Shown piece by piece: positions 1 to 64,000 of a DNA stretch of 64,000 bases. Positions within the stretch are counted from its first letter, which is position 1. Each line of letters begins with the position of its first letter. Position numbers and translations under genes: made by a program. Source of the DNA: Chitinophagaceae bacterium (GTDB lineage Bacteria > Bacteroidota > Bacteroidia > Chitinophagales > Chitinophagaceae). The stretch is taken from positions 248,001 through 312,000 of the forward strand of contig JACSRW010000032.1 in the NCBI GenBank assembly GCA_014879565.1, written 5' to 3'. The notes under the pieces were generated by a model. The model saw nothing but the letters and a program-made list of their open reading frames with translations. It did not search any database and had not been told where the DNA came from.

Positions 1-840
1 GATTTTCCATCCCAGCAGTTTAATCATGTCATTCTCTGTGTACCCCTGCCTGGGGATACCGTCTGGCTGGAATGCACCAGCCAGACCATGCCACCGGGTT
101 ACCTGGGCGATTTTACCTGTGACCGGGATGTGCTCCTGGTGGACGAAACGGGGGGCAAACTCGTGCGCACTCCCAAATACGGACTGCAGGAAAATACCCA
201 GTTAAGAAAAATCTTTGCTGAACTGGATAGGGAAGATAACCTCAGTGTAAAATCTTTTACCACCTATGGCGGGCTGCAGCAGGATGATTATCACGACCTG
301 ATACACTCTCTTTCCCGGGACAAGGTAAAAGAGAAGCTGCACGAACAGCTAGACTTTGCCACTTACGAAGTAAGCAGTTTTGATTATACAGAGAAGCCGG
401 GCAAACTGCCGGTGGTGGAAGAAAAACTGGATATCCTGGTTAGTAATTATGCAACCATTACCGGCAAGCGATTGTTCATTGTGCCCAATGTAATGACCCG
501 TACCTATCGCCGGCTGACCCCGGATGAAGACAGAAAATTTGATATCGTACTCAGTTTTGAATACCTGGACGAAGACAGTGTCGAAATCCGGATTCCCCAG
601 GGATATACTCCAGAATCAGTGCCGCAGGATTTAATCATAAAATCCCCGTTTGGTGATTACAACTGTTCCGTGAAAGTGGAAGGAAACCTGATCCGGTATC
701 ACCGCCGGATTGCCCATAAATCCGGTCGTTTTCCTCCTGCCGCCTTTGCAGAACTGGTTAAATTTTATGATGCGATGTATAAAGCTGACCGGCAAAAAGT
801 AGTACTGGTTAAAAATGAAACAGCCGCTAAAGGATTTTGA
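1..840 (+). CDS. DUF3857/transglutaminase-like protein, C-terminal part (5' truncated)
   Basis: The reading frame is open from base 1, so the gene starts before the window; the first Met at 88 is internal. The text before it (FNHVILCVPLPGD, then WLECTSQ) and after it (PPGYLGDFTCDRDVLLV) resembles the end of the transglutaminase-like domain and the following beta-rich part of DUF3857 proteins, which are exported Bacteroidota proteins of unknown role. The C-terminal part has the RRI-H-K-SGRFPPAAF pattern also seen in the two following genes as ISRTVFTPAEYKELREFF. The catalytic-Cys region lies outside the window, so activity cannot be judged. Its stop is 16 bases before the next gene, suggesting one transcript with the next two paralogues. 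Confidence 0.85.
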   Translation, partial: DFPSQQFNHVILCVPLPGDTVWLECTSQTMPPGYLGDFTCDRDVLLVDETGGKLVRTPKYGLQENTQLRKIFAELDREDNLSVKSFTTYGGLQQDDYHDLIHSLSRDKVKEKLHEQLDFATYEVSSFDYTEKPGKLPVVEEKLDILVSNYATITGKRLFIVPNVMTRTYRRLTPDEDRKFDIVLSFEYLDEDSVEIRIPQGYTPESVPQDLIIKSPFGDYNCSVKVEGNLIRYHRRIAHKSGRFPPAAFAELVKFYDAMYKADRQKVVLVKNETAAKGF

Positions 841-856
841 ATCTTAAACTGAATAC

Positions 857-2872
857 GTGAAAATTGCCTTATCCCTTCTTTTTTTTGTCGCCGCCGGGGT
901 ACTTTCAGCCCAGGAGGTGCCGACGGTTAAATTTGGAAAAATATCATCCGCTGATTTCCAGTACAACAGTTTTCCGGCAGACAGCAATGCCGGTGCGGTA
1001 GTACTCTGGGAAGCCGGGTCCAGTAAAATTAAAGGGAATAACAAAGGCTGGTTTTCTCTCGAGTATAAAGTGCACCGCCGGATATTAATCATGCGGAATG
1101 CTGAATTTGACAAAGCAAACGTGCTTATCCGGCTCTATACCGACGGGGAAGATGAGGAAGAACTGGATGAACTGAAAGCCGTTACATATAACCGGGAGAA
1201 TGAGAAAATAACAGAGACAAAACTGAATACAAAGGAATCGCTGTTCACAGAGCACCCCGATAAGAATACCGTGCTGAAAAAATTCACCCTGCCTAATGTC
1301 AGGGAAGGTTCTGTTATTGAGTATGAATACAAGATTACATCTGATTTTCTGTTCAACCTTCGTCCCTGGGACTTCCAGGGTGATATACCCCGTAAGTGGA
1401 CCCGCTATTCAGTCAGTATCCCGCAGTTTATGAATTATGTCCTTATTCCCCATAATATTCAGCAGTATTATAAAGAAATGCAGAAAGACAGGGTGGACGT
1501 TTATACCGTTGAAAGAAACCGGGAATTGGGCGGAATTGCAGGCTCAGTCCCGGAAAGACTGAATATTACCACTGGCATTACCGATTATACCTGGGTAATG
1601 AAGGACATGCCGGCTTTCCGGCCGGAAGCCTTTACCAGCAGTGCCGATAATTACCGGGCGGGACTTGAGTTTCAGTTGTCAGGCTATCTTGAACCCCTGG
1701 TGCCCCAGAAAATAATGACAACCTGGGAAGACCTGGCTGCCCGTCTCCTGAAAAGAGAGGATTTCGGTCAGCAACTTGAAAATGTGAAAGACTGGTGGCC
1801 CGCCTCCCTTGAAAAGAGCCTGTCAACAATACCAGACCCGGAAAAAAAAGCGCGGCTGCTTTTTGAATATGTAAGAGATAATTTCACCTGTACAGATTAT
1901 ACCCAGTTATTCACCGAAGCCCCTCTTAAAAAAATTCTCACGAAAAAAGCAGGTGGAGTGGCCGAAATCAACCTGCTGCTGACTGCCCTGTGCAGGCAGG
2001 CAGCGCTTCAGGCCGATCCTGTAATACTGAGTACAAGGGGCCAGGCATTTGTAAATGACCGCTATCCGGTTGCCGGTCGTTTTCATTATGTTATTTGCCG
2101 GCTGCTTATTAATAATAAGGAAATTTTACTGGATGCTTCGCAACCCTCTCTGGGATTTGGATTTCTGCCGGCCTATTGTTACAACGGAACGGCCCGGGTA
2201 GTTGATAATACAGCCACAGCGTTAAAACTCTCCACTGACCTTTTGCGGGAAAATGAACAAACCGCTATTTACCTCTATGCGGATAAACCGGGAGAATGGT
2301 CCGGTACCATAGAAAAAGGATTCGGGTTTAACGCCTCTTATGAATTAAGGGATATTCTCCGGAAAGAAGGGCGACAGGCAGCGGAGAAAAAAATTCTGAC
2401 AGGCTTATCAAAAGATTTACAGGCCGACAGTCTTCAACTTGATTCGCTGGACTCGCGGGAGGCCTGCATTCATCTGAAAGCAGTTGCCCGGTATGCAAAG
2501 GAGCCGGGCAATATCCTTTATCTGGGGATTCCGGTCAGCCCGGAACTGATGAATAATCCTTTTAAATCAACTGCCCGCCAATACCCTGTGGAAATGCCCT
2601 GGAAAAAGAGCCAGGTGTATACCATCAATATTGAAATTCCGAAAGGATATGCTGTGGACGAAATGCCGAAGCCGGTTCTTCTCAAACTGAATGCCGGCGG
2701 GGATGCCCTCTTTGATTACAAAATCAGTCAGTCTGCGGGAAAAATTATGCTCGTATGCCGTATTGATTTTAAAAGAACGGTTTTCGGTCCGGATGAATAT
2801 GAACTGCTGAGGAATTTTTATGCGATGCTGGTGGCCAAACTTGAAGAACAGGTGGTCCTGAAACTTAAATAA
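857..2872 (+). CDS. DUF3857 domain protein with transglutaminase-like domain (second of three tandem paralogues)
   Basis: 671 residues. The N-terminus MKIALSLLFFVAAGVLSAQ is a signal peptide, so the protein is exported. Start is GTG at 857, the only codon that places the signal peptide at the N-terminus. DUF3857 covers about residues 50-260 (KFTLPNVREGSVIEYEYKI is typical). A transglutaminase-like fold spans about 330-450. The usual catalytic Cys position is Val368 (GGVAEINLLL), while His410 (RFHYVIC) and Asp426 (LLDAS) remain, so it is probably not a working transglutaminase or protease. It aligns over its whole length with the next gene. Substrate and role are unknown. Confidence 0.88.
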   Translation: MKIALSLLFFVAAGVLSAQEVPTVKFGKISSADFQYNSFPADSNAGAVVLWEAGSSKIKGNNKGWFSLEYKVHRRILIMRNAEFDKANVLIRLYTDGEDEEELDELKAVTYNRENEKITETKLNTKESLFTEHPDKNTVLKKFTLPNVREGSVIEYEYKITSDFLFNLRPWDFQGDIPRKWTRYSVSIPQFMNYVLIPHNIQQYYKEMQKDRVDVYTVERNRELGGIAGSVPERLNITTGITDYTWVMKDMPAFRPEAFTSSADNYRAGLEFQLSGYLEPLVPQKIMTTWEDLAARLLKREDFGQQLENVKDWWPASLEKSLSTIPDPEKKARLLFEYVRDNFTCTDYTQLFTEAPLKKILTKKAGGVAEINLLLTALCRQAALQADPVILSTRGQAFVNDRYPVAGRFHYVICRLLINNKEILLDASQPSLGFGFLPAYCYNGTARVVDNTATALKLSTDLLRENEQTAIYLYADKPGEWSGTIEKGFGFNASYELRDILRKEGRQAAEKKILTGLSKDLQADSLQLDSLDSREACIHLKAVARYAKEPGNILYLGIPVSPELMNNPFKSTARQYPVEMPWKKSQVYTINIEIPKGYAVDEMPKPVLLKLNAGGDALFDYKISQSAGKIMLVCRIDFKRTVFGPDEYELLRNFYAMLVAKLEEQVVLKLK

Positions 2873-2892
2873 TTCAATCAAAAATACTATTC

Positions 2893-4914
2893 ATGAAAAT
2901 TCAGTTGTTTTTTTTGGGGATACTTGCAGGATTAACAGCAGTCGCTCAAAAGGAGGAGAAAGCCCTGTTTCCCGACATTACGCCGGCCCTTTTATCCGTT
3001 AAACAATACAGCATTGATACCGGTGCGGCTGCCGTGGTGCTGGCGGAAACAGGTCATAGCCGGGTTACCGGGAATAAGGACGGGGGACTTTCCGTTGAGC
3101 TCAAAGTTCGCCGCCGGATTCATATACTGAAAAATTCCGCCTATGATCAGGCCACCATCAGCCTTTTACTGATGGGAAGGGAGGAAACAGCCCAGAAACT
3201 CACCAAAATTCAGGCCCAGACCTGGAACCTGGAAAATGGCCGGCCGGTGGAATCAAAACTGAATACCAAAACCGGTATTTTCACTGAAGAGGTAAGCCGG
3301 ATTCTCCACCGGAAAAAGTTTACCCTTCCCAACGTAAAAGAAGGGTCGGTGATAGATGTTGAGTACACTATTGTAACCCCTTTCGAGCTTGACTTCAGTT
3401 CCTGGTACTTCCAGGGCTCCCTGCCCGTACTCTGGTCGCAATACCGGGCCGAAGTGCCCCAGTTTCTGGAAATGATACTGATTCAACAGGGCTTTCAGCC
3501 TTATGCGGTGGAAAAATCTGTTGAAAGGCAGGAAGCATATGTGATTGACTATATAAAGGAAGTTTATGGTGGCAAAACCGTACCGGAGTCACTGGAGATA
3601 ACAACGATGGTGGCTGATTATACCTGGGCCATGAAAGATGTTCCGGCTTTCCGGGAAGAAGTGTTTACCAGTTCCATACAGAATTACCGGAGTATGATCC
3701 GCTTTCAGCTTACCGGTTACCGTCCTCCCATGCAGGAGAAAAAAATGCTCTCCGGCTGGCCCCAGTTTGCCGAGGGTGTACGCAAACAACTGGATTGGGA
3801 AAAGGAACTCGCTTCCATGGAGCGTTACTGGCCGGCTGAATTAAAGGAGAAACTGAAAGGCGCCGCCACAGAAACAGCGATTGTCAAAGTTATTTTTAAT
3901 TATGTAAGGGATAATTACAGCCTGCTCCCGGAAGGAGCCATTGTAAGTGGCCCCCCCTTATTTAAAAAGATTTCCCAGGCAAAAGCCGGTTACCCGGGGG
4001 ATATCAATTTATGGCTGACCGGTTTACTGAACTACCTGGGCCTCCAGGCTGATCCGGTTATACTCAGTACCCGGGAGAATGGTTTTACCACCGAAGATTA
4101 CCCGGTGGTGGAACAGTTTAACCATATAATCTGCCGGGTCAAAGCAGATGAAGACTACTGGCTGCTGGATGCCAGTCATCCCTATATTGGTTTTGGAAAA
4201 CTTCCGGCCAATTGCTATAACGGACAGTTACGGGTACTGAACAAAGAAGCGACTTTACTTCATTTGTACCCGTATCAGCTGATTGAAACGACCCAATCAT
4301 CCGTGTCGCTTTCCCCTGACCCAACCGGGCAGTTTCTCCTGAAAGGCCGGGGGGGGCATCAATACGGTTACTACGCTTCCGCAAAAATCCGTGAACGGAT
4401 CAACCGGGAAGGAGAGGCTGAAAAAGTAAAAATATTGTGGCCGGAAAGGGCGGCAGGTTACCTCACAGACAGCCTGCAGATGGATAAACCGGCCGATAAG
4501 GAGCAACCACTCACGTTGCAGTACAGCCTGGCCGTTGAAAAACCAGACCAGGATCTGGTATATATCCGGCCCGAATTCCCGGAATTGTGGCGGAGCAATC
4601 CCTTTGTGTCTGCAGACCGGAAATACCCTGTTGAACTCCCGTACCGGATCAGTCAGCGCTTCGATTTCCGGCTTGAAATCCCGGCCGGCTATAAAGTGGA
4701 TGAACTTCCGGGTAACCTGCTGATGAAGTTCAAAGAAAAAGAGGAGGTGATATTTTCCTGTACGGCTGAAGAGAAAGACAGAACCGTTCAGATAGGATAT
4801 AGCCTGGAAATAAGCCGGACCGTTTTTACGCCGGCTGAGTATAAAGAACTGCGGGAATTCTTTTCCCGGCTGGTTGCCAAAATGCAGGAACAGGTTGTGC
4901 TGAAAAAAATGTAG
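2893..4914 (+). CDS. DUF3857 domain protein with transglutaminase-like domain (third of three tandem paralogues)
   Basis: 673 residues with an export signal (MKIQLFFLGILAGLTAVAQ). It has the same order of parts as its upstream neighbour: DUF3857 (KFTLPNVKEGSVIDVEYTI), transglutaminase-like region about 335-450, then a beta-rich C-terminal part ending EQVVLKKM. The aligned catalytic position is Pro368 (GYPGDINLW), with His411 and Asp426 kept, so the Cys is lost here as well. It begins 20 bases after the previous stop and ends 5 bases before the stop of the opposing hydrolase gene. Tandem duplication of a cell-envelope protein is the simplest reading; function is unknown. Confidence 0.88.
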   Translation: MKIQLFFLGILAGLTAVAQKEEKALFPDITPALLSVKQYSIDTGAAAVVLAETGHSRVTGNKDGGLSVELKVRRRIHILKNSAYDQATISLLLMGREETAQKLTKIQAQTWNLENGRPVESKLNTKTGIFTEEVSRILHRKKFTLPNVKEGSVIDVEYTIVTPFELDFSSWYFQGSLPVLWSQYRAEVPQFLEMILIQQGFQPYAVEKSVERQEAYVIDYIKEVYGGKTVPESLEITTMVADYTWAMKDVPAFREEVFTSSIQNYRSMIRFQLTGYRPPMQEKKMLSGWPQFAEGVRKQLDWEKELASMERYWPAELKEKLKGAATETAIVKVIFNYVRDNYSLLPEGAIVSGPPLFKKISQAKAGYPGDINLWLTGLLNYLGLQADPVILSTRENGFTTEDYPVVEQFNHIICRVKADEDYWLLDASHPYIGFGKLPANCYNGQLRVLNKEATLLHLYPYQLIETTQSSVSLSPDPTGQFLLKGRGGHQYGYYASAKIRERINREGEAEKVKILWPERAAGYLTDSLQMDKPADKEQPLTLQYSLAVEKPDQDLVYIRPEFPELWRSNPFVSADRKYPVELPYRISQRFDFRLEIPAGYKVDELPGNLLMKFKEKEEVIFSCTAEEKDRTVQIGYSLEISRTVFTPAEYKELREFFSRLVAKMQEQVVLKKM

Positions 4915-4919
4915 GGAGG

Positions 4920-5972
4920 TTATTGACAGCCGGCAGAAAACTGATCATCTATCAGTTGTTTCAGTTGCCGGTGAATATCTGCCCTTTCCTCGCCCAGGAG
5001 GTTTTTAACGAAAATGAGATAGGCATAACCCCGGCAATAATCCACCATTGGCCAGGTACCGAACAGACCGGGACTGGCCAGCGAAGTGGCTACCCCCTCT
5101 TTTTCTTCTACCACCCAGGCCCCGGAAGCATAATTATAACCCTGGGCTGCTTTGGGGGCATATTTAATCATGGCCGGGGTTGTCCGCACTTTTCGTAATT
5201 CATCTATGGCATTTTCACTGAGAATCTGTACCCCGTTATGCTTTCCTTTATTCAGCAGCATAACAAGAAATTTCATATAATCTTCAGCCGTTGATACAGC
5301 GCCGCCTGAAGGATTAACCGCTCCGCCTTCCAGGTTGGTGAAACTGGTCTTACGCATTCCCAGGGGCAGGAGAAGTTTTGTCCGGATCAGTACATCAAAT
5401 TTTCTTTTACTGACAACTTCCAGTACCCTTCCCGCCAGGTTCAGACCGATATTGCCGTACCAGAAATCCGTACCCCTGTTCGCCCGGATATCCCTTGCGG
5501 CAAAAGAATTCACTTCTTCCTCCAGCGTATTGAATTTTTTACGTTGCATCATTTTTTTCAGGAATCCCCCCTCGTCATCAATTCCGGTCAGGTGACTCAG
5601 GCAATCGCCTACCGTTATATAACCCTTGAAATACTTATTCAGTTCCGGAATATACCTGGAGACATTTTCATCCAGCCGGAGTTTCCCCTCATCTACAAAC
5701 TGCATTACCAGGGCCGCCGTGAGCCATTTGCTGCAACTGGCCACCGGAGCCTGGGTTTTTGCATTAAAGCTTCCTTTTTCCCTTTTATACACCAGGGAAT
5801 CTCCCTTCCAGATCATGACAACAAAATCATTCCCCAGCATTTTTTGCCGTGACTCCAGCTGTGCATCCAGCGTGGTCCAGTCTGGCGATTGGCCAAAAGC
5901 TGACTGCAAGAATAACAGGAAAAAGGGCAATAATATGACGTTCATGCAGCCGGAACGGATAAATCGTGACAT
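4920..5972 (-). CDS. Serine hydrolase, beta-lactamase/class C-like family
   Basis: 350 residues from the ATG at 5972; a second ATG at 5945 (MNVILLPFFLLFLQSAFG) gives a cleaner signal peptide and is equally possible. The frame runs open to 6065, but the added residues do not look like protein. Catalytic SxxK is seen as Ser79-Cys-Ser-Lys82, followed by a YGN motif (FWYGNIGLNLAGRVLE) and a late GLFGTWPMVDY segment where the family has its third motif. These are features of secreted penicillin-binding-protein-like esterases/peptidases. It is convergent with the DUF3857 genes. The substrate cannot be told from sequence; antibiotic hydrolysis is not implied. Confidence 0.87.
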   Translation of the reverse strand: MSRFIRSGCMNVILLPFFLLFLQSAFGQSPDWTTLDAQLESRQKMLGNDFVVMIWKGDSLVYKREKGSFNAKTQAPVASCSKWLTAALVMQFVDEGKLRLDENVSRYIPELNKYFKGYITVGDCLSHLTGIDDEGGFLKKMMQRKKFNTLEEEVNSFAARDIRANRGTDFWYGNIGLNLAGRVLEVVSKRKFDVLIRTKLLLPLGMRKTSFTNLEGGAVNPSGGAVSTAEDYMKFLVMLLNKGKHNGVQILSENAIDELRKVRTTPAMIKYAPKAAQGYNYASGAWVVEEKEGVATSLASPGLFGTWPMVDYCRGYAYLIFVKNLLGEERADIHRQLKQLIDDQFSAGCQ

Positions 5973-6117
5973 AGTTTCGGAGTTTTGACCCTTGGATTGG
6001 TATTTGAGATTTTCGTTTAAAGTTATCAGATTTCCGGGACTGTCCGGAATTCCGTGGAAGGCCACTCCGGATTTAACAACCCTTAAAGAGTTGTAAACCG
6101 GCTGCTTTCACCGGCGT

Positions 6118-6157
6118 CAAACAGCAAACAGCAAACAGCAAACAAAAAACAACAAAC
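6118..6157. repeat. Heptamer tandem array (CAAACAG)n before clpB
   Basis: Three exact CAAACAG units at 6118-6138 are followed by degenerate continuations (CAAACAA, AAAACAA, CAAAC) to 6157, ten bases before the clpB ATG. It would lie in the clpB 5' leader. It is one of several 7-nt period arrays in this window, each with a different word. Confidence 0.85.
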
Positions 6158-6166
6158 TTCTTTCAT

Positions 6167-8767
6167 ATGAATCTGGGAAATTTTACTATAAAAGCCGCTG
6201 AAGTCATACAGTCAGCCCAGCAGATTGCTTTTAATGCACAGTGCCCGAATATTGAAACGGAGCATATCCTGAAAGCCCTGCTTGACCAGCAGGAATCTCC
6301 CGTGGAATACCTGCTTAAAAAAAATAACGTAACCATTAACCTGGTAGAGAATAAACTGGATGAACTGATTGCCGGGCTGCCAAAGACATCGGGTGATCCG
6401 GCTCAGCAGATAAGCCGTGAAGCCAATAACGTTGTCCTGCGCGCAGGGGCGGCCCTTAAAAGTTTCGGGGATGAATTTGTCACCCCGGAGCACCTGCTTC
6501 TGGCCATTGTACAGGGAAATGACAGTACGGCCAAACTGCTTAAAAATGCCGGACTGTCTGAAAAAGGACTTGTGACCGCTATCAAAGAACTGCGGAAGGG
6601 GGAAAAAGTGACATCCCAGACCCAGTCACAGGAATTTAATGCGCTGAATAAGTATGCTAAAAACCTCAATGAACTGGCCCGCCAGGGCAAGCTGGATCCG
6701 GTGATAGGCCGGGATGAGGAAATCCGGCGCACTCTGCATATTCTTTCCCGCCGTACGAAAAATAACCCGATCCTGGTTGGAGAGCCCGGGGTGGGTAAAA
6801 CCGCCATTGCGGAAGGAATTGCTCACCGGATTGTCAACGGGGATGTGCCCGAAAACCTGAAAACAAAAACGATCTATGCCCTGGATATGGGTTTGCTGAT
6901 TGCAGGAGCCAAGTACAAGGGAGAATTTGAAGAAAGGCTCAAAGCAGTGGTTAAGGAGGTCAGTGAAAGTGAAGGAGAAATTATTCTGTTCATTGATGAA
7001 ATCCACACCCTGGTTGGCGCCGGGGGAGGAGAGGGGGCCATGGATGCAGCCAATATTCTTAAACCCGCTCTGGCCAAAGGGGATCTCAGGGCCGTGGGGG
7101 CTACCACCTTAAATGAATACCAGAAATTTTTTGAAAAAGATAAAGCCCTTGAACGGCGGTTTCAGAAAGTTATTATTGATGAGCCTTCTGTGGAAGATGC
7201 TATTTCCATCCTGCGCGGACTGAAAGACCGCTATGAAACGCATCACCATGTCAGAATCCGGGATGAAGCCATCATAGCGGCAGTGGAACTTTCCAGCCGT
7301 TATATCAGCGACCGGTTTCTGCCGGATAAGGCGATTGACCTGATAGATGAAAGTGCCGCTAAATTAAGGCTGGAAATGAACTCGATGCCGGAAGAACTGG
7401 ACACACTGGAAAGGCAGATCAGGCAACTGGAGATTGAAAGGGAAGCAATAAAAAGGGAAAACGATGAAGGAAAACTGAAAGAGTTGAACACGGAGATTGC
7501 AAATCTGTCGGTGGAAAGGGATACCCTGAAAGCCCGCTGGAAAGAGGAAAAAGAGCTGGTGGAGAAAATCCAGAACGGAAAGGCGGAAATTGAAAACCTC
7601 AAACTCCAGGCGGAAAGAGCGGAACGGGAAGGGGATTATGGGAAAGTGGCCGAGATCCGTTACGGTAAAATCCGCGAACAGGAAACCCTGATTAATACCC
7701 TGACCACCCAGCTGGCTGCGTCGGCAGAAAAAAGACTGCTGAAAGAAGAGGTGGATGCTGAAGATATCGCTGAAAGTATTGCGAAAGCAACAGGTATCCC
7801 GGTGCAGAAAATGTTGCAAAGCGAACGGGAAAAGCTGCTCCGTCTGGAAGATCACCTCCATGAACGGGTGGTCGGGCAGGAGGAAGCCATCACTGCAGTC
7901 GCCGACGCGATCCGGCGGAGCCGGGCCGGTTTACAGGATCCTAAAAAGCCCATTGGCTCCTTTATTTTCCTGGGAACAACAGGGGTGGGAAAAACAGAAC
8001 TGGCTAAAGCATTGGCCGAATACCTGTTTGATGATGAGTCCATGATGACACGGATTGATATGAGTGAATACCAGGAAAAACATACGGTTTCGCGGCTCGT
8101 CGGGGCCCCTCCCGGTTATGTGGGATACGATGAGGGAGGACAACTGACCGAAGCAGTCCGGCGGAAACCCTACAGCGTGGTATTACTGGATGAGATTGAA
8201 AAGGCCCATCCGGATGTATGGAATGTTCTCCTGCAGGTACTGGATGACGGACGGCTGACAGATAATAAAGGCAGGGTGGTGAATTTTAAAAACACCCTGA
8301 TCATCATGACCAGTAATATCGGAAGTCACCTGATCATGGATGCTTTTGAAGGGGTAAAGGAAAAAGATATCGAAGGAGCATCTGCCAGAGCGAAAACAGA
8401 AGTCATGAACCTGTTGCGGCAGACGATCCGGCCCGAATTTCTGAACCGGGTTGACGAAATCATCATGTTCCAGCCCCTGCTCAGAAAAGAGATACAGGGA
8501 ATTGTCCGGATTCAGCTGAAAAACCTGGAAAAACTGGTAGCGGCTAACGGGATTGATCTTCGTTTCAGTGACTATGCCCTGGAGTATCTGTCCGAACAGG
8601 GCTTTGATCCCCAGTTTGGAGCCCGGCCGCTGAAAAGACTGATCCAGAAAGAAATTGTCAACCAGCTATCCAAACGGATCCTGGCCGGTGATATTGACAA
8701 GTCAAAACCGGTACTGGTGGACGTATTCGACGGGGTGGTCGTTTTCAGAAATGAGGTATTAGAATAA
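6167..8767 (+). CDS. clpB: ATP-dependent chaperone ClpB
   Basis: 866 residues, full length for ClpB. Order: Clp N-terminal repeat domain (about 1-145), first AAA+ domain with Walker A GEPGVGKT and Walker [10 protein letters not shown], a long charged coiled-coil middle domain (about 400-525) that separates ClpB from ClpA/ClpC, second AAA+ domain with GTTGVGKT and [14 protein letters not shown], and the C-terminal D2-small domain. ClpB works as a cytoplasmic hexamer with DnaK to pull apart protein aggregates after heat stress. It is a single gene with a strong terminator at 8787-8827. No HrcA/CIRCE element or clear TAnnTTTG box was seen upstream; the leader holds a CAAACAG repeat array. Confidence 0.98.
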
Positions 8768-8786
8768 CCTGAATTGATTCGTATCA

Positions 8787-8827
8787 AGATAAATAAAGGT
8801 CTGCAGTCTGCAGACCTTTATTTATCT
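8787..8827 (+). terminator. Perfect 20-bp-arm terminator after clpB
   Basis: Arms 8787-8806 and 8808-8827 are exact reverse complements around a single central base (8807). The 3' arm is T-rich (CCTTTATTTATCT). It ends the clpB transcript and shields the OmpW-like gene. Confidence 0.85.
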
Positions 8828-8883
8828 AATTTCTGTCATTCCCGGGCCTGATATTTCTCATCAGCTTCACTGGATCCCGCCTC

Positions 8884-8891
8884 TAGTTTTG
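8884..8891 (+). promoter_or_regulatory. -7 promoter element TAGTTTTG for the OmpW-like gene
   Basis: Exact match to the Bacteroidota -7 word TAnnTTTG, 19 bases before the ATG at 8911 and downstream of the clpB terminator. No clear -33 TTTG at the usual distance. Confidence 0.6.
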
Positions 8892-8910
8892 CCGCCTAAA
8901 ATTTTACGCA

Positions 8911-9528
8911 ATGAAAAAAACCTGCTTTATTCTGCTTATGTTGGCAACCAGTTTTGCCGTTTTCGCCCAGGACAATAAACCCGCTGATCCCAAATGGAAA
9001 ATGCGTTTCCGTGCACTGGGCGCATTTCCTCCCTCCAGCAGTTATGATCTGGCCGGAGATGATATCAAAATTTCCCCGGCAGTGACCCCTGAACTGGATT
9101 TCACCTATTTCTTCAGTAAGAATTTTGCAGCTGAACTGATCCTGGGTACCACTCATCATACGGTAAAACTGGATGATAACGGTACAAAAACCACTCTGGG
9201 TAAGGTATGGCTGTTACCGCCCACAGTGAACCTGCAGTATCATTTTGCCGGCAAAAACTTTACGCCCTATATCGGTACCGGTCTGAACTTCTCCCTTTTC
9301 TATGGGGCCAAGGAAGAAGCACTGGATCTGGGCTATAAAAACAAACTCGGTTTTTCCACACAGGCCGGATTTGATTACCAGCTTAATGATAAATGGTTCC
9401 TGAATGTGGATCTGAAAAAGATTTTTGTTAAGACAGATGTTACGATCAAAGGTTCTGTACCGGTAGTACTGGAAGATGTAAAGGTGAACCCCTTTATCAT
9501 TGGCCTTGGCGCCGGATTTAAATTCTGA
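8911..9528 (+). CDS. OmpW-like outer membrane beta-barrel protein
   Basis: 205 residues with a signal peptide (MKKTCFILLMLATSFAVFAQ). The rest is alternating amphipathic strands with typical small-barrel turns: PELDFTYFFSKNFAAELILGT, LLPPTVNLQYHF, FTPYIGTGLNFSLFY, VDLKKIFVKTDV, FIIGLGAGFKF. It ends in Phe, as outer membrane barrels recognised by the BAM machinery do. The pattern fits the 8-stranded OmpW family, which forms narrow channels for hydrophobic compounds. It is monocistronic, with its own -7 box and a terminator at 9553. Family assignment is good; the transported molecule is unknown. Confidence 0.85.
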   Translation: MKKTCFILLMLATSFAVFAQDNKPADPKWKMRFRALGAFPPSSSYDLAGDDIKISPAVTPELDFTYFFSKNFAAELILGTTHHTVKLDDNGTKTTLGKVWLLPPTVNLQYHFAGKNFTPYIGTGLNFSLFYGAKEEALDLGYKNKLGFSTQAGFDYQLNDKWFLNVDLKKIFVKTDVTIKGSVPVVLEDVKVNPFIIGLGAGFKF

Positions 9529-9552
9529 TTGCCAATTTTTTTATATGCTGCG

Positions 9553-9577
9553 CAGGGCCCTCCACCGGAGGGCCCTG
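9553..9577. terminator. GC-rich terminator hairpin after the OmpW-like gene
   Basis: CAGGGCCCTCC (9553-9563), loop ACC, GGAGGGCCCTG (9567-9577), then TTTTATT. The stem is 11 bp and exact. It sits between converging genes and the opposing stop is at 9580. Confidence 0.85.
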
Positions 9578-9579
9578 TT

Positions 9580-9903
9580 TTATTCCACTTCAATATTGCG
9601 GATATATTCTTCAAAACTGTGCAGGAACTGCCGGTTCCCGGCAGCAGCTTCAAATAAGCTTTCAATATGACTGGTTCTGTATTTTCCTTCGGTCAGTAAT
9701 CGGCAGATATCCGGCTGTTCCCGCAGCCAGTGGGAGTGTAGAGAGTGGTTTTTTAGAAAACAGATAATAATATTCTCCTTATCGGCACTGGTGAACGTGT
9801 ACATGCCGGAAAAAAGGGCATCCAGTTCTTCTTTTACCTCAGGGAAGAGATAGGGGTTGAACCGGTCTGTATCTTTGATATGGTAGGATGCAAATCCGCT
9901 CAT
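9580..9903 (-). CDS. Conserved-looking hypothetical protein, 107 aa
   Basis: Soluble, helix-rich and acidic (DTDRFNPYLFPEVKEELDALF, then FEEYIRNIEVE). No signal peptide, membrane segment or motif that I recognise. It is kept as real because it fills the strand between the OmpW terminator and a long non-coding stretch, has balanced amino-acid use, and no competing frame overlaps it well. Function unknown. Confidence 0.6.
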   Translation of the reverse strand: MSGFASYHIKDTDRFNPYLFPEVKEELDALFSGMYTFTSADKENIIICFLKNHSLHSHWLREQPDICRLLTEGKYRTSHIESLFEAAAGNRQFLHSFEEYIRNIEVE

Positions 9904-10389
9904 ATTTCTCTTTGCAGAACAGGCGGTGAAGACCTGCCCTGCGAAAATGTGTTTTTTTCGTAAGAAGGCTCAGGAATTTTATCAGCAGCGTTCCTGAGTG
10001 GTATCACTGAATATCTCATGGTTTTGTATTAACTTCAATTGGTTGATTTTTTTTCCCGTGAACTCTCTCTTTCCGAAGGCCAATCCTGTCTGTCCTTTGC
10101 CATTTCAACAAACCCGGCCACCTTCAATAACAGCAACTGCCGTTATCGCTTTCAACCCGGACCGGTAATATTTTATACAGGTTCCTAACCACACACAGGG
10201 TGATATACCTTATTTGTATTTGGGGTAAACACTTATTAAGTGAAAATAGATTATGCATAAATACGTATATCATATATAAGTAATTCATTTATGCATACGT
10301 TTGAGTGAAGAACCGGGTTAAATGAATTGCCTGGATTCCGGTTACCCAAACCGAAATGTTTGGGGCTATTACAGATAAAATCCAATGTT
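9904..10389. other. 486-bp intergenic region, AT-rich towards its end
   Basis: No credible gene. The last third is strongly AT-rich and holds a perfect palindrome CACTTATTAAGTG (10230-10242), an inverted repeat ATGCATAAAT (10253-10262)/ATTTATGCAT (10287-10296), and a TACGTTTG -7 element (10296-10303). The rest shows nothing notable. Confidence 0.6.
10253..10303 (+). promoter_or_regulatory. Inverted repeat overlapping the -7 element of the surface-protein pair
   Basis: ATGCATAAAT (10253-10262) and its exact reverse complement ATTTATGCAT (10287-10296) flank an AT-rich core; the right arm runs into TACGTTTG (10296-10303), an exact TAnnTTTG. A protein bound to the repeat would cover the -33/-7 region. 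Transcription would start near 10310, giving a leader of about 80 nt. Confidence 0.5.
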
Positions 10390-11259
10390 ATGAATGCTAA
10401 AATCATAAGTACTTTATGGCTTTTTCTCCTGCTGCTTGTCAGTACAGTAAACATTCATTCACAAAATGTGGCAATTAATACCACGGGCGATGATCCGGAT
10501 GTATCGGCCATGCTGGATATAGTCAATTCCAGCAAGGGAATTCTACTGCCCCGGGTGGCCCTGCAATCCACTACGGATGCAGTTACGGTTCCTTCCCCTG
10601 CTGCCAGCCTTTTGCTGTATAACACGAATGCTTCAATAAGCGGAGAGTATGCAGCGGGGGCAGGTTATTATTACAATGCGGGTACGGCCCTGTCGCCTTT
10701 ATGGCGGAGACTGGTGGGGGATGGTGAGCTGCGGTGGGATGACCTTCGTGTGACTCTTGATAAGGGGTCCAGTTCCGCTACGCTTGGTTATGTAAACGGA
10801 AGTTCCGGCCCGCAAATCTGGTTTTTCCTGAACGCTTCCGGAACAGAAGCCATGTCTTTTACGGTGCAGTTGCCGCATACCTGGAAAGAGGGAACCACAA
10901 TATATCCGCATATTCACTGGTTGCCAAAGTCAACCGCTTCCGGAAATGTGGAATGGAACCTGGATTATTCCTGGGTGAGTTATGATCCCGTTACCCCGCA
11001 GGTATTCCCGGCTCATACAACTTCAACAGTAGTGGCGAATGGCCCATTTACTGCCCGGTCCCACGTGATCACAGCACTGACTCCGGATAATGCCGGAATT
11101 GATGGTACCGGCCAGAAAATTTCCAGTATCCTGATCTGCCGTATCTGGAGGAATTCGTCCAATGCAAATGATACGTATAGTTATGATGCAGGTTTGCTCT
11201 TTGTTGATTTTCATATCCAGGTGGACGGATGGGGAAGCCGGCAGGAGTATATCAAATAA
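10390..11259 (+). CDS. Secreted/surface protein of unknown function, 289 aa
   Basis: Start chosen at ATG 10390, which puts a signal peptide (WLFLLLLVSTVNIHSQ) at the N-terminus; the frame opens upstream at a TTG. Directly after the signal is the segment SAMLDIVNSSKGILLPRV, common at the N-terminus of Bacteroidota surface and adhesin-like proteins. The C-terminal half is beta-rich (FTVQLPHTWKEGTTIYPHIHW; DFHIQVDGWGSRQEYIK) and looks like a jelly-roll domain. 32 bases separate it from the next gene, which carries a T9SS signal; the two are likely co-transcribed surface proteins. No catalytic motif seen. Confidence 0.75.
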   Translation: MNAKIISTLWLFLLLLVSTVNIHSQNVAINTTGDDPDVSAMLDIVNSSKGILLPRVALQSTTDAVTVPSPAASLLLYNTNASISGEYAAGAGYYYNAGTALSPLWRRLVGDGELRWDDLRVTLDKGSSSATLGYVNGSSGPQIWFFLNASGTEAMSFTVQLPHTWKEGTTIYPHIHWLPKSTASGNVEWNLDYSWVSYDPVTPQVFPAHTTSTVVANGPFTARSHVITALTPDNAGIDGTGQKISSILICRIWRNSSNANDTYSYDAGLLFVDFHIQVDGWGSRQEYIK

Positions 11260-11291
11260 TCGTTAGTCCGATCACTAATTAAAATCCTCCT

Positions 11292-12647
11292 ATGCGACAA
11301 TTATTCTGGTTGCTTCTTTCTTTACCGTTTACGGGATTTTTAAGTTCCGCTCAGGGACTTAAAACCACCAGTGGGACGCACCTTGTTACCAACGGACCGG
11401 TACGATTCGTTTTCCGGAATACCGGGTTTACTAATAACGGAACCCTGCACGCGGGCCTGGGAGATTTTATTTTTTCAGGCGATGCCATTACCTCATCTTC
11501 CTTTATCGCGGGCGACGGACCGGGTGCTTTTTACCGGGTAAGTCTGAATAAAACGGCCAATGGGTTACAACTGAACAGGGATATAGCGGTCAGCGACAGT
11601 CTGCGTTTTGTGAGTGGTGACAGCATATTTCTGAATACCCATATCATTGATCTGGGTGCTACGGGAGCGATCAGCAGGGAAACTTCCCAGCGCAGGCTTA
11701 CAGGCAGAACCGGAGGATACATACAATCAACACAGGTACTGAATGCTCCGACAGCTATGAATCCCGGTAACCTGGGCTTTCGTATAACCAGTACGGCAAA
11801 CCTGGGCAGCACACAGATACGAAGAGGCCACCAGCAACAGTCGGGGGCATCTGTATTCCGCTATTATGAAATTACCCCTTCTCTTAATACCGGATTGAAT
11901 GCCGGGGTGGATTTCTATTATGATGATAATGAACTGGGGAGCCTTGCAGAGGGAAATCTTGGCTTGTTTTTAAGTAGTAATGGAAACCAGTGGACTAATC
12001 TTGGGGTAGAGGTCCTTAATCAGAGCTCAAATTTTCTTTCTGTTACCGGTCTTTCTTCCCTGAACAGATTTACCCTGGCCTACATCAGTGCTCCGCTGGC
12101 TGCGCGTTTATTGTCATTTACGGCGGAGAACAAAGGTACTGGCAAAGTAGTACTCAGCTGGACAGTGACCGATGAAACTCCGGACGATAAATATATTCTG
12201 GAAAAATCTGCTGACGGGATACGGTTTGCCGAAATATATCGCAGAGATGCAGGCGTGCAGGCCGGTCTTGCTCAGTACCAGCACGATGATATTTATCCGT
12301 TTGCGGGCCGCCAATATTACAGACTCCGTATAATATACCCGGATGGTCAGTCAGTCTTTTCTTCTGTTATCTGGGTAGATGCCGGCGTGGATGCTGCCGG
12401 GGTTGGAAAAGTATTCCCTAATCCGCTCAGCGGACATACAGTCTCTGTCTATTGCTTTGTTGAAAAACCTGGTATTCAATGGATTACTATTTCTGATATG
12501 CAGGGCCGGATCGTTCAACGATCAGGAATTTATGCCGGTAAAGGCGTACAGGTGCTGCAGGTTGAGACCGGGTTCTTAAAGGGAGGCATGTATACCATTC
12601 ATTCAGAAGCCGGATTGTTTAAAGCTAGCCCGCTTCTGAAACTGTAA
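11292..12647 (+). CDS. Surface protein with type IX secretion sorting domain
   Basis: 451 residues. Signal peptide (about 1-20), then a repetitive Ser/Thr/Asn-rich beta region (about 25-275, with repeated N-G-L-x-F and TSTANLGSTQIRRG-like stretches), a fibronectin-like segment (about 275-355, ARLLSFTAENKGTGKVVLSW ... YRLRIIYPDG) and a C-terminal sorting domain from KVFPNPLSG to the end (GGMYTIHSE). That domain is the known signal for export through the type IX secretion system, usually followed by attachment to the cell surface. Function beyond being an exposed protein is not evident. It forms a pair with the preceding gene. Confidence 0.87.
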   Translation: MRQLFWLLLSLPFTGFLSSAQGLKTTSGTHLVTNGPVRFVFRNTGFTNNGTLHAGLGDFIFSGDAITSSSFIAGDGPGAFYRVSLNKTANGLQLNRDIAVSDSLRFVSGDSIFLNTHIIDLGATGAISRETSQRRLTGRTGGYIQSTQVLNAPTAMNPGNLGFRITSTANLGSTQIRRGHQQQSGASVFRYYEITPSLNTGLNAGVDFYYDDNELGSLAEGNLGLFLSSNGNQWTNLGVEVLNQSSNFLSVTGLSSLNRFTLAYISAPLAARLLSFTAENKGTGKVVLSWTVTDETPDDKYILEKSADGIRFAEIYRRDAGVQAGLAQYQHDDIYPFAGRQYYRLRIIYPDGQSVFSSVIWVDAGVDAAGVGKVFPNPLSGHTVSVYCFVEKPGIQWITISDMQGRIVQRSGIYAGKGVQVLQVETGFLKGGMYTIHSEAGLFKASPLLKL

Positions 12648-12782
12648 CTATTTCAAAAAGCGTAATCCTTAATAATTTTCTGCGGTTTCTTGCGGTGGCA
12701 ATCCCGGAAATTGGTAAGCATGTGGATTTTTTTGTGAATAAGTCATATTCCGGAAGAAGGGATTTTCCGATAATTTTAAAAC

Positions 12783-13049
12783 ATGCAAGACCATTACAGC
12801 CTTCTCCAAACCATTTATGAAATCGTAAAAAATGATCCGCAGCCGGAAAAATATCCCTGCCGGCCGCGTGAACTGATCCTGCGCAGTCTGCAGGAATGGA
12901 GTGATATACAGCAAAATCTTAAACTGCTGGAAGCGGAGGAACTGGTGGCAACCGAACAACAGGATACCCTCGTGATCCGCATTTCGTCCAAAGGTATTTT
13001 ACTGGTTAAACAGCAGCAAACAGCCGCCCGGCAGAATAGTCAGCCCTAA
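12783..13049 (+). CDS. Small winged-helix-like hypothetical protein, 88 aa
   Basis: Soluble protein with the helix-helix-helix-wing rhythm of small DNA-binding proteins: LLQTIYEIV, RELILRSLQEW, NLKLLEAEELVATEQQ, then DTLVIRISSKGILLVKQQ. This resembles minimal winged-helix folds in which a helix pair is followed by a two-strand wing, but there is no diagnostic motif. It is a single gene, convergent with the lytic transglycosylase, whose stop is 8 bases further on. DNA binding is inference only. Confidence 0.65.
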   Translation: MQDHYSLLQTIYEIVKNDPQPEKYPCRPRELILRSLQEWSDIQQNLKLLEAEELVATEQQDTLVIRISSKGILLVKQQQTAARQNSQP

Positions 13050-13057
13050 GCATTTTT

Positions 13058-13918
13058 TTACCGGGATAAAGGGGCTGAACGGCTCAGAGACAGGCTGTCC
13101 GGGTTTAAATTATTTCCGCAGAATGCTTCAACAGCTGAAATATGCCTGCTGGTTTCTTCGTGACTCATGGTTACAAGACTGCCATGCCCCTCAAAGAAAT
13201 AATGTACACTGATAAATTTCCGGACATGTTTGCGGGTTTCGGCCGGTAAGAATTTTTCTAATTTCCAGAAATCCCGGCTGCCGGATTTTTTTATAGCTGT
13301 CTGTACTCTTCCCGGCCCTGCATTATAGGCGGCAACGGTCAGCAACCAGTCATCAAACAGATTATGGAGATAACGGATACACCGGGCGGCTGCAACGGTG
13401 CTTTTATAATTATTTTTTCTTTCGTCCGCTTTGCCGTTAACCCGGAGACCAAAACTGCGGGCAGCCTGCGGCATCAGTTGCCAAAGCCCTGAAGCTCCGG
13501 CAGATGAAACAATACGATTATCCAGTTTTGATTCCACTACAGCGAGGTAACGCAATTCTGCAGGTATGGCATTGGCTGAAAATATCTCATCAATCATTTT
13601 AAAAATCGGGCCGCTTTTTTGCCTGATTTTTCCATAATAGGTTCCGTTTTCCTGCAGGTGTGTGGTCACAAACTGCCGGGCTGGTTCAGCAAGAAATACC
13701 CGCGGGGCATTTTCTTTTTGCGAAGCAGAAAGTTCAGGCATACAAATACAGAGACCGGTACTGTCAAAAGCGTGATCCGTATATGCCGTTTCTTTTTTAA
13801 GCAGACTGTCATGAGATACGACAGGGAATGAAACCGGATCCATTTTGCCGGATGCGGCCGCCATTAAAAGAAAACTGGTAATAACAAAGCCGGCCTTATG
13901 TAATTTCTTTTTTAACAT
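13058..13918 (-). CDS. Lytic transglycosylase (SLT/MltD-like catalytic domain)
   Basis: 286 residues with an N-terminal signal or anchor (KAGFVITSFLLMAAASG). The catalytic domain spans about 100-245: Glu129 in VVESKLDN is the catalytic acid, followed by SSAGASGLWQLMPQAARSFGL and VAAYNAGPGRV, the signature of family 1 lytic transglycosylases. These enzymes cleave the glycan strands of peptidoglycan in the periplasm. MltD proteins usually carry C-terminal LysM repeats; this one ends after the catalytic domain with only a short tail and has no LysM. Single gene with no obvious partner. Confidence 0.92.
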   Translation of the reverse strand: MLKKKLHKAGFVITSFLLMAAASGKMDPVSFPVVSHDSLLKKETAYTDHAFDSTGLCICMPELSASQKENAPRVFLAEPARQFVTTHLQENGTYYGKIRQKSGPIFKMIDEIFSANAIPAELRYLAVVESKLDNRIVSSAGASGLWQLMPQAARSFGLRVNGKADERKNNYKSTVAAARCIRYLHNLFDDWLLTVAAYNAGPGRVQTAIKKSGSRDFWKLEKFLPAETRKHVRKFISVHYFFEGHGSLVTMSHEETSRHISAVEAFCGNNLNPDSLSLSRSAPLSR

Positions 13919-14256
13919 CAGGTAGATTAAGTGAATAATATTGTTCCGGGGATATTGGTATGCTGCCTTGCTGCAGCTTGTTGCCTGATTCGTAAAATCG
14001 TTTAACCGGCAACCCCATTAATACAAATGCTGCGCAAAGGTAACCCCTGGAAACCGCTCCTGGTGCGTATTTGAGGCCTGCGCTGTTCACTGACAGCCTA
14101 ACTCCGTGAGCCTCATTAAAGAAATTTGTTAAAACTGCTAAATCGTCAGTTCGTATAATTACGGGCGCATTGCGAGCTTACAGTTAATCCGTATACATAG
14201 CAATAAAAAAAGAGGTGTATCTGCATACACCTCTTTTTTATTTTTTCACGGAATGA
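13919..14256. other. 338-bp intergenic region with a terminator
   Basis: It holds the upstream region of the lytic transglycosylase and, at 14206-14239, the terminator of the minus-strand gene to the right. I see no gene, repeat or TAnnTTTG element in the rest. Confidence 0.5.
14206..14239 (-). terminator. Terminator hairpin after the 135-aa secreted protein gene
   Basis: 15-bp exact stem: 14206-14220 against 14225-14239, loop CTGC. It begins in a run of A and ends in a run of T on the plus strand, so it is a bidirectional intrinsic terminator. It lies 17 bases beyond the stop at 14257. Confidence 0.85.
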
Positions 14257-14664
14257 TTATCTTTTGCTGACCACTACTTCTTCAGTAGTACGGGTATTGT
14301 TGTTAATAGTATAAAGTACAGAACGCTTTGTATTCTTGCTGTGGATGACAAACTGGATGGTATATTCCGTATTGTCTTCAAGGGCCAGCATGAATTTTTT
14401 TGTAAAGCCATCTGCTTTGATGTTTTCAGCATGCAGGGTGTTTCCGTATTCATCCTTTACACTGATTACGTAATCATCTTTCACTCCGGTTGAAGGGATG
14501 TTCAGTTCAAATACAGGGCTGTTTTCCACTTTACCTACATACCTGATTTCTGCAGGAAGGGCGGGTTTCTTTTCACCTGCATTTGCATTACCGGCAAAAG
14601 AGGTGGTAAAAAGCGTTACCAGGGCGATTGTTAATACACGGATGTTCATGAAGTTCTTGTTCAT
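14257..14664 (-). CDS. Small secreted protein, 135 aa, unknown function
   Basis: Start set at ATG 14664 (MNKNFMNIRVLTIALV); the longer frame has no protein character. Signal peptide to about residue 30 (TTSFAGNANAG). The mature part is one small beta-sandwich-like domain (IRYVGKVENSPVFELNIPS ... DDYVISVKDEYGNTLHAENI ... DNTEYTIQFVI), a pattern seen in short exported Bacteroidota proteins with no known role. It is monocistronic, with its own terminator and a 566-bp upstream region. Confidence 0.75.
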   Translation of the reverse strand: MNKNFMNIRVLTIALVTLFTTSFAGNANAGEKKPALPAEIRYVGKVENSPVFELNIPSTGVKDDYVISVKDEYGNTLHAENIKADGFTKKFMLALEDNTEYTIQFVIHSKNTKRSVLYTINNNTRTTEEVVVSKR

Positions 14665-15230
14665 AGTTATACTGTTTTTGTTTTTTACTTGTTTGTTAAA
14701 CTCTTGATGGGGCAATCGGGTACGCAAGCAGAAAGTCAGGAGGGCAAAACCAATCGTAGTGATCCGGATGTTGCTGCAAGGTTAACTTGCTTTGATGATG
14801 TAAAAGTATAGCCGGTTCGTCACCCTGAAAAATCATATCTGGGCAGGTTTTCGGATAGCCAACCACGTTTTATGTTTTGTAAACTATTAAATAGCAATAA
14901 CTTGTCTATATAATACGGCTATATGCCCAAGCGGAAAAATCACCGGAAACTTCATTCTTTTGTTAAAAAAATGTAAAACCAGTTTAACTTTTTATCCTGT
15001 CAGTTGAAACAACAGCTGTAGAAGCTTTTATCTAATAAGGTGGTATTCATTTGCTTGAAAACCTGTTAAGAAATTAATGATAACCGGATTTGGCAGGGCA
15101 CAAAAAAACATTACCTTCATCCGCTTACAGCAGGTGACGGAATGGCATAATTGCCTTTCATTCAACCTACTGGCCGGAATTTTGTTATATTAAGTCCAAT
15201 CAGGGCAATCGGCTCTAAAAATGATAGACA
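14665..15230. other. 566-bp intergenic region between divergent genes
   Basis: AT-rich, with no credible ORF or RNA gene. On the minus strand a near-match TACTTTTA (TAnnTTTG with the last base changed) near 14800 might serve the 135-aa gene. Nothing else stands out. Confidence 0.4.
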
Positions 15231-15821
15231 ATGGCATTTAAGAAAGATGATACCGTAATTATTGAACCCCGGGAGGTTTTTGTCGGCAGAAAAGATGCCC
15301 CGGTAACCCTTGTTGAATTCGGAGAGTATGAGAGTGAAGAATGTGCGAAAGTGAATGAAGTGGTTAAACAGCTCCTGGAAGAGTATGAAGGACGTATCCG
15401 GTTTCAGTTCCGGCACTTCCCGCTTACACTGATACATCAGCGCAGCCTGAAAGCAAGTGAATCGGCTGTGGCAGCTGCCCAGGAAGGCAAATTCTGGGAA
15501 ATGCATAATGTGCTGTTCCAGAACCGCCGGAACCTGGGTACCACCAGTCTGAAACTGTATAGCAAAGAAGCAGGGGTGAAAAATAAAAAATTCCTGGATG
15601 ACCTGGTTAATGGCATGTATGGCTGGCAGGTGCAGGATGATATAAAAGAAGGACATAACCGGGGTGTAAAAGACCTGCCTGCTTTTTTCATTAATGAAGA
15701 ACCCTTCACCGGGAAACCCACTTTTGCAAATCTCAGCGCGGCAATTGAATCGGCGCTGAAGAAAACTAAAACAAAAGCGACTGTGCGCAAAACACCGGTT
15801 AAGCAGAAGCAGCGGGCCTGA
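15231..15821 (+). CDS. DsbA-like thioredoxin-fold protein lacking the first active-site Cys
   Basis: 196 residues, no signal peptide, so probably cytoplasmic. The thioredoxin_4/DsbA-like fold is clear: DAPVTLVEFGEYESEEC, a helical insert (FRHFPLTLIHQRSLKASESAV, KFWEMHNVLFQ), and the cis-Pro loop RGVKDLPAFFINEEPFTG. The usual CxxC after EFG-Y reads Ser35-Glu-Glu-Cys38, so only the second Cys remains and a normal dithiol cycle is not possible. The C-terminus is very basic (KKTKTKATVRKTPVKQKQR). Possible roles are a monothiol reductase, a glutathione-linked enzyme or a binding protein. It ends at a shared bidirectional terminator. Confidence 0.85.
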   Translation: MAFKKDDTVIIEPREVFVGRKDAPVTLVEFGEYESEECAKVNEVVKQLLEEYEGRIRFQFRHFPLTLIHQRSLKASESAVAAAQEGKFWEMHNVLFQNRRNLGTTSLKLYSKEAGVKNKKFLDDLVNGMYGWQVQDDIKEGHNRGVKDLPAFFINEEPFTGKPTFANLSAAIESALKKTKTKATVRKTPVKQKQRA

Positions 15822-15873
15822 TTCGTAAAGCCTCTGGACGCTAAAACAGTTATTTCAGCATTATTTTCATAAA

Positions 15874-15906
15874 AAAAGGGCTGATTCCGCAGGAATCAGC
15901 CCTTTT
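15874..15906. terminator. Bidirectional terminator between DsbA-like and RRM genes
   Basis: AAAAGGGCTGATTCC (15874-15888), loop GCA, exact reverse complement 15892-15906. A-run on the left and T-run on the right serve both converging genes. Confidence 0.88.
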
Positions 15907-15922
15907 AATTTGTTGGTTCTTA

Positions 15923-16225
15923 TTACCAGCGGTTATTATTACCGGAATAAGAAGGACGGGAGTTGCTGCGGGCAGGCCTGTCTTCACGGGGCTTGGCAGC
16001 ACTTACCCGGATGGAACGGCCATCTACAGTGGCGCCATCCAGTTCAGTGATAGCCTTCTGTGCAGCAGCATCATCACTCATTTCCACAAAACCGAAACCA
16101 CGGCTGCGGTTAGTGAATTTGTCCATAATAACTTTGGCGGAAGTCACTTCACCATACTCAGCGAAATAGCTTCTCAGGTCTTCGTCCACAACGGCGAAGC
16201 TCAGATTGGAAACATAAATGTTCAT
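15923..16225 (-). CDS. RNA-binding protein with one RRM domain
   Basis: 100 residues. A single RRM fills about 1-80: RNP2 is IYVSNL at the N-terminus, RNP1 is RGFGFVEM, and DEDLRSYFAEYGEVTSAKVI is the helix-strand between. The tail (about 80-100) is Arg/Asn/Ser/Gly-rich, as in small bacterial cold-induced RRM proteins of cyanobacteria and Bacteroidota, which bind single-stranded RNA. A -7 element TATCTTTG at 16355-16362 implies a leader of about 120 nt, long for this genome and suggestive of control at the RNA level. Confidence 0.93.
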   Translation of the reverse strand: MNIYVSNLSFAVVDEDLRSYFAEYGEVTSAKVIMDKFTNRSRGFGFVEMSDDAAAQKAITELDGATVDGRSIRVSAAKPREDRPARSNSRPSYSGNNNRW

Positions 16226-16354
16226 CTAAAAACGATTAACTTAAAAAAATACTTGAGAAAAACGCAAGGGTAAAGAAGACTAACTATTAGCAGAAAATGC
16301 GTAGCAGAATAAATCGTTCACTTACAAACTGTCGTCGTGCTCAAATTAACAGCA

Positions 16355-16362
16355 CAAAGATA
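16355..16362 (-). promoter_or_regulatory. -7 promoter element TATCTTTG for the RRM gene
   Basis: Exact TAnnTTTG on the minus strand (CAAAGATA on plus), the same octamer as the infA promoter. It gives a long 5' leader (about 16226-16348). Confidence 0.55.
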
Positions 16363-16418
16363 GGTCCTTTTGCTGAATACAGGTATTTTATTTTTTAGGG
16401 GTAAACGACTACGGTGAA

Positions 16419-18827
16419 TTACTGTCCCTGTTGTTCTGCCTGTATCATATCCTGTCTTTCTTCTTTTTTGCGGATGCCAAAATTGTAACGCAGAGTAATT
16501 CCTCCGCGACGGGTATCCGAGCGTCGAACACCGCTGGCATTAATTGAACCCTGCTGTAGAGAAAAATTATTACGGTTGGTCAGGAAGATATCATTGATGC
16601 TGAGTGTGACAATCAGTTTATCCCGGATAAACTTCCGGTTCAGGCTCGCATTCAGCGCGCCGAAAGATCCCAGTTCATAAAACTGCTGTTGTCCTTTCAG
16701 CCGGAGAAAACCGTTTAATGTAAATACTGATTTTTTATCCAGCCGGAAAGTCTGATAAGTGAAAAACACCCAGCTGCCCCTTTTAAAGTCAATGGGTTTG
16801 TTTTCATACAATCCCTGGTAATCGTTATGGTTATACTGCGTGCCGATCACCAGGAAATAACGCCCGCCCGGGGGTAATGCCCCGATAGCCCGGAAATACC
16901 ATTCACTGCTTTTACCCAGGTTATCATAAGTACGGTAAGCCTGCCGGGAACTGGTATCTGACTGGTACACCACATTGGTAAAGATGTCTTTTGTATAATT
17001 GATACCTACGGCGATAATAGGCCTTTCATCCACACTTATATTGGCTTCAAAATTCCGGGTGAACTGCGGACGGAGAGATGGATTGCCCTGTTCTGACATA
17101 TATGCATCCACATACCGGGAGAATGGATTCAGTTGCTCGTAAACAGGCCGGGTAATCGTACGCCGGTAAACGAGATACCCGCGCAGTTCATAGCCGGCTA
17201 TTTTAACCAGACTCCTGCTGAGATAAACATATGGAAAGAAATCTGTGCGGTTTATCAAAAAGCTGGTGTCGGAAGGAATCAGCTGGCGCCCGCGCATATA
17301 GGTGTTTTCCAGGCGGGTGCCAAACTTCAGTACAACATCTTTCCAGAATGTTTTGGCTCCCTGCAGATAACCGGCATGAATATTTTCCTGGTAATTAAAA
17401 CGATTGGTCCGGGCCGGATCCTGTTCCCGCTGGCCATTCAGTTCCCTGAAATACTCCGTTTTATTTGTGTACTGATGAATACTTGATTTTAATCCGCTTT
17501 CCAGGGTGAAGCGGTGCTTCAGCTTAAGCTTCAGGTCTGTACGTGCAGAAAAGAGCTCCCGGTTATTGCGCAGGGTTCCGTCTCCGGTCAGCAGGCCCGC
17601 AACTGGCAGGGTATAAGCCGACTGATAATCCTGTTCATTCCGGTTAAAGCTGTTAAAATAAAAAACCTGGCTGCTCCACTCCGAGCCCGTACTGTCAATC
17701 CTGAGTTTGGATTCAAAGCCGTTCCCGATCACTCTTGAATGCGCCTGGTTGCCGATCTGGTTGAGGTTGTCGCTGATCAGGGTATTATTACTGGTTTTCC
17801 GGATCTGGTTCCGGTTATCAGTTTGATTGTCGCTGGCATTAAAATTAGCCTGCCCCGAAATTTCAAAGTCCCATTTTCTGCGGGTCCAGTTTATACCATA
17901 ATTGCCAAACACAATATTACCCGGATAACGTGTAAACGCATCCTGGCCAAGTAATGTGTCTCCGGATAAAAAACGATCCGTTACCAGATTCTCATAACTG
18001 TCACGCCGGGTGTAGTTGAGATTGATATACACGCTTTTTTTTCCATCGTTATGGTTCAGATTGAATCCGGCAAACTGATTGCCATACCGCCCCTGCTGCC
18101 ATCCGGTGTTTACACTTCCGTTCAGCCCTATTTTAATTCCTTTCCGGAGTACCACATTCACCACACCACCGCTGCTGCCGGCATCATAACGGGCTGAGGG
18201 GGTGCGGACAATTTCAATTTTCTGAATGGCATTGGGGGGCAGACTTTTCAGCATACTGGCAATATCTGCAGCGCTCATCCGCATATCCCGGCCATTGATC
18301 TGTACCGTTGCGGGACTCAGGCTGCTGATATAAATATTTCCGTCCTGGTCCATAAAAAGTCCGGGTGTTTTTTCCAGCACCTCATATCCACTGGTGGAAG
18401 CGGCAGCCAGGTTCTCCGGATCCACAATGGTCTTGTCATCTTCCTGCCTCATCAGGGGTTTTGTGCTCCGTAAGACGGCGGCATCCAGTGTTTTTCCCGC
18501 CGCTTCCAGTGTAAACCTGAAAATCCGGGTATTCTCCCGGATCGTTATATGTTTATCCAGCGTATCATAATCAAGGGCGCATAGCTGAATCCTGTAAAGC
18601 CGGCCGGGGGTTAGTGAAAACTGTGCCTGGCCCAGACTGTCTGCTACTTTCCGGAACAAGAGATTACTGTCAGCCGGACTGCTGATGAGTACGGTGGCAA
18701 AGGGTACCGGACCTTTACGGTTTGCCTGCACCTGTATTGTGACAGGTATATCCTGTGCGAATAAAGGGTCTAGCTGCGTTAGCAGGAAGAGGGAAAAAAG
18801 CAGTTTTGATAAGGTTGTTTGTTTCAT
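16419..18827 (-). CDS. TonB-dependent receptor family outer membrane protein
   Basis: 802 residues. Signal peptide (KLLFSLFLLTQLDPLFAQ), a carboxypeptidase-regulatory-like domain (about 25-110), then a plug domain (about 130-225) with YEVLEKTPGLFMDQDGNIYI and IEIVRTPSARYDAGSSGGVVNVVL, then a barrel of the OMP_b-brl_3 type with many RxFR/YxR strands to near residue 790. These receptors take up large ligands across the outer membrane using TonB. No SusD-like partner is next to it, so polysaccharide uptake is not indicated; a siderophore or peptide is possible. It has a full promoter at 18842-18871. A short charged tail after the last strand is slightly unusual. Confidence 0.9.
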   Translation of the reverse strand: MKQTTLSKLLFSLFLLTQLDPLFAQDIPVTIQVQANRKGPVPFATVLISSPADSNLLFRKVADSLGQAQFSLTPGRLYRIQLCALDYDTLDKHITIRENTRIFRFTLEAAGKTLDAAVLRSTKPLMRQEDDKTIVDPENLAAASTSGYEVLEKTPGLFMDQDGNIYISSLSPATVQINGRDMRMSAADIASMLKSLPPNAIQKIEIVRTPSARYDAGSSGGVVNVVLRKGIKIGLNGSVNTGWQQGRYGNQFAGFNLNHNDGKKSVYINLNYTRRDSYENLVTDRFLSGDTLLGQDAFTRYPGNIVFGNYGINWTRRKWDFEISGQANFNASDNQTDNRNQIRKTSNNTLISDNLNQIGNQAHSRVIGNGFESKLRIDSTGSEWSSQVFYFNSFNRNEQDYQSAYTLPVAGLLTGDGTLRNNRELFSARTDLKLKLKHRFTLESGLKSSIHQYTNKTEYFRELNGQREQDPARTNRFNYQENIHAGYLQGAKTFWKDVVLKFGTRLENTYMRGRQLIPSDTSFLINRTDFFPYVYLSRSLVKIAGYELRGYLVYRRTITRPVYEQLNPFSRYVDAYMSEQGNPSLRPQFTRNFEANISVDERPIIAVGINYTKDIFTNVVYQSDTSSRQAYRTYDNLGKSSEWYFRAIGALPPGGRYFLVIGTQYNHNDYQGLYENKPIDFKRGSWVFFTYQTFRLDKKSVFTLNGFLRLKGQQQFYELGSFGALNASLNRKFIRDKLIVTLSINDIFLTNRNNFSLQQGSINASGVRRSDTRRGGITLRYNFGIRKKEERQDMIQAEQQGQ

Positions 18828-18841
18828 GTAACGGGAAAAGA

Positions 18842-18871
18842 CAAAAATAGGAGCCCACCCGCTATTTCAAA
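18842..18871 (-). promoter_or_regulatory. Complete Bacteroidota promoter (-33 TTTG, 18-nt spacer, -7 TATTTTTG) for the TonB-dependent receptor
   Basis: On the minus strand TTTG (18868-18871) is followed 18 bases later by TATTTTTG (18842-18849). It is the best full-promoter match among those noted here, 14 bases before the ATG. Confidence 0.65.
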
Positions 18872-18906
18872 ACCCGCTTATCCCAAAAAAATGATAAAGT
18901 CAGCAC

Positions 18907-19380
18907 TCAGCGCTCCGGCAGCTCCGGGACTGCTGCCTGGCTTTTTTTCTTGTGCTCATGCCGGGTTGCGGCCTCATCAATGGAATGGGTCCGGTGAATA
19001 TTTTTCTCCTGTTTGGCAAGTTCAGCCAGCTGGATATAAAATTTCTTAAGGGTTTCAAGTTCTTCGGCAGATAAGTCTTCAATATCCACCAGCCGGTTAC
19101 TGGCACGTGAAGAAGCGGCAATCAGTTCATTCAGCTTGAGCTGCAGGGCTACGCTGTCTTTATTCTGCGCATGCTGTATTACAAAAACCATCAGAAAAGT
19201 GATAATGGTGGTGCCCGTATTTATGACCAGTTGCCAGCTGTCAGAGTAATGAAAAACAGGTCCGGTGATCAGCCAGATGAGTATGATAAAACAGGACAGG
19301 ATAAAGGCGCCCGACTTACCCGTATAACGGGTGACTTTAGCGGCAAACCGCTCAAAAAAGGATAATGATTTCTTTTCCAT
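18907..19380 (-). CDS. Low affinity iron permease family membrane protein
   Basis: 157 residues. Two membrane helices (about 23-45 GAFILSCFIILIWLITGPVF and 52-70 TIITFLMVFVIQHAQNKD) are followed by a cytoplasmic amphipathic helix region (LQLKLNELIAASSRASNRL). This layout, with N-K-D after the second helix, matches the bacterial proteins grouped with yeast low-affinity iron permease; transport by the bacterial members is not proven. The tail is His/Lys-rich. It diverges from the YdeI-like gene with only 42 bases between the start codons. Confidence 0.82.
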   Translation of the reverse strand: MEKKSLSFFERFAAKVTRYTGKSGAFILSCFIILIWLITGPVFHYSDSWQLVINTGTTIITFLMVFVIQHAQNKDSVALQLKLNELIAASSRASNRLVDIEDLSAEELETLKKFYIQLAELAKQEKNIHRTHSIDEAATRHEHKKKSQAAVPELPER

Positions 19381-19422
19381 ATTTCATTAATTTAGGATAC
19401 TTCAGCGGAAACTGATTCCTTA

Positions 19423-19950
19423 ATGAATTTACCAAAAATAAAAGGGATGGTCATTTTTCAGGCGCCAATACAGAAATTCGGACAGAAAGGGGAGAAATCC
19501 GGGTGGACTTATTTCACCTTACCGCCCGCTATTGCCAGTAAGTTAAAACCCGGGAATAAAAAGGAGTTTAAGGTAAAAGGGAAGCTGGATGAGCTGAAAA
19601 TTCAGCGGGTATCCGTTCTCCCGATGGGAGATGGCAGTTTTATTCTGCCGCTGAATTTGTCTATGCGGAAGGCATTACGAAAGAAAGAAGGAAGTGAGCT
19701 GACTGTTCAGCTGACTGCAGATAATTCAGCGTTTGTATTTAACGCCGATTTTATAGCCTGCCTGGGTGATGAGCCGCGTGCGAAAGAATTCTTTGCCAGC
19801 CTGCCCGGCTCACATCAGCGCTACTTCAGTAAATGGATCGACAGCGCTAAAGCTGAATCAACCCGGGTAAAACGGATCGCCCAGGCGGTGAATGCGCTGT
19901 CGAAAGGCTGGGGTTATGGAGAGATGCTGAAAAACACCAAAAAGATATGA
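19423..19950 (+). CDS. YdeI/OmpD-associated family protein with DUF1905 domain
   Basis: 175 residues, cytoplasmic. The N-terminal half is DUF1905, a small beta barrel (GWTYFTLPPAIASKL ... FILPLNLSMRKALRKKEGSELTVQL), and the C-terminal part matches the YdeI/OmpD-associated helix region (ACLGDEPRAKEFFASLPGSHQRYFSKWIDSAKAESTRVKRI). The family is loosely linked to protection against cationic peptides and bacteriocins in some species, but the mechanism is unknown. It ends 10 bases from the opposing DUF3365 gene. Confidence 0.85.
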   Translation: MNLPKIKGMVIFQAPIQKFGQKGEKSGWTYFTLPPAIASKLKPGNKKEFKVKGKLDELKIQRVSVLPMGDGSFILPLNLSMRKALRKKEGSELTVQLTADNSAFVFNADFIACLGDEPRAKEFFASLPGSHQRYFSKWIDSAKAESTRVKRIAQAVNALSKGWGYGEMLKNTKKI

Positions 19951-19960
19951 TCCCGGGCAC

Positions 19961-20566
19961 TTACTTTTTCATGTCTACCACCCAGATACCCCGGAGTTCA
20001 TTTAACCTGAAGCCGATGGCTTTGTCTGCCGGGTATAATTCCCGGATACGGGTATAGGTAGCGGGTTTTATTTCGGTTTTCAGGTCACCATGACATTGCA
20101 GACAGAGTTTATCGGTTAAAATGGGATAATAGGCCCGGTAACCTGTTGCTGTTTCGCTGAGAGCGGGTTTGAACGATTCACCCTTGCTGATAGCGTTCTG
20201 TACCTGTCTGATATAGTCAAGTTCAGTGCTGTCAGCCTGGTTTACCGGGTTCCGGTTTTTTTCTGCGACCCGGCGTATACCGGCTCCCAGCACTTTACCC
20301 ATGCTGTCTGTTAAATGCAGAGCGCGGGTTGAACAGAAATCAACGGCCCCTCCGGCCCCCCGCTGGCTGATAGCCGTAAGCAGGTTCATACCCAGTACCT
20401 CTTTTGTCCTCGAAGCGATGCCGCTTCCTTTCTCTATCGGTGTAAGCCGGTTGCTGACGGCAGTACTGTCCTTATCTTTTTCTCCTTTTTTGGTTGTAGG
20501 GGAAGTACAATTGATCAGTGTTGCCAAAACAGTGATGCTGCTGAGCAGGAAAATGGTTTTTTTCAT
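19961..20566 (-). CDS. DUF3365 (Tll0287-like) haem lipoprotein
   Basis: 201 residues. A lipoprotein signal with lipobox LINC (Cys20) is followed by a polar linker and a DUF3365 domain. A c-type haem site CLQCH (Cys155, Cys158, His159) lies towards the C-terminus, followed by TYTRIRELYPADKAIGFRLNELRGIWVV, typical of the Tll0287 haem/redox sensor fold. The protein is probably anchored to the periplasmic face of a membrane. Soluble relatives sense redox state or small molecules; this one has no fused signalling domain and no cytochrome partner nearby. Confidence 0.88.
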   Translation of the reverse strand: MKKTIFLLSSITVLATLINCTSPTTKKGEKDKDSTAVSNRLTPIEKGSGIASRTKEVLGMNLLTAISQRGAGGAVDFCSTRALHLTDSMGKVLGAGIRRVAEKNRNPVNQADSTELDYIRQVQNAISKGESFKPALSETATGYRAYYPILTDKLCLQCHGDLKTEIKPATYTRIRELYPADKAIGFRLNELRGIWVVDMKK

Positions 20567-20694
20567 ACCAGGTGTTTCGAATGTGTAAAACTAAAAACCG
20601 GCTATTCCGGGTTCAGTGCTTTTTGTCACGTTGAAAGGAAATAATCACTTGCAGAAAAGAAAGTTGATGCTGACGCAGAATTTAGCTGCGACCC

Positions 20695-20880
20695 TTATTT
20701 TTTTCTGGAATCCAGCATACCGCCTATAACTGCCCCCATAGCGATTCCGGATCCTATACAGGCAGAAAGCCATAAGGCAAGCTCCTTTAGCAAAATGCCG
20801 GTAATCACCCCGCCGGCAGCGCCGAGAAGAAAGCCGGCAACGATGCCTTTTACAAGATTATTTTGTTTGCCTTCTTTCAT
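20695..20880 (-). CDS. Small glycine-zipper membrane protein, 61 aa
   Basis: Two hydrophobic glycine-rich segments (GIVAGFLLGAAGGVITGILL and LSACIGSGIAMGAVIGGML) with charged ends (MKEGKQNN, DSRKK) form a helical hairpin typical of small inner-membrane proteins. Gly spacing (GxxxG) suggests tight helix packing or oligomers. No promoter motif was seen. Function unknown; being short, it could be a chance frame, but its composition is clearly protein-like. Confidence 0.65.
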   Translation of the reverse strand: MKEGKQNNLVKGIVAGFLLGAAGGVITGILLKELALWLSACIGSGIAMGAVIGGMLDSRKK

Positions 20881-21045
20881 TTTATTGTAAGCTGAAGATA
20901 CTGAATTAAGGTGTTATAACCTCCCTTTTGTATTCTTATATACGCCGGGCATGTTTTTTCTGTTTCCCTTCCGCGGGTTTGTTTGAAAATTGTAATATTT
21001 TTTTCTTTGGTGACTTTATACACAACAGAGGGACTGGGCCCGATG

Positions 21046-21053
21046 TAGTTTTG
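21046..21053 (+). promoter_or_regulatory. -7 promoter element TAGTTTTG for the peroxiredoxin gene
   Basis: Exact TAnnTTTG, 29 bases before the chosen ATG at 21083. The longer frame beginning at 21053 would start inside this element, which supports the downstream start. Confidence 0.6.
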
Positions 21054-21082
21054 TGTTATTAAATCACATAAAAGAGTATTTT

Positions 21083-21796
21083 ATGGATACACAAGCTAAC
21101 CAAACCGTAAGTATGCCCAGGATCGGAGATCCCGCTCCTTCCTTTACTGCTGTAACCACCCAGGGTAAAATTAATTTTCCTGAAGATTATAAGGGAAAAT
21201 GGGCTATTCTGTTCAGTCATCCGGCAGATTTTACACCCGTATGTACATCCGAGTTTATGACTTTCGCCAGTATGCAGGATAAATTTCAAAAGGCCAATTG
21301 TGAACTCGTTGGACTTTCAGTGGACGGGCTGTACAGTCATATCGCCTGGCTGCGTACTATAAAGGAAAAGATTGAATTCAGGGGCATGAAGAATGTGGAA
21401 GTCACTTTCCCGCTTATTGAAGATATTACCATGGAAGTTGCTTCCAGGTATGGGATGATCCAGCCCGGGGAAAGTAATACAAAAGCCGTCAGAGCGGTGT
21501 TTTTTGTAGACCCTAAAGGTATTATTCGGGCAATTATCTATTACCCGCTCAGTATCGGCCGGAACTTTGATGAACTGTACAGGGCGTTGATTGCCATGCA
21601 AACCACAGACGCCTTCCAGGTGGCCACACCTGCCGACTGGCAACCGGGTGATGATGTTATTGTCCCAACGGCTGGTTCCTGCGGAGTAGCTAAAGAGCGT
21701 ATGGAGGATACCGAAAACCTGGATTGCAAAGACTGGTTCTTTTGTACAAAAAAACTGGACAAATCACTGGTATTAAGTACGCTGATAAAGGAATAA
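21083..21796 (+). CDS. Peroxiredoxin, 1-Cys (Prx6/archaeal) type
   Basis: 237 residues. The peroxidatic motif is FTPVCTSEF with Cys54; Thr51 and Pro52 complete the catalytic site. Prx6 features follow (SVDGLYSHIAWLRTI, FPLIEDITMEVASRYGMIQPG, VRAVFFVDPKGIIRAIIYYPLSIGRN). The C-terminal part has extra cysteines in DCKDWFFC, like the C-x5-C pair of archaeal thioredoxin peroxidases that closes a disulphide with the peroxidatic Cys. The enzyme reduces hydrogen peroxide and alkyl peroxides in the cytoplasm. Monocistronic; the MurC-like gene starts 123 bases later. Confidence 0.93.
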   Translation: MDTQANQTVSMPRIGDPAPSFTAVTTQGKINFPEDYKGKWAILFSHPADFTPVCTSEFMTFASMQDKFQKANCELVGLSVDGLYSHIAWLRTIKEKIEFRGMKNVEVTFPLIEDITMEVASRYGMIQPGESNTKAVRAVFFVDPKGIIRAIIYYPLSIGRNFDELYRALIAMQTTDAFQVATPADWQPGDDVIVPTAGSCGVAKERMEDTENLDCKDWFFCTKKLDKSLVLSTLIKE

Positions 21797-21919
21797 CCCG
21801 GTTTTCGGGTGAAATGGAGGCTGTTTGCAAAATCAGGGCTGAGACTGACCCTGGTAGTGCAGGCAGCCTTTATCATTTATCCTGCCGGACCGGTTTCCAA
21901 AATCCCTTTTCTTTGCACT

Positions 21920-23296
21920 ATGGTCCATTCATTAAAGGATTTTTCTCATCCGTTTTTTATTGGAATAGCCGGCACAGGCATGAGTGCACTGGCTCAGTAT
22001 CTCCAGGGATCCGGAAAACAAGTAAGCGGCAGCGACCGATTCTTTGCAGCCGGTGTCTATAATGAAGTACAGGAGAAACTGGAAGTAATGGGAATCCGTT
22101 GTTTTACACAAAATGGGGAGGGGATAACGGCGAAAACAGACCTGGTCGTTGTTTCTACGGCTATTGAAGACACTGTTGTGGAAGTAGTGAAAGCGAGGCA
22201 ACTCAATATTCCCGTCATCCGCCGGTCGGAACTGCTGGCCCTGATTGCGTCCAGTAAAAAAACGATTGCAGTAGGCGGAACCAGCGGCAAAAGCACCACC
22301 AGTGCAATGATCTATGATATCCTGTTGTATGCCGGACTGGAGCCAGGGATTATCAGCGGAGCCGGCCTGGTAAGCCTGATTAAAAAAGGGATGATCGGCA
22401 ATGCCAGTGTGGGTAAAGGTGAATGGCTGGTGATTGAAGCAGATGAAAGTGACGGATCTATTGTACAGTATAAACCGGAAATCGGCGTCTTATTGAATAT
22501 TGATAAGGACCACCAGGAACTGGAAGAACTGGTAAGGTTATTCGCCCTGTTTAAACAGAACAGTACCCGCTTTATTACCAACCGGTCTCATTCCCTGACA
22601 GCCCCGTTGTCGGCAGATATAAGCGTGGATTTTTCCACTTCGGAAAATGAGCCGGCAGGATACCAGGCGAAGGATTTTCAGCAGGATGGGCTGCACATCA
22701 GTTTTTCAGTTAACGGCGAGTCTTTCGGGTTACATTTACCGGGCAGGCATAATATGGAAAATGCGGTAGCCGCGGCTGCTGCTGCAGGTCTGGCAGGAGT
22801 GGATCTCAAGCTTTCCGCAAAGGCACTGGCCGGTTACCAGGGGATTTACCGGCGTCACCAGGTACTGGGTCAGAAAAAGGGAATCTGGCTGATTGATGAT
22901 TATGCCCATAACCCGGTTAAATGTGCTGCAGCCATTGCCGCCTGTCAGCCTTTTACCTCAAAAGTGGTAGCCTGGTTCCAGCCACATGGGTATAAACCCA
23001 CCAAATTTCTGCGGGATGATTTTGTAAAGGAGTTTTCCGCCGTATTACGCCCGGATGATGAGCTATGGATGAGTGAAATTTTTTATGCCGGTGGTACCGC
23101 CGTGAAAGATATTTCTGCGGCCGATCTGGTGAACGATATCAGGGAAAAAGGGCATAATGCCTTTTTTATTGAGAACCGGCGGGACTTTCTGTCTGCCGCC
23201 AGAGCTCACCTGGCAACAGGCACAGTAATCCTGCTGATGGGAGCCCGGGACCCTTCACTGGAAAATTTCGCCAAAGAAGTCTGGGAGGAACTCTGA
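21920..23296 (+). CDS. Mur ligase family protein, MurC-like
   Basis: 458 residues from ATG 21920; the frame extends upstream but overlaps the weak -7-like TTTCTTTG that ends six bases before this ATG. Rossmann N-domain FFIGIAGTGMSALAQYL, central ATPase domain with GGTSGKST (Lys124), C-domain with IDDYAHNPVK and WFQPHGYKPT. The HFVGIGGIGM-like start and DDYAH motif point to UDP-N-acetylmuramate-alanine ligase rather than Mpl. It is not beside division or cell-wall genes, so it may be a second copy or a related ligase with another substrate; murC identity is not certain. Confidence 0.85.
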   Translation: MVHSLKDFSHPFFIGIAGTGMSALAQYLQGSGKQVSGSDRFFAAGVYNEVQEKLEVMGIRCFTQNGEGITAKTDLVVVSTAIEDTVVEVVKARQLNIPVIRRSELLALIASSKKTIAVGGTSGKSTTSAMIYDILLYAGLEPGIISGAGLVSLIKKGMIGNASVGKGEWLVIEADESDGSIVQYKPEIGVLLNIDKDHQELEELVRLFALFKQNSTRFITNRSHSLTAPLSADISVDFSTSENEPAGYQAKDFQQDGLHISFSVNGESFGLHLPGRHNMENAVAAAAAAGLAGVDLKLSAKALAGYQGIYRRHQVLGQKKGIWLIDDYAHNPVKCAAAIAACQPFTSKVVAWFQPHGYKPTKFLRDDFVKEFSAVLRPDDELWMSEIFYAGGTAVKDISAADLVNDIREKGHNAFFIENRRDFLSAARAHLATGTVILLMGARDPSLENFAKEVWEEL

Positions 23297-23304
23297 AATA
23301 TTAT

Positions 23305-23790
23305 TCAGGCATATTCGGGTACATTTTCCCGGGCCACCGGGAGAAACATATACCAGCAAAGGGCCATCAGCAATCCGTTTTCAGCTGCAGAAGAACGATT
23401 ATCCCGGTGAAGTTGTATAGCCGGATCTCCGCCTTTAGTTGTGAGTCCGCAACGAAGTAAAGGCTGTTCTTTTCCTTCATGAAATAATTGTAATTCAGCC
23501 AGCGGGTCATTGGTGATCTTATAAAAAAACCGTTCGTTGTTCAACTGCAGAAAAGGCCGGAGCTGATCCTGCCCCCATTCCCCGATTTTAACCCCGTATT
23601 CATTACGCAGCACCGTTTTATTCCGCAGGAATCCTTCTTTCCGGATCAGGATCACTCTTTTTTCTGTGGCAGTTTCCACCCGGGCAGATTGGGAAAAGGG
23701 ATGCAGGGTGAGACTGAGAATTTTTTGATCGTTCTGGTACAGGTGGTAGATTTCCTGGTCGGTGGTGGCCGATACTTTTTCCCATCTCAT
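23305..23790 (-). CDS. Hypothetical protein, 161 aa
   Basis: A soluble beta-rich protein without a signal peptide (KILSLTLHPFSQSARVETAT ... EGFLRNKTVLRNEYGVKIGEW ... ERFFYKITNDPLAELQLF). The alternating short strands resemble the tubby C-terminal/LURP-one-like fold used in some membrane-associated proteins, but this is a guess from pattern only. It ends with a more hydrophobic helix (NGLLMALCWYMFLPVA). Convergent with the MurC-like gene, 8 bases between stops. Function unknown. Confidence 0.65.
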   Translation of the reverse strand: MRWEKVSATTDQEIYHLYQNDQKILSLTLHPFSQSARVETATEKRVILIRKEGFLRNKTVLRNEYGVKIGEWGQDQLRPFLQLNNERFFYKITNDPLAELQLFHEGKEQPLLRCGLTTKGGDPAIQLHRDNRSSAAENGLLMALCWYMFLPVARENVPEYA

Positions 23791-23937
23791 AGTAAAGTGA
23801 TTTATTCCGCTGTTAAGGTATACCGCTTTTCAGAGGGACTGACCAGTTAACTTAAAATTAATACTAACTTCATATGCAGAATTCAACCTTGAAAATCTGT
23901 GGAAAAAACTTAGTTTGTCCACAAAATCAAACCGTAT

Positions 23938-24423
23938 ATGACCCAAATTACCGAAAGGGAGAAACGATACCTGGAAAAAGCTATTTCATTGTCGCGCACC
24001 GGAATGCGTTCCGGGAAAGGGGGGCCTTTCGGATGTATTATAGTAAAAGGGGATGAAATTGTGGGGGAGGGAGTTAACCAGGTTACATCCAGCAATGATC
24101 CCACGGCGCATGCGGAAGTCGTGGCAATCCGGATGGCCTGTGAAAAACTCGGTACCTATCAGCTGACGGATTGTGAGATATATACAAGCTGTGAACCCTG
24201 CCCTATGTGCCTGGGCGCCATCTACTGGGCCAGGCCCGCCAGGGTCATCTATGCCAATACCCGGAGTGAAGCAGCCGCCATAGAATTTGATGATGATTTT
24301 ATATACAGAGAACTGGCCGCAGCTATCAGTGAACGTAAGATTCCATTTTTGCATATACCACATCCCGATGCCGTAGCCGTATTTGAAGAATGGAAAAACT
24401 GGGAAGGAAAGATTAAGTATTAG
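23938..24423 (+). CDS. guaD: Guanine deaminase (cytidine deaminase-like fold)
   Basis: 161 residues. Zinc site: His58-Ala-Glu60 and Pro-Cys88-Pro-Met-Cys91. The stretch QLTDCEIYTSCEPCPMCLGA then YWARPARVIYA, and a FDDDFIYREL segment followed by FEEWKNWEGKIKY at the end, match Bacillus-type GuaD rather than TadA. It turns guanine into xanthine and ammonia in purine salvage; some relatives also accept ammeline or cytosine. Single gene with a -7-like TTAGTTTG about 20 bases before the ATG. Confidence 0.9.
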   Translation: MTQITEREKRYLEKAISLSRTGMRSGKGGPFGCIIVKGDEIVGEGVNQVTSSNDPTAHAEVVAIRMACEKLGTYQLTDCEIYTSCEPCPMCLGAIYWARPARVIYANTRSEAAAIEFDDDFIYRELAAAISERKIPFLHIPHPDAVAVFEEWKNWEGKIKY

Positions 24424-24465
24424 TCTTTGTTATTTTTTCAACCGTAAGGCAAACCTTAAACCATT

Positions 24466-24828
24466 CTAGGTCTGCAACATTTTCTTCACCATGATATAAG
24501 AAAGTACAATCAGTAATAACAGGATGAGGATAGACACATAGATCCAGGGCTGATAAGCCAGCTTCATTTTTTCTCTTCTCTTTTTTTTCCGGGCAGTTCT
24601 TTGCCGCAGATCCCGGTTCAGCATTTCAACAGTATACTGTAATTGTTCTTTGTCCTTAAAGGATTCCAACCCTTCCAGGGCGTCTTCCTCAAAGGAGCCC
24701 TGCATCAGTTTTTTCTCCAGTTCATGCTGCTGATCCGGAGGCAGTTTTCCCTGCAGGTATTGCAAAAGCAGCTCCTGGTCAATGTCGGGATTAAGATGGG
24801 ATAATATATCTTTTAGTTTGTCGGACAT
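24466..24828 (-). CDS. Probable anti-sigma-like single-pass membrane protein
   Basis: 120 residues, 20 bases downstream of the sigma factor gene and read with it. The N-terminal part has ELLLQYLQGKLPPDQQHELE ... EEDALEGLESF, a pattern found at the start of many Bacteroidota anti-sigma/regulatory membrane proteins. After a very basic stretch (RTARKKKRREKMK) there is one membrane helix (WIYVSILILLLLIVLSYIMV) and almost no periplasmic tail. No zinc-finger HxxxCxxC is present. The role as partner of the sigma factor is inferred from operon position and topology. Confidence 0.78.
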   Translation of the reverse strand: MSDKLKDILSHLNPDIDQELLLQYLQGKLPPDQQHELEKKLMQGSFEEDALEGLESFKDKEQLQYTVEMLNRDLRQRTARKKKRREKMKLAYQPWIYVSILILLLLIVLSYIMVKKMLQT

Positions 24829-24848
24829 GTGTACAGTGCCTATGCTGT

Positions 24849-25421
24849 TCAGGGCATTTTTAATTTTCTTTCTATAAGAATTTTTAAATTTCTCTTTCCG
24901 TTCTGGATATGGCTTTTTACCTGCATCAGGCTATACCCGGTAACCTGGCTGACTTCCTGGTAACTTTTTTTCTGCAGGTAGAACAAAGTTACACATTGCT
25001 GCTGCTCTGGGTTTAATTCAGCCAGGGATTCTTCCATCAGGTCAAGCGTCCGGTCATTCTGCAGTAAAAGCAGGTTGTCGCTTTCTTCCCCGGGTGTGGC
25101 ATGGTGCCGTTCACTTATTTCGGTGGTAATTTTGCCTTGTTTTTCCCGAATCCGCATCAGGCAATAGTTTTTTGCCACCATGTACAGCCAGGATTTAAAA
25201 TAATCAACCCGGTATTTGGGCAATTCCTGTAATACTTTCAGGAAAATCTGCTGAACCGCGTCTTTGGCCTCTTCTTCGTTTTTCAGGTATTTCATGGATA
25301 CCCCGAGCAGTAAGAGTGTATAGCGCTGCAAGAGGATGCCCAGCCACTCATTTTCATGGCGGGACTGGTATTTCTCCAGCAGTTCCTGGTCAGTCATATG
25401 GGCATAGGGCGTTTCCTTCAC
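24849..25421 (-). CDS. ECF-type RNA polymerase sigma factor
   Basis: 190 residues. Region 2 (LQRYTLLLLGVSMKYLKNEEEAKDAVQQIFLKVLQELP ... FKSWLYMVAKNYCL) and region 4 (LAELNPEQQQCVTLFYLQKKSYQEVSQVTGYSLMQVKSHIQNGKRNLK) are complete, separated by a short linker as in ECF sigma factors. A later ATG (25397, MTDQELLEKYQ) is a possible start. With the downstream membrane protein it forms a likely sigma/anti-sigma unit responding to an envelope signal. No typical -35 AAC motif was recognised upstream. Confidence 0.93.
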   Translation of the reverse strand: MKETPYAHMTDQELLEKYQSRHENEWLGILLQRYTLLLLGVSMKYLKNEEEAKDAVQQIFLKVLQELPKYRVDYFKSWLYMVAKNYCLMRIREKQGKITTEISERHHATPGEESDNLLLLQNDRTLDLMEESLAELNPEQQQCVTLFYLQKKSYQEVSQVTGYSLMQVKSHIQNGKRNLKILIERKLKMP

Positions 25422-25515
25422 CGGGGCACAAGTTATTTTTTTCTAAGATGCGGGATTTCTGATTTTCAACAAAATTTTGCCCGATTTCCTGCCTTAACTT
25501 CGGGAAAAACTGGAG

Positions 25516-26283
25516 ATGGAATATGCATTTGTACAGGTGCCGGCTGCCGCTGTCAGACGCAAACCGCGTCATCAGAAAGAAATGGTGAACCAGCTGCTCT
25601 TTGGAGAAGCGGTACAGATTCTGAAGATAAAGGCAGACGGGTGGGTAAAAGTAAGCAGTCTGCATGATGAATATACCGGCTGGATAACCGCCAACATGCT
25701 GACAGAGGCCAGCCGGGAAGAGACAGCCGAAGAGTCTGTTTTTGTTACAGCGGGATTGCTCAGCCTGCTGACCGCCGGCGCCCGCCAACTGCATGTGCCT
25801 ATTGGATCCTCCCTGCCGGGATTTAAGGAGGGCAAAGCAAAATTGGGGAAAGAGGAATTTTTTGTGGAAGGGCCGGTATATAATTGCCGGGAGCAGCAGC
25901 CGGATCATGTATTAGTGGATAAACTGGTTCGTCCCTGGCTGAATGCCCCTTACTTATGGGGCGGCCGCACTCCGCTGGGGGTGGATTGCAGCGGGCTGGT
26001 TCAGGTTGTATTCAGGCAATTGGGTGTCCGGCTTCCCCGCGATGCGTGGCAGCAGGCACAGGAAGGGCAGGCTGTCCGGAAACTTCAGGATTCCCAACCG
26101 GGCGATCTTGTTTTTTTTGACGACCGGGAGGAAATTGTCCATGTTGGTATTTTATTGAATCCGGAAACAGTCGTGCATGCATCCGGCAGGGTCCGGATTG
26201 ATCCGATTGATAAGAAAGGGATAATCAACGGGGATAACGGTAAAAGGACTCACCGGTTAAAAGCGATACGTCGTTACTGGTAA
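25516..26283 (+). CDS. C40 family peptidase (NlpC/P60) with SH3-like N-terminus
   Basis: 255 residues, no clear signal peptide. Bacterial SH3 domains occupy about 1-125 (LLFGEAVQILKIKADGWVKVSSLHDEYTGWI). The NlpC/P60 domain follows (about 135-250): catalytic Cys158 in GVDCSGLV, His209 in HVGILL and His221 in VVHASGRV. These enzymes cut peptide bonds in peptidoglycan stems, usually gamma-D-Glu-diamino acid. Without a signal peptide it may handle recycled muropeptides in the cytoplasm, like YkfC. The last 27 bases overlap the opposing gene. Confidence 0.92.
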   Translation: MEYAFVQVPAAAVRRKPRHQKEMVNQLLFGEAVQILKIKADGWVKVSSLHDEYTGWITANMLTEASREETAEESVFVTAGLLSLLTAGARQLHVPIGSSLPGFKEGKAKLGKEEFFVEGPVYNCREQQPDHVLVDKLVRPWLNAPYLWGGRTPLGVDCSGLVQVVFRQLGVRLPRDAWQQAQEGQAVRKLQDSQPGDLVFFDDREEIVHVGILLNPETVVHASGRVRIDPIDKKGIINGDNGKRTHRLKAIRRYW

Positions 26284-26907
26284 AAAAGCCCGGTTATTAT
26301 AAACCTGGAACCGCAGGGTTATGGCACAGATATTTCCCTGGGTGGAATCCTGGCTCCAGGCTATTGTAAGCGGGGCAAACGGAAGATCCGTAAAATAAAA
26401 ATCCCGGATTTCTCCCAGCACCTGCTCTCCGGACCGGATTTCACGGGGATGTGACATATCAAACATTTTGCCCAGTTTACGGGAAAGTTTTTCATATTCT
26501 TTCCGGATATCCGCCAGTCCGTCTTCTCCCGGCTTTGCATAGCCCACCAGCTGATAAATAAACAGGCTTTCCGGTATGCCGGAGCTGTCTTTTTCAATTT
26601 CTCTTTCTGCCAATACCATTCTCACTTTTTCAGCCGGGAAGAAAAATGGCTGATGATTCCGGTATAGACCCTGTACAAAATAGAGTGTGGTATCGGTTTT
26701 TCGGAGAACCTGACTGTCACGAAGGGCCGGGTCCATGGTCAGTCGCACCAGGAACTGGCTGAAGTCTTTATTGAAGGGATTAACCCGGTAATAGTCCTGT
26801 GCGATTTTCCCCGTGTTTTCCAGCATCCGGGGGGTGGATACCTGTGCGGAAAGCCTATCTGCGCAGATCAGGCCAGCGAGGATGAAGGGAATTATCAAGG
26901 AACGCAT
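26257..26907 (-). CDS. Secreted hypothetical protein, 216 aa
   Basis: A signal peptide (MRSLIIPFILAGLICADRLSAQ) precedes a mixed alpha/beta mature part (ALRDSQVLRKTDTTLYFVQGLYR ... FFFPAEKVRMVLAEREIE ... VLGEIRDFYFTDLPFAPLTIAW). No motif that I recognise; it resembles exported Bacteroidota proteins of unknown role. A near-match -7 element TACCTTTC lies about 20 bases upstream of the start. Its 3' end overlaps the C40 peptidase gene tail to tail. Confidence 0.75.
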   Translation of the reverse strand: MRSLIIPFILAGLICADRLSAQVSTPRMLENTGKIAQDYYRVNPFNKDFSQFLVRLTMDPALRDSQVLRKTDTTLYFVQGLYRNHQPFFFPAEKVRMVLAEREIEKDSSGIPESLFIYQLVGYAKPGEDGLADIRKEYEKLSRKLGKMFDMSHPREIRSGEQVLGEIRDFYFTDLPFAPLTIAWSQDSTQGNICAITLRFQVYNNRAFLPVTTYRF

Positions 26908-26996
26908 ACGCTGAATTTGCTGAAAGGTAGAAAGCCCGGTTTATCGCCATTATGACTTTTCTGATTTTAGCATAAGTTTAAAATCAGCCATACTGC

Positions 26997-27437
26997 TCAG
27001 AAAACGGAACGAATCCATTTTATAAATAAACTATCCCAGTGCAGCATTTTAAAGGCCGTGTACATCAGGATCACTGCAAATATTTTTTTAAGGGATTCCT
27101 GGTCAATAGACAAGGCCAGTTTGCCTCCCAGGTAACCGCCGCCGATAAAACCCGCTGCCAGCAATGCCACAATCCGGAGATCAATCGGGGTGCCAAGTTT
27201 CTGGCATTGCTGGTAGTAATAAAACGAGGCGAGGATAACCACGGGTAATGTCAATACCGCGAGAGAGGTTCCCTGTGCCTGGTGCTGGGTATAATGCAGG
27301 AAAAATACCAGTGCCGGAACCATAATAATACCGCCGCCAACACCCACCAGACCGCTGAGTACGCCGGCAGCCAGCCCGATGAGCAGGGCGGTTACAATAA
27401 GCTCTGTTGCCATAGACTGTTTGTTGTTCGGGGTCAT
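26997..27437 (-). CDS. Half-length TauE/SafE family membrane permease
   Basis: 146 residues, four predicted membrane helices: LIVTALLIGLAAGVLSGLVG, QGTSLAVLTLPVVILASFYY, IVALLAAGFIGGGYLGG, LKKIFAVILMYTAFKML. The GVGGGIIMVPALV motif is the family hallmark. Usual TauE/SafE exporters are about 250 residues with two such repeats; this is one repeat and would need to pair with itself. Start codon and the ppa stop share one base (TGATG), so translation is coupled; a second ATG is at 27413. In this operon an anion-export role is attractive but unproven. Confidence 0.85.
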   Translation of the reverse strand: MTPNNKQSMATELIVTALLIGLAAGVLSGLVGVGGGIIMVPALVFFLHYTQHQAQGTSLAVLTLPVVILASFYYYQQCQKLGTPIDLRIVALLAAGFIGGGYLGGKLALSIDQESLKKIFAVILMYTAFKMLHWDSLFIKWIRSVF

Positions 27438-27991
27438 CAGTGATGTGGATAATGTTCCTTATAAAGTGCGATGGAGTCCCGGATGATTTTATAGGCGATT
27501 GACTGATCCTGGAAAGTGTCAATTTCCACTTTCTTGTTTTCAAGCACTTTGTATTGTTCAAAAAAGTTCTTGAGTTCCAGTAAAAAATGCTGGGGAAGTT
27601 CCTCAATGCGCTTATAGTGGTTTACAGAAGGGTCTTTGGCCGCTACCGCAATGATTTTATCATCCTCCTGGCCGCTGTCAATCATCTGCATATTGCCGAT
27701 CACATTGGCCTCCACCAGGCAAAGGGAGTGGATAGACTGCGAACAGAGCACCAGGATATCCAGGGGGTCATTGTCTAGTCCGAGGGTTTGCGGAATAAAT
27801 CCGTAATTAACCGGATACTGGAAGGAAGAATAAATGACCCGGTCCAGTTTAAGTAAACCGGTTTCTTTATCCACTTCATATTTGGATCGGGAACCCTGGG
27901 GAATTTCAATCAGGGCATTGACGGTGGCCGGTGCTTTGGGACCGTGAGAAGCTCCATGCCAGGGATGATTAATGGTATGCATATTTTTCAT
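27437..27991 (-). CDS. ppa: Inorganic pyrophosphatase
   Basis: 184 residues, the size of family I soluble pyrophosphatases. The signature [11 protein letters not shown] carries the metal-binding aspartates; [16 protein letters not shown] and [10 protein letters not shown] are the other conserved blocks, and [19 protein letters not shown] follows. It hydrolyses pyrophosphate in the cytoplasm and drives biosynthetic reactions. It begins on the base next to the crcB stop and ends overlapping the TauE gene. Family I pyrophosphatases are strongly inhibited by fluoride, which gives the pairing with a fluoride channel a clear logic. Confidence 0.96.
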
Positions 27992-28363
27992 TTATCGGGT
28001 GAATTTCATGCCTGCCCAGGTAGCCAGTAAACCCAGGATCACAGAAGCTGCCACATAAGCAAAAAAAAGGGATAATTTGTTTTCCCTTAAAAGCCCGATA
28101 CCTTCCAGTGAATAGGCAGAAAAAGTGGTAAAGCCGCCGCAAAGTCCGGTCATCAGAAAAAGTTTCCAGTGTTCATTGCTGTCAAAACTCCGGAAGCTGA
28201 TGCCCCAGAAAATGCCAATCAGGAAACAACCGGTGATATTTACGGCAAAAGTTCCCCAGGGAAAACTATGGGAATATACCTCCGCAAACCAGCGCTGGCA
28301 GAGATACCTGGCAACACTGCCCAGCCCGCCGCCCAGTCCGACTAAAAGTAAATTGTTTATCAT
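27992..28363 (-). CDS. crcB: Fluoride ion channel/exporter CrcB (Fluc)
   Basis: 123 residues, four membrane helices. Conserved Fluc blocks: GGGLGSVARYL near the start, WGTFAVNITGCFLIGIFWG, TGLCGGFTTFSAYSLE. CrcB forms antiparallel dimers that let fluoride leave the cytoplasm. Its ATG overlaps the stop of the upstream lipoprotein by four bases and ppa follows with no gap. I looked for a fluoride riboswitch upstream of the operon and found no match to the consensus. Confidence 0.95.
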   Translation of the reverse strand: MINNLLLVGLGGGLGSVARYLCQRWFAEVYSHSFPWGTFAVNITGCFLIGIFWGISFRSFDSNEHWKLFLMTGLCGGFTTFSAYSLEGIGLLRENKLSLFFAYVAASVILGLLATWAGMKFTR

Positions 28364-28818
28364 TTTGCAGTATCTGCCGGGATGGGCATAAACCGGGCCT
28401 TGTCTGCGCTGTCCTGGTCATGCAGGTAAAGATATTTGAGATCCACCAGCCACTGCCCTTTTATCCGGAGCAGCCGGAGGGTATCCGGATCATTTTTATA
28501 GGAATTGGAAAAAATAATATAACTGGTGGAATCATCCGGGTTGATGATGGGCTGGTGAAACCGGATTGAGGAGGCCCGGTAACCGTCCTGTACCTCCTGG
28601 CTCAGGTGTTTGAAGGAACGTTCTGCGACATCCAGGTAATTCAGATTAAGGGAGTCCTGAATCATATAATCACGGGCTTCCCTGAATTTGCCATCAAGCG
28701 CCGCCCTTACAAAATTCCGGGCTGCATCAACATTGTTTTCTGCTGTTTCAGCCGGTTTTTCATTACTGCCGCAGGCAGTTGCCGCGAGCAGACACCCTAT
28801 AAAAAGGAATTTATTCAT
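28360..28818 (-). CDS. Lipoprotein, 152 aa, first gene of the crcB-ppa operon
   Basis: Start set at ATG 28818, giving a lipoprotein signal with lipobox TAC at about Cys16 (FIGCLLAATACGSN). The mature part looks like a DUF4878/NTF2-like domain: AARNFVRAALDGKFREARDYMI, then YRASSIRFHQPIINPDDSTSYIIFSNSY, and LRLLRIKGQWLVDLKYLYLH. The neighbouring upstream gene is also DUF4878-like. It overlaps crcB by ATGA, so it is co-translated with the channel. Function unknown; a link with fluoride is only by position. Confidence 0.82.
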   Translation of the reverse strand: MNKFLFIGCLLAATACGSNEKPAETAENNVDAARNFVRAALDGKFREARDYMIQDSLNLNYLDVAERSFKHLSQEVQDGYRASSIRFHQPIINPDDSTSYIIFSNSYKNDPDTLRLLRIKGQWLVDLKYLYLHDQDSADKARFMPIPADTAK

Positions 28819-28857
28819 AACTGCAAAATACAAAAGAATCGGCTGACGGGATAAAGA

Positions 28858-28917
28858 AAAACCGCCTGTCCGGCCCTGACCGTTGGTATTACCGGCAGAG
28901 GGCAGACAGGCGGTTTT
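28858..28917 (-). terminator. Long hairpin terminator after the DUF4878 lipoprotein gene
   Basis: AAAACCGCCTGTC (28858-28870) pairs exactly with GACAGGCGGTTTT (28905-28917). Inside are a second stem GCCCT (28873-28877)/AGGGC (28899-28903) and a possible apical stem. It ends in T on the minus strand, 40 bases before the next start codon. Confidence 0.75.
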
Positions 28918-28932
28918 GGAAAAGCAAATAGT

Positions 28933-29535
28933 TTATTGCTGGTTTACTTTCTGTAATTCTTCCATTGCCGCCTTTTTCATTTTCTCCATATCCTCTGGTT
29001 TAATCGATTTAATCGCACTGTCCAGTTTTTTTAAACCTTTACTCAGTGAATCCATATTGAAGTTTTCCATTTCCTTCAGCTCCTCATCAGAAGCTTCTTT
29101 ATTTTCTTTGGCTTTGTCCATACCCATTTTGGCCAGTGAAGCCATATTGAAAACCACTTTCCATCCGCCGTCTTCCTTGCGCAGTGGGAAATCAAAAGTT
29201 TCGTTTTTCTTTTTGTTGGTTACAGATACCGTGGCATTGTCACCGTTTATTTTGGCATCGCCGATTACGAGGTTTTTCATCTCTTCCGCAGGGTCTTCTT
29301 CTTTTTTGGTTTCATCCTTGAAGGATTCGGCCATGTCCATTCCCTTCTTCATGAGGTCCAGGGTGGGCTTACTGTCCTTGGTGGCCAGTTTGGCGGCGCC
29401 TTCCATATCTTTCTGACCAATTTTTTCAAAGAAAGCGAGCAGAACGGCTTTGGGATCACCGGCAGAGCCTTTACAACCGGTCATGGCCAGGGTCAGCATA
29501 CCGGCGGCCACGAGGATAAATGTGAGTCTTTTCAT
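28933..29535 (-). CDS. DUF4878 domain lipoprotein
   Basis: 200 residues. Lipobox MTGC (Cys21) follows a classic signal (LTFILVAAGMLTLA). An NTF2-like DUF4878 domain covers about 27-135 (DPKAVLLAFFEKIGQKDMEGAAKLATKDS ... NLVIGDAKINGDNATVSVTNKKKNETFDFPLRKEDGGWKVVF). The remaining third is a highly charged, Lys/Glu/Met-rich helical region (KENKEASDEELKEMENFN), probably coiled coil. It has its own -7 element (29558-29565) and a terminator. The family is widespread in Bacteroidota; function unknown. Confidence 0.9.
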   Translation of the reverse strand: MKRLTFILVAAGMLTLAMTGCKGSAGDPKAVLLAFFEKIGQKDMEGAAKLATKDSKPTLDLMKKGMDMAESFKDETKKEEDPAEEMKNLVIGDAKINGDNATVSVTNKKKNETFDFPLRKEDGGWKVVFNMASLAKMGMDKAKENKEASDEELKEMENFNMDSLSKGLKKLDSAIKSIKPEDMEKMKKAAMEELQKVNQQ

Positions 29536-29557
29536 TTGTTTAAATGGTTTAGGTGTT

Positions 29558-29565
29558 CAAATGTA
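29558..29565 (-). promoter_or_regulatory. -7 promoter element TACATTTG for the DUF4878 lipoprotein gene
   Basis: Exact TAnnTTTG on the minus strand, 22 bases before the ATG at 29535. The preceding gene's stop is at 29595, so the promoter fits in the 59-base gap. Confidence 0.6.
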
Positions 29566-29594
29566 GTGATAATGCGGTAGAACTTCCCGTATTA

Positions 29595-30266
29595 TCATTG
29601 CGCGAATTTTTCCCGGCTGACCGGTATACAGCCGGGAAGATGAAACAGATCGTCTGTGGTTACCCCAAATGGAAGGGTATCCGTATTTATCAGGGGCATC
29701 AGCCTGTTCCGGACTGCCTGGTTCAGGGATTTAAATACAAATTCAGAACAATACATCCGGTCATCCGTACTGAAATCAAAATACATATCAAACAGCAGCC
29801 CTTTCCGGTAATGGGATAGAACGATGTGGCGGAAAAAAGCTGCTGAGAAACTGTCAAGCGGATAACGGAAAATACCAAATGCGTCATTTTCCTCCGGTTT
29901 GCAGAAACTGTCCAGCGGCTCGCGCAAGAGTTTCATAGACGGATTGTATTTGCCACCCAGGGCATGATATACCCAAACCCGGTCGTTTTCGCGGAACAGG
30001 ATGCCGCAATGAGAATACGAGGTATCTGTCCGGTTCATACTGCGTGCAGCTGCGCTTACTTCATCCACGCCATTCCGGAAAATGAGATCGCCGCTTTGCA
30101 CCTGTGTTTCCGCACGCTGGATTTTTTCCCGGCTTTGCCGGAGGTAGGATTCCGTAAAAACAGGCGCTTGCTTTTTCTCCGGTGTGGTACAGGCAGCCAG
30201 CAAAAAGAGAAGGCAGCCTGCTGGCCGCCTTATCCGATGCACCAATGCGCTGACCGGGTATTTCAT
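29595..30266 (-). CDS. YiiX/YebB-like NlpC/P60-type cysteine hydrolase, lipoprotein
   Basis: 223 residues with lipobox LAAC (Cys26). The papain-like fold of the YiiX family is recognisable: QSGDLIFRNG, then YSHCGILF with the catalytic His region, and DDRMYCSEFVFKSL with the likely catalytic Cys in a permuted order. Such proteins are predicted peptidases or amidases acting on cell-envelope or lipid substrates. Its ATG overlaps the phoH stop by four bases, so the two are co-translated. Physiological substrate unknown. Confidence 0.86.
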   Translation of the reverse strand: MKYPVSALVHRIRRPAGCLLFLLAACTTPEKKQAPVFTESYLRQSREKIQRAETQVQSGDLIFRNGVDEVSAAARSMNRTDTSYSHCGILFRENDRVWVYHALGGKYNPSMKLLREPLDSFCKPEENDAFGIFRYPLDSFSAAFFRHIVLSHYRKGLLFDMYFDFSTDDRMYCSEFVFKSLNQAVRNRLMPLINTDTLPFGVTTDDLFHLPGCIPVSREKFAQ

Positions 30267-31261
30267 CGGTGATATTGTTCGTCTTTTTCGTGCTCTTTGG
30301 TATAGGCCCTTAAGATCTGTTTAACCAGCCGGTGCCTTACCACATCCTCTTCATCCAGTTCAATATGACCGATTCCGTCAATGTTTTTCAGGATCCTGAC
30401 CGCTGTGGCCAGACCACTTTTCTGGTTGCGGGGAAGGTCCACCTGTGTCATGTCGCCTGTTATTATGGCTTTGGCATTAGCCCCGATACGGGTAAGAAAC
30501 ATTTTAAGCTGCAGGTCGGTCGCGTTCTGGGCCTCATCCAGAATGATGAACGCGTTATCCAGTGTCCGTCCGCGCATATAAGCAAGCGGCGCGATTTCAA
30601 TCGTACGGGTAGTCATATAATAGCCAAGTTTATCAGCCGGGATCATATCATCCAGCGCATCATATAAGGGCCGCAGGTACGGATCTATCTTTTCCTTCAG
30701 ATCACCAGGCAGAAAACCAAGACTTTCCCCGGCTTCCACCGCCGGGCGGGTAAGGATGATTTTTTTCACCTGTTTGTTTTTCAAGGCTCTGACGGCCAGG
30801 GCCACCGCGGTATAGGTTTTTCCGGTACCTGCCGGTCCGATGGCAAAAACAATATCATTCTTTTCCGCCTGTTCCACCAGTTTTTTCTGGTTGGCTGTAC
30901 GGGCCCTGACGGATTTTCCATTAGGACCGAAAACCAGTACCTCATTGGGATTTTTCTCCCTGAAGTGGTCAATAACTTCCGCATCGTCTCCGCCCAGAAT
31001 CTGTTCAAAATAATTCTGGCTCATATGGCCGTTCCGTTCAAGATAAGAGACAATGAGGGAGATTTTTTCCCGGGCGGTTTCAATCTGCTCCGGGGCCCCG
31101 CTCAATTTCAGCTGGGTGCCGCGGGAAAGGATTTTCAGCAGGGGGAATTTCTTTTTTAGGATGTCCAGTTTTCCGTTGTTTACGCCAAAAAATTCAATAG
31201 GGTTAACGGTTTCCAGGTTAATGATCGTGTCTGTCAATGCGCTGCGGTTTATGTTTCTCAA
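30263..31261 (-). CDS. phoH: PhoH family ATPase
   Basis: 332 residues. The P-loop GPAGTGKTYTAVALAVRAL sits in the middle, followed by ILTRPAVEAGESLGFLPGDLKEKIDPYLRPLYDAL, AFIILDEAQNAT (Walker B) and TGDMTQVDLP, the full PhoH signature. The N-terminal KH-like part is short. PhoH proteins are cytoplasmic nucleotide-binding proteins linked to RNA metabolism, often next to ybeY; here the partner is instead the YiiX lipoprotein. The 352-base upstream gap to the divergent kinase holds its regulatory region. Confidence 0.96.
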   Translation of the reverse strand: MRNINRSALTDTIINLETVNPIEFFGVNNGKLDILKKKFPLLKILSRGTQLKLSGAPEQIETAREKISLIVSYLERNGHMSQNYFEQILGGDDAEVIDHFREKNPNEVLVFGPNGKSVRARTANQKKLVEQAEKNDIVFAIGPAGTGKTYTAVALAVRALKNKQVKKIILTRPAVEAGESLGFLPGDLKEKIDPYLRPLYDALDDMIPADKLGYYMTTRTIEIAPLAYMRGRTLDNAFIILDEAQNATDLQLKMFLTRIGANAKAIITGDMTQVDLPRNQKSGLATAVRILKNIDGIGHIELDEEDVVRHRLVKQILRAYTKEHEKDEQYHR

Positions 31262-31613
31262 AGCCGGCTAAAGGGCGGTACCGGATTATGCTGCGTCTTT
31301 TGCCTGTTTGCAAAAGCTGGCCCTTGTATACCAATATTAAACAGCAATATTGTGATAACCGCCCTGAAATTATTCACAGCTTGTGGATTGATGTAAAAAT
31401 CCGGGAGTGAATTGATTATAACTGAATAATACCCCCTGGCAGGGGGCCCCGGATATAGGTCGGGAAAATGGATGAATGGCTGTTCCGAAATAAGGGTAAA
31501 CATGTAATAAAAAATAAAGAATTCACGAATAAAGCAAAAATTTTAGCCTCATTATCAAAGACTTCGGGGTAGTTTTTGTATTTTTTTTAATTGCCGACCG
31601 TATAACCACCTAT
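31262..31613. other. 352-bp divergent regulatory region (phoH / PAS kinase)
   Basis: No gene. It contains AATATT-N7-AATATT, a short GC hairpin CCCCCTGGCAGGGGG, two facing DnaA-box-like words (TTATTCACA 31370-31378; TGTGGATTG 31382-31390) and, just upstream of the kinase, TAGTTTTTG, a one-base-longer relative of the -7 element. Confidence 0.4.
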
Positions 31614-34600
31614 ATGTCAGAAGGCCTTATCCCCAACCACCAGCACTCTCCGGCATATCGCAGCCAGTCACCTGCAGTGCCTGTCCGGCAGGATACGGTT
31701 CCCGGTACCGGGGAAATCAGAAAAATTTATGAAAGGATTACCGATGCGATTATTGCCCTGGACAGGAACTGGAATTATGTGTATTTGAATCAAAGGGCCG
31801 AAGAACTGCACCAGCGGAATATGGCTGATTTGCTGGGGAAAAATATCTGGAAGGAATATCCGGACCTGGTCAATGAGCCTTTCTGGCATTGCCTCCACGA
31901 CGCAATGGAAAGCCAGCAACCGGTAAGGGCAGAACTATTTTACAGTAAGAGCGGGAAATGGTTTGAAAACTTCATTTATCCGGCTGCTGACGGGCTGTCT
32001 GTTTATTACCGGGATATTTCCCGCCATAAAGTAACCGAACAGGAGTTGATCCGCAGCGAACATCAGTACCGCTCGCTGGTGGAGCAGGCCGCTGATGCGA
32101 TCATCATTATTGATTTTTCCGGTCGTTGCCTGGATATAAATTCAACAGCACTCTCCCTGACCGGCTTTGCCCGGCAGGAACTGGAAGGAATGAATCTGTT
32201 TGACCTGCTGGTTCAGTTGCCCGGTGACCGTCCCCTGCGGTTGAAGGAGATTATGGATGGAAATCCGGTGATGCAGGAACGCCGGATCCGGAAAAAGGAC
32301 GGCTCCTGGTTTTATGCCGAACTCAACAGTAAAAGACTGGAAGATAACCGGATCCTCATCATCGGCAGAGATGTGTCGGAGCGGCACCGGATGGAAGATG
32401 AAATACAGGAGAGCGAATTCAGATACAGCACCCTTTTTGAAGAAGGACCCGATGGGATATGTTTTTATGATATCCGTGAAAACCGCTACCTGCGGGTCAA
32501 TAACAGGATGACGGAGCTTTTTGGCTTTACGGAGCAGGAATTTTTGCAAATGGGGGTTACGGATATCTGTTTTCCGGAGGATGTGCAGCAAAATCCCCCG
32601 CTTTTTCTCCGCATGGAAAAAGGGCAAACCGCAACGAATGAACGGTTTTTCAGAAAAAAAGACGGGACCGGAATCTGGATTGAAACCACAACCCGCCGGC
32701 TTACCAATGATAATTTTGTTTCTTTCATGCGGGATATTTCCGGGCGAAAGGAGGCTGAAAAAACAATCCATGAGAATGAACTGCGCTGGAAACTGGCCCT
32801 TGATACCAGCGAACTTGGTGTGTGGGAAATGAATTTTGAAAAAAACACGGCGTTTATTTCAGAAAAAACAAAAGAGCAAACCGGGTTTACCGGGGAGGAT
32901 GATCTGTCAAAACCTGCTTTCTGGCTCAATGCTATATATGAAGAAGACCGACCGGGTGTGGTAGAAAAATTTATCCGGACCATAAAAGGGGAAGACCCTT
33001 TTTTTGATGCATCTTTCCGGGTTTTATGTGCAGATAAAAGCCTGAAATGGTTCCGGTTTACCGGGAATGTGACCGGACGGGATCAGCTGGGCTGGGCACT
33101 GCAGATTACAGGGGTTCATGAACATATTACCGAGAGAATCAGCCGGGAAATGGAACTGCATCTTAAGGAAGCGGCGATTGATTCATCTATAAGTGCCATC
33201 GGGATGGCAGATCTGAATGGCTTCATCACTTACGTTAATAAAGCTGCAGTAAAACTGCTGGGAGCACCTGACAGTTCCCGTTTGCTGGGCAGGAATATTA
33301 CCGGTTTTTTACAAGGGCCCGGTACGGAAGATGCTGTTCAGTCCATTATCAGCAAGGGTTTTATGAAGGGCGAAACCGGAATGGTGAAACTTGATGGGGT
33401 CCGGTTTCCGGTTGAATTTACTGCCCATGTAATACGGGACACCGGGGGTACACCAGTTTGTCTTTTCGGTTCGTTTATTGATATCAGTGATCGTAAAACG
33501 GCACAGGCCAGACTGGCAGAAAGTGAAACCCTGTTTCGGGAAATCGCGGAAAATTCTCCCAGCGGTATCGTCCTGCTGGATAAATTTTTCCGGTTTAAAT
33601 ATATCAGTGCCTCAGCCCGCCGTATTACCGGCTATGCGGAAGAAGAAGTAATCGGCCGTGATCCGGCGGATTTCACCCATCCGGCTGATATGTCCGTTCT
33701 CGGGAAACAGTTGCGCGATCTGGTAAACACGCCCGGAAAAGTTTTTTCCGCCCAGTACCGCTTTCTGTATAGTGATGGCAAATGGCATACAGTGGAAAGC
33801 ACATTCTCCAATCTGCTGCATTTAAAAGATGTGGAAGTGATATCGGTTAATTTCCGGGATATCACGATGCTGAAGAATACACAGCAGGACCTGGAAGAAA
33901 GGGAAGAAACCTTTAACCGGCTGTTTCATGAATCGTCCGAGCCGGTCCTGCTGCTGGACGGGATTCATTTTATAGATTGTAATGAAGCCACGGTTAAAAA
34001 ACTGGGCTTTATTTTTAAAGAAGAACTGCTGCATAGAAGTCCCTGGGAAATTTCACCTCTTCGTCAGCCGGATGGAAGTACCTCCCGCCAGAAAGCGCGC
34101 CGGATGATTAAACAGGCCCTGGAAAAGGGATATAATCATTTTGAGTGGCAGCATAAACGGGCCGACGGGTCCCTGTTTATGGTGGAGGTGATGCTTACGC
34201 CTATTCTGCTGCGGGGGCGCCAGCTCTTTTATACGGTATGGCACGATATCTCCGATAGGGAAAAAGCCCGTGAGACCCTGCAACAAACATTGAAAGAACT
34301 GTCGGATCATAAATATGCGCTGGATATCGCCACGATTGTGTCCTTTTCGGATCCGCAGGGGAATATTACCTATGTCAATGAGAATTTTGAGAAATTATAC
34401 GGGTATTCCAAAAAAGAGATTATTGGTGTCAATCACAATATTCTCAATTCCGGCGTACACCCGCCTGCATTCTGGAAACAATTCTGGGAAACGATCCGGA
34501 ATGGAACTGTTATGCGGGCAGAAGTCTGCAACAAGGCAAAAAACGGGACTCTGCACTGGGCCGATACCACGATCATTCCATTTTTGAACGAAAAAGGGAA

Positions 34601-35309
34601 ACCTTACCAGTTTCTGGCTATCCGTACTGATATTACCGAAAAAAGAAAACTGGAACGGGAACTGAAGGAGCGGGAACGACTGGAGCAGATCCGGAATACA
34701 GAAACCGCCCTGGAGGCCCAGGAGCGGGAGCGGAATTATCTTGGACAGGAACTGCATGATAATGTCAACCAGATACTGGTTGGGACAAAACTGATTCTTT
34801 CCGTGGTGGCAGAAGACCCCGACAAACACCGGGAAGTGCTGAACAGCAGCATCCTCAATATACAGCATGCCATTGAGGAAAACCGCCGTCTTTCCCATTC
34901 TCTGGCCACTCCCGATCTCAGCCTGGCCAGTCTCCCTAAACAAATCCGGGAAATGGCGCTGGAAATGTTTTTCCACCAGTCTGTGAAACTGTCATTCCGT
35001 ACCCGGGGTTTCCGGGAAGACAGGCTGGATGACCGGAAAAAAATTACCCTTTACCGGATAGCCCAGGAACAATGTACCAATATCATCAAGTATGCCCGGG
35101 CCAGCCGGGTCGAATTCAGGCTCACCATGCGTAAGGATCAGGTAGTGATGCTGATCAGTGATAACGGGGCAGGGATGGAACAGGGTAAAAACACGGATGG
35201 CATCGGTATCCGGAATATGAAAGGCCGGCTCAGTATTTATGACGGTCAGCTGGAAGTGGAAAGCTCACCCGGAAACGGCTTCACACTCCGGGCCTTATTG
35301 CCGCTCTGA
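31614..35309 (+). CDS. Multi-PAS sensor histidine kinase (HisKA_3 type), orphan
   Basis: 1231 residues with no membrane helix, so a cytoplasmic sensor. I count eight PAS/PAC units by their exit motifs (RDISRHK, RDVSERH, RDISGRK, EHITERI, IDISDRK, RDITMLK, HDISDRE, TDITEKR). A NarL-type dimerisation domain follows with the phosphorylated His1048 in ELHDNVNQIL, then an ATPase domain with N box EQCTNIIKYARAS and G boxes DNGAGM and GIGIRNMKGRL. PAS domains may sense small ligands, redox or light. No response regulator is adjacent; the partner must lie elsewhere. Confidence 0.95.
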   Translation: MSEGLIPNHQHSPAYRSQSPAVPVRQDTVPGTGEIRKIYERITDAIIALDRNWNYVYLNQRAEELHQRNMADLLGKNIWKEYPDLVNEPFWHCLHDAMESQQPVRAELFYSKSGKWFENFIYPAADGLSVYYRDISRHKVTEQELIRSEHQYRSLVEQAADAIIIIDFSGRCLDINSTALSLTGFARQELEGMNLFDLLVQLPGDRPLRLKEIMDGNPVMQERRIRKKDGSWFYAELNSKRLEDNRILIIGRDVSERHRMEDEIQESEFRYSTLFEEGPDGICFYDIRENRYLRVNNRMTELFGFTEQEFLQMGVTDICFPEDVQQNPPLFLRMEKGQTATNERFFRKKDGTGIWIETTTRRLTNDNFVSFMRDISGRKEAEKTIHENELRWKLALDTSELGVWEMNFEKNTAFISEKTKEQTGFTGEDDLSKPAFWLNAIYEEDRPGVVEKFIRTIKGEDPFFDASFRVLCADKSLKWFRFTGNVTGRDQLGWALQITGVHEHITERISREMELHLKEAAIDSSISAIGMADLNGFITYVNKAAVKLLGAPDSSRLLGRNITGFLQGPGTEDAVQSIISKGFMKGETGMVKLDGVRFPVEFTAHVIRDTGGTPVCLFGSFIDISDRKTAQARLAESETLFREIAENSPSGIVLLDKFFRFKYISASARRITGYAEEEVIGRDPADFTHPADMSVLGKQLRDLVNTPGKVFSAQYRFLYSDGKWHTVESTFSNLLHLKDVEVISVNFRDITMLKNTQQDLEEREETFNRLFHESSEPVLLLDGIHFIDCNEATVKKLGFIFKEELLHRSPWEISPLRQPDGSTSRQKARRMIKQALEKGYNHFEWQHKRADGSLFMVEVMLTPILLRGRQLFYTVWHDISDREKARETLQQTLKELSDHKYALDIATIVSFSDPQGNITYVNENFEKLYGYSKKEIIGVNHNILNSGVHPPAFWKQFWETIRNGTVMRAEVCNKAKNGTLHWADTTIIPFLNEKGKPYQFLAIRTDITEKRKLERELKERERLEQIRNTETALEAQERERNYLGQELHDNVNQILVGTKLILSVVAEDPDKHREVLNSSILNIQHAIEENRRLSHSLATPDLSLASLPKQIREMALEMFFHQSVKLSFRTRGFREDRLDDRKKITLYRIAQEQCTNIIKYARASRVEFRLTMRKDQVVMLISDNGAGMEQGKNTDGIGIRNMKGRLSIYDGQLEVESSPGNGFTLRALLPL

Positions 35310-35434
35310 TAGCAGCCGCTACAACCTGCCATACCTATATATACCTTGTTAAATAATCAGGCAAAAGCCGTCAGTTCCGGACCGGTTCCGATATTTGCAG
35401 TATTAATCAACCAATCCTCCGCCCCGGAATAAAC

Positions 35435-37891
35435 ATGTTTACCCGTTTTCTTTTCTTCCTGTTTCTCATTTTATCCGTTTATGCCGCCGAAGCCCAGTTG
35501 TATAAAATATCCGGTGTGGTTATGGATAACCGGAAAGAACCGCTCCAGCTGGCCAGTGTGGAAATCAAAGAGCTCCGGAAAGGTACCGTCACCAGGGATG
35601 ACGGTTCCTTCTCCTTTTACCTGGAGAGAGGTAAGTATGACCTGGTGGTGAGTATGGTGGGTTTCAAAACCCGCATTATTACATTTTATATCACGAATGA
35701 AGACGTAACCGAAAATGTGGTCATGGATATTGATGAGTCTGCCAGCCTGGGGGAAGTGGTGCTGAAAGTCAAAACCCGCGACCGGGCGGAGGAACTGATC
35801 CGGAATGTAGTCCGGGGCAAAGAACGGATCCTGGATGCGATCGGTTCCTATACCTGTAATGTATATATACGGGCCTGCCAGCGCGACTCGGGGGTGACGA
35901 GGCGTAGAAAAGTGGAAGTGAGTGAAGGTTTTGAACTGCCTGAGTATTTTGAGGGAATGTCAATGACGGAAGTATCGCTCCGGATGGACAGGAGTACAAC
36001 CGGTCAGATCAGGGAGGAAAGAGTGGGGGTGAATAAACGAGGCGGAAATGAGGAAAGTTTGTTTTATCTCTCCACCACAGAAGGGGATTTCTATATTTTC
36101 AATAACATGATTCAGTCCCCGCCTTTGTCCAAAATCCCCTTTGTATCTCCCCTGAGTTACAGCGGGCTGGTGGCGTATAAATTTAAAACGGTTAAAATTG
36201 ACCGCACCGTCAAACCCAAAATTTACACCATTGCCATCCGGCCCCGACAGCTCAGCAATGCTACAGTGGAAGGAGAGATCAGGATACAGGACAGTACCTG
36301 GAAAGTTTTCAGCAGCGAGTTCCGCATCCCATCTGCGCATATGCCCGAATTTGACTATATGGAGGTTAAACAGGAATACGGGGATGTGGGAGACAGTGCC
36401 CGAATGATTACCCGTCAGCAGTTTAATTATTATACCAAAGTGAAAGGGGGAAGACGTTACGGGGAAACGATTGCGGTCTACTCCAATTACGAATTACAAA
36501 AAAAATTCCGCCGCGGACATTTTGGTAATGAAGTGAGCACCACCAGCCAGCAAGCTTATGAAAAAGACTCGTTGTTCTGGCAAACGGTTCGCACTGAACC
36601 AATGAACATACAGCAGGCCAAATACGCCCGTTACCAGGACAGTATCTATCAGTACATACGCAGCGAATCGTACCTTGATTCTATGGACCGCATCCTGAAC
36701 CGGATCACCTGGTCAAAAATGCTCATATTCGGTCAAACCTTTAATGACCATAAAAAGGAACGGATGTGGATTCTGCCCCCGGTAACTTCGGTTTTCCAGC
36801 CAATAGCTTTTGGCGGCGCCCGGGTCAAGCTTGCAGGAGCTTACCGGAAAACCTATCCTTCGCGCAAGAATCTGCAACTGGAGGGAGAAATCAGTTATGG
36901 ATTCCGTAACCGGGATATCAATGGCCTTATAGGACTGCGGCGGAAATACAATCCTTTTAATCAGGGGCAGTTTTCTGTTACCATCGGCCGGAATTTTGAA
37001 TTTATCTATCCGGGGGATGCCTGGGTGAATGTGCTTAAACGAAGCAACATATATCTTAATAATTCCTTTGAAGTGGGGCACGAACTGGAAATATGGAACG
37101 GGGTCAGGCTCATGAACCGGTTTGAAGTGGCCCTTCGCCGTTCCGTGGCGAATTATAAAGTGGGGAATAATGCCGACAGTATATTTGGTATCCCCAATGA
37201 GCCACCGGTACAATTTGATCCGTACAATGCGACCTACAACGAAATCAAACTATACCTTACACCCGGACTCAAATACATCCGTGAACCCCGCGAAAAAATA
37301 TTCCTGGGTTCCAAATGGCCTACCTTTTATGTGATCTGGAAGAAAGGTATCCCGGGACTGCTGAAGAGTGAGATTGATTTTGATTACCTGGAGTTCGGGC
37401 TGGAGCAAAACATCAACCTGGGAGTAATGGGGAATACTTCCTATATAATTAAAACCGGAAATTTTCTGAATACAAGAGACCTGCGGATAATTGACTATAA
37501 ATTCATGCGTCAGGGTGATCCGATTTTTTTCCAGAATCCGCAGAAAGCTTTCCAGGCGCTGGATTCCACTTTCCCGGTATTTGATCGTTATTACCAGGGT
37601 AACCTGCTGCATGAGTTTAACGGGGCCCTGGTAAACAAGATTCCGTTCTTTAAAAAACTTAAAATACAGGAAGTGGCCGGCGGTGGTTTCCTGATCACCA
37701 AAGAAAGGGCCCTTAGGTATTTCGAATTTTTTGCCGGTCTGGAAAGGGTGTTTAAATGGCCGTTTAATCCGCTGGCAAGGGTAAAAATTGGCATCTATGT
37801 GGTCGGCTCAGCGGCCAATAAATTCAATAATCCCGTTCAGCTTAAACTGGGGTTAACAACCTGGGACCGTTTCAGGAACAAATGGAGATAA
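35435..37891 (+). CDS. DUF5686 family protein with carboxypeptidase-regulatory-like domain
   Basis: 818 residues. Signal peptide (RFLFFLFLILSVYAAEAQ), a carboxypeptidase-like beta-sandwich (about 22-110: KISGVVMDNRKEPLQLASVEI ... VVSMVGFKTRIITFYI), then a long DUF5686 region of outer-membrane barrel character rich in aromatic strands, ending IGIYVVGSAANKFNNPVQLKLGLTTW and a short tail. This family is common in Bacteroidota as a predicted outer-membrane protein; function unknown. The element GATATTTG just upstream differs from the -7 consensus by one base. Confidence 0.9.
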   Translation: MFTRFLFFLFLILSVYAAEAQLYKISGVVMDNRKEPLQLASVEIKELRKGTVTRDDGSFSFYLERGKYDLVVSMVGFKTRIITFYITNEDVTENVVMDIDESASLGEVVLKVKTRDRAEELIRNVVRGKERILDAIGSYTCNVYIRACQRDSGVTRRRKVEVSEGFELPEYFEGMSMTEVSLRMDRSTTGQIREERVGVNKRGGNEESLFYLSTTEGDFYIFNNMIQSPPLSKIPFVSPLSYSGLVAYKFKTVKIDRTVKPKIYTIAIRPRQLSNATVEGEIRIQDSTWKVFSSEFRIPSAHMPEFDYMEVKQEYGDVGDSARMITRQQFNYYTKVKGGRRYGETIAVYSNYELQKKFRRGHFGNEVSTTSQQAYEKDSLFWQTVRTEPMNIQQAKYARYQDSIYQYIRSESYLDSMDRILNRITWSKMLIFGQTFNDHKKERMWILPPVTSVFQPIAFGGARVKLAGAYRKTYPSRKNLQLEGEISYGFRNRDINGLIGLRRKYNPFNQGQFSVTIGRNFEFIYPGDAWVNVLKRSNIYLNNSFEVGHELEIWNGVRLMNRFEVALRRSVANYKVGNNADSIFGIPNEPPVQFDPYNATYNEIKLYLTPGLKYIREPREKIFLGSKWPTFYVIWKKGIPGLLKSEIDFDYLEFGLEQNINLGVMGNTSYIIKTGNFLNTRDLRIIDYKFMRQGDPIFFQNPQKAFQALDSTFPVFDRYYQGNLLHEFNGALVNKIPFFKKLKIQEVAGGGFLITKERALRYFEFFAGLERVFKWPFNPLARVKIGIYVVGSAANKFNNPVQLKLGLTTWDRFRNKWR

Positions 37892-37896
37892 AAAAA

Positions 37897-37915
37897 ACCC
37901 GGTGGTTAGCCGGGT
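37897..37915 (-). terminator. Hairpin between DUF5686 and the TonB-dependent receptor gene
   Basis: ACCCGG (37897-37902), 7-base loop, CCGGGT (37910-37915). The A-run on its left becomes a T-run on the minus strand, so it fits a terminator for the receptor gene about 200 bases downstream of its stop; there is no T-run in the plus direction. Confidence 0.55.
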
Positions 37916-38115
37916 AATAGTATGGTCCCTGAAGCCATGTAGAAGTTGATTGACAAAAGAGGATACGGGGTCCATATTTCTTTCACAGGAACTGGATTTT
38001 CGTCCATTTACAAAATAAAAGGCTATAGTCCGGTTTTTATATTTTTATCGGCAGTTTGTTGCCGTTTTGAGAGTTACCATTTCCTGCTTCTACGTATGGA
38101 TACTTATGTGTTTTT

Positions 38116-40635
38116 TTACCAGCGGGCGATTAGTTTCAGATTGAGAAGACGGGGTGTAAGCCGGTTGGGCATCAGGTAAACGGTGTTGGAGAAATCTTTC
38201 ACAAACTGGTAAGAAATAATATTGGCACGGTCAATTATATTGAATAGCTCGAGACTGGCCCAGATATTATCAAAATTCCGGAACGGGGAATGGCTTCTTC
38301 TCCTTTGCCGGTCTTCATCCAGCAACAGAGCGCTGAAACCGATATCGGCCCGTATATAGGGTTCAATCACCGCTGCATTCCGGTATCGGACGGCCCCCGG
38401 AATATTATAGGGCAGGTTGCTTCCGTACAGCAGGTTTAAAAACATCCGGATATTTTTATTGGTGGAAAGGTAATCCTGAAAGAACATGCCGAAGGTGATC
38501 CGTCTGTCTGTCGGACGGCGCAGCCAGCCCACATCAAAACGGACACTGTCAGTTACCACCTGGTCATCACTCCCGGCTGAGATGAACTCGCCGGCCGCGT
38601 TTTTGTACCGGTAATAGTGATCGCCGCTGATGTCTTCGGCTGTCTTCATAAAACCGATACTGATCCAGCTTTCGGCGTCCGGTACCAGTTCGCCATGTAA
38701 CCTCATTTCCAGCCCTGCCGCGTAAGCGCGGGCCATATTTTCACCAAAATAGCGGATGCGTACGTTGTCCATATCATAGGGCACCACATCGGTCATCCTT
38801 TTATAATACAGTTCCGTGGTCCACCGCATAGGCCGGTTATTCAGTCCGATAAAATTCAGGTCAAAACCGCTTACAGCCTGCCAGCTTTTCTGGGCCTTCA
38901 GCTCCCTGTTAATACTACCGTTATACCTTCTCAGTTCGCGGTAAAAGGGAGGTTGCTGGTAAGCGCCCAGGGCTATGCGGTAGATGATATCTTTTTTGCC
39001 TGATGGTTTCCAGCTTGCATTCAGCCGGGGGGACAGCAGCAGTTCCCTGTTCAGTGAATTATAATTAAACCGGAACCCACCGCTGAGGGTAAAGGATCGG
39101 AGGGAATCACCCAGTAACAGGTTGTCCTGGATATACCCTGAATATTTATAAACAGACAGATCCGCGTCGCTACGGAGTGATTTAAAAACCTGCAGCAAAC
39201 CGGGCTGGTAAGGAAGGGAGTAGCCGGAGGAGTCCTGCATCTCCCATTCGTGCAGCCGGTCATTTATCTCTGTTCTGTCAACACCCAGCCCCCACTGCAG
39301 GGCGTGTTTTCCCTGTTCCAGGTTCCCTTTATGTGAGAGATTCCAGTTGCCGATCTCCAGCCGGTTCCGGGCCCAGTTCTGATACACTCCTGACCCCAGC
39401 GGATTTACAATCAGCCCATACGTGGGATTTCTTTTGTCAAAATCCCGGTCGCCGAAAAGATAAGCGCCGGTTATGTCAATATTCTCTTCTTCGTCATTGG
39501 AAAACCGGGAGAGCATCCACTTCAGTTTCATTTTCTTTACGGGCTGATGCAACAGGGAAAATCCCAGCATATTCGTTGTATACCGGTCCTTTTCCCTTCC
39601 CTCAAAATACACGTCCACTCCCAGCGTAGCACTGTAAAGTGGCGAAAAAACGGAAGTGGTCAGCTGACTGTACCGGGGAACCAGGCTGAAGCGGGTCAGT
39701 GATATATTGCTGAGCAGTTCCGCCTGCCATTTTGGATGAAAACTCCAGTTCAGCAGCGCCTGAAAATCGGAGGAGGAGGGAACATAATTACCCCTGGTAT
39801 CCTGGCGGCTGAGGAGGTTGCGGTTACTCCGGTTCCGAACACCCAGGATATAACTGAACCGGTTTTTCCTTCCTGATCCTTCCATTTGCAGCCCCTGTTC
39901 CAGGATACCAATATAGGCAGAGCCACCGGAGCGTCTTGGTTTTTTATACTGAATATCCAGGACACTGCTCATTTTATCTCCGTAACGGGTGGGGAATCCT
40001 CCGTTATAAAAACTGATGGACTTCACCATTTCCGGGTTGATAAAACTCAGTCCTTCCTGCTGGCCGCTCCTCACCAGGTAGGGCCTGAACACTTCAAAAT
40101 CGTTAACATAAATCAGGTTTTCATCATAACTGCCGCCCCGGACTGAATACTGGGAGGTCAGCTCATTATTGGAGCCAACAAATATTTTAATCAGGCTCTC
40201 CACACCTGTAATCGCGGAGGGGAGGTTGAGAATGGTTTTGGGATTGGGTCGGATCAGTCCGGTTTCTTTGCGGTCCCGCTGATCGGTGATCACCACTTCC
40301 TGTAAAGTGGTAGTGGATTTTTCCAGTCTCACTGTCACTGTTTCTTCCTCGTTTTCACTTAACAGAAAATTGAGCTGGCGGCTCTGCATGCCTGAATAGC
40401 TGAAAACCAGGGCAAAGGCTTTGCCGGCTTCTGCCTTTATCCTGAAGTAACCGGAATCATTGGTTGTGATGCCGGCGGAACGGCCGAGTATCAGCACGGA
40501 TACACCCGGAAGGGCATTTTCATTATCGTCCACGACATGTCCCGATACAAAGGCCTGCTTCTTCTGGGCAAAAGAAACGGTACTGATCAGCAGCAGAAAC
40601 AGTGTAAAACGGAATGGGCGTATGCCTTTCATCAT
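38116..40635 (-). CDS. TonB-dependent receptor with carboxypeptidase-like N-terminal domain
   Basis: 839 residues from the first of two adjacent ATG codons (40635, 40632); the longer frame runs back into rpe and is not coding. Signal peptide (FRFTLFLLLISTVSFAQ), carboxypeptidase-like domain (about 25-110), plug (about 120-245: IKIFVGSNNELTSQYSVRGGSYDENLIYVNDFEV), then a large barrel with typical strands and a terminal LLNLKLIARW ending in an aromatic residue. No SusD homologue is adjacent. It is the second receptor of this kind in the window; ligand unknown. Confidence 0.92.
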   Translation of the reverse strand: MMKGIRPFRFTLFLLLISTVSFAQKKQAFVSGHVVDDNENALPGVSVLILGRSAGITTNDSGYFRIKAEAGKAFALVFSYSGMQSRQLNFLLSENEEETVTVRLEKSTTTLQEVVITDQRDRKETGLIRPNPKTILNLPSAITGVESLIKIFVGSNNELTSQYSVRGGSYDENLIYVNDFEVFRPYLVRSGQQEGLSFINPEMVKSISFYNGGFPTRYGDKMSSVLDIQYKKPRRSGGSAYIGILEQGLQMEGSGRKNRFSYILGVRNRSNRNLLSRQDTRGNYVPSSSDFQALLNWSFHPKWQAELLSNISLTRFSLVPRYSQLTTSVFSPLYSATLGVDVYFEGREKDRYTTNMLGFSLLHQPVKKMKLKWMLSRFSNDEEENIDITGAYLFGDRDFDKRNPTYGLIVNPLGSGVYQNWARNRLEIGNWNLSHKGNLEQGKHALQWGLGVDRTEINDRLHEWEMQDSSGYSLPYQPGLLQVFKSLRSDADLSVYKYSGYIQDNLLLGDSLRSFTLSGGFRFNYNSLNRELLLSPRLNASWKPSGKKDIIYRIALGAYQQPPFYRELRRYNGSINRELKAQKSWQAVSGFDLNFIGLNNRPMRWTTELYYKRMTDVVPYDMDNVRIRYFGENMARAYAAGLEMRLHGELVPDAESWISIGFMKTAEDISGDHYYRYKNAAGEFISAGSDDQVVTDSVRFDVGWLRRPTDRRITFGMFFQDYLSTNKNIRMFLNLLYGSNLPYNIPGAVRYRNAAVIEPYIRADIGFSALLLDEDRQRRRSHSPFRNFDNIWASLELFNIIDRANIISYQFVKDFSNTVYLMPNRLTPRLLNLKLIARW

Positions 40636-40699
40636 AATCGGTGACCCAATATACAAATAGTTTGTTTGCCCGGAAATACGGTGTGCCCGGGAAAATAGT

Positions 40700-41347
40700 T
40701 CAGGCTTCTTTGAGTTGCCGGATGGTGGCAATGGGATCAGCTGATTTGAAGACGGTATTTCCGGCAACCAGTACGTCTGCACCTGCTGCCAGTATGGATG
40801 GGGCGTTTTCAACGGTCACACCGCCGTCAATTTCAATATGAACTTTCAGTCCTTTGCTGTCAATCATTTCCCGGAGCATACGGATCTTTTCCAGCGTATA
40901 GGGAATAAATTTCTGGCCACCGAAACCCGGATTAACACTCATCAGGCAAACCAGGTCAATTTCATGCAGTACATCCGTAAGGGCAGAGACGGGTGTTTGC
41001 GGATTGAGGGCTACACCGGCTTTCATGCCGAGTGATTTTATTTGCTGGATATTCCGGTGCAGGTGACGGCAGGCTTCCAGGTGAACGGTCAGATGATCTG
41101 CTCCGGCTTTTTTAAATTCCTCCGCATATTTTTCGGGTTCTTCAATCATAAGGTGCACATCACAGACTTTTGAAGTGGCTTTCCGGATGAATTCAATAAT
41201 CATCGGCCCAAAACTGATATTGGGTACAAACCGGCCATCCATCACATCCAGGTGAAACCACTCCGCTTCACTTTTGTTGAGCATGGCACATTCGTCATCC
41301 AGTCTCAGAAAATCGGCGGCTAAAAGTGAAGGGGCTATGATGGGCAT
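40700..41347 (-). CDS. rpe: Ribulose-phosphate 3-epimerase
   Basis: 215 residues from ATG 41347 (MPIIAPSLLAADFLRL). An upstream ATG at 41365 falls inside the -7 promoter element and adds non-conserved residues, so it is rejected. TIM-barrel with the family's metal and substrate motifs: HLDVMDGRFVPNISFGP, DVHLMIEEPE, MSVNPGFGGQKFI, IEIDGGVTVENAP and the phosphate-binding LVAGNTVF. It interconverts ribulose 5-phosphate and xylulose 5-phosphate in the pentose phosphate pathway. Confidence 0.97.
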   Translation of the reverse strand: MPIIAPSLLAADFLRLDDECAMLNKSEAEWFHLDVMDGRFVPNISFGPMIIEFIRKATSKVCDVHLMIEEPEKYAEEFKKAGADHLTVHLEACRHLHRNIQQIKSLGMKAGVALNPQTPVSALTDVLHEIDLVCLMSVNPGFGGQKFIPYTLEKIRMLREMIDSKGLKVHIEIDGGVTVENAPSILAAGADVLVAGNTVFKSADPIATIRQLKEA

Positions 41348-41362
41348 GTGGTAAAATTTCCG

Positions 41363-41370
41363 CAAAAATA
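41363..41370 (-). promoter_or_regulatory. -7 promoter element TATTTTTG for rpe
   Basis: Exact TAnnTTTG on the minus strand, 15 bases before the rpe ATG at 41347. It lies directly behind the terminator hairpin of the TPR gene and shares its T-rich tail. Confidence 0.62.
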
Positions 41371-41376
41371 AAGAAA

Positions 41377-41421
41377 AGAAACCTGCTCATACAGAATTAG
41401 TCAGATGGTAAACAGGTTTCT
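41377..41421 (-). terminator. Terminator after the TPR lipoprotein gene, abutting the rpe promoter
   Basis: AGAAACCTG (41377-41385) pairs with CAGGTTTCT (41413-41421), loop of 27 bases, followed on the minus strand by TTTCTTTATTTTTG. The same T-rich tail contains the rpe -7 element. Confidence 0.6.
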
Positions 41422-41437
41422 GTCCTTTGCGCTAATT

Positions 41438-42439
41438 TTATAACTTACCGGCGGAATCCCGGGCGGCTTTAAAACCTCCGTCAAGTCCGTAAGCACGCTG
41501 GTAATTCAGTTTGGCTTCCTCTTTTTGTCCCAGGGCCTGCTGGCATTTTGCGATCCAGTAATAATTATCCGCATATTTAGGCGATATGGTCAGGGCCAGG
41601 TTAAATACGGCCAGGGCTTCTGTATACTTTTTCAGCGTAAAGAAAAGAGCTCCTTTTTCAATATACGCGTCAAGAAAATAATAATCACGGCGGATCGCTT
41701 CATCAAACAGGGTGATTGCGGCGGCGGATTGTTTTAATTCGGCGAAGTAAATTCCTTTATAATAATAAGGTTCGGCATGTACACCCAGGCTATCAGCCCG
41801 AATCAGTGAGTCGCATAACACCAGCACTTTCGGGTTGCCCGATTCCGCATATTTTAAAGCCAGTATATAGTTAAGTTCAACATCATAGGGGGTTAACCGG
41901 TAGGCTTTTTCCAATACCGGCAGCGCTTCGGTTTCCCGGTTGGTTTTCCCCAGCAGATCTGCTTTTAGTTTCAGCAGGTCCACCTGTTCAGGATTGAGTG
42001 CCAGCAATTGTTCAGTAAGGGTGAGGGCATCGGATGTTTTTCCCAGCCGGTCATAGGCCCGGATAAGGGTAAGGTTCAGCAACAGGCTTTGCGGAAGTTC
42101 TTTCAGGGCTTCTTTCAGGAAGGGGATCGCTTCAGCGGGTTTGTTTTCCAGCAGCAGGGATCCGGCTCCCAGCGCGTATTGTTCATTTTTTTTAAGAGAC
42201 CATGCTTTTCTGAAGTCAGCCAGGGCCGGTTCGGGCAGATTATTGCTGTTCAGTTGTATGGCCCGGCGGAAATAAAGTTCATCGTTTTGGGGGGATTCCC
42301 GGATGCTGTCGCTGATCGCTGTGTATGGAGCGGCCTTCAGAATTTCGTCATAAGGAGAAACAGGGGTCTGGTTATTATTACAGGCGTAAAACAGAAAGAA
42401 GGGCAGGATATAAAAATATTTCAACCGGTTTTTTTTCAT
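41438..42439 (-). CDS. TPR repeat lipoprotein
   Basis: 333 residues. Lipobox YAC (Cys20) after KYFYILPFFLF. The rest is about eight tetratricopeptide repeats (PEPALADFRKAWSLKKNEQYALGAG; LGKTSDALTLTEQLLALNPEQVDLLKLKADLLGKTNRETEALPVLEKAYRL; KKYTEALAVFNLALTISPKYADNYYWIAKCQQALGQKEEAKLNYQRAYGLD). It is a protein-protein interaction scaffold anchored to a membrane facing the periplasm. Own -7 element TAGTTTTG at 42460, divergent from the TolB-like gene. Partner unknown. Confidence 0.88.
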   Translation of the reverse strand: MKKNRLKYFYILPFFLFYACNNNQTPVSPYDEILKAAPYTAISDSIRESPQNDELYFRRAIQLNSNNLPEPALADFRKAWSLKKNEQYALGAGSLLLENKPAEAIPFLKEALKELPQSLLLNLTLIRAYDRLGKTSDALTLTEQLLALNPEQVDLLKLKADLLGKTNRETEALPVLEKAYRLTPYDVELNYILALKYAESGNPKVLVLCDSLIRADSLGVHAEPYYYKGIYFAELKQSAAAITLFDEAIRRDYYFLDAYIEKGALFFTLKKYTEALAVFNLALTISPKYADNYYWIAKCQQALGQKEEAKLNYQRAYGLDGGFKAARDSAGKL

Positions 42440-42459
42440 TTTTTGCTGGATTGGAAGTT

Positions 42460-42467
42460 CAAAACTA
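42460..42467 (-). promoter_or_regulatory. -7 promoter element TAGTTTTG for the TPR lipoprotein gene
   Basis: Exact TAnnTTTG on the minus strand, 20 bases before the ATG at 42439. It forms a divergent promoter pair with 42525-42532. Confidence 0.6.
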
Positions 42468-42524
42468 GCTTATTTTTGGCGCCGGGAATGACAATTATCT
42501 GACAAATCAGCGTTGCGACAGGGA

Positions 42525-42532
42525 TAAATTTG
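42525..42532 (+). promoter_or_regulatory. -7 promoter element TAAATTTG for the TolB-like gene
   Basis: Exact TAnnTTTG, 38 bases before the ATG at 42571; divergent from the TPR gene promoter. Confidence 0.6.
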
Positions 42533-42570
42533 CAGCCCGGTACCTGCCGGCTTTCAATTAAAAGAGAATT

Positions 42571-43674
42571 ATGAAAAAAATTGCTTTGCTTCTTTCCTGG
42601 GTGTTGATGGTTTTCGGTTTTTCGTCCTGTAAAAACACGACTGCTGTACAGACCGGTAATGCAGCGGCTGACACCCTCCGTTACCCGGAAGAGTCTCATT
42701 TCAAAAATATCCGTCAGCTCACATTTGGCGGGGATAATGCTGAAGCCTACTGGAGTTATGACGGAAAATACCTGGTTTTTCAGCGCACCAGTGCAAAAGA
42801 CGGTATACCCTGTGACCAGATTTATGTCGGGAAAGTGCCGGTGAAAAAAGGAGAAGCCTTCACCTATAAGCTTGTCAGTACCGGTAAAGGAAGAACCACC
42901 TGTGCTTTTTTCACCAAAGACGGCAAACACATAATATATGCGTCCACGCATTTGGGCGGAGAGGAATGCCCCCCGGTGCCGGACCGTGCCAAATACGGGA
43001 ATAAATACATCTGGCCCCTATATGACACCTATGATATTTTTATGGCCGACCTGGATGGTAAAATCGTAAAGCAACTTACCCATTCAAAAGGCTATGATGC
43101 AGAAGCCACCCTGTCGCCGGATGGTGAAAAAATGATATACACCAGTGATAAGGACGGAGATATCGAATTGTATATCATGAACCTCAAAACAGGTGAAGAG
43201 AAACGTATTACCCATATGCTGGGGTATGATGGCGGGGCCTGGTTCAGCCCGGATGGCAGCAAACTCATCTGGCGCGCTTCCCGTCCCAAAACCGAAGCGG
43301 AAATCAAGGAATACAAAGATTTGCTGGCAGAAAACCTGGTAGCTCCGACCAATATGGAAGTATGGGTGGCCAATGCAGACGGCTCCAATGCCAGACAGGT
43401 TACTTCTTATGGTCAGGCCAACTGGGCCCCGGCCTACATGCCCGATAATAAACGGATTATTTTCGCCAGTAATCATGAATACAAGCGCGGGTTCCCGTTC
43501 AATCTCTACACCATTAATGAAGATGGTTCAAATCTGACCAAGATCAGCCGGGATAAAGGATTTGATGCGTTCCCGATGTTCTCTCCCAACGGAAAGAAAG
43601 TCGTCTTCTGCAGCAACCGGAACAATGGTGGTACCCGGGATACAAATGTGTTTATAGCAGACTGGGTGGAATAA
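42571..43674 (+). CDS. TolB-like beta-propeller lipoprotein (PD40 repeats)
   Basis: 367 residues. Lipobox SSC (Cys20) follows KKIALLLSWVLMVFGF. Six or so PD40/WD40-like blades: QLTFGGDNAEAYWSYDGKYLVFQ; TKDGKHIIYASTH; ATLSPDGEKMIYTSDKDGDIELYIM; AWFSPDGSKLIWRAS; PAYMPDNKRIIFASNHE; PMFSPNGKKVVFCSNRN. The blades form a TolB-type propeller. The EECPPVPDR insert between blades is seen in related Bacteroidota proteins annotated as peptidase- or TolB-like, without a catalytic site. It probably acts at the outer membrane's periplasmic face as a binding protein. Confidence 0.9.
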   Translation: MKKIALLLSWVLMVFGFSSCKNTTAVQTGNAAADTLRYPEESHFKNIRQLTFGGDNAEAYWSYDGKYLVFQRTSAKDGIPCDQIYVGKVPVKKGEAFTYKLVSTGKGRTTCAFFTKDGKHIIYASTHLGGEECPPVPDRAKYGNKYIWPLYDTYDIFMADLDGKIVKQLTHSKGYDAEATLSPDGEKMIYTSDKDGDIELYIMNLKTGEEKRITHMLGYDGGAWFSPDGSKLIWRASRPKTEAEIKEYKDLLAENLVAPTNMEVWVANADGSNARQVTSYGQANWAPAYMPDNKRIIFASNHEYKRGFPFNLYTINEDGSNLTKISRDKGFDAFPMFSPNGKKVVFCSNRNNGGTRDTNVFIADWVE

Positions 43675-43694
43675 ACGATTTGACCGCTTCCCCC

Positions 43695-43702
43695 TATATT
43701 TG
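43695..43702 (+). promoter_or_regulatory. -7 promoter element TATATTTG for the 145-aa membrane protein gene
   Basis: Exact TAnnTTTG, 18 bases before the ATG at 43721. A TTTG at 43679-43682 is too close to be the -33 element. Confidence 0.6.
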
Positions 43703-43720
43703 TCAAAATAAAATCGGATT

Positions 43721-44158
43721 ATGGAAACAGGATTGCTTCATTTGCACAGTTTGCTCCGCTGGGTTATTCTTATATTATTACTGATTGGTGTATACCAGGC
43801 CTTTTCCCGGAAGGAGGGCATCCGGAGCACCAGTCTGTGGCTGCTTATCAGCGCACACACCATGCTGCTGATTGGCTTGTATCAGCTCATTGCCGGGCGT
43901 TTCGGGATTATGAAAGGGTTGCCGGAGAGTGTGACATCCCTGATGAAGGACTCCTTTTACCGTTTTTACTGGGTGGAGCATCCTTTACTGATGGTGGTGG
44001 CGATTATCCTGATTACGCTGGCCAGGGGTAAGGCAAAGGCACTTAATTATAAAAATACCGGCTGGCTTTTACTCGTTGCCCTGCTCTTTATACTGGTGGC
44101 GATTCCCTGGCCTTTCCGGGCTGTTGGCGCGGGCAGGGCTTTATTTCCCGGGATGTGA
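43721..44158 (+). CDS. Four-helix membrane protein, 145 aa, cytochrome b-like
   Basis: Four membrane helices (about 10-24, 37-55, 84-102, 112-130). Conserved-looking His residues lie at helix ends: GLLHLHSLLRWVIL, LLISAHTMLLIG, FYWVEHPLLMVV. That spacing could hold haem between helices, and related Bacteroidota proteins are sometimes labelled cytochrome b, but haem binding is not shown. It has its own -7 element and no partner gene nearby. The region after it holds complementary TTGA-type arrays. Confidence 0.75.
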   Translation: METGLLHLHSLLRWVILILLLIGVYQAFSRKEGIRSTSLWLLISAHTMLLIGLYQLIAGRFGIMKGLPESVTSLMKDSFYRFYWVEHPLLMVVAIILITLARGKAKALNYKNTGWLLLVALLFILVAIPWPFRAVGAGRALFPGM

Positions 44159-44164
44159 TTTGGT

Positions 44165-44277
44165 GGTTGACAGGTTGAATAGTTAATAAGTTGATTGGGT
44201 GGGTATTCTTCAAATTGAATGCTCACCTTTTTTTATGCAGGTAAGTGCGTAAACCTGTCAACTGATCAACTTCTTAG
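44165..44277. repeat. Paired TTGA-type short arrays between converging genes
   Basis: GTTGACAGG (44166-44174) and AAGTTGAT (44188-44195) each have an exact reverse complement downstream (44254-44262; ATCAACTT at 44265-44272), in the order A-B...A'-B'. The words recur roughly every 7 bases (GGTTGAC, AGGTTGA, ATAGTTA). They fill the gap between the membrane protein gene and the phosphoesterase gene. Confidence 0.6.
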
Positions 44278-44774
44278 CCACGGACACCCAATTCTATTAC
44301 TTCGGCGTCTTTAATATCGGATCCGTCAATCGTAAACCTGACCAGCGTGCGCACTTTATGCCAGCCCTGTTTGCCGGCAGCGCCGGGATTCATATAGAGA
44401 CAGTTTCTTTTCTCATCGTACATAATACGGAGGATATGGGAATGTCCGCTGATAAACAGCCGGGGCTTATGTCTGTCCAGTTCTTTCCGGGTAACCGGAT
44501 TGTATACAGGGGGGTAACCGCCGATATGCCGGATCATCACTTTCACCTCCTCACAGGTAAACACCAGTTGTTCCGGGTAAATGGACCGGATATCGCTCCC
44601 GTCAATATTGCCATAAACACCTCTCAGTATTTTTCCGGTTGTTTCCAGGCGGGCGGCCAGACCGGTTGCCCCCCAGTCGCCGGCATGCCAGATTTCATCA
44701 CAGGCGGAAAAACAGGAAAAAACCTGTTCGTCCAGGAAGCCATGGGTGTCTGAAATCAAGCCGATTCTTTTCAT
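44274..44774 (-). CDS. Metallophosphoesterase, YfcE/MJ0936 family
   Basis: 166 residues, cytoplasmic. Dinuclear metal site motifs are complete: GLISDTHG, WHAGDWG, GVYGNIDG and SGHSHILR, with YMNPGAAGKQ at the end as in the YfcE family. These small enzymes hydrolyse phosphodiesters such as bis-pNPP in vitro; the natural substrate is usually unknown. Single gene; its stop overlaps the edge of the complementary array region. Confidence 0.93.
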   Translation of the reverse strand: MKRIGLISDTHGFLDEQVFSCFSACDEIWHAGDWGATGLAARLETTGKILRGVYGNIDGSDIRSIYPEQLVFTCEEVKVMIRHIGGYPPVYNPVTRKELDRHKPRLFISGHSHILRIMYDEKRNCLYMNPGAAGKQGWHKVRTLVRFTIDGSDIKDAEVIELGVRG

Positions 44775-44864
44775 GTCAGGAGCGGGTAACTGTTTTACAA
44801 AAGTCCGGGGATAGGCGACAAATTCCTAATTTTAATCAACGATTGTAAACTCTTTTCACCCAAA

Positions 44865-44904
44865 CCCCTCAACCTCTCAACGCCTCAACCCCTCAACTTT
44901 TCAG
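44865..44904. repeat. Octamer tandem array before hmgA
   Basis: Five consecutive 8-nt units CCCCTCAA, CCTCTCAA, CGCCTCAA, CCCCTCAA, CTTTTCAG end two bases before the hmgA ATG. This is the only array here with an 8-nt rather than 7-nt period. Confidence 0.85.
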
Positions 44905-44906
44905 CT

Positions 44907-46064
44907 ATGCCACATTATTACAAACTCGGTCAGATCCCCCATAAGCGTCATACCCAGTTCCGCAAACCTGATGGCGGGCTTTACAGTGAACAACTTTTTT
45001 CTACAGAAGGATTCAGTGATGATTATTCGCTGCTCTATCATTGTCATCCTCCCACTATGATTATCCGTACCGAACCACAGGTGGATGTAAGTCCGCAGGT
45101 AGCGGAAGAGAAGATGCTGAAACACCGGAGTTTTGAAGGGTTTAAGGTGCCACCGGTGAAAGACTTTCTGGAAAGCCGGGTGCCGGTGCTGGTCAACAGC
45201 GATTGTCATATTGTGCTGGCGGCTCCGGAGGAGAGCATGCGGGATTATTTTTATAAGAACACCGACGCGGACGAGATGATTTTTGTGCATGAGGGTACCG
45301 GCACCGTACATACGCAATACGGGGAACTGCCGTTTTCGCCGGGAGACTATATTATTCTGCCCCGGGGTACCATATACCAGATAAGTTTTGCCACCTCCGC
45401 AAACCGGCTCTTTATTGTGGAGTCGTTCAGTCCGCTTCGTTATCCGAAGAGATACCTCAGCAAATACGGACAGCTGATGGAACATTCCCCTTATTGTGAG
45501 AGGGATATACGCCCCCCGCAGGAGCTGAAGACTTTTGATGAAAAAGGCGACTACCTGATCCGGGCCAAAAAGAGAGGCGTGTTATACGGGCTGCATTACG
45601 GTACACACCCCTTTGATGTAGTGGGTTGGGACGGGTGCTGTTATCCCTATATCTTTTCCATACATGATTTTGAGCCTATAACAGGGCGGGTGCATATGCC
45701 GCCTCCCATCCATCAGACTTTTGAGACCCGGGCGTTCGTGGTTTGTTCCTTTGTGCCCAGGCTCTATGATTATCATCCACTGGCCATACCGGCACCCTAT
45801 AACCACAGCAATATTGACAGTGATGAGGTATTGTATTATGTGGAAGGAGAGTTTATGAGCCGCAAACATGTAACGCGCGGTATGATCACCCTTCATCCGG
45901 CGGGAATACCCCATGGTCCTCATCCGGGCGCTGTTGAAAAATCTATTGGCGCAAAAGAAACCAAAGAACTTGCCGTGATGGTGGATACCTTCCGCCCGCT
46001 GATGCTCACCAGGCAGGCGCTGGAAATTGAAAACAGGGATTACACGATGAGCTGGGCAGAGTAG
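44907..46064 (+). CDS. hmgA: Homogentisate 1,2-dioxygenase
   Basis: 385 residues, the shorter bacterial form. The beginning MPHYYKLGQIPHKRHTQFRKPDGGLY and block GLYSEQLFSTEGFSDDYSLLYHCHPP are diagnostic. The cupin core follows, with the iron-ligand region PPPIHQTFETRAFVVCSFVPR and HPAGIPHGPHPG near the C-terminus. It opens the ring of homogentisate to maleylacetoacetate in tyrosine and phenylalanine breakdown. Neither 4-hydroxyphenylpyruvate dioxygenase nor fumarylacetoacetase is adjacent, so the pathway is dispersed. An octamer repeat array lies directly before the start codon; a terminator hairpin follows. Confidence 0.95.
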   Translation: MPHYYKLGQIPHKRHTQFRKPDGGLYSEQLFSTEGFSDDYSLLYHCHPPTMIIRTEPQVDVSPQVAEEKMLKHRSFEGFKVPPVKDFLESRVPVLVNSDCHIVLAAPEESMRDYFYKNTDADEMIFVHEGTGTVHTQYGELPFSPGDYIILPRGTIYQISFATSANRLFIVESFSPLRYPKRYLSKYGQLMEHSPYCERDIRPPQELKTFDEKGDYLIRAKKRGVLYGLHYGTHPFDVVGWDGCCYPYIFSIHDFEPITGRVHMPPPIHQTFETRAFVVCSFVPRLYDYHPLAIPAPYNHSNIDSDEVLYYVEGEFMSRKHVTRGMITLHPAGIPHGPHPGAVEKSIGAKETKELAVMVDTFRPLMLTRQALEIENRDYTMSWAE

Positions 46065-46122
46065 GGGAGAGATATAAACCGGACCAATGAGCCGGTGAAA
46101 AAAAACAGATTTTCATGGTGAA

Positions 46123-46157
46123 AAACCCATGGCCCATTCTGTGGGCGGGTTTATTTT
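46123..46157 (+). terminator. Likely terminator after hmgA
   Basis: AAACCC (46123-46128) pairs with GGGTTT (46147-46152) and CCCA (46133-46136) with TGGG (46142-46145), with a small internal loop, then ATTTT. Confidence 0.6.
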
Positions 46158-46196
46158 CGGTTTGTCAATGACGTAAACCTTATCCTGGCTTGTTGC

Positions 46197-46210
46197 AACC
46201 CTGCAGGGTT
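46197..46210. other. Perfect 14-bp palindrome upstream of the Cys-rich protein gene
   Basis: AACCCTGCAGGGTT is its own reverse complement. It lies 107 bases before the next ATG and could be a binding site or a scattered short repeat word. Confidence 0.4.
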
Positions 46211-46317
46211 TCTGTATCTGTAAAGGGGTAGCAAAAACAGCCAAACTGCGGGTACGCTCACTGGCCCGTGTCAGCCGAAAAACGGTATTGCAGAGTAGGC
46301 GCCAAAAAAGTTTAGCC

Positions 46318-47016
46318 ATGAAAAAACTTTTGTTCTTTTTTTTTCTTTGCCTGAGTGGGATCTCCCGGGCACAACCGGATGAACAATCCCTGATCCGTGA
46401 ATTTCTTGCATCCGCAGACTTTAACCGCTTCCGGATCAGTTCACCTTTTGGAAGAGCGGGAGACCCTGATCCCCTGCACCAGTATGTAAAAATGACCAGT
46501 ACGATCGAAAATGAAGTGCAGGGATGGGTGCCTGTTGTACATATCGGTCTGACGGGCCTTGTCAATGGCAGGAAGAAACTGGTCGGTGAAATCCAGGCGG
46601 TGAAAGTGAAGGAGTCATATACCAAGCTCCCTCAAAACGGCACTTACCTGCTGCTGTACCGTGACCTGACACGTTATGATCTCACAACCGACAACGGGGA
46701 GGTGCGTGTGTATGATCTTAACTATGACAGTTACCTGGTGGGGGATGCGCTGGTGAAAAATGGAAAAGTTGTGACAGATCATACCTATCCGATGCCACCC
46801 GAGGTAGCAGGCAAATACCAGCTCGTTAGCCGGGCACATCCCTGTGACGCCAACCAGAATGGAAACATTACGTTCGGAGAATGCTGGCGTTGTTTCTTTA
46901 ACGCCTGCAAATCTGACCCGGAATGTGAACTGTTGTGTAAACTGATAAACAAACGGAATATGCATTGCACATTATCCATCGGGATATCCTGTGCCATTAT
47001 TGCGGCCGTTTATTGA
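46318..47016 (+). CDS. Secreted protein with EF-hand-like loop and Cys-rich C-terminal domain
   Basis: 232 residues from ATG 46318 (MKKLLFFFFLCLSGISRAQ), a clear signal peptide; the frame opens earlier at an unlikely start. The central part is a beta-rich domain (MTSTIENEVQGWVPVVHIG ... GTYLLLYRDLTRYDLTT). Towards the end comes a loop DANQNGNITFGE that fits the EF-hand calcium pattern (D-x-N-x-N-G-x-I-x-x-x-E), then a tail with eight Cys within about 57 residues (HPC, GEC, WRC, NAC, PEC, LLC, MHC, ISC) and a hydrophobic end. The spacing suggests a small disulphide-knotted module. I do not recognise the family; a toxin/bacteriocin-like or surface role is speculation. Confidence 0.75.
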   Translation: MKKLLFFFFLCLSGISRAQPDEQSLIREFLASADFNRFRISSPFGRAGDPDPLHQYVKMTSTIENEVQGWVPVVHIGLTGLVNGRKKLVGEIQAVKVKESYTKLPQNGTYLLLYRDLTRYDLTTDNGEVRVYDLNYDSYLVGDALVKNGKVVTDHTYPMPPEVAGKYQLVSRAHPCDANQNGNITFGECWRCFFNACKSDPECELLCKLINKRNMHCTLSIGISCAIIAAVY

Positions 47017-47024
47017 TAAACCGT

Positions 47025-47052
47025 TTCAGCCGGGTGAAACAGCCCGGCTGAA
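47025..47052 (+). terminator. Strong hairpin after the Cys-rich protein gene
   Basis: TTCAGCCGGG (47025-47034) and CCCGGCTGAA (47043-47052) form an exact 10-bp stem with an 8-base loop. No T-run follows, so termination is likely but not certain. Confidence 0.5.
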
Positions 47053-47068
47053 TTAATACAGTTGATAT

Positions 47069-47269
47069 ATGGAAATTCAGGATTTTGCCCGGCTGGCATT
47101 CATTGCCCTGCTGCTTCTTATTTATGTATGGGCCATCATTGACATTCAGCGTCGCCGCTTTGCTACAGAGAAAGACCGTCGTTTCTGGGTAAACATTGTA
47201 TTTTTTCTTCCTGTTTTCGGATCCCTTTATTACCTGTTTGCCCTAAAGGCAAAACGCTGGCCTAAGTAA
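47069..47269 (+). CDS. Small PLDc_N-type membrane protein, 66 aa
   Basis: Two membrane helices (about 8-24 LAFIALLLLIYVWAIIDI and 43-58 VNIVFFLPVFGSLYYLFA) with the loop RRRFATEKDRRFW between them and a basic tail. This is the short N-terminal module of cardiolipin synthases found alone in many Bacteroidota. The pattern D-I-x-x-R-R and P-x-x-G-x-x-Y-Y is characteristic. It is encoded just after a strong hairpin, so likely on its own transcript. Role of the free-standing form is unknown. Confidence 0.8.
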   Translation: MEIQDFARLAFIALLLLIYVWAIIDIQRRRFATEKDRRFWVNIVFFLPVFGSLYYLFALKAKRWPK

Positions 47270-47345
47270 ATTATCAGTTTATTTCACGGACCTGCCAATG
47301 GGCCGGTGCTGCCGCCGTGTCAGTTTTTAAATTTTTCTCCGGAAA

Positions 47346-48161
47346 ATGAAAAGTATGCTGGCATTGTGGGGGCTGTTTTTGCCTTTTTTTCTTTCTGCGC
47401 AGGCAGGCACCCATCCTGTGGTTAAAGCAGACAGTCTGCCAGTCAGTTCCGGTGTACAGACAGGGGGAAATGAGGGGAAACCGGAGGTGTTCACCAGCGG
47501 TTTTCTGGATGTGCTGAACAGCGGACAAATTAATGCGTCTGCCCGTCTCATTCGCCTTTATATTGGCGAACCCGGCCGCTTTGCCATTCCCGTTTCTTTT
47601 TATTCGGGCGTTTCTTCCAATAATTTTCAGCCGGTCATACAAGCGATACCTGCATCCAATGAGCTGCTTTATACCCAATTTATCAATCCCCTGAGCGGGC
47701 TGGCTAATCTCTCCGCCGAAGGCACAATCCGGTTAGGGAAACAGAAACAAACGACCGGGGCATCTGTAATGTACCAGGCAGGGGAGCGAATCCTGACAGG
47801 TTACCGTACGGGCCTGCCGGCTGATCCGCAAACCGGCCGGCCGGTTAATTTTCTGAATAGTTTCGGTTCGGCAGGAATATATATTCAGACCGGTGCATGG
47901 GAGCGGAGTAATCAGAAAAACAAGGGAATTTCCTGGCTGGCCTGGCGGTATATTTTCACCTATACCCGTACTTCTTCTCTCCGGGAGTTTCTCCCGGCTA
48001 TCACTTCAAACGGCTTGTATACCGGCTGGTCGCTGGCCTGGGGAGTGGAAATCACCCGGCTGGTGAATATCCGGGTGGTGTATTATAAATATATTAAGCA
48101 GCCAGAGATTGACTATACACAGCCTATTTATCAGTTTTCCTTCAATTATACTTTCCGGTAA
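47346..48161 (+). CDS. Predicted outer membrane/secreted protein, 271 aa
   Basis: Signal peptide (MLALWGLFLPFFLSAQ) and a mature part of alternating aromatic beta strands (RFAIPVSFYSGVSSNNF; ISWLAWRYIFTYTRTSS; GWSLAWGVEITRLVNIRVVYYKYI; YQFSFNYTFR). The end with Phe-Arg after a strand and the girdle-like aromatics suggest a small barrel in the outer membrane. No recognised family. It is followed by the TetR gene after 95 bases and is not obviously part of the exporter operon. Confidence 0.7.
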   Translation: MKSMLALWGLFLPFFLSAQAGTHPVVKADSLPVSSGVQTGGNEGKPEVFTSGFLDVLNSGQINASARLIRLYIGEPGRFAIPVSFYSGVSSNNFQPVIQAIPASNELLYTQFINPLSGLANLSAEGTIRLGKQKQTTGASVMYQAGERILTGYRTGLPADPQTGRPVNFLNSFGSAGIYIQTGAWERSNQKNKGISWLAWRYIFTYTRTSSLREFLPAITSNGLYTGWSLAWGVEITRLVNIRVVYYKYIKQPEIDYTQPIYQFSFNYTFR

Positions 48162-48215
48162 TCCGGCGGCCTGACAGATCAATTCAAACCGGCATCAGCC
48201 TGCCAAAAAAATAAA

Positions 48216-48266
48216 TTTGACCATATGGTTAAAAATTTGGTTCTTTGTTTAACCAAATGGTTAAAA
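48216..48266 (+). promoter_or_regulatory. Doubled 19-bp operator at the TetR gene
   Basis: TTTGACCATATGGTTAAAA (48216-48234) and TTTAACCAAATGGTTAAAA (48248-48266) match at 17 of 19 positions and lie 32 bp apart, about three helical turns. Each holds a palindromic core ACCA-N2-TGGT. The second covers the start codon at 48257. This is a likely autorepression site for the TetR protein, covering the start of the gene. Confidence 0.7.
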
Positions 48267-48883
48267 TGGTTACCTCCGCAAAAGATAAGAGTACTGAAGA
48301 GAAAATTCTGGCTGCAGCCCGGAGGGTATTTGTACGCGATGGAATGACCGGCGCCCGGATGCAGGATATAGCCGATGAAGCCGGGATAAATAAGGCGTTG
48401 CTGCATTATCATTTCCGGAACAAGAAAAAACTGTTTGAAGTGGTCTTCCTGGAGGCGGCCGGCCGCCTGTTTCCCAAAATCAATGAAATTTTTGAAGCCG
48501 ATCTGGGGCTTTTCGAAAAGATTGAGCGGTTCTGTGAGGAGTATGTCACGCTGGTCATGGAGAACCCCTATTTACCTCTTTTTGTATTAAACGAAATCAA
48601 CCGGGATCCGCATTATTTCCTGGGTAAGGTCTGGAAAGGCAAAAGCACTCCGCGTCCGGAAAAACTGCTGGCCCAGATAAAAGCGGAGCAGGCTGCCGGT
48701 CGTATCCGTTCCGTGGATCCCCTGCAACTGCTGATGCATCTGTTATCCATGACGATTTTCCCTTTCGTGGCCAGACCCATGTTGCGAAAAAACTTAGGGC
48801 TGGATGAGCAGACATTCCGGGTTGTGATGGAACAACGCAAAAAAGAAATACCGGAATTTATCATTCATGCTATACGTATATAG
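48257..48883 (+). CDS. TetR/AcrR family transcriptional repressor of the exporter operon
   Basis: 208 residues from ATG 48257; ATG 48266 (MVTSAKDKSTEEKIL) is also possible, and the frame opens earlier at a TTG. The helix-turn-helix domain is clear (EEKILAAARRVFVRDGMTGARMQDIADEAGINKALLHYHFRNKKKLFEVVF), followed by a helical ligand-binding domain of about 150 residues. It is 36 bases before the TolC gene, so it most likely controls the exporter operon and itself through the paired operator at 48216-48266. The inducing ligand is unknown. Confidence 0.93.
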   Translation: MVKMVTSAKDKSTEEKILAAARRVFVRDGMTGARMQDIADEAGINKALLHYHFRNKKKLFEVVFLEAAGRLFPKINEIFEADLGLFEKIERFCEEYVTLVMENPYLPLFVLNEINRDPHYFLGKVWKGKSTPRPEKLLAQIKAEQAAGRIRSVDPLQLLMHLLSMTIFPFVARPMLRKNLGLDEQTFRVVMEQRKKEIPEFIIHAIRI

Positions 48884-48919
48884 ACAGACCTTATCTGGTA
48901 AACAGAAAATAAACCTGCA

Positions 48920-50182
48920 ATGAAAATAATCAGATGGCTCTTCCTGCTGCTCTTCACCGGGGCGGCCGCCCAGCAGGGGCCGGAGTTAACCCTGGAGCAG
49001 GCGAGGCAACAGGCCCGTCAGCATTATCCTGCCATCCGCGAAAAAGACCTGGTAAAAAAAACAGCGGATATCAGTATAGAGAATCTGCAGAAAGGTTTCC
49101 TGCCGCAGGTGGCGCTCAGCGGACAGGCCACCTACCAGTCTGAGGTAACCCGTGTATCTATTCCGGTTCCCGGTTTTTCGATCGAACCTCCCGGCAAAGA
49201 TCAATACCGGCTGGTGGCTGAAGCCAGTCAGTTATTGTTTGACGGGGGGATGACCCGTGAGCAAAAAACAGTACAGCTGCTGAACGCCCGGGTGGAAGAC
49301 CAGAAACTGGAAGTGGAGTTGTACCGGATACAGGAACGTGTGAACCAGCTTTTCCTGGGAATTTTATTCCTGGAAGAACAGCTCAGGCAAACGGAACTTG
49401 TTAAAAATGATATTGGCATCGGGTTGAAAAAAATGGAGGCACAATTGCAAAACGGGGTTATATTCCGTTCCAGTGTACAGATGCTGAAAGCCGAATGGCT
49501 TAAAGCAGAGCAGCGCCAAACCGAGATCGCCGCCTCCCGTAAAGGCATGTTGCAGGCGCTCGGACTTTTTATTAATCAGGAATTGAACGAAAATACACGG
49601 CTGGAACAGCCGGTAGTTCATTATAGCCCGGCTGATACGCTTATACAGCGTCCCGAAATACAGTTATACAATTACCAGGAAAAACTCACTGCCCGGCAGG
49701 AAAAACTGATTGACGCAAAAAACAAACCCAGGGCCACCCTTTTTGTTCAGGGCGGATATGGAAGACCCGGACTGAATATGCTCAAAAATGAATTTGTTTT
49801 TTATGGCATTGGCGGATTACGGTTTAACTGGGCCCTGGGTGGTTTGTATACCCGCCGGAAAGAAAGGGAGCAGGTGCAGATCAACCGGCAACGAATTTCC
49901 CTCCAGCAGGAAAGTTTTCTGCTCGGCACCCGCACGCAGGTGAAACAACAGCAGACGGAAATCGACAAGCTCGAGATCCTGCTGAAATCAGATGAAGAAA
50001 TTATATCTCTCCGGCATGCGGTAACCGAAGCTGCCAAAGTGCAGCTGGATAACGGGGTCATCACCCCGAATGATTTTCTGAAAGAAATTAATGCAGAAGA
50101 CCAGGCACGCCAGTTACAGCTGACCCACCGGATTCAGCTCCTGCAGGCCAAAATCAATTATGCAACGCTGACGGGTAAGTAG
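48920..50182 (+). CDS. TolC family outer membrane efflux protein
   Basis: 420 residues with a signal peptide (RWLFLLLFTGAAAQ). TolC-type features: LTLEQARQQARQHYPAIREKDLVKK near the N-terminus, long helical pairs with regular heptads (VEDQKLEVELYRIQERVNQLFLGILFLEEQLRQTEL) repeated in the second half, and short beta stretches in between (VALSGQATYQSEV; RATLFVQGGYG). It is the outer-membrane channel of the seven-gene exporter. The adaptor gene starts 17 bases downstream. Confidence 0.93.
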   Translation: MKIIRWLFLLLFTGAAAQQGPELTLEQARQQARQHYPAIREKDLVKKTADISIENLQKGFLPQVALSGQATYQSEVTRVSIPVPGFSIEPPGKDQYRLVAEASQLLFDGGMTREQKTVQLLNARVEDQKLEVELYRIQERVNQLFLGILFLEEQLRQTELVKNDIGIGLKKMEAQLQNGVIFRSSVQMLKAEWLKAEQRQTEIAASRKGMLQALGLFINQELNENTRLEQPVVHYSPADTLIQRPEIQLYNYQEKLTARQEKLIDAKNKPRATLFVQGGYGRPGLNMLKNEFVFYGIGGLRFNWALGGLYTRRKEREQVQINRQRISLQQESFLLGTRTQVKQQQTEIDKLEILLKSDEEIISLRHAVTEAAKVQLDNGVITPNDFLKEINAEDQARQLQLTHRIQLLQAKINYATLTGK

Positions 50183-50199
50183 TAATTATAAAAAACCGA

Positions 50200-51141
50200 A
50201 TGGTTATGAAATATGCTTTTGTTTTGACTGCTTTATTCCTGGGAGGCTTAACAGCCTGTAAAAACGGGAACGAAACCTTTGACGCCAGTGGTACGTTTGA
50301 GGCAGATGAGGTGGTGGTTTCTTCGGAGATATCCGGAAAACTGATTGCTTTCCGGGTGGAAGAGGGCCAGCACCTGGATAAGGACACGGTGATCGGTCAG
50401 GTTGATGCAACCGGTATCAGTCTGCAGAAAGAGCAGGCTGAAGCGAGTATTGCCGCCCTCTCCCAGAAAACCGCGGATGTGAGTCCCCAGGTGCGGTTGC
50501 TCGAAAACCAGCTCACCGTTCAGCAAACCCAGCTCGATAATCTGCTGTATGAACAAAAAAGAATCCGGAACCTCCTGCAGGCAGATGCCGCAACCGGCAA
50601 ACAGATGGACGATATCAATGCACAGGTGGAGGTGGCCCAAAAAAATCTGCTGGTGACCAGACAGCAAATTGCCGTTCAAAGGAATAATGTGGCAACCCAG
50701 AACCGGGCCATTCTCAGTGAAGGAAAACCGCTGGAAAAAAGAGTGGCGCAACTGGAAGATCAGCTGAAACGGGCTGCCTTGGTTAACCCGGTTACAGGTA
50801 CAGTGATTACCAAATTTGCCGAAGAAGGGGAGTTCACAACAGCCGGCAAAGCCCTGTATAAAATTGCCGACCTCAGTACGCTTACTTTACGGGCGTATAT
50901 TACCGGAAAACAATTACCCGGTGTTAAGCTGGGTCAGCAGGTAAAAGTTATGGTGGATGACGGGAAAGACGGCTATAAGGAATTTCCCGGTACCCTTACA
51001 TGGATTGCCGGTAAAGCCGAGTTTACCCCCAAAACAATCCAGACAAAGGAGGAAAGAGCCAACCTGGTCTATGCGGTAAAGATTATGGTAAAAAATGACG
51101 GGTACCTGAAGATTGGGATGTATGGGGAGGTGAGGCTGTGA
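50200..51141 (+). CDS. HlyD/YbhG-like membrane fusion lipoprotein
   Basis: 313 residues; ATG 50206 is an alternative start. Lipobox TAC (Cys20) after YAFVLTALFLGGL. Adaptor layout: barrel/lipoyl start (DASGTFEADEVVVSSEISGKLIAFRVEEGQHLDKDTVIGQVDATG), a coiled-coil hairpin of about 110 residues (AALSQKTADVSPQVRLLENQLTVQQTQLDNLLYEQKRI), lipoyl return (LVNPVTGTVITKFAEEGEFTTAGKALYKIADLSTL) and a beta-barrel end. It bridges the inner-membrane permeases and TolC. The order of genes matches the YbhGFSR exporters of enterobacteria. Confidence 0.93.
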   Translation: MVMKYAFVLTALFLGGLTACKNGNETFDASGTFEADEVVVSSEISGKLIAFRVEEGQHLDKDTVIGQVDATGISLQKEQAEASIAALSQKTADVSPQVRLLENQLTVQQTQLDNLLYEQKRIRNLLQADAATGKQMDDINAQVEVAQKNLLVTRQQIAVQRNNVATQNRAILSEGKPLEKRVAQLEDQLKRAALVNPVTGTVITKFAEEGEFTTAGKALYKIADLSTLTLRAYITGKQLPGVKLGQQVKVMVDDGKDGYKEFPGTLTWIAGKAEFTPKTIQTKEERANLVYAVKIMVKNDGYLKIGMYGEVRL

Positions 51142-51150
51142 GTCGGGAGC

Positions 51151-51178
51151 AGGCAATAGGCAATAAGTAATGGGCAAT
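51151..51178. repeat. Heptamer array AGGCAAT between adaptor and ATPase genes
   Basis: Units AGGCAAT, AGGCAAT, AAGTAAT, GGGCAAT occupy 51151-51178, followed by a G-run. Four 7-nt units inside an operon spacer of 61 bases. Confidence 0.75.
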
Positions 51179-51202
51179 GGGGGGGTAAAACTGAAAAGAA
51201 AA

Positions 51203-52120
51203 ATGTACGCGGTTTCGGTAAACAATATTGCAAAAAGTTACGGGGCAAAAAAAAATGTCACGCCGGCGCTGCACGGGATAAGTTTTGATGTGAAGCCGGG
51301 AGAACTCTTTGGGCTTATTGGCCCGGACGGAGCAGGCAAAACCACGCTTTTCCGGATACTGACCACCTTATTGCTGCCTGATAAGGGAACAGCCTCTGTG
51401 GATGGCTTTGATGTCGTCAATGCGTATAAATCCATCCGCCGGCGGGTGGGTTATATGCCCGGGCGTTTTTCACTGTACCAGGACCTGACTGTTAAGGAGA
51501 ATCTGGATTTTTTTGCCACAATTTTTAATACCTCAATTGAAAAAAATTACGACCTGGTAAAGGATATCTATGCCCAGATTGAGCCTTTCAGTAACCGGAT
51601 GGCCGGTAAGCTTTCCGGGGGGATGAAACAGAAACTGGCGCTGAGCTGTGCGTTGATCCACCGGCCTTCTGTTTTATTTCTCGATGAACCCACCACCGGG
51701 GTGGATGCGGTATCCAGAAAAGAATTCTGGGAAATGCTCAAAAGACTTAAAGCGGAAGGAATTACCATCCTGGTTTCAACGCCCTATATGGATGAGGCCG
51801 GAATGTGTGACAGGGTGGCCCTGATTCAGTCAGGCCGGTTATTGGAAATGGATACCCCTTCCGCGATCATCCGTGATTTTAGCAAAAAACTGCTCGCGTT
51901 GAAGGGCCCGGATATGTTAACGCTACTTCAGGCCATCAGATCTCATAAAGACGTGGCGGATGCCTATCCTTTTGGAGAATTCCACCATGTTGTACTGGAG
52001 CAAGACGACGAATCCGGATTGTTGGGTTATCTGCAGGATAATGGAATAGCGTTTGAAGCTAAAATGGCAGTGCCGGATATTGAGGATTGTTTTATTCAGC
52101 TGATGAAGGAGGAGCGGTAA
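51203..52120 (+). CDS. ABC transporter ATP-binding protein, YbhF N-half type
   Basis: 305 residues from ATG 51203 (MYAVSVNNIAKSYGAKKN); an upstream start at 51170 lies in the repeat region. Walker A GPDGAGKTTL, signature LSGGMKQKLAL, Walker B VLFLDEPTTGVD, then a D-loop and H-loop region (ILVSTPYMDEAGMCD, where the usual switch His is replaced by Pro). A C-terminal extension of about 90 residues follows. In enterobacterial YbhF two ATP-binding halves are fused; here they are two genes. Confidence 0.95.
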   Translation: MYAVSVNNIAKSYGAKKNVTPALHGISFDVKPGELFGLIGPDGAGKTTLFRILTTLLLPDKGTASVDGFDVVNAYKSIRRRVGYMPGRFSLYQDLTVKENLDFFATIFNTSIEKNYDLVKDIYAQIEPFSNRMAGKLSGGMKQKLALSCALIHRPSVLFLDEPTTGVDAVSRKEFWEMLKRLKAEGITILVSTPYMDEAGMCDRVALIQSGRLLEMDTPSAIIRDFSKKLLALKGPDMLTLLQAIRSHKDVADAYPFGEFHHVVLEQDDESGLLGYLQDNGIAFEAKMAVPDIEDCFIQLMKEER

Positions 52121-52197
52121 GCTTGTCTGTCCACCTCGCTGTGTTTAGGCGGATCAGTCCGGAAGGCAGGCGGGGGGTATCACTGAAACTGTAAAGA

Positions 52198-52941
52198 ATG
52201 CGAGAAAAAGTAATTATAGCGGAAAAACTGACTAAACGGTTTGGGGATTTCACTGCCGTGGATGCCATCTCCTTTGATGTAAACAAAGGAGAAATATTTG
52301 GATTTCTGGGGGCTAACGGTGCAGGGAAGACCACAGCGATGCGGATGCTTTCAGGATTATCACTCCCAACCTCCGGCAATGCGACGGTAGCCGGTTTTGA
52401 TGTATACAGGGAAAATGAGAAGATAAAAAGAAATATTGGCTACATGAGTCAGAAATTTTCTCTCTATGAAGATCTGACGGTAAGAGAAAATATTCGTTTC
52501 TATGCAGGGATATATGGAAAATCATCCTCCTTTATCCGGGACAAAACAACCGCTGTGTTACAGCGGCTGCACCTGACCGGGGAAGCTGATAAACTGGTAA
52601 AATCCCTGCCCCTTGGCTGGAAACAAAAACTGGCATTTTCCGTGGCTATTTTTCATGAACCCCGCCTGGTTTTTCTGGACGAACCAACGGGGGGAGTTGA
52701 CCCGGTTACCCGGAGAGAATTCTGGCAGCTGATCTATGAAGCAGCTGCGGAAGGAATCACTGTTTTTGTAACCACCCACTATATGGATGAAGCAGAATAT
52801 TGTGACCGGGTAAGTATCATGGTTGACGGAAGAATAGATGCGCTGGATAGTCCTTCAGTATTAAAGCAACAATTCGGGGCCCGTTCCATGGATGATGTGT
52901 TTCTGAAACTGGCCAGGAAGGCACAACGGACGGCGGATTAG
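52198..52941 (+). CDS. ABC transporter ATP-binding protein, YbhF C-half type
   Basis: 247 residues. Walker A GANGAGKTTA and Walker B LVFLDEPTGGVDP are normal, with switch His in TTHYMDEAEYCD. The ABC signature reads LPLGWKQKLAF instead of LSGGQ. That same altered signature (LPLGW) is what I recall from the second half of E. coli YbhF, which supports a split YbhF arrangement with the preceding gene. The two proteins probably form a heterodimer under the two permeases. Confidence 0.95.
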   Translation: MREKVIIAEKLTKRFGDFTAVDAISFDVNKGEIFGFLGANGAGKTTAMRMLSGLSLPTSGNATVAGFDVYRENEKIKRNIGYMSQKFSLYEDLTVRENIRFYAGIYGKSSSFIRDKTTAVLQRLHLTGEADKLVKSLPLGWKQKLAFSVAIFHEPRLVFLDEPTGGVDPVTRREFWQLIYEAAAEGITVFVTTHYMDEAEYCDRVSIMVDGRIDALDSPSVLKQQFGARSMDDVFLKLARKAQRTAD

Positions 52942-52943
52942 GG

Positions 52944-53016
52944 GAAAGAAGAAACAAGAAACAAGAACCGAAGAAACAAGAACCAAAGAACCAAGAGCCG
53001 AAGAACCAAAGACCAG
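52944..53016. repeat. Degenerate CAAGAAC/CGAAGAAC heptamer array between ATPase and permease genes
   Basis: Purine-rich array of 7- to 8-nt units (GAAACAA, GAAACAA, GAACCGAA, GAAACAA, GAACCAAA, GAACCAA, GAGCCGAA, GAACCAAA, GACC) running about 73 bases between the second ATPase stop and the first permease start. Confidence 0.8.
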
Positions 53017-53041
53017 GACGCGGATTATTTGAGTTGAAATC

Positions 53042-54148
53042 ATGAAACAGTTTATATCATTTGTCAGAAAAGAATTTTATCACATTTTCCGGGATAAACG
53101 GGCAATGTTTATTCTGCTGGCTATGCCGGTGGTGCAGATCATCATTTTCGGTTTTGCCCTGACCAATGAAGTGAAGAATACGGCCATTGCCGTCTGGGAT
53201 CAGGCTGGTGACCCGGCAGCTGTTTCGCTAATCGCTGAAATGGAAGCCAGCCGGTATTTTGAAATTGATAAAGCCGTCAGTTCCCGGGAGGAACTGGACA
53301 AGGTATTCCGGCTGGGTAAAATTAAAATGGCCCTGGTGCTTCCGGCCCGGTTCGGATCTGATTTGGGACATTTCAACAAAGCCAGTGTTCAATTGATTGC
53401 AGACGCCTCGGATCCGAATGTGGCAAACACCCTGACCGGGTATGCCGCGGCGGTCATCGGTGACTATCAGGTAAGAATAACACAGGAGCGCAGGCAGCCC
53501 TATACAATCAAACCTGAAATTAAAATGCTTTATAATCCTGAACTCCGGGGGGCTTATAATTTTGTACCGGGTGTAATGGCGATGGTTCTTTTACTGGTCT
53601 GTACCATGATGACTGCAATTACCATCGTACGCGAAAGAGAAACCGGTACCATGGAAATTATGCTGGTATCACCGGCCCGGCCTTTGCGGATCATTATGGC
53701 TAAAGCTGTTCCCTATTTCTTACTTTCCGTGGTTAATATTACAAGTATACTGCTGCTGAGTGTGTATGTGCTGGATGTTCCCATAAAGGGCAGCCTGCTG
53801 TTACTGCTGGGGGAGAGTTTCCTCTTTACCCTGGTTTCACTTTCATTGGGGCTGCTTATTTCCACACGGGTTGCTTCACAACAAACGGCTCTCTTTATTT
53901 CCCTGGTTGGACTGTTGCTGCCCACTGTAATGCTGAGTGGTTTTATGTTTCCTATTGAAAATATGCCCCTGCCGTTGCGGACGGTTTCCCGGGTTGTCCC
54001 GGCCCGGTGGTATTATAATATTGTACGGGCGGTAATGATTAAAGGAGCGGGGCTGGCAACGGTTTGGAAAGAAACCTTGATTCTTACGGGAATGCTGTTA
54101 TTTTTTATGACAGTGGCAATCCGCAGTTTTAAAATACGACTGGCATGA
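53042..54148 (+). CDS. ABC-2 type permease, YbhS/YbhR-like (first)
   Basis: 368 residues. An N-terminal membrane helix (RAMFILLAMPVVQIIIFGFAL) is followed by a large extracytoplasmic domain (about 45-175: NTAIAVWDQAGDPAAVSLIAEMEASRYFEI) and five more helices in the C-terminal half, with the ABC-2 signature NFVPGVMAMVLLLVCTMMTAITIVRERETGTMEIMLVSPARPLRI. Its last four bases overlap the next permease start (ATGA), so both subunits are made together. Substrate unknown; YbhFSR relatives export drugs or cations. Confidence 0.94.
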   Translation: MKQFISFVRKEFYHIFRDKRAMFILLAMPVVQIIIFGFALTNEVKNTAIAVWDQAGDPAAVSLIAEMEASRYFEIDKAVSSREELDKVFRLGKIKMALVLPARFGSDLGHFNKASVQLIADASDPNVANTLTGYAAAVIGDYQVRITQERRQPYTIKPEIKMLYNPELRGAYNFVPGVMAMVLLLVCTMMTAITIVRERETGTMEIMLVSPARPLRIIMAKAVPYFLLSVVNITSILLLSVYVLDVPIKGSLLLLLGESFLFTLVSLSLGLLISTRVASQQTALFISLVGLLLPTVMLSGFMFPIENMPLPLRTVSRVVPARWYYNIVRAVMIKGAGLATVWKETLILTGMLLFFMTVAIRSFKIRLA

Positions 54149-55263
54149 GAACCTTGCTTTTTTTACTGCAAAAAGAATTCCGGCAGATTTTCCGCGATCC
54201 ATCCATCCTGCGCTTAATTTTTATTATGCCGGTGATCCAGTTGGTCATGCTGCCTTTTGCCGCTGATTATGAAATAAAAAACATACAGCTGGCAGTTACG
54301 GATAATGATCATTCTGCCTACTCCCGCCTGCTTGTTTCAAAAATTACTGCTTCCGGTTATTTTAAACTTTCTGCCCTGCCGGGTACAGAAAAACAGGCGT
54401 TGAAGGTGATTGAAAAAGATCAGGCCGACATGGTTCTTTTTATACCGGCAGGTTTTGAAAAGAACCTGGTGAAGGAGGGAGAAGCTCCGCTGATGATCAG
54501 TACCAATGCCATTAATGGGGTGAAGGGAGGGCTGGGCAATTCCTATTTACAGCAGATTATCCGGGAGTTCAACCAGGATATCCGGGCAGAATGGATACAG
54601 CTACCCCGTTTTAACCCGGAAGTACAACTGGAAACCACCGTTTCCAATTGGTACAACCCCCATATGAATTATAAGCTATTTATGGTACCGGGTATCCTGG
54701 TACTGCTGCTTACCATGGTCGGGGCCAATCTGACGGCCATAAATATTGTGCGGGAAAAGGAGATCGGCACCATTGAGCAGATCAATGTTACTCCGGTCCG
54801 TAAAGTACATTTTATTCTGGGCAAACTTATCCCTTTCTGGATTCTTGGAATCCTGGTTTTCACACTTGGTTTATTGATTGCCAGAGTTTTATATGGCATA
54901 ACGCCGGTAGGTAGTCCGCTTACAATCTATGTTTTTGCTGCGGTGTATTTGCTCGCTGTTCTTGGTTTGGGGCTGCTGATTTCCACCTATGCACATACCC
55001 AGCAGCAGGCTATGCTGATTTCTTTTTTCCTGATGATGATTTTCATATTAATGGGAGGATTGTACACATCCATTGACAGTATGCCGGAGTGGGCGAAAAT
55101 GATTACCCGGTTCAACCCGGTCACCTATTTTATTGAAGTCATCCGGATGGTTGTGCTCAAGGGCAGCGGATTAGCCGAAATCAGGGGTCATTTAGTAGTC
55201 ATTTCCATTTTCGCATTGATTCTCAATGCCTGGGCTGTTCTCAATTATCATAAACGCTCCTGA
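54145..55263 (+). CDS. ABC-2 type permease, YbhS/YbhR-like (second)
   Basis: 372 residues with the same plan as its neighbour: N-terminal helix (RLIFIMPVIQLVMLPFAADY), a periplasmic domain (about 45-175), then helices with FMVPGILVLLLTMVGANLTAINIVREKEIGTIEQINVTPVRKVHFILGK. The two permeases are clearly paralogous but differ throughout, as expected for a heterodimer. It closes the exporter operon; no strong terminator was seen in the 62 bases before the next gene. Confidence 0.94.
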   Translation: MRTLLFLLQKEFRQIFRDPSILRLIFIMPVIQLVMLPFAADYEIKNIQLAVTDNDHSAYSRLLVSKITASGYFKLSALPGTEKQALKVIEKDQADMVLFIPAGFEKNLVKEGEAPLMISTNAINGVKGGLGNSYLQQIIREFNQDIRAEWIQLPRFNPEVQLETTVSNWYNPHMNYKLFMVPGILVLLLTMVGANLTAINIVREKEIGTIEQINVTPVRKVHFILGKLIPFWILGILVFTLGLLIARVLYGITPVGSPLTIYVFAAVYLLAVLGLGLLISTYAHTQQQAMLISFFLMMIFILMGGLYTSIDSMPEWAKMITRFNPVTYFIEVIRMVVLKGSGLAEIRGHLVVISIFALILNAWAVLNYHKRS

Positions 55264-55325
55264 GGAAAATCCTTTCCGTTCCCCGATAGTTTTTTTTAAA
55301 TTCGGATAACCAAAAAATACCCGCC

Positions 55326-55724
55326 ATGTTAAAAGTCAGCAAACTAAAAGAAGGTGATATCATCACTGTGGATGATGACGGAATCATGAGAGAGGGAACG
55401 GTGGTGAAAGTCAGCCGGGAAGAACATCAGGCACTGGTTGACAACGGAATCCAGGAATTCTGGTACAGCCAGGAAGATATGCACGGTGTGCCGCTGGATG
55501 AGAACCGTTTATCCGAACTGGGATTTACAGCAGAAGAAATGGAAGGTGGAGCGGTAAAGTATAAAAAGGATTCCTTCCGGGTGGTATTGCCGAAAAAAGG
55601 GGATTTTTCCCGGGTGGAGATGTGGTGGCGGGAAGATCGTCGTCATTTTGACTTCCCTCTTACGGTTCACGAGTTCCAGAACCTCTATCTGGATATGACG
55701 AAAGTGTACCTGGACAAGCCCTGA
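55326..55724 (+). CDS. Hypothetical protein, 132 aa
   Basis: A soluble acidic protein. The start SKLKEGDIITVDDDGIMREGTVVKVSREEHQALV looks like an SH3-like small barrel; the middle MHGVPLDENRLSELGFTAEEM and the end VVLPKKGDFSRVEMWWREDRRHFDFPLTVHEFQNLYLDM carry conserved-looking Trp and Arg residues. I know similar conserved proteins in Bacteroidota but no function. It stands alone between the exporter and the ribosomal operon, closed by the terminator at 55766. Confidence 0.78.
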   Translation: MLKVSKLKEGDIITVDDDGIMREGTVVKVSREEHQALVDNGIQEFWYSQEDMHGVPLDENRLSELGFTAEEMEGGAVKYKKDSFRVVLPKKGDFSRVEMWWREDRRHFDFPLTVHEFQNLYLDMTKVYLDKP

Positions 55725-55765
55725 GTATTATTTGTTGATCAGGATCAACATTTCTTTTTCCCCAT

Positions 55766-55792
55766 AACCCCGAAAAAAAGCCGGGGTTTTTT
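55766..55792 (+). terminator. Terminator upstream of infA
   Basis: AACCCCG (55766-55772) pairs with CGGGGTT (55782-55788), followed by TTTT. It isolates the ribosomal operon from upstream transcription. Confidence 0.75.
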
Positions 55793-55813
55793 CGTTTTTA
55801 GCATTGATAGACC

Positions 55814-55821
55814 TATCTTTG
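55814..55821 (+). promoter_or_regulatory. -7 promoter element TATCTTTG for the infA-rplQ operon
   Basis: Exact TAnnTTTG, 16 bases before the infA ATG and just after a terminator. It marks a separate transcription start for this ribosomal operon. Confidence 0.68.
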
Positions 55822-55837
55822 CAGCCCTAAAATTCAT

Positions 55838-56056
55838 ATGTCTAAACAACCGCTGATCAAACAAGATGGTATTATCCTGGAGGCCCTGTCGAACGCTATG
55901 TTCCGGGTCAAGCTGGAAAATGGCCACGAAATCCTGGCTACCATCTCCGGAAAAATGAGGATGCACTACATCCGGATTTTACCGGGCGACAAAGTAGGGG
56001 TGGAACTTTCTCCCTATGATCTGAGCCGGGGACGTATCAATTTCAGGTATAAATAA
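55838..56056 (+). CDS. infA: Translation initiation factor IF-1
   Basis: 72 residues, the standard length. One OB-fold: [66 protein letters not shown]-1 binds the A site of the 30S subunit during initiation. First gene of the infA-rpmJ-rpsM-rpsK-rpsD-rpoA-rplQ cluster; secY and map, its usual upstream neighbours in the spc region, are absent here. Confidence 0.98.
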
Positions 56057-56062
56057 GGCCCT

Positions 56063-56146
56063 TAGCTGTCAGCTACAGGCTGTGGCTTATAAATAAAACA
56101 GAAACGTTGACGCTAAAGGCCGAAAGCCGATAGCCAAAAGCTAAAA
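56063..56146. repeat. Facing heptamer arrays (AGCTNNN / GCYNAAA) in the infA-rpmJ spacer
   Basis: Right array: five exact 7-nt steps GCTAAAG, GCCGAAA, GCCGATA, GCCAAAA, GCTAAAA (56112-56146). Left array: AGCTGTC, AGCTACA, GGCTGTG, GCTTATA (56064-56091), the same core in the opposite orientation. The RNA could fold one array onto the other. Confidence 0.85.
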
Positions 56147-56149
56147 AAA

Positions 56150-56266
56150 ATGAAAGTAAGAGCATCTATCAAAAAACGCAGTGCCGACTGCAAGATTGTT
56201 CGCCGCAAAGGCAAGCTGTATGTGATCAACAAAAAGAATCCGCGCTTCAAGCAGCGTCAGGGTTAA
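56150..56266 (+). CDS. rpmJ: 50S ribosomal protein L36, zinc-free type
   Basis: 38 residues ([19 protein letters not shown] ... NPRFKQRQG), too short to appear in most ORF lists. Three of the four usual zinc ligands are replaced: position 11 Ser, position 27 Asn and position 32 Phe; only Cys14 remains. This is the zinc-independent form of L36. It sits between infA and rpsM as in most bacteria. The start is preceded by the heptamer array whose last unit runs up to it. Confidence 0.97.
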
Positions 56267-56308
56267 GTCGGTCCGAAGCCGGAATCTTTAGTCGGGAGTC
56301 CGGGTCTT
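56267..56308. repeat. Degenerate heptamer array in the rpmJ-rpsM spacer
   Basis: GTCGGTC, CGAAGCC, GGAATCT, TTAGTCG, GGAGTCC, GGGTCTT read at a 7-nt step with a GTC/GTCC theme. It is weaker than the neighbouring arrays. Confidence 0.45.
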
Positions 56309-56347
56309 CCAATAAACAATTTAAAAAAAGAAAAACAAACATAGACT

Positions 56348-56728
56348 ATGGCACGTATTGCCGGTGTGGATTTACCCAAAAACAAAAGAGGCGAGATTGG
56401 TCTTACCTATATATATGGTATCGGCCCCTCCACCGCCAAGTATATCCTGGACAAGAACAGTATTGACCGTAATAAGAAGGTGCATGAGTGGAACGATGAG
56501 GAACTCAACCTGATCCGGAACACGATCACAGAAGAAATGAAAGTGGAAGGTCAGCTGCGTTCCGAAGTGCAGATGAGCATCAAGCGTCTGCTGGATATTG
56601 CCTGCTACCGGGGACTCCGTCACCGTAAAGGTCTGCCTGTACGCGGTCAGCGTACCAAAACTAACAGCCGTACCCGTAAAGGCAAGCGTAAAACAGTTGC
56701 CGGTAAGAAGAAGGCTCCGAAGAAATAA
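56348..56728 (+). CDS. rpsM: 30S ribosomal protein S13
   Basis: 126 residues. The start [26 protein letters not shown] and the block [35 protein letters not shown] are diagnostic. S13 sits in the head of the 30S subunit and contacts S19 and the 50S subunit. A 182-base spacer with inverted repeats separates it from rpsK, unusually long for this operon. Confidence 0.98.
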
Positions 56729-56805
56729 CAGCAACGGACTGAGCAGAACGGTTTCCGGGCCCCTGGCTGGTTACCCGCAACGCGCAGTCCGGTACTTTTA
56801 TAAAG

Positions 56806-56882
56806 ACTTACAAACCCTGAATCAATACCGGATCGCTTCGTAAGTCAGCAGGAGGGTTGATTCAATTCCGCCGGTGCGGAAT
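56806..56882. repeat. Interleaved inverted repeats and a hairpin in the rpsM-rpsK spacer
   Basis: GACTTAC (56806-56812) has its exact complement GTAAGTC (56840-56846), and GAATCAA (56820-56826) has TTGATTC (56857-56863), in A-B...A'-B' order, so they cannot nest in one hairpin. A local hairpin ATTCCGC (56865-56871), loop CGGT, GCGGAAT (56876-56882) follows, ending before an AATTTT tail, a possible attenuator. Confidence 0.6.
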
Positions 56883-56910
56883 AATTTTAAAACAGCAGAT
56901 TACCTCAAAA

Positions 56911-57318
56911 ATGGCAAAAGCACAACAACAGCCCAGCGCCAAAGCTGCGGCCAAAAAAAGAGTGGTAAAAGTGGACGCTTACGGCGATGCCCACATTTCC
57001 GCAACATTCAACAACATCATTATCAGCCTGACCAATAAAACCGGTCAGGTAATTTCCTGGAGCAGCGCCGGTAAAATGGGCTTCCGCGGTTCCAAGAAAA
57101 ACACACCCTATGCCGCCCAGATGGCTGCCAACGATGCCGCTAAAGTGGCTTTTGATGCCGGTCTGAAGCGCGTGGATGTGTATGTGAAAGGTCCCGGTTC
57201 AGGTCGCGAGAGCGCTATCCGCTCCCTCAGCCAGTCCGGTATTGAAATCGTAATGATCAAGGACGTAACACCGCTGCCGCACAACGGCTGCCGTCCTCCC
57301 AAGAAGAGAAGAGTATAA
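56911..57318 (+). CDS. rpsK: 30S ribosomal protein S11
   Basis: 135 residues from ATG 56911 ([21 protein letters not shown]); an upstream frame start in the spacer is rejected. Core motifs: [46 protein letters not shown] and [19 protein letters not shown] at the end. S11 shapes the platform of the 30S subunit next to the mRNA path. Confidence 0.98.
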
Positions 57319-57319
57319 T

Positions 57320-57396
57320 GAAGTACGAAATACGAAGTACGAAGTACGCATCCCAACGGAGCCTCTTTCGTACTCCGTACTTCTTACCTCGTACTT
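57320..57396. repeat. Facing GAAGTAC / TCGTACT heptamer arrays in the rpsK-rpsD spacer
   Basis: Left: GAAGTAC, GAAATAC, GAAGTAC, GAAGTAC (57320-57347). Right: TCGTACT, CCGTACT, TCTTACC, TCGTACT (57368-57395), the reverse complement word. Separated by 20 bases; together they can form a hairpin of about 28 bp in the operon mRNA. Confidence 0.88.
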
Positions 57397-57510
57397 AAAT
57401 ATTTTGAGCCAGACTGGTTTCATTTTTTAAAAGGGCATCCGATTGATTTTTTAAAGCTTTTTACTGATCGTGATGCCGGTTTCTAAAAAAGCTTAAATGA
57501 AAGTAAGACT

Positions 57511-58116
57511 ATGGCAAGGTACAATGGTCCCAAGACCAAAATTTCCCGCATTTTTGGAGAGCCTATCTTAGGCAATGGTAAATGGTTGGGTAAAAACAGT
57601 AATCCTCCCGGCCAGCATGGTGAAAAACGCAAGCGTAAAACCTTAGGGGAATATGCGCTGCAGCTCCGCGAAAAACAAAAAGCCAAGTACACCTATGGGG
57701 TACTGGAAAAGCAATTCCGTAAAACATTTGAGGAAGCCGCCCGCCGTAAGGGGGTAACCGGTGAAAACCTCATCAAGTTACTGGAAGCCCGCCTGGACAA
57801 TACCGTGTTCCGGATGGGTATCGCCCCGAGCCGCCCTGCTGCCCGCCAGCTCGTAAGCCACAAGCACATTGAAGTAAACGGTGAAGTGGTGAATGTGCCT
57901 TCCTTCCAGCTTAAACCCGGTGACGTGGTTACCGTGAAAGACGGCAGTAAGGAGCGTACTTCCATCACCAGCGCGGTTCGTCCCAAGAACCCCAAGTTCA
58001 GCTGGGTAGATTTCAATGAAACCGAGTTTAAAGGAACTTTCATTACGTATCCCGAAAGGGAAAGTGTTCCGGAGAACATCAAGGAACAACTGATCGTCGA
58101 ATTGTACAGCAAGTAA
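57511..58116 (+). CDS. rpsD: 30S ribosomal protein S4
   Basis: 201 residues. Start [19 protein letters not shown]; the S4/Hsp40-like RNA-binding block is [61 protein letters not shown]. No zinc-binding Cys at the N-terminus, so the zinc-free type. S4 starts 16S rRNA folding and in E. coli represses its own operon. The 133-base spacer to rpoA holds two hairpins. Confidence 0.98.
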
Positions 58117-58119
58117 TTT

Positions 58120-58206
58120 ATTTGCGGATGGTTTATCCATCCGCAAATTCACTTTAAAGGCCGCAGGCTTTTAAAGTGGCTGACAAACCGGCAACCCGCA
58201 ACCGCC
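58120..58206. other. Two strong hairpins and a short array in the rpsD-rpoA spacer
   Basis: Hairpin 1: 12-bp exact stem 58120-58131 / 58137-58148, loop TTTAT. Hairpin 2: CACTTTAAA (58150-58158) / TTTAAAGTG (58170-58178). Then heptamers AACCGGC, AACCCGC, AACCGCC (58186-58206). No T-run follows, so processing or attenuation is more likely than full termination; rpoA lies downstream. Confidence 0.7.
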
Positions 58207-58249
58207 TGTATAAACCGGCGGCTAACCATTTAAAATTAAAGCGTAAAAT

Positions 58250-59251
58250 ATGGCTATCCTTAATTTCCAGAAACCTGACAAGATTATACTGCAGAAGGCT
58301 ACGGATTTCGAAGCACAATTTGAGTTTCGTCCCCTCGAGCCCGGCTATGGTGTTACCATTGGTAATGCACTGCGCCGCGTACTGCTGAGTTCACTCGAAG
58401 GCTATGCAATCATCGGCGTGAAAATCGAAGGGGTGGAGCACGAATTTGCAACCATGAAAGGTGTCAGCGAAGACGTGGTGGAAATTTTCCTGAACCTCAA
58501 ACAGGTTCGTTTCAAAAAAATCGTTGACCACGATGTGACCAGCGAAAAGATCATCCTTTCTATAAAGAACCGGACCGAGTTCACTGCCGGTATGATCAGC
58601 GAAGGCACCCAGACATTCCAGGTGATGAACCCGGATCTGCTGATCTGCACTCTGGACTCTTCTGCACGTATGGACGTGGAACTGACTATCGGCAAAGGCC
58701 GTGGGTATGTACCCGCTGAAGAGAACAAACCCAAGGAAGCCCCGATGGGTTATATTCCCATCGATGCCATTTTCACGCCTATCAAGAATGTGAAGTACAG
58801 CGTGGAAAATACCCGTGTGGAACAGCGGACTGACTTTGAAAAACTGATCATGGAAGTTTCCACAGACGGCACCATTCATCCCGAAGAGGCGGTGAAGCAG
58901 GCGTCCCGTATCCTGATTCAGCATCTGATGATCATCACTGACGAAAACATCACTTTTGATAATAAGGAAGAGAAGAAGGAAGACCTGGTGGACGAACAGA
59001 CCCTGCAATTGCGCAAAGTGCTGAAAACACCGCTGGAAGACCTCGATCTTTCTGTAAGGGCTTTCAACTGCCTGAAAGCTGCCAAGATCAACTCCCTGAG
59101 TGAACTGGTGCAGTATGAGCAGGAAGACCTGATGAAGTTCCGCAACTTTGGTCAGAAATCACTTGCCGAAATTGAGCAGGTACTGACTGAGCGGGGGCTT
59201 CATTTCGGAATGGACCTGGTAAAACTGGGTATTGACCTCAGCGAATTCTAA
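58250..59251 (+). CDS. rpoA: DNA-directed RNA polymerase subunit alpha
   Basis: 333 residues. N-terminal domain (FEFRPLEPGYGVTIGNALRRVLLSSLEGYAIIGVKIEGVEHEFATMKGVSEDVVEI) assembles the polymerase; the C-terminal domain (about 260-333: LEDLDLSVRAFNCLKAAKINSLSELVQYEQEDLMKFRNFGQKSLAEIEQVL) contacts promoters and regulators. Both are complete. It follows the usual bacterial order rpsD-rpoA-rplQ. Confidence 0.98.
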   Translation: MAILNFQKPDKIILQKATDFEAQFEFRPLEPGYGVTIGNALRRVLLSSLEGYAIIGVKIEGVEHEFATMKGVSEDVVEIFLNLKQVRFKKIVDHDVTSEKIILSIKNRTEFTAGMISEGTQTFQVMNPDLLICTLDSSARMDVELTIGKGRGYVPAEENKPKEAPMGYIPIDAIFTPIKNVKYSVENTRVEQRTDFEKLIMEVSTDGTIHPEEAVKQASRILIQHLMIITDENITFDNKEEKKEDLVDEQTLQLRKVLKTPLEDLDLSVRAFNCLKAAKINSLSELVQYEQEDLMKFRNFGQKSLAEIEQVLTERGLHFGMDLVKLGIDLSEF

Positions 59252-59270
59252 AAATCGTACAGGTATTTTC

Positions 59271-59305
59271 GCGTAGCTCGTACTGCGTAGTTCATACTTC
59301 GTACT
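59271..59305. repeat. TCGTACT-type heptamer array in the rpoA-rplQ spacer
   Basis: GCGTAGC, TCGTACT, GCGTAGT, TCATACT, TCGTACT at an exact 7-nt step. It shares its word with the right arm in the rpsK-rpsD spacer, 1.9 kb upstream; an isolated TCGTACA lies at 59255. No clear facing array here. Confidence 0.8.
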
Positions 59306-59361
59306 TATTCATCACGTAGGCTGTAATTCCTGACACGGTACAGCCGATAAAAACAAATGTC

Positions 59362-59859
59362 ATGCGTCACGGAGACAAAGTAAACAACCTCGGCCGCACA
59401 AAAGCCCACAGGGATGCCCTGCTGAGCAACCTGGCCACCCAGCTGATCCTGCACAAGCGGATCGTTACCACTACTGCCAAGGCGAAAGCCCTGCGCGTGT
59501 ATGCTGAACCCCTGATCACCAAAGCTAAAGACAATACCACGCATCAGCGCCGGGTTGTTTTCAGCTACCTGCAGGATAAAGAAGCCGTAAAAGAACTGTT
59601 CAGTACAGTGGCTGAAAAAGTAGCAGGCCGCCCCGGCGGTTATACCCGTATTATCAAACTGGGATTCCGTCCCGGGGATAACGCGGATATGGCTATGATT
59701 GAGCTGGTTGATTTCAATGAAATCTACGGTAAGGGTAAAGGCGAAGCCAAGACAGCTGCCAAGAAAACACGCCGTGCAGGTTCTAAAAAAGCCACAGCCC
59801 CCAAGGCTGAGGAGAAACAGGAAGCCTCCGCCACGGATGCCCCGGCAACAGAAGAATAA
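59362..59859 (+). CDS. rplQ: 50S ribosomal protein L17 with extended tail
   Basis: 165 residues. [56 protein letters not shown] is the L17 core, continuing to [26 protein letters not shown]. After about 120 residues comes a low-complexity Lys/Ala/Glu tail ([27 protein letters not shown]), longer than in E. coli (127 residues) and common in Bacteroidota. Last gene of the operon; terminator at 59893-59923. Confidence 0.98.
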
Positions 59860-59892
59860 GCCACTGAATAAAGAAGCTAACATCTGTTTGAC

Positions 59893-59923
59893 AAATGCCT
59901 CCGGAATTCCGGGGGCATTTTTT
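59893..59923 (+). terminator. Terminator of the ribosomal operon
   Basis: AAATGCCTCCGG (59893-59904), loop AATT, CCGGGGGCATTTTTT; ten-base-pair stem with one G-U pair, then a T-run. Confidence 0.85.
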
Positions 59924-60011
59924 GTAATAAACGACCCGGGAAGGGTTAGTATCCGCGAAATGAGTTATTTTCATAAACCTGCTTGCCAGCCAAACCGATA
60001 AAAAAACCAAC

Positions 60012-62591
60012 ATGATGGATCATCATTCCGGCAGGGCCCTTCAGCAGTTCCGCAATGAAGTAGGAGTACGTTTTCAGCTTTACAACAGCCTGTTCACTTC
60101 ATTGCCGTTTCACCGTATTGAAAAAACGGGTATACTTCTTTCCCTGCTTTCCAGTAATTGTGAAGACGGGTTTCGGAGAAAACTGAGTCCTGCTGCTATT
60201 ATCAGTGACTTTTTTGATAAACACACCACTTACCACAGTCAGGAAGAAAGGAATGACCTTTTATTCCGGTTTGTGCAGTATATCGAAAGACAGGTAGTGC
60301 TTTTTGATGCACTGGAAGACGCGGCTTTCCGTTCCGTGCATGATCTGAACGGAGTGGGTACACTGAAGCACCTGGAATCGGAAGTGATACGGAATAAAAA
60401 GGATGAACCATTAGCAGACAAACTGAAAGATTTTTCTGTTCGCCTGGTGCTGACAGCCCATCCAACCCAGTTTTATCCCGGTCCGGTTCTGGGAATTATC
60501 AATGATCTGGCCAAAGCATTAGCGGATAATAATACCAATCTTGTTAACACGTACCTGCAGCAACTCGGCAAAACTCCTTTCTTCAAAAAGAAAAAGCCTA
60601 CTCCGTATGATGAAGCAGTCAGCCTGATCTGGTACCTTGAAAATGTTTTTTACCCGGCTGCCGGAAGAATCATCAGTTCTCTGAAAAGCCAGTTCCCCGA
60701 TGCCATGTATGCGGGTAACCCGGTAATCCGGATGGGCTTCTGGCCGGGAGGCGACCGGGATGGAAATCCGTATGTAAACAGTGAAATTACTTTGCAGGTG
60801 GCGAATGCCCTGCGCGGCGGTATCATCAAATGTTATTACATGGATGTACGCAAACTGCGCAGAAGGCTGACATTTGAGGGGGTGGACGTATTGCTCCAGG
60901 AACTGGAACAAAAACTGTACAGCAACCTGTTTATCCCCGGGTTTAAAACCAATCTCAGCCGGGAAGAAATGCTGAATACACTCGTGCAGGTAAGGGAAAT
61001 CATCGTCTACCAGCATAACGGCTTATTCCTGCATATGGTGGATAACCTGATTAATAAAATCGGGGTCTTCGGTCTGCATTTTGCCTCCCTTGATATCCGG
61101 CAGGACAGTTCTGTTCACGGGCTCTTCTACCGGGAACTGGCAGCGGCCGGTTTGCTGCCGGAAGCTTTTATCAGTGCAGACGAACCGGAGAGAATCCGGT
61201 TGCTTGGCACCCTTACACTCCTGGAAACTGAACCTGATTTTGCCGATCCGGTACTCCAGGATACGCTCAGAACGGTAAGGGCTATCCGCGATATTCAGTC
61301 TTTTAACGGACCTGACGGTTGCAACCGGTATATTATCAGTCAGTGTAACAGTGCCGCGAATGCACTGGAAGTGATGGGGCTGTTCCTGCTGGCCGGCTGG
61401 CAGAAAGATAATATTCCCGCCGATATAGTGCCCTTGTTTGAAACGATTGATGACCTGCATAAAGCTGCCGGTGTGATGCATATTCTGTATGCAGATCCCG
61501 TTTACCGGCAGCACCTGGAAAAACGAGGTAACCAGCAAACGATTATGCTTGGTTTCTCAGATGGTACCAAGGATGGAGGGTACCTGATGGCCAACTGGAG
61601 TATTTATAAAGCCAAGGAAGAACTCACCCGGATTTCAAGAGAATTTGGGGTACGCGTTGTCTTTTTTGACGGCCGGGGTGGTCCTCCTTCAAGAGGGGGC
61701 GGCAAGACACATAAATTTTACGCCTCCATGGGGTCAACTATTGAAAACAAAGAGATTCAACTGACTATTCAGGGACAGACCGTCAGTTCCAATTTCGGTA
61801 CCATAGATGCAGCCCAGTTCAATATTGAACAATTGCTGAATGCCGGTATCAGTAACGATCTTTTTCCGAATCGTGATGCCACGATGACCGGTACAGAAGA
61901 GGCACTGTTACAGGAGTTGTCGGAAGAAGGATTTCTTGCGTATAAAAAACTGAAAGAACATCCTTACCTGGCAGACTATTTGTTACAGGTCAGCCCGCTT
62001 CGGTTTTACAGTGAAACCAATATCGGCTCCCGGCCGGCAAAGCGGGGGGCTGGCTCAGGCCTGTCGCTGAAAGACCTCCGGGCTATTCCCTTTGCCGGTT
62101 CCTGGAGTCAGCTGAAACAGAATGTGACCGGTTATTATGGGGTCGGATCAGCCTTACAGTCAATGGAGAAAAAGGGCAAACTGCTGCCATTGCAAAAACT
62201 CTATCACCAGTCTTTGTTTTTCCGCACCCTGCTGGATAATTGTGAAATGGCAATGATGAAGTCTTTTTTTCCGCTGACTGCCTATCTGTCGGAACACCGT
62301 CAGTTCGGGGAACTCTGGCATATGATTTATGATGAGTACGAACTGACCAAACAATACCTGTTTAAAATAACCGGTAACCAGGAACTGATGGCGGGATACC
62401 CTGTAGAACAGGCGTCTATCAGTATGCGGGAAAAAATTGTACTTCCGCTGGTTACCATTCAGCAATATGCACTTAGCCGGATCCGGGAACTGGATGAACA
62501 GGGAGCGCCAGTTAAAATCAGGGAAACTTTTGAAAAGCTGGCTATGCGTTGTTCATTCGGGATAATCAATGCGGGCAGAAATTCTGCCTGA
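60012..62591 (+). CDS. ppc: Phosphoenolpyruvate carboxylase
   Basis: 859 residues, close to the bacterial norm. Active-site blocks: LVLTAHPTQFYPG (catalytic His), GFWPGGDRDGNPYVNSE, GFSDGTKDGGYLMANWSIYKAKEEL, and FFDGRGGPPSRGGGKTHKFYASMG (catalytic Arg loop). It adds bicarbonate to phosphoenolpyruvate to make oxaloacetate and refill the TCA cycle. The C-terminus ends INAGRNSA, not the usual MRNTG, yet the active-site loops are intact. Starts with two Met; no TAnnTTTG box seen upstream. Confidence 0.96.
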   Translation: MMDHHSGRALQQFRNEVGVRFQLYNSLFTSLPFHRIEKTGILLSLLSSNCEDGFRRKLSPAAIISDFFDKHTTYHSQEERNDLLFRFVQYIERQVVLFDALEDAAFRSVHDLNGVGTLKHLESEVIRNKKDEPLADKLKDFSVRLVLTAHPTQFYPGPVLGIINDLAKALADNNTNLVNTYLQQLGKTPFFKKKKPTPYDEAVSLIWYLENVFYPAAGRIISSLKSQFPDAMYAGNPVIRMGFWPGGDRDGNPYVNSEITLQVANALRGGIIKCYYMDVRKLRRRLTFEGVDVLLQELEQKLYSNLFIPGFKTNLSREEMLNTLVQVREIIVYQHNGLFLHMVDNLINKIGVFGLHFASLDIRQDSSVHGLFYRELAAAGLLPEAFISADEPERIRLLGTLTLLETEPDFADPVLQDTLRTVRAIRDIQSFNGPDGCNRYIISQCNSAANALEVMGLFLLAGWQKDNIPADIVPLFETIDDLHKAAGVMHILYADPVYRQHLEKRGNQQTIMLGFSDGTKDGGYLMANWSIYKAKEELTRISREFGVRVVFFDGRGGPPSRGGGKTHKFYASMGSTIENKEIQLTIQGQTVSSNFGTIDAAQFNIEQLLNAGISNDLFPNRDATMTGTEEALLQELSEEGFLAYKKLKEHPYLADYLLQVSPLRFYSETNIGSRPAKRGAGSGLSLKDLRAIPFAGSWSQLKQNVTGYYGVGSALQSMEKKGKLLPLQKLYHQSLFFRTLLDNCEMAMMKSFFPLTAYLSEHRQFGELWHMIYDEYELTKQYLFKITGNQELMAGYPVEQASISMREKIVLPLVTIQQYALSRIRELDEQGAPVKIRETFEKLAMRCSFGIINAGRNSA

Positions 62592-62618
62592 CAAAGGATT
62601 CGGGAACCCCCGAAAGGT

Positions 62619-62626
62619 TATTTTTG
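62619..62626 (+). promoter_or_regulatory. -7 promoter element TATTTTTG for aguBA
   Basis: Exact TAnnTTTG, 17 bases before the aguB ATG, right after a short hairpin TTCGGG/CCCGAA (62599-62604/62609-62614) that may end ppc transcription. Confidence 0.58.
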
Positions 62627-62643
62627 CGCTTTAAACAAACGGT

Positions 62644-63522
62644 ATGCATAAAGTAAATATTGGCCTCGTGCAGATGAGCTGTACTGCCGCAAGAGAGGAA
62701 AACATGGCAAAAGCCATTGAAGGAATCCGGAAAGCCGCTGCCGGGGGAGCACAAATCATCTGCCTGCAGGAGTTGTTTACATCCCTTTATTTCTGCGATA
62801 CGGAGGACTATGAGCACTTCAGGCTGGCAGAACCTGTTCCGGGGCCTTCTACTGAAACCCTGCAAAAGGTGGCCGGTGAGCTGGGAGTGGTGATCATTGC
62901 TTCCCTGTTTGAGAAGCGGGCCCAGGGACTTTATCACAATACAACGGCCGTGATAGATGCCGACGGATCCTACCTCGGCAAGTACCGGAAAATGCATATC
63001 CCGGATGACCCGGCTTATTACGAGAAGTTTTATTTCACACCCGGAGATCTCGGGTATAAAGTATGGAAGACGAAATTTGCCACGATCGGGGTATTGATCT
63101 GCTGGGACCAGTGGTATCCGGAGGCCGCCAGGATCACCGCCCTGATGGGCGCCGAAATTCTTTTTTATCCCACGGCAATCGGCTGGGCGACTTCACAGGA
63201 TGAGGCCACCAATACGGAACAGTACGGAGCATGGCAAACTATACAGCGCAGTCATGCCGTGGCAAACGGGGTGCATGTGGTGAGTGTGAACCGGGTGGGT
63301 TTTGAACAGAACGGCGCTATGAAATTCTGGGGTGGTTCCTTTGTGTCTAATCCCTTTGGCACGGTCCTTTACCAGGCATCGCATGAAGAGGAGGAAATAA
63401 AAGTACTTGAACTTGATCTGGAAAAGACAGACCGTTACCGGACACACTGGCCTTTTATGCGCGATCGCCGGATTGATTCCTACCAACCCATCACCAAACG
63501 CTATATAGACGAAACCGAATGA
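62644..63522 (+). CDS. aguB: N-carbamoylputrescine amidase
   Basis: 292 residues. The nitrilase fold with the Glu-Lys-Cys triad: QELFTSLYFC (Glu), KYRKMHIPDDPAYYEKFYFTPGD (Lys region) and VLICWDQWYPEAAR (Cys). The HIPDDPAYYEKFYF block is typical of AguB. It removes the carbamoyl group from N-carbamoylputrescine to give putrescine, CO2 and ammonia. It overlaps aguA by four bases (ATGA), so both steps from agmatine are made together. Confidence 0.95.
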   Translation: MHKVNIGLVQMSCTAAREENMAKAIEGIRKAAAGGAQIICLQELFTSLYFCDTEDYEHFRLAEPVPGPSTETLQKVAGELGVVIIASLFEKRAQGLYHNTTAVIDADGSYLGKYRKMHIPDDPAYYEKFYFTPGDLGYKVWKTKFATIGVLICWDQWYPEAARITALMGAEILFYPTAIGWATSQDEATNTEQYGAWQTIQRSHAVANGVHVVSVNRVGFEQNGAMKFWGGSFVSNPFGTVLYQASHEEEEIKVLELDLEKTDRYRTHWPFMRDRRIDSYQPITKRYIDETE

Positions 63523-64000
63523 CAAGACATACCCCGAAAGAACTGGGCTATTATTTCCCGGCAGAATTTGCACCACATACAGCCACCTGGCTGAGCTGGC
63601 CGCACAAGGAAGCCTCCTGGCCCGGAAAAATTCATACGATATTTCCCTCTTATACACAGTTTATCCGGGAGCTGACTAAAGGAGAACTGGTCCGGATCAA
63701 TGTGGCCGATGAAGCCATGAAATCCTTTGCCACAGGACACTTGCTGCAAGCCGGGGTGGATATGGAAAAAGTGGATTTTTTTTTCCATCCCACCAATGAT
63801 GCCTGGTGCAGGGATCACGGTCCCGCTTTTGTGATAAATCCGGCCGCGGATATCAAAAAAATGATTATTGACTGGGGCTACAATGCCTGGGGAAATAAAT
63901 ACCCGCCCTTTGATCTCGATGATGTGATTCCCACACGGATCGGTAAACATTTCGGGATCCCTGTCTATCATCCGGGGATTGTGATGGAAGGAGGCTCCGT
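63519..64000 (+). CDS. aguA: Agmatine deiminase, N-terminal part (3' truncated)
   Basis: Begins at ATG 63519, overlapping the aguB stop, and runs out of the window. MTRHTPKELGYYFPAEFAPHTATWLSWPHKEASWPG is the family's start, then NDAWCRDHGPAFV and YNAWGNKYPPFDLDD, and MEGGS just before the edge. About 160 residues of a roughly 350-residue enzyme are visible. It hydrolyses agmatine to N-carbamoylputrescine and ammonia, the step before aguB in the arginine decarboxylase route to putrescine. Confidence 0.95.
   Translation, partial: MTRHTPKELGYYFPAEFAPHTATWLSWPHKEASWPGKIHTIFPSYTQFIRELTKGELVRINVADEAMKSFATGHLLQAGVDMEKVDFFFHPTNDAWCRDHGPAFVINPAADIKKMIIDWGYNAWGNKYPPFDLDDVIPTRIGKHFGIPVYHPGIVMEGGS

What the first reader, a model, noticed from the sequence alone, without database searches (positions are those of the whole stretch)
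56057..59361. All six spacers of the ribosomal alpha operon carry heptamer arrays or inverted-repeat structures
Between infA, rpmJ, rpsM, rpsK, rpsD, rpoA and rplQ, spacers of about 80 to 190 bases hold 7-nt period arrays or strong inverted repeats, each with its own word (GCYNAAA, a weak GTCC type, GAAGTAC, AACCSSC, TCGTACT). A compact, strongly conserved operon is an unlikely place for junk to pile up. A 7-nt step is not a codon multiple and all lie outside genes. They may set mRNA processing, stability or attenuation between genes that need different output, or be the footprint of an element that targets intergenic DNA. I know no described system that matches.
Basis: partly seen in the sequence, partly recalled or inferred. 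Interest (0 to 1): 0.75.

Follow-up and report, generated by a model that had tools for sequence, protein, structure and literature searches.

The report
RNA switches and heptamer hairpins
In one bacterial family, gaps between ribosomal-protein genes hold three conserved RNA structures that probably let ribosomal proteins switch off their own genes, with fast-changing hairpins built from 7-letter repeats beside them.

Summary
The finding is partly real and covers two different things. (1) Heptamer arrays: 4 of 6 spacers have 7-nt arrays beyond shuffles, two do not. GAAGTAC and TCGTACT are one word on opposite strands. Such arrays are frequent in spacers of this genome and nearly absent from sampled coding windows, and frequent in this operon across 80 loci taken as Chitinophagaceae (108 of 423 spacers, 2 when shuffled). 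They often come as inverted pairs, making hairpins after the upstream stop codon; the place recurs, the word changes. Heptamer repeats, inverted pairs included, are described in Xanthomonas. (2) Nearer the downstream start codon, three spacers hold conserved RNA structures: a hairpin with near-invariant loop before rplQ, a pseudoknot before rpsD, a GGAU/GGAGG internal-loop element before rpsK. All three covary and recur in this operon in many, not all, family genomes. No Rfam 15 family reaches its cut-off in the window or 17 related loci. Best reading: new ribosomal-protein leaders (bL17, uS4, perhaps uS11) plus intercistronic hairpins of free sequence. Ligands and regulation are inferred, not shown.

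The parts
56057..56149 (+). infA-rpmJ spacer: 7-nt array of GCYNNAA type at 56116-56146; inverted arms GGCCCTTAGC / GCTAAAGGCC (56057-56121)
   Evidence: array 0/1000 shuffles, inverted repeat 11/200, fold z -2.8; AGCTNNN words seen by eye in this spacer in several relatives
56267..56347 (+). rpmJ-rpsM spacer: no supported array or hairpin
   Evidence: 160/1000, inverted repeat 111/200, fold z +0.11
56805..56882 (+). Element C before rpsK: outer stem 56818-56826 / 56856-56864; conserved GGAT 56830-56833 and GGAGG 56851-56855; pseudoknot GACTTAC 56805-56811 / GTAAGTC 56840-56846; free-sequence hairpin 56865-56871 / 56876-56882
   Evidence: outer-stem covariation 0.703 against 0.260 (sd 0.026) shuffled; R3 match 56817-56867, 59.1 bits (the window copy was in the training set)
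56898..56906 (+). GATTACCTC box just upstream of rpsK start
   Evidence: GAHYACCT in 65 of 79 family rpsK upstreams, 0 of 24 outside the family, 5 of 352 own-sample genes (rpsK itself included)
57319..57396 (+). Heptamer-armed hairpin after rpsK stop: GAAGTAC array 57320-57348, arms 57321-57348 / 57369-57396
   Evidence: array 0/1000, inverted repeat 0/200, -30.3 kcal/mol for 57319-57400, z -6.5; not in the terminator-like list
57434..57494 (+). Element B before rpsD (candidate uS4 leader): P1 57434-57443 / 57467-57477; pseudoknot P2 AAGCTTTTT 57454-57462 / AAAAAGCTT 57486-57494
   Evidence: model R2, built without the window's genus, has its best match at the rpsD upstream site in 14 of 14 genus loci (filters off)
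58117..58249 (+). rpsD-rpoA spacer: two compact hairpins (58120-58148, 58150-58178) and a short AACCSSC array 58186-58203; no conserved element recognised
   Evidence: inverted repeat 1/200, fold z -5.67, array 4/1000
59272..59306 (+). TCGTACT array, the same word family as GAAGTAC on the other strand
   Evidence: 0/1000
59311..59356 (+). Element A before rplQ (candidate bL17 leader): 7-bp stem 59319-59325 / 59339-59345, loop ATTCCTGACACGG
   Evidence: 98.1% of cells paired in 59 sequences, covariation 0.885 against 0.336 (sd 0.022)
59893..59920 (+). Terminator-like hairpin with T tail after rplQ (end of the operon)

Best explanation
Three of the spacers are in two layers. Next to the downstream start codon lies a conserved structured RNA that most likely is an autogenous ribosomal-protein leader: element A (hairpin with loop AUUCCUGACACGG, the loop ending in most loci 22-28 nt before rplQ) bound by bL17; element B (H-type pseudoknot whose P2 pairs off the A-rich stretch 17-25 nt upstream of rpsD in the window) bound by uS4; element C (outer stem, GGAU/GGAGG internal loop closed by a local hairpin or by a pseudoknot with the upstream strand, then a hairpin and a GAYUACCUC box before rpsK) bound by uS11 or another product of the operon. 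Surplus protein would bind its leader and block initiation on the next cistron. Between the upstream stop codon and these elements there is often an intercistronic hairpin of free sequence that parts the cistrons for RNA stability or processing. A 7-nt-step repeat process, common in spacers of this family, often supplies the arms. Shown here: structures by comparison, covariation, position, distribution, array statistics. Inferred: ligands, regulation, the role and origin of the hairpins. The rivals below concern different parts of this and can be true together with the rest.
For: A: 59 sequences, 98.1% of cells paired, covariation 0.885 against 0.336 (sd 0.022) shuffled and at most 0.232 slid; one match per genome in 109 of 396 genomes of the order, all in the window's family; 30 of 30 fetched loci have the match between rpoA and rplQ; rplQ is the last gene before a terminator-like hairpin. 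B: 28 sequences, covariation 0.404 against 0.184 (sd 0.014) shuffled, at most 0.117 slid; P2 arms change in step (AAGCTTTTT/AAAAAGCTT, ACGCTTTT/AAAAGCGT, ATGCTTTT/AAAAGCAT, CCGCTTT/AAAGCGG; GACCTTT and GGCCTTT with their complements); own-pair complement 8.0 against 7.03 (sd 0.12) in 2000 permutations of 80 loci, maximum 7.46 (part of these longest complements are P1); 46 of 298 genomes, all in the family; in 42 of 42 genomes with both A and B hits, A lies 1.4-2.4 kb downstream of B. C: 35 sequences, outer stem 0.703 against 0.260 (sd 0.026); pseudoknot complement own 5.64 against 4.26 (sd 0.17), not reached in 5000 permutations, in the 44 loci without an inner hairpin of 5 bp. Hairpins after stop codons: rpsM, rpsK, rpsD, rpoA mean fold z -2.15 to -2.85, z below -2 in 30/62, 29/52, 34/76 and 32/59, against mean -0.4 and 14/230 for the last 80 nt of rpsK, rpsD and rpoA. 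Arrays.
Against: No expression, binding or RNA-end data. B and C of the window do not fold better than shuffles on their own (z -0.99 and -0.89); their support is comparative, and pseudoknots are outside that energy model. The genome searches are incomplete: one search lists 20 genomes of the same family without an A match, each list 20 (the window's own genome and genus among them), and the lists of misses are capped, so the share of the family that has each element is not known. The searches used strict filters; R2 finds the window's genus only with filters off (E 1.8e-5 to 0.069). Alignment rows were chosen after looking (A 59 of 70, B 28 of the 62 of 79 loci for which a script gave a structure, C 35 of 59). 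In A2 only 2 of 7 P2 pairs have changes on both sides, some rows being misaligned there. C was not found by script in 20 of 79 family loci and 18 of 57 tested loci show neither inner hairpin nor pseudoknot by the rule used; 4 non-family or off-operon places also match R3 near its threshold or off the operon (three other families, plus three matches in G229 and G225 away from A). infA-rpmJ and rpmJ-rpsM show less folding excess (12/58 and 13/76). Where the element pattern was not met, one search left the element inside the folded stretch. Lag-7 matches in the first 200 nt of operon genes are also above shuffles (351 against 225), far less than in spacers (1393 against 315).
Confidence: 0.7

Rival explanations
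1. The conserved elements act without r-protein ligands, for example as attenuators, RNase processing sites or translation-initiation structures that fix the output ratio of the cistrons.
For: No ligand has been tested. C carries a GGAGG and a GAYUACCUC box resembling the 16S 3' end (resemblance recalled, GAUCACCUCC), and Bacteroidia ribosomes hide the anti-Shine-Dalgarno in a bS21/bS18/bS6 pocket (PMC9976891, abstract and passages), so an RNA-only or ribosome-sensing switch is possible.
Against: A near-invariant loop on a freely varying stem is what protein-binding sites look like; one match per genome, between rpoA and rplQ in 30 of 30 loci checked.
Confidence: 0.25
2. The heptamer arrays and their hairpins are neutral: polymerase slippage with a 7-nt step and template switching make them, intergenic DNA tolerates them, and they do nothing. 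(This concerns the arrays only, not elements A, B, C.)
For: Many spacers and nearly no coding windows have them; words change between relatives (by eye); 0 of 32 spacers of seven small-genome relatives have them; PMC4679880 (passages) reports the proposal of Mrazek et al. 2007 that polymerase interaction favours 7-nt units.
Against: Strong folding after four of the six stop codons recurs across genera, also where the hairpin is compact and has no heptamers (for example L031, L083, L107). Array presence alone does not show function.
Confidence: 0.45
3. The hairpins are a mobile repeat family (REP/MITE-like) that targets spacers.
For: Word families are dispersed in the genome; inverted arms.
Against: No shared sequence or fixed ends seen by eye; words differ between related genomes at the same place. 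No transposase and no insertion boundary was searched for.
Confidence: 0.1
4. Everything is an assembly or chance artefact.
For: The window comes from a fragmented genome (44 contigs).
Against: Same kinds of structure in loci of named records such as Chitinophaga pinensis, Sediminibacterium and Segetibacter; shuffles and slides.
Confidence: 0.01

Closest known systems
Ribosomal-protein leaders of Eckert and Weinberg 2020 (PMC7247131; passages seen): S4 leaders of Bacteroidia and Flavobacteria, L17 leader of Actino- and Proteobacteria
   Same: Structured RNA upstream of rpsD (with rpoA, rplQ) or of rplQ alone
   Different: Their Bacteroidia and Flavobacteria S4 motifs are described as hairpins and the word pseudoknot does not occur in the held text; ours is a pseudoknot. 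No Rfam 15 family reached its gathering score in the window or 17 related loci. At high E-values, in 5 loci and a 4.3-kb window stretch, the only r-leader families listed were Alpha_RBS around rpsM and two weak L20_leader matches, none at A, B or C. Their motif alignments were not compared directly.
E. coli alpha-operon S4 pseudoknot (Rfam Alpha_RBS RF00140; mechanism recalled)
   Same: Pseudoknot RNA of the same operon that can trap initiation
   Different: Lies at rpsM; sub-threshold matches here also span the rpsM start (5 of 5 loci scanned, 19.7 to 33.6 bits, and 13.6 in the window; cut-off 38), not element B
Heptameric intergenic repeats of Xanthomonas and Nostoc (PMC4692102, passages)
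   Same: Degenerate 7-nt units, largely intergenic, 70 and 75 inverted pairs in two Xanthomonas genomes
   Different: One G-rich word family there; many words here, with turnover at one place in an essential operon
TAACTGA repeats of Beggiatoaceae, Cyanobacteria and a few Bacteroidetes (PMC4679880, abstract and passages)
   Same: 7-nt intergenic arrays, some before ribosomal-protein genes
   Different: Single word; in the main genome 169 direct sets and one indirect repeat, mostly close to start codons
REP/BIME palindromes of enterobacteria (recalled; PMC3733652 seen only in a search listing)
   Same: Intergenic palindromes thought to stabilise upstream mRNA
   Different: REPs have a conserved sequence; these do not

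Membership tests
Autogenous ribosomal-protein leader | Conserved structure with covariation directly upstream of an r-protein gene | tested here: met
Autogenous ribosomal-protein leader | Specific binding of the encoded protein and repression | not testable with these tools
   no experiment
Autogenous ribosomal-protein leader | Resemblance to the protein's rRNA site (not obligatory) | tested here: inconclusive
   23S of two relatives holds AGTTCCTGAAACCGT / AGTACCTGAAACCGT, 3 or 4 mismatches in 15 to the A loop; weak, and B and C were not tested against rRNA
Rfam S4 (Bacteroidia, Flavobacteria) and L17 leader families | Covariance-model score above gathering | tested here: not met
   0 matches of any family; none of these families listed at E up to 10 and 5
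Alpha_RBS (RF00140) | Covariance-model match at the element | tested here: not met
   matches span the rpsM start, below cut-off
Heptanucleotide intergenic simple-sequence repeats | 7-nt tandem units in excess in spacers, not in genes | tested here: met
REP/MITE mobile palindromes | Conserved palindrome sequence or insertion boundaries | tested here: inconclusive
   no shared sequence at orthologous places by eye; boundaries and transposases not examined
Intrinsic terminator | Hairpin followed by a T run | tested here: not met

The most novel reading that the evidence does not exclude
A 7-nt repeat generator serves as raw material for regulatory hairpins: selection keeps 'a hairpin after this stop codon' while its sequence is replaced wholesale, and each hairpin insulates a separate protein-sensing leader, so that one essential operon carries at least three feedback switches. 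Element C would sense the ribosome platform through its GGAGG and a mimic of the 16S 3' end before rpsK (uS11).
Probability: 0.2. Interest if true: 0.8.

Novelty: new variant of a known kind. Interest (0 to 1): 0.6.

Why it matters
It gives three concrete RNA-protein pairs to test in a phylum whose ribosomes fail to recognise Shine-Dalgarno sequences (PMC9976891, abstract), so that feedback on ribosomal-protein genes must work otherwise. Element A is a single small hairpin with a near-invariant loop, a convenient bL17 target. The hairpins pose a testable question: can selection keep a structure while a repeat process keeps replacing its sequence?

Tried and rejected
Tandem-repeat and Rfam scans of the window alone did not reveal the conserved elements; comparison with relatives did. 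rRNA mimicry by element A: only a weak resemblance, not used as support. Pairing of GGAGG with the ACCUC box: 3-4 bp by eye, too weak to claim. Uniqueness of the alpha operon for arrays: not supported. Many of the strong inverted repeats of the genome sample look like compact terminator hairpins rather than heptamer-armed ones (read by eye), so the heptamer link was tested on arms (15 arms, lag 7 0.412 against 0.266, z 5.2) and on spacers of relatives (inverted-partner score 9.36 own, 6.74 in other spacers, 7.13 for the same strand; 32 of 108 beat all 15 others, 76 did not). Literature: ten paper runs, one failed (19); nine ran over the held open-access library only; no listed title or abstract opening names a leader before rplQ, rpsD or rpsK in Chitinophagaceae. 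PMC7247131, PMC4679880, PMC4692102, PMC9976891 and PMC6429828 were read as passages (PMC4679880 also abstract and outline). Protein structure prediction was not used.

Dropped rows: L045-L048 (weak partial matches) were not used. A1 left out 11 of 70 loci (a run of N, loop-length variants, near duplicates). The A-loop pattern was written after seeing the sequences; among 72 family loci with rplQ it missed L073, L092 and L097, and L092 shows a one-base loop variant; loci L115-L128 gave no match and were not printed. Several of the 62 structures are spurious by eye. Alignment A4 (30 loci) was inspected by eye only. In one search the spacer was cut at a fixed 95 nt before rpsD, which trims some hairpins; stretches under 22 nt were left out. 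Family versus non-family was set by locus number (L049-L114, rpsD identity 71-93%; L115-L128 59-69%), not by a tree. At the array threshold the rpsK-rpsD spacers of L021, L022 and L029 are not called as arrays; their hairpin words are read by eye. A draft of this report said that small-genome relatives lack element C; recount shows 5 of 7, and it is mended here. Confidence was lowered from 0.72 to 0.70 because the listed family genomes without a match are now told.


Full report
What was checked. The window lies in an unnamed 3.43-Mb genome whose nearest named relatives by rpsD are Chitinophagaceae records. Four spacers carry 7-nt arrays beyond shuffles, two do not, and rpmJ-rpsM has neither array nor hairpin. 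GAAGTAC and TCGTACT are the same word on opposite strands.

Heptamers are a trait of many spacers. In 213 spacers from about 12% of the genome, 4-mer matches at lags 7 and 8 are a little over twice the shuffled level (z 14.0 and 14.6; multiples such as 14 and 24 are raised too). Arrays scoring 12 or more occur in 12 (7-nt) and 6 (8-nt) of 213 spacers and in 0 of 1065 coding windows; at 10 or more, 3 of 1065 coding windows have one. In the same operon of 80 loci taken as Chitinophagaceae, 423 spacers show 1393 lag-7 matches against 315 shuffled (z 42) and 986 against 283 at lag 14; the first 200 nt of operon genes show 351 against 225 and 136 against 210. 108 of 423 spacers, in 48 of 80 loci, have an array against 2 shuffled; the reverse complement of the array scores higher within its own spacer (9.36) than in other spacers (6.74), and 32 of 108 beat all 15 controls. 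Within the window's genus 18 of 35 operon spacers of six large genomes have an array, 0 of 32 of seven small ones. Word families are dispersed over the genome.

The place stays, the word goes. After rpsK the window has GAAGTAC arms; same-genus relatives have other words there (AGAAGTC, GAAGTCA and GAGTTAY types, by eye; only the last passes the array threshold), and others have compact hairpins without heptamers. After rpsM, rpsK, rpsD and rpoA about half of the loci fold with z below -2 (30/62, 29/52, 34/76, 32/59); after infA and rpmJ 12/58 and 13/76; gene ends 14/230. The window's rpsK hairpin is very stable (z -6.5) and not terminator-like. Whether this is selection or a hot spot cannot be told from sequence alone.

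Three conserved RNA elements. Aligning relatives exposed blocks downstream of the arrays that keep their place. Element A before rplQ: 7-bp stem with free sequence and near-invariant loop; 59 sequences, 98.1% of cells paired, six of seven pairs with changes on both sides, covariation 0.885 against 0.336. By pattern it is in 70 loci, 69 of them among 72 family loci that have rplQ. Model R1 matches 109 of 396 genomes of the order, all of the window's family, one per genome; 20 listed family genomes have no match and the list of misses is capped. In 30 of 30 fetched loci the match lies between rpoA and rplQ. A weaker match outside the family lies at the same place in L037 (E 0.0014).

Element B before rpsD: P1 of about 11 bp and a crossing helix P2 whose 3' arm is the A-rich stretch near the start codon. 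P1 and P2 together: 0.404 against 0.184. P2 arms change together between genera. Model R2, made without the window's genus, has its best match at the rpsD upstream site in 14 of 14 genus loci with filters off (the window's copy at E 0.0011, the weakest at 0.069). Under strict filters it matches 46 of 298 genomes, all in the family, and misses the window's genus. In 42 of 42 genomes with both hits A lies 1.4-2.4 kb downstream of B; 4 more genomes have B without an A match. It had no match at E up to 1 in 15 loci outside the family.

Element C before rpsK: outer stem (0.703 against 0.260), conserved GGAU and GGAGG, closed by a local hairpin (13 loci) or a pseudoknot with the upstream strand (26 loci), with 18 of 57 showing neither by the rule used; the pseudoknot pairing is locus-specific (5.64 against 4.26, sd 0.17). 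A script found C in 59 of 79 family loci. R3 matches 32 of 298 genomes at E 0.01, 29 of them in the family; 23 of 26 R3 matches from genomes with an A hit lie 2.0-3.1 kb before A. GAHYACCT stands before rpsK in 65 of 79 family loci, 0 of 24 others, and 5 of 352 genes of the own sample, rpsK included. Of seven small-genome relatives (2.1 Mb or less), five lack C (L024, L026, L027, L028, L032); all five keep A and B and all but L032 keep the box.

Reading. The arrangement is that of autogenous leaders: A before rplQ alone points to bL17; B before rpsD, rpoA and rplQ points to uS4, a known regulator of this operon elsewhere (PMC7247131, passages); C is less sure. P2 of B would pair off the A-rich initiation stretch, an entrapment like that of E. 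coli uS4 (recalled). The hairpins between stop codon and leader probably part the cistrons for RNA stability or processing. Binding, repression and processing are all inferred.

Novelty. New r-leader families are a known kind of thing; nothing at gathering score in Rfam 15, nothing at A, B or C in the r-leader families listed at high E-values, and nothing in the passages read matches these three. Heptamer repeats, even paired ones, are known (PMC4692102, PMC4679880). New here, as far as these searches go, are the three elements in one operon and the turnover of hairpin words at kept places.

Noticed in passing
window 56284-56380; L112 2397-2503, L077 2105-2225, L063 2395-2457, L067 2402-2471, L049 2329-2393: Sub-threshold Alpha_RBS matches span the rpsM start in 5 of 5 loci scanned (19.7 to 33.6 bits, cut-off 38) and in the window (13.6); shared rpsM coding sequence may explain part of the score.
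   Followed up: partly
window 44863-44897 and whole genome: GTTGAGNN octamer arrays are a large dispersed word family: 80+60 triplet matches in the genome, 0 for the reversed pattern.
   Followed up: partly
window 52949-53009 and 6118-6157: Further arrays (AAGAACC type with mixed 7/8-nt steps; CAAACAG) in other spacers of the window.
   Followed up: no
L021, L022 spacers infA-rpmJ and rpsM-rpsK: Another intergenic repeat type (TTCGCC..GCTCAGGGTGACAA-like) occupies slots where the window has heptamers or other hairpins (by eye).
   Followed up: no
L024, L026-L028, L032: Five of seven small-genome relatives of the same genus lack element C; none of the seven has an array in 32 spacers; L031 and L033 keep C.
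   Followed up: partly
L183, 23S rRNA: AGTTCCTGAAACCGT in 23S resembles the element A loop (3 mismatches in 15).
   Followed up: partly
L115: Record titled Phycisphaerales, yet its rpsD is 69% identical to this Bacteroidota protein; the label may be wrong.
   Followed up: no
L023, L025 rpoA-rplQ: Inverted octamer arrays (GTGAAAAT-type and its complement) flank element A on both sides.
   Followed up: no
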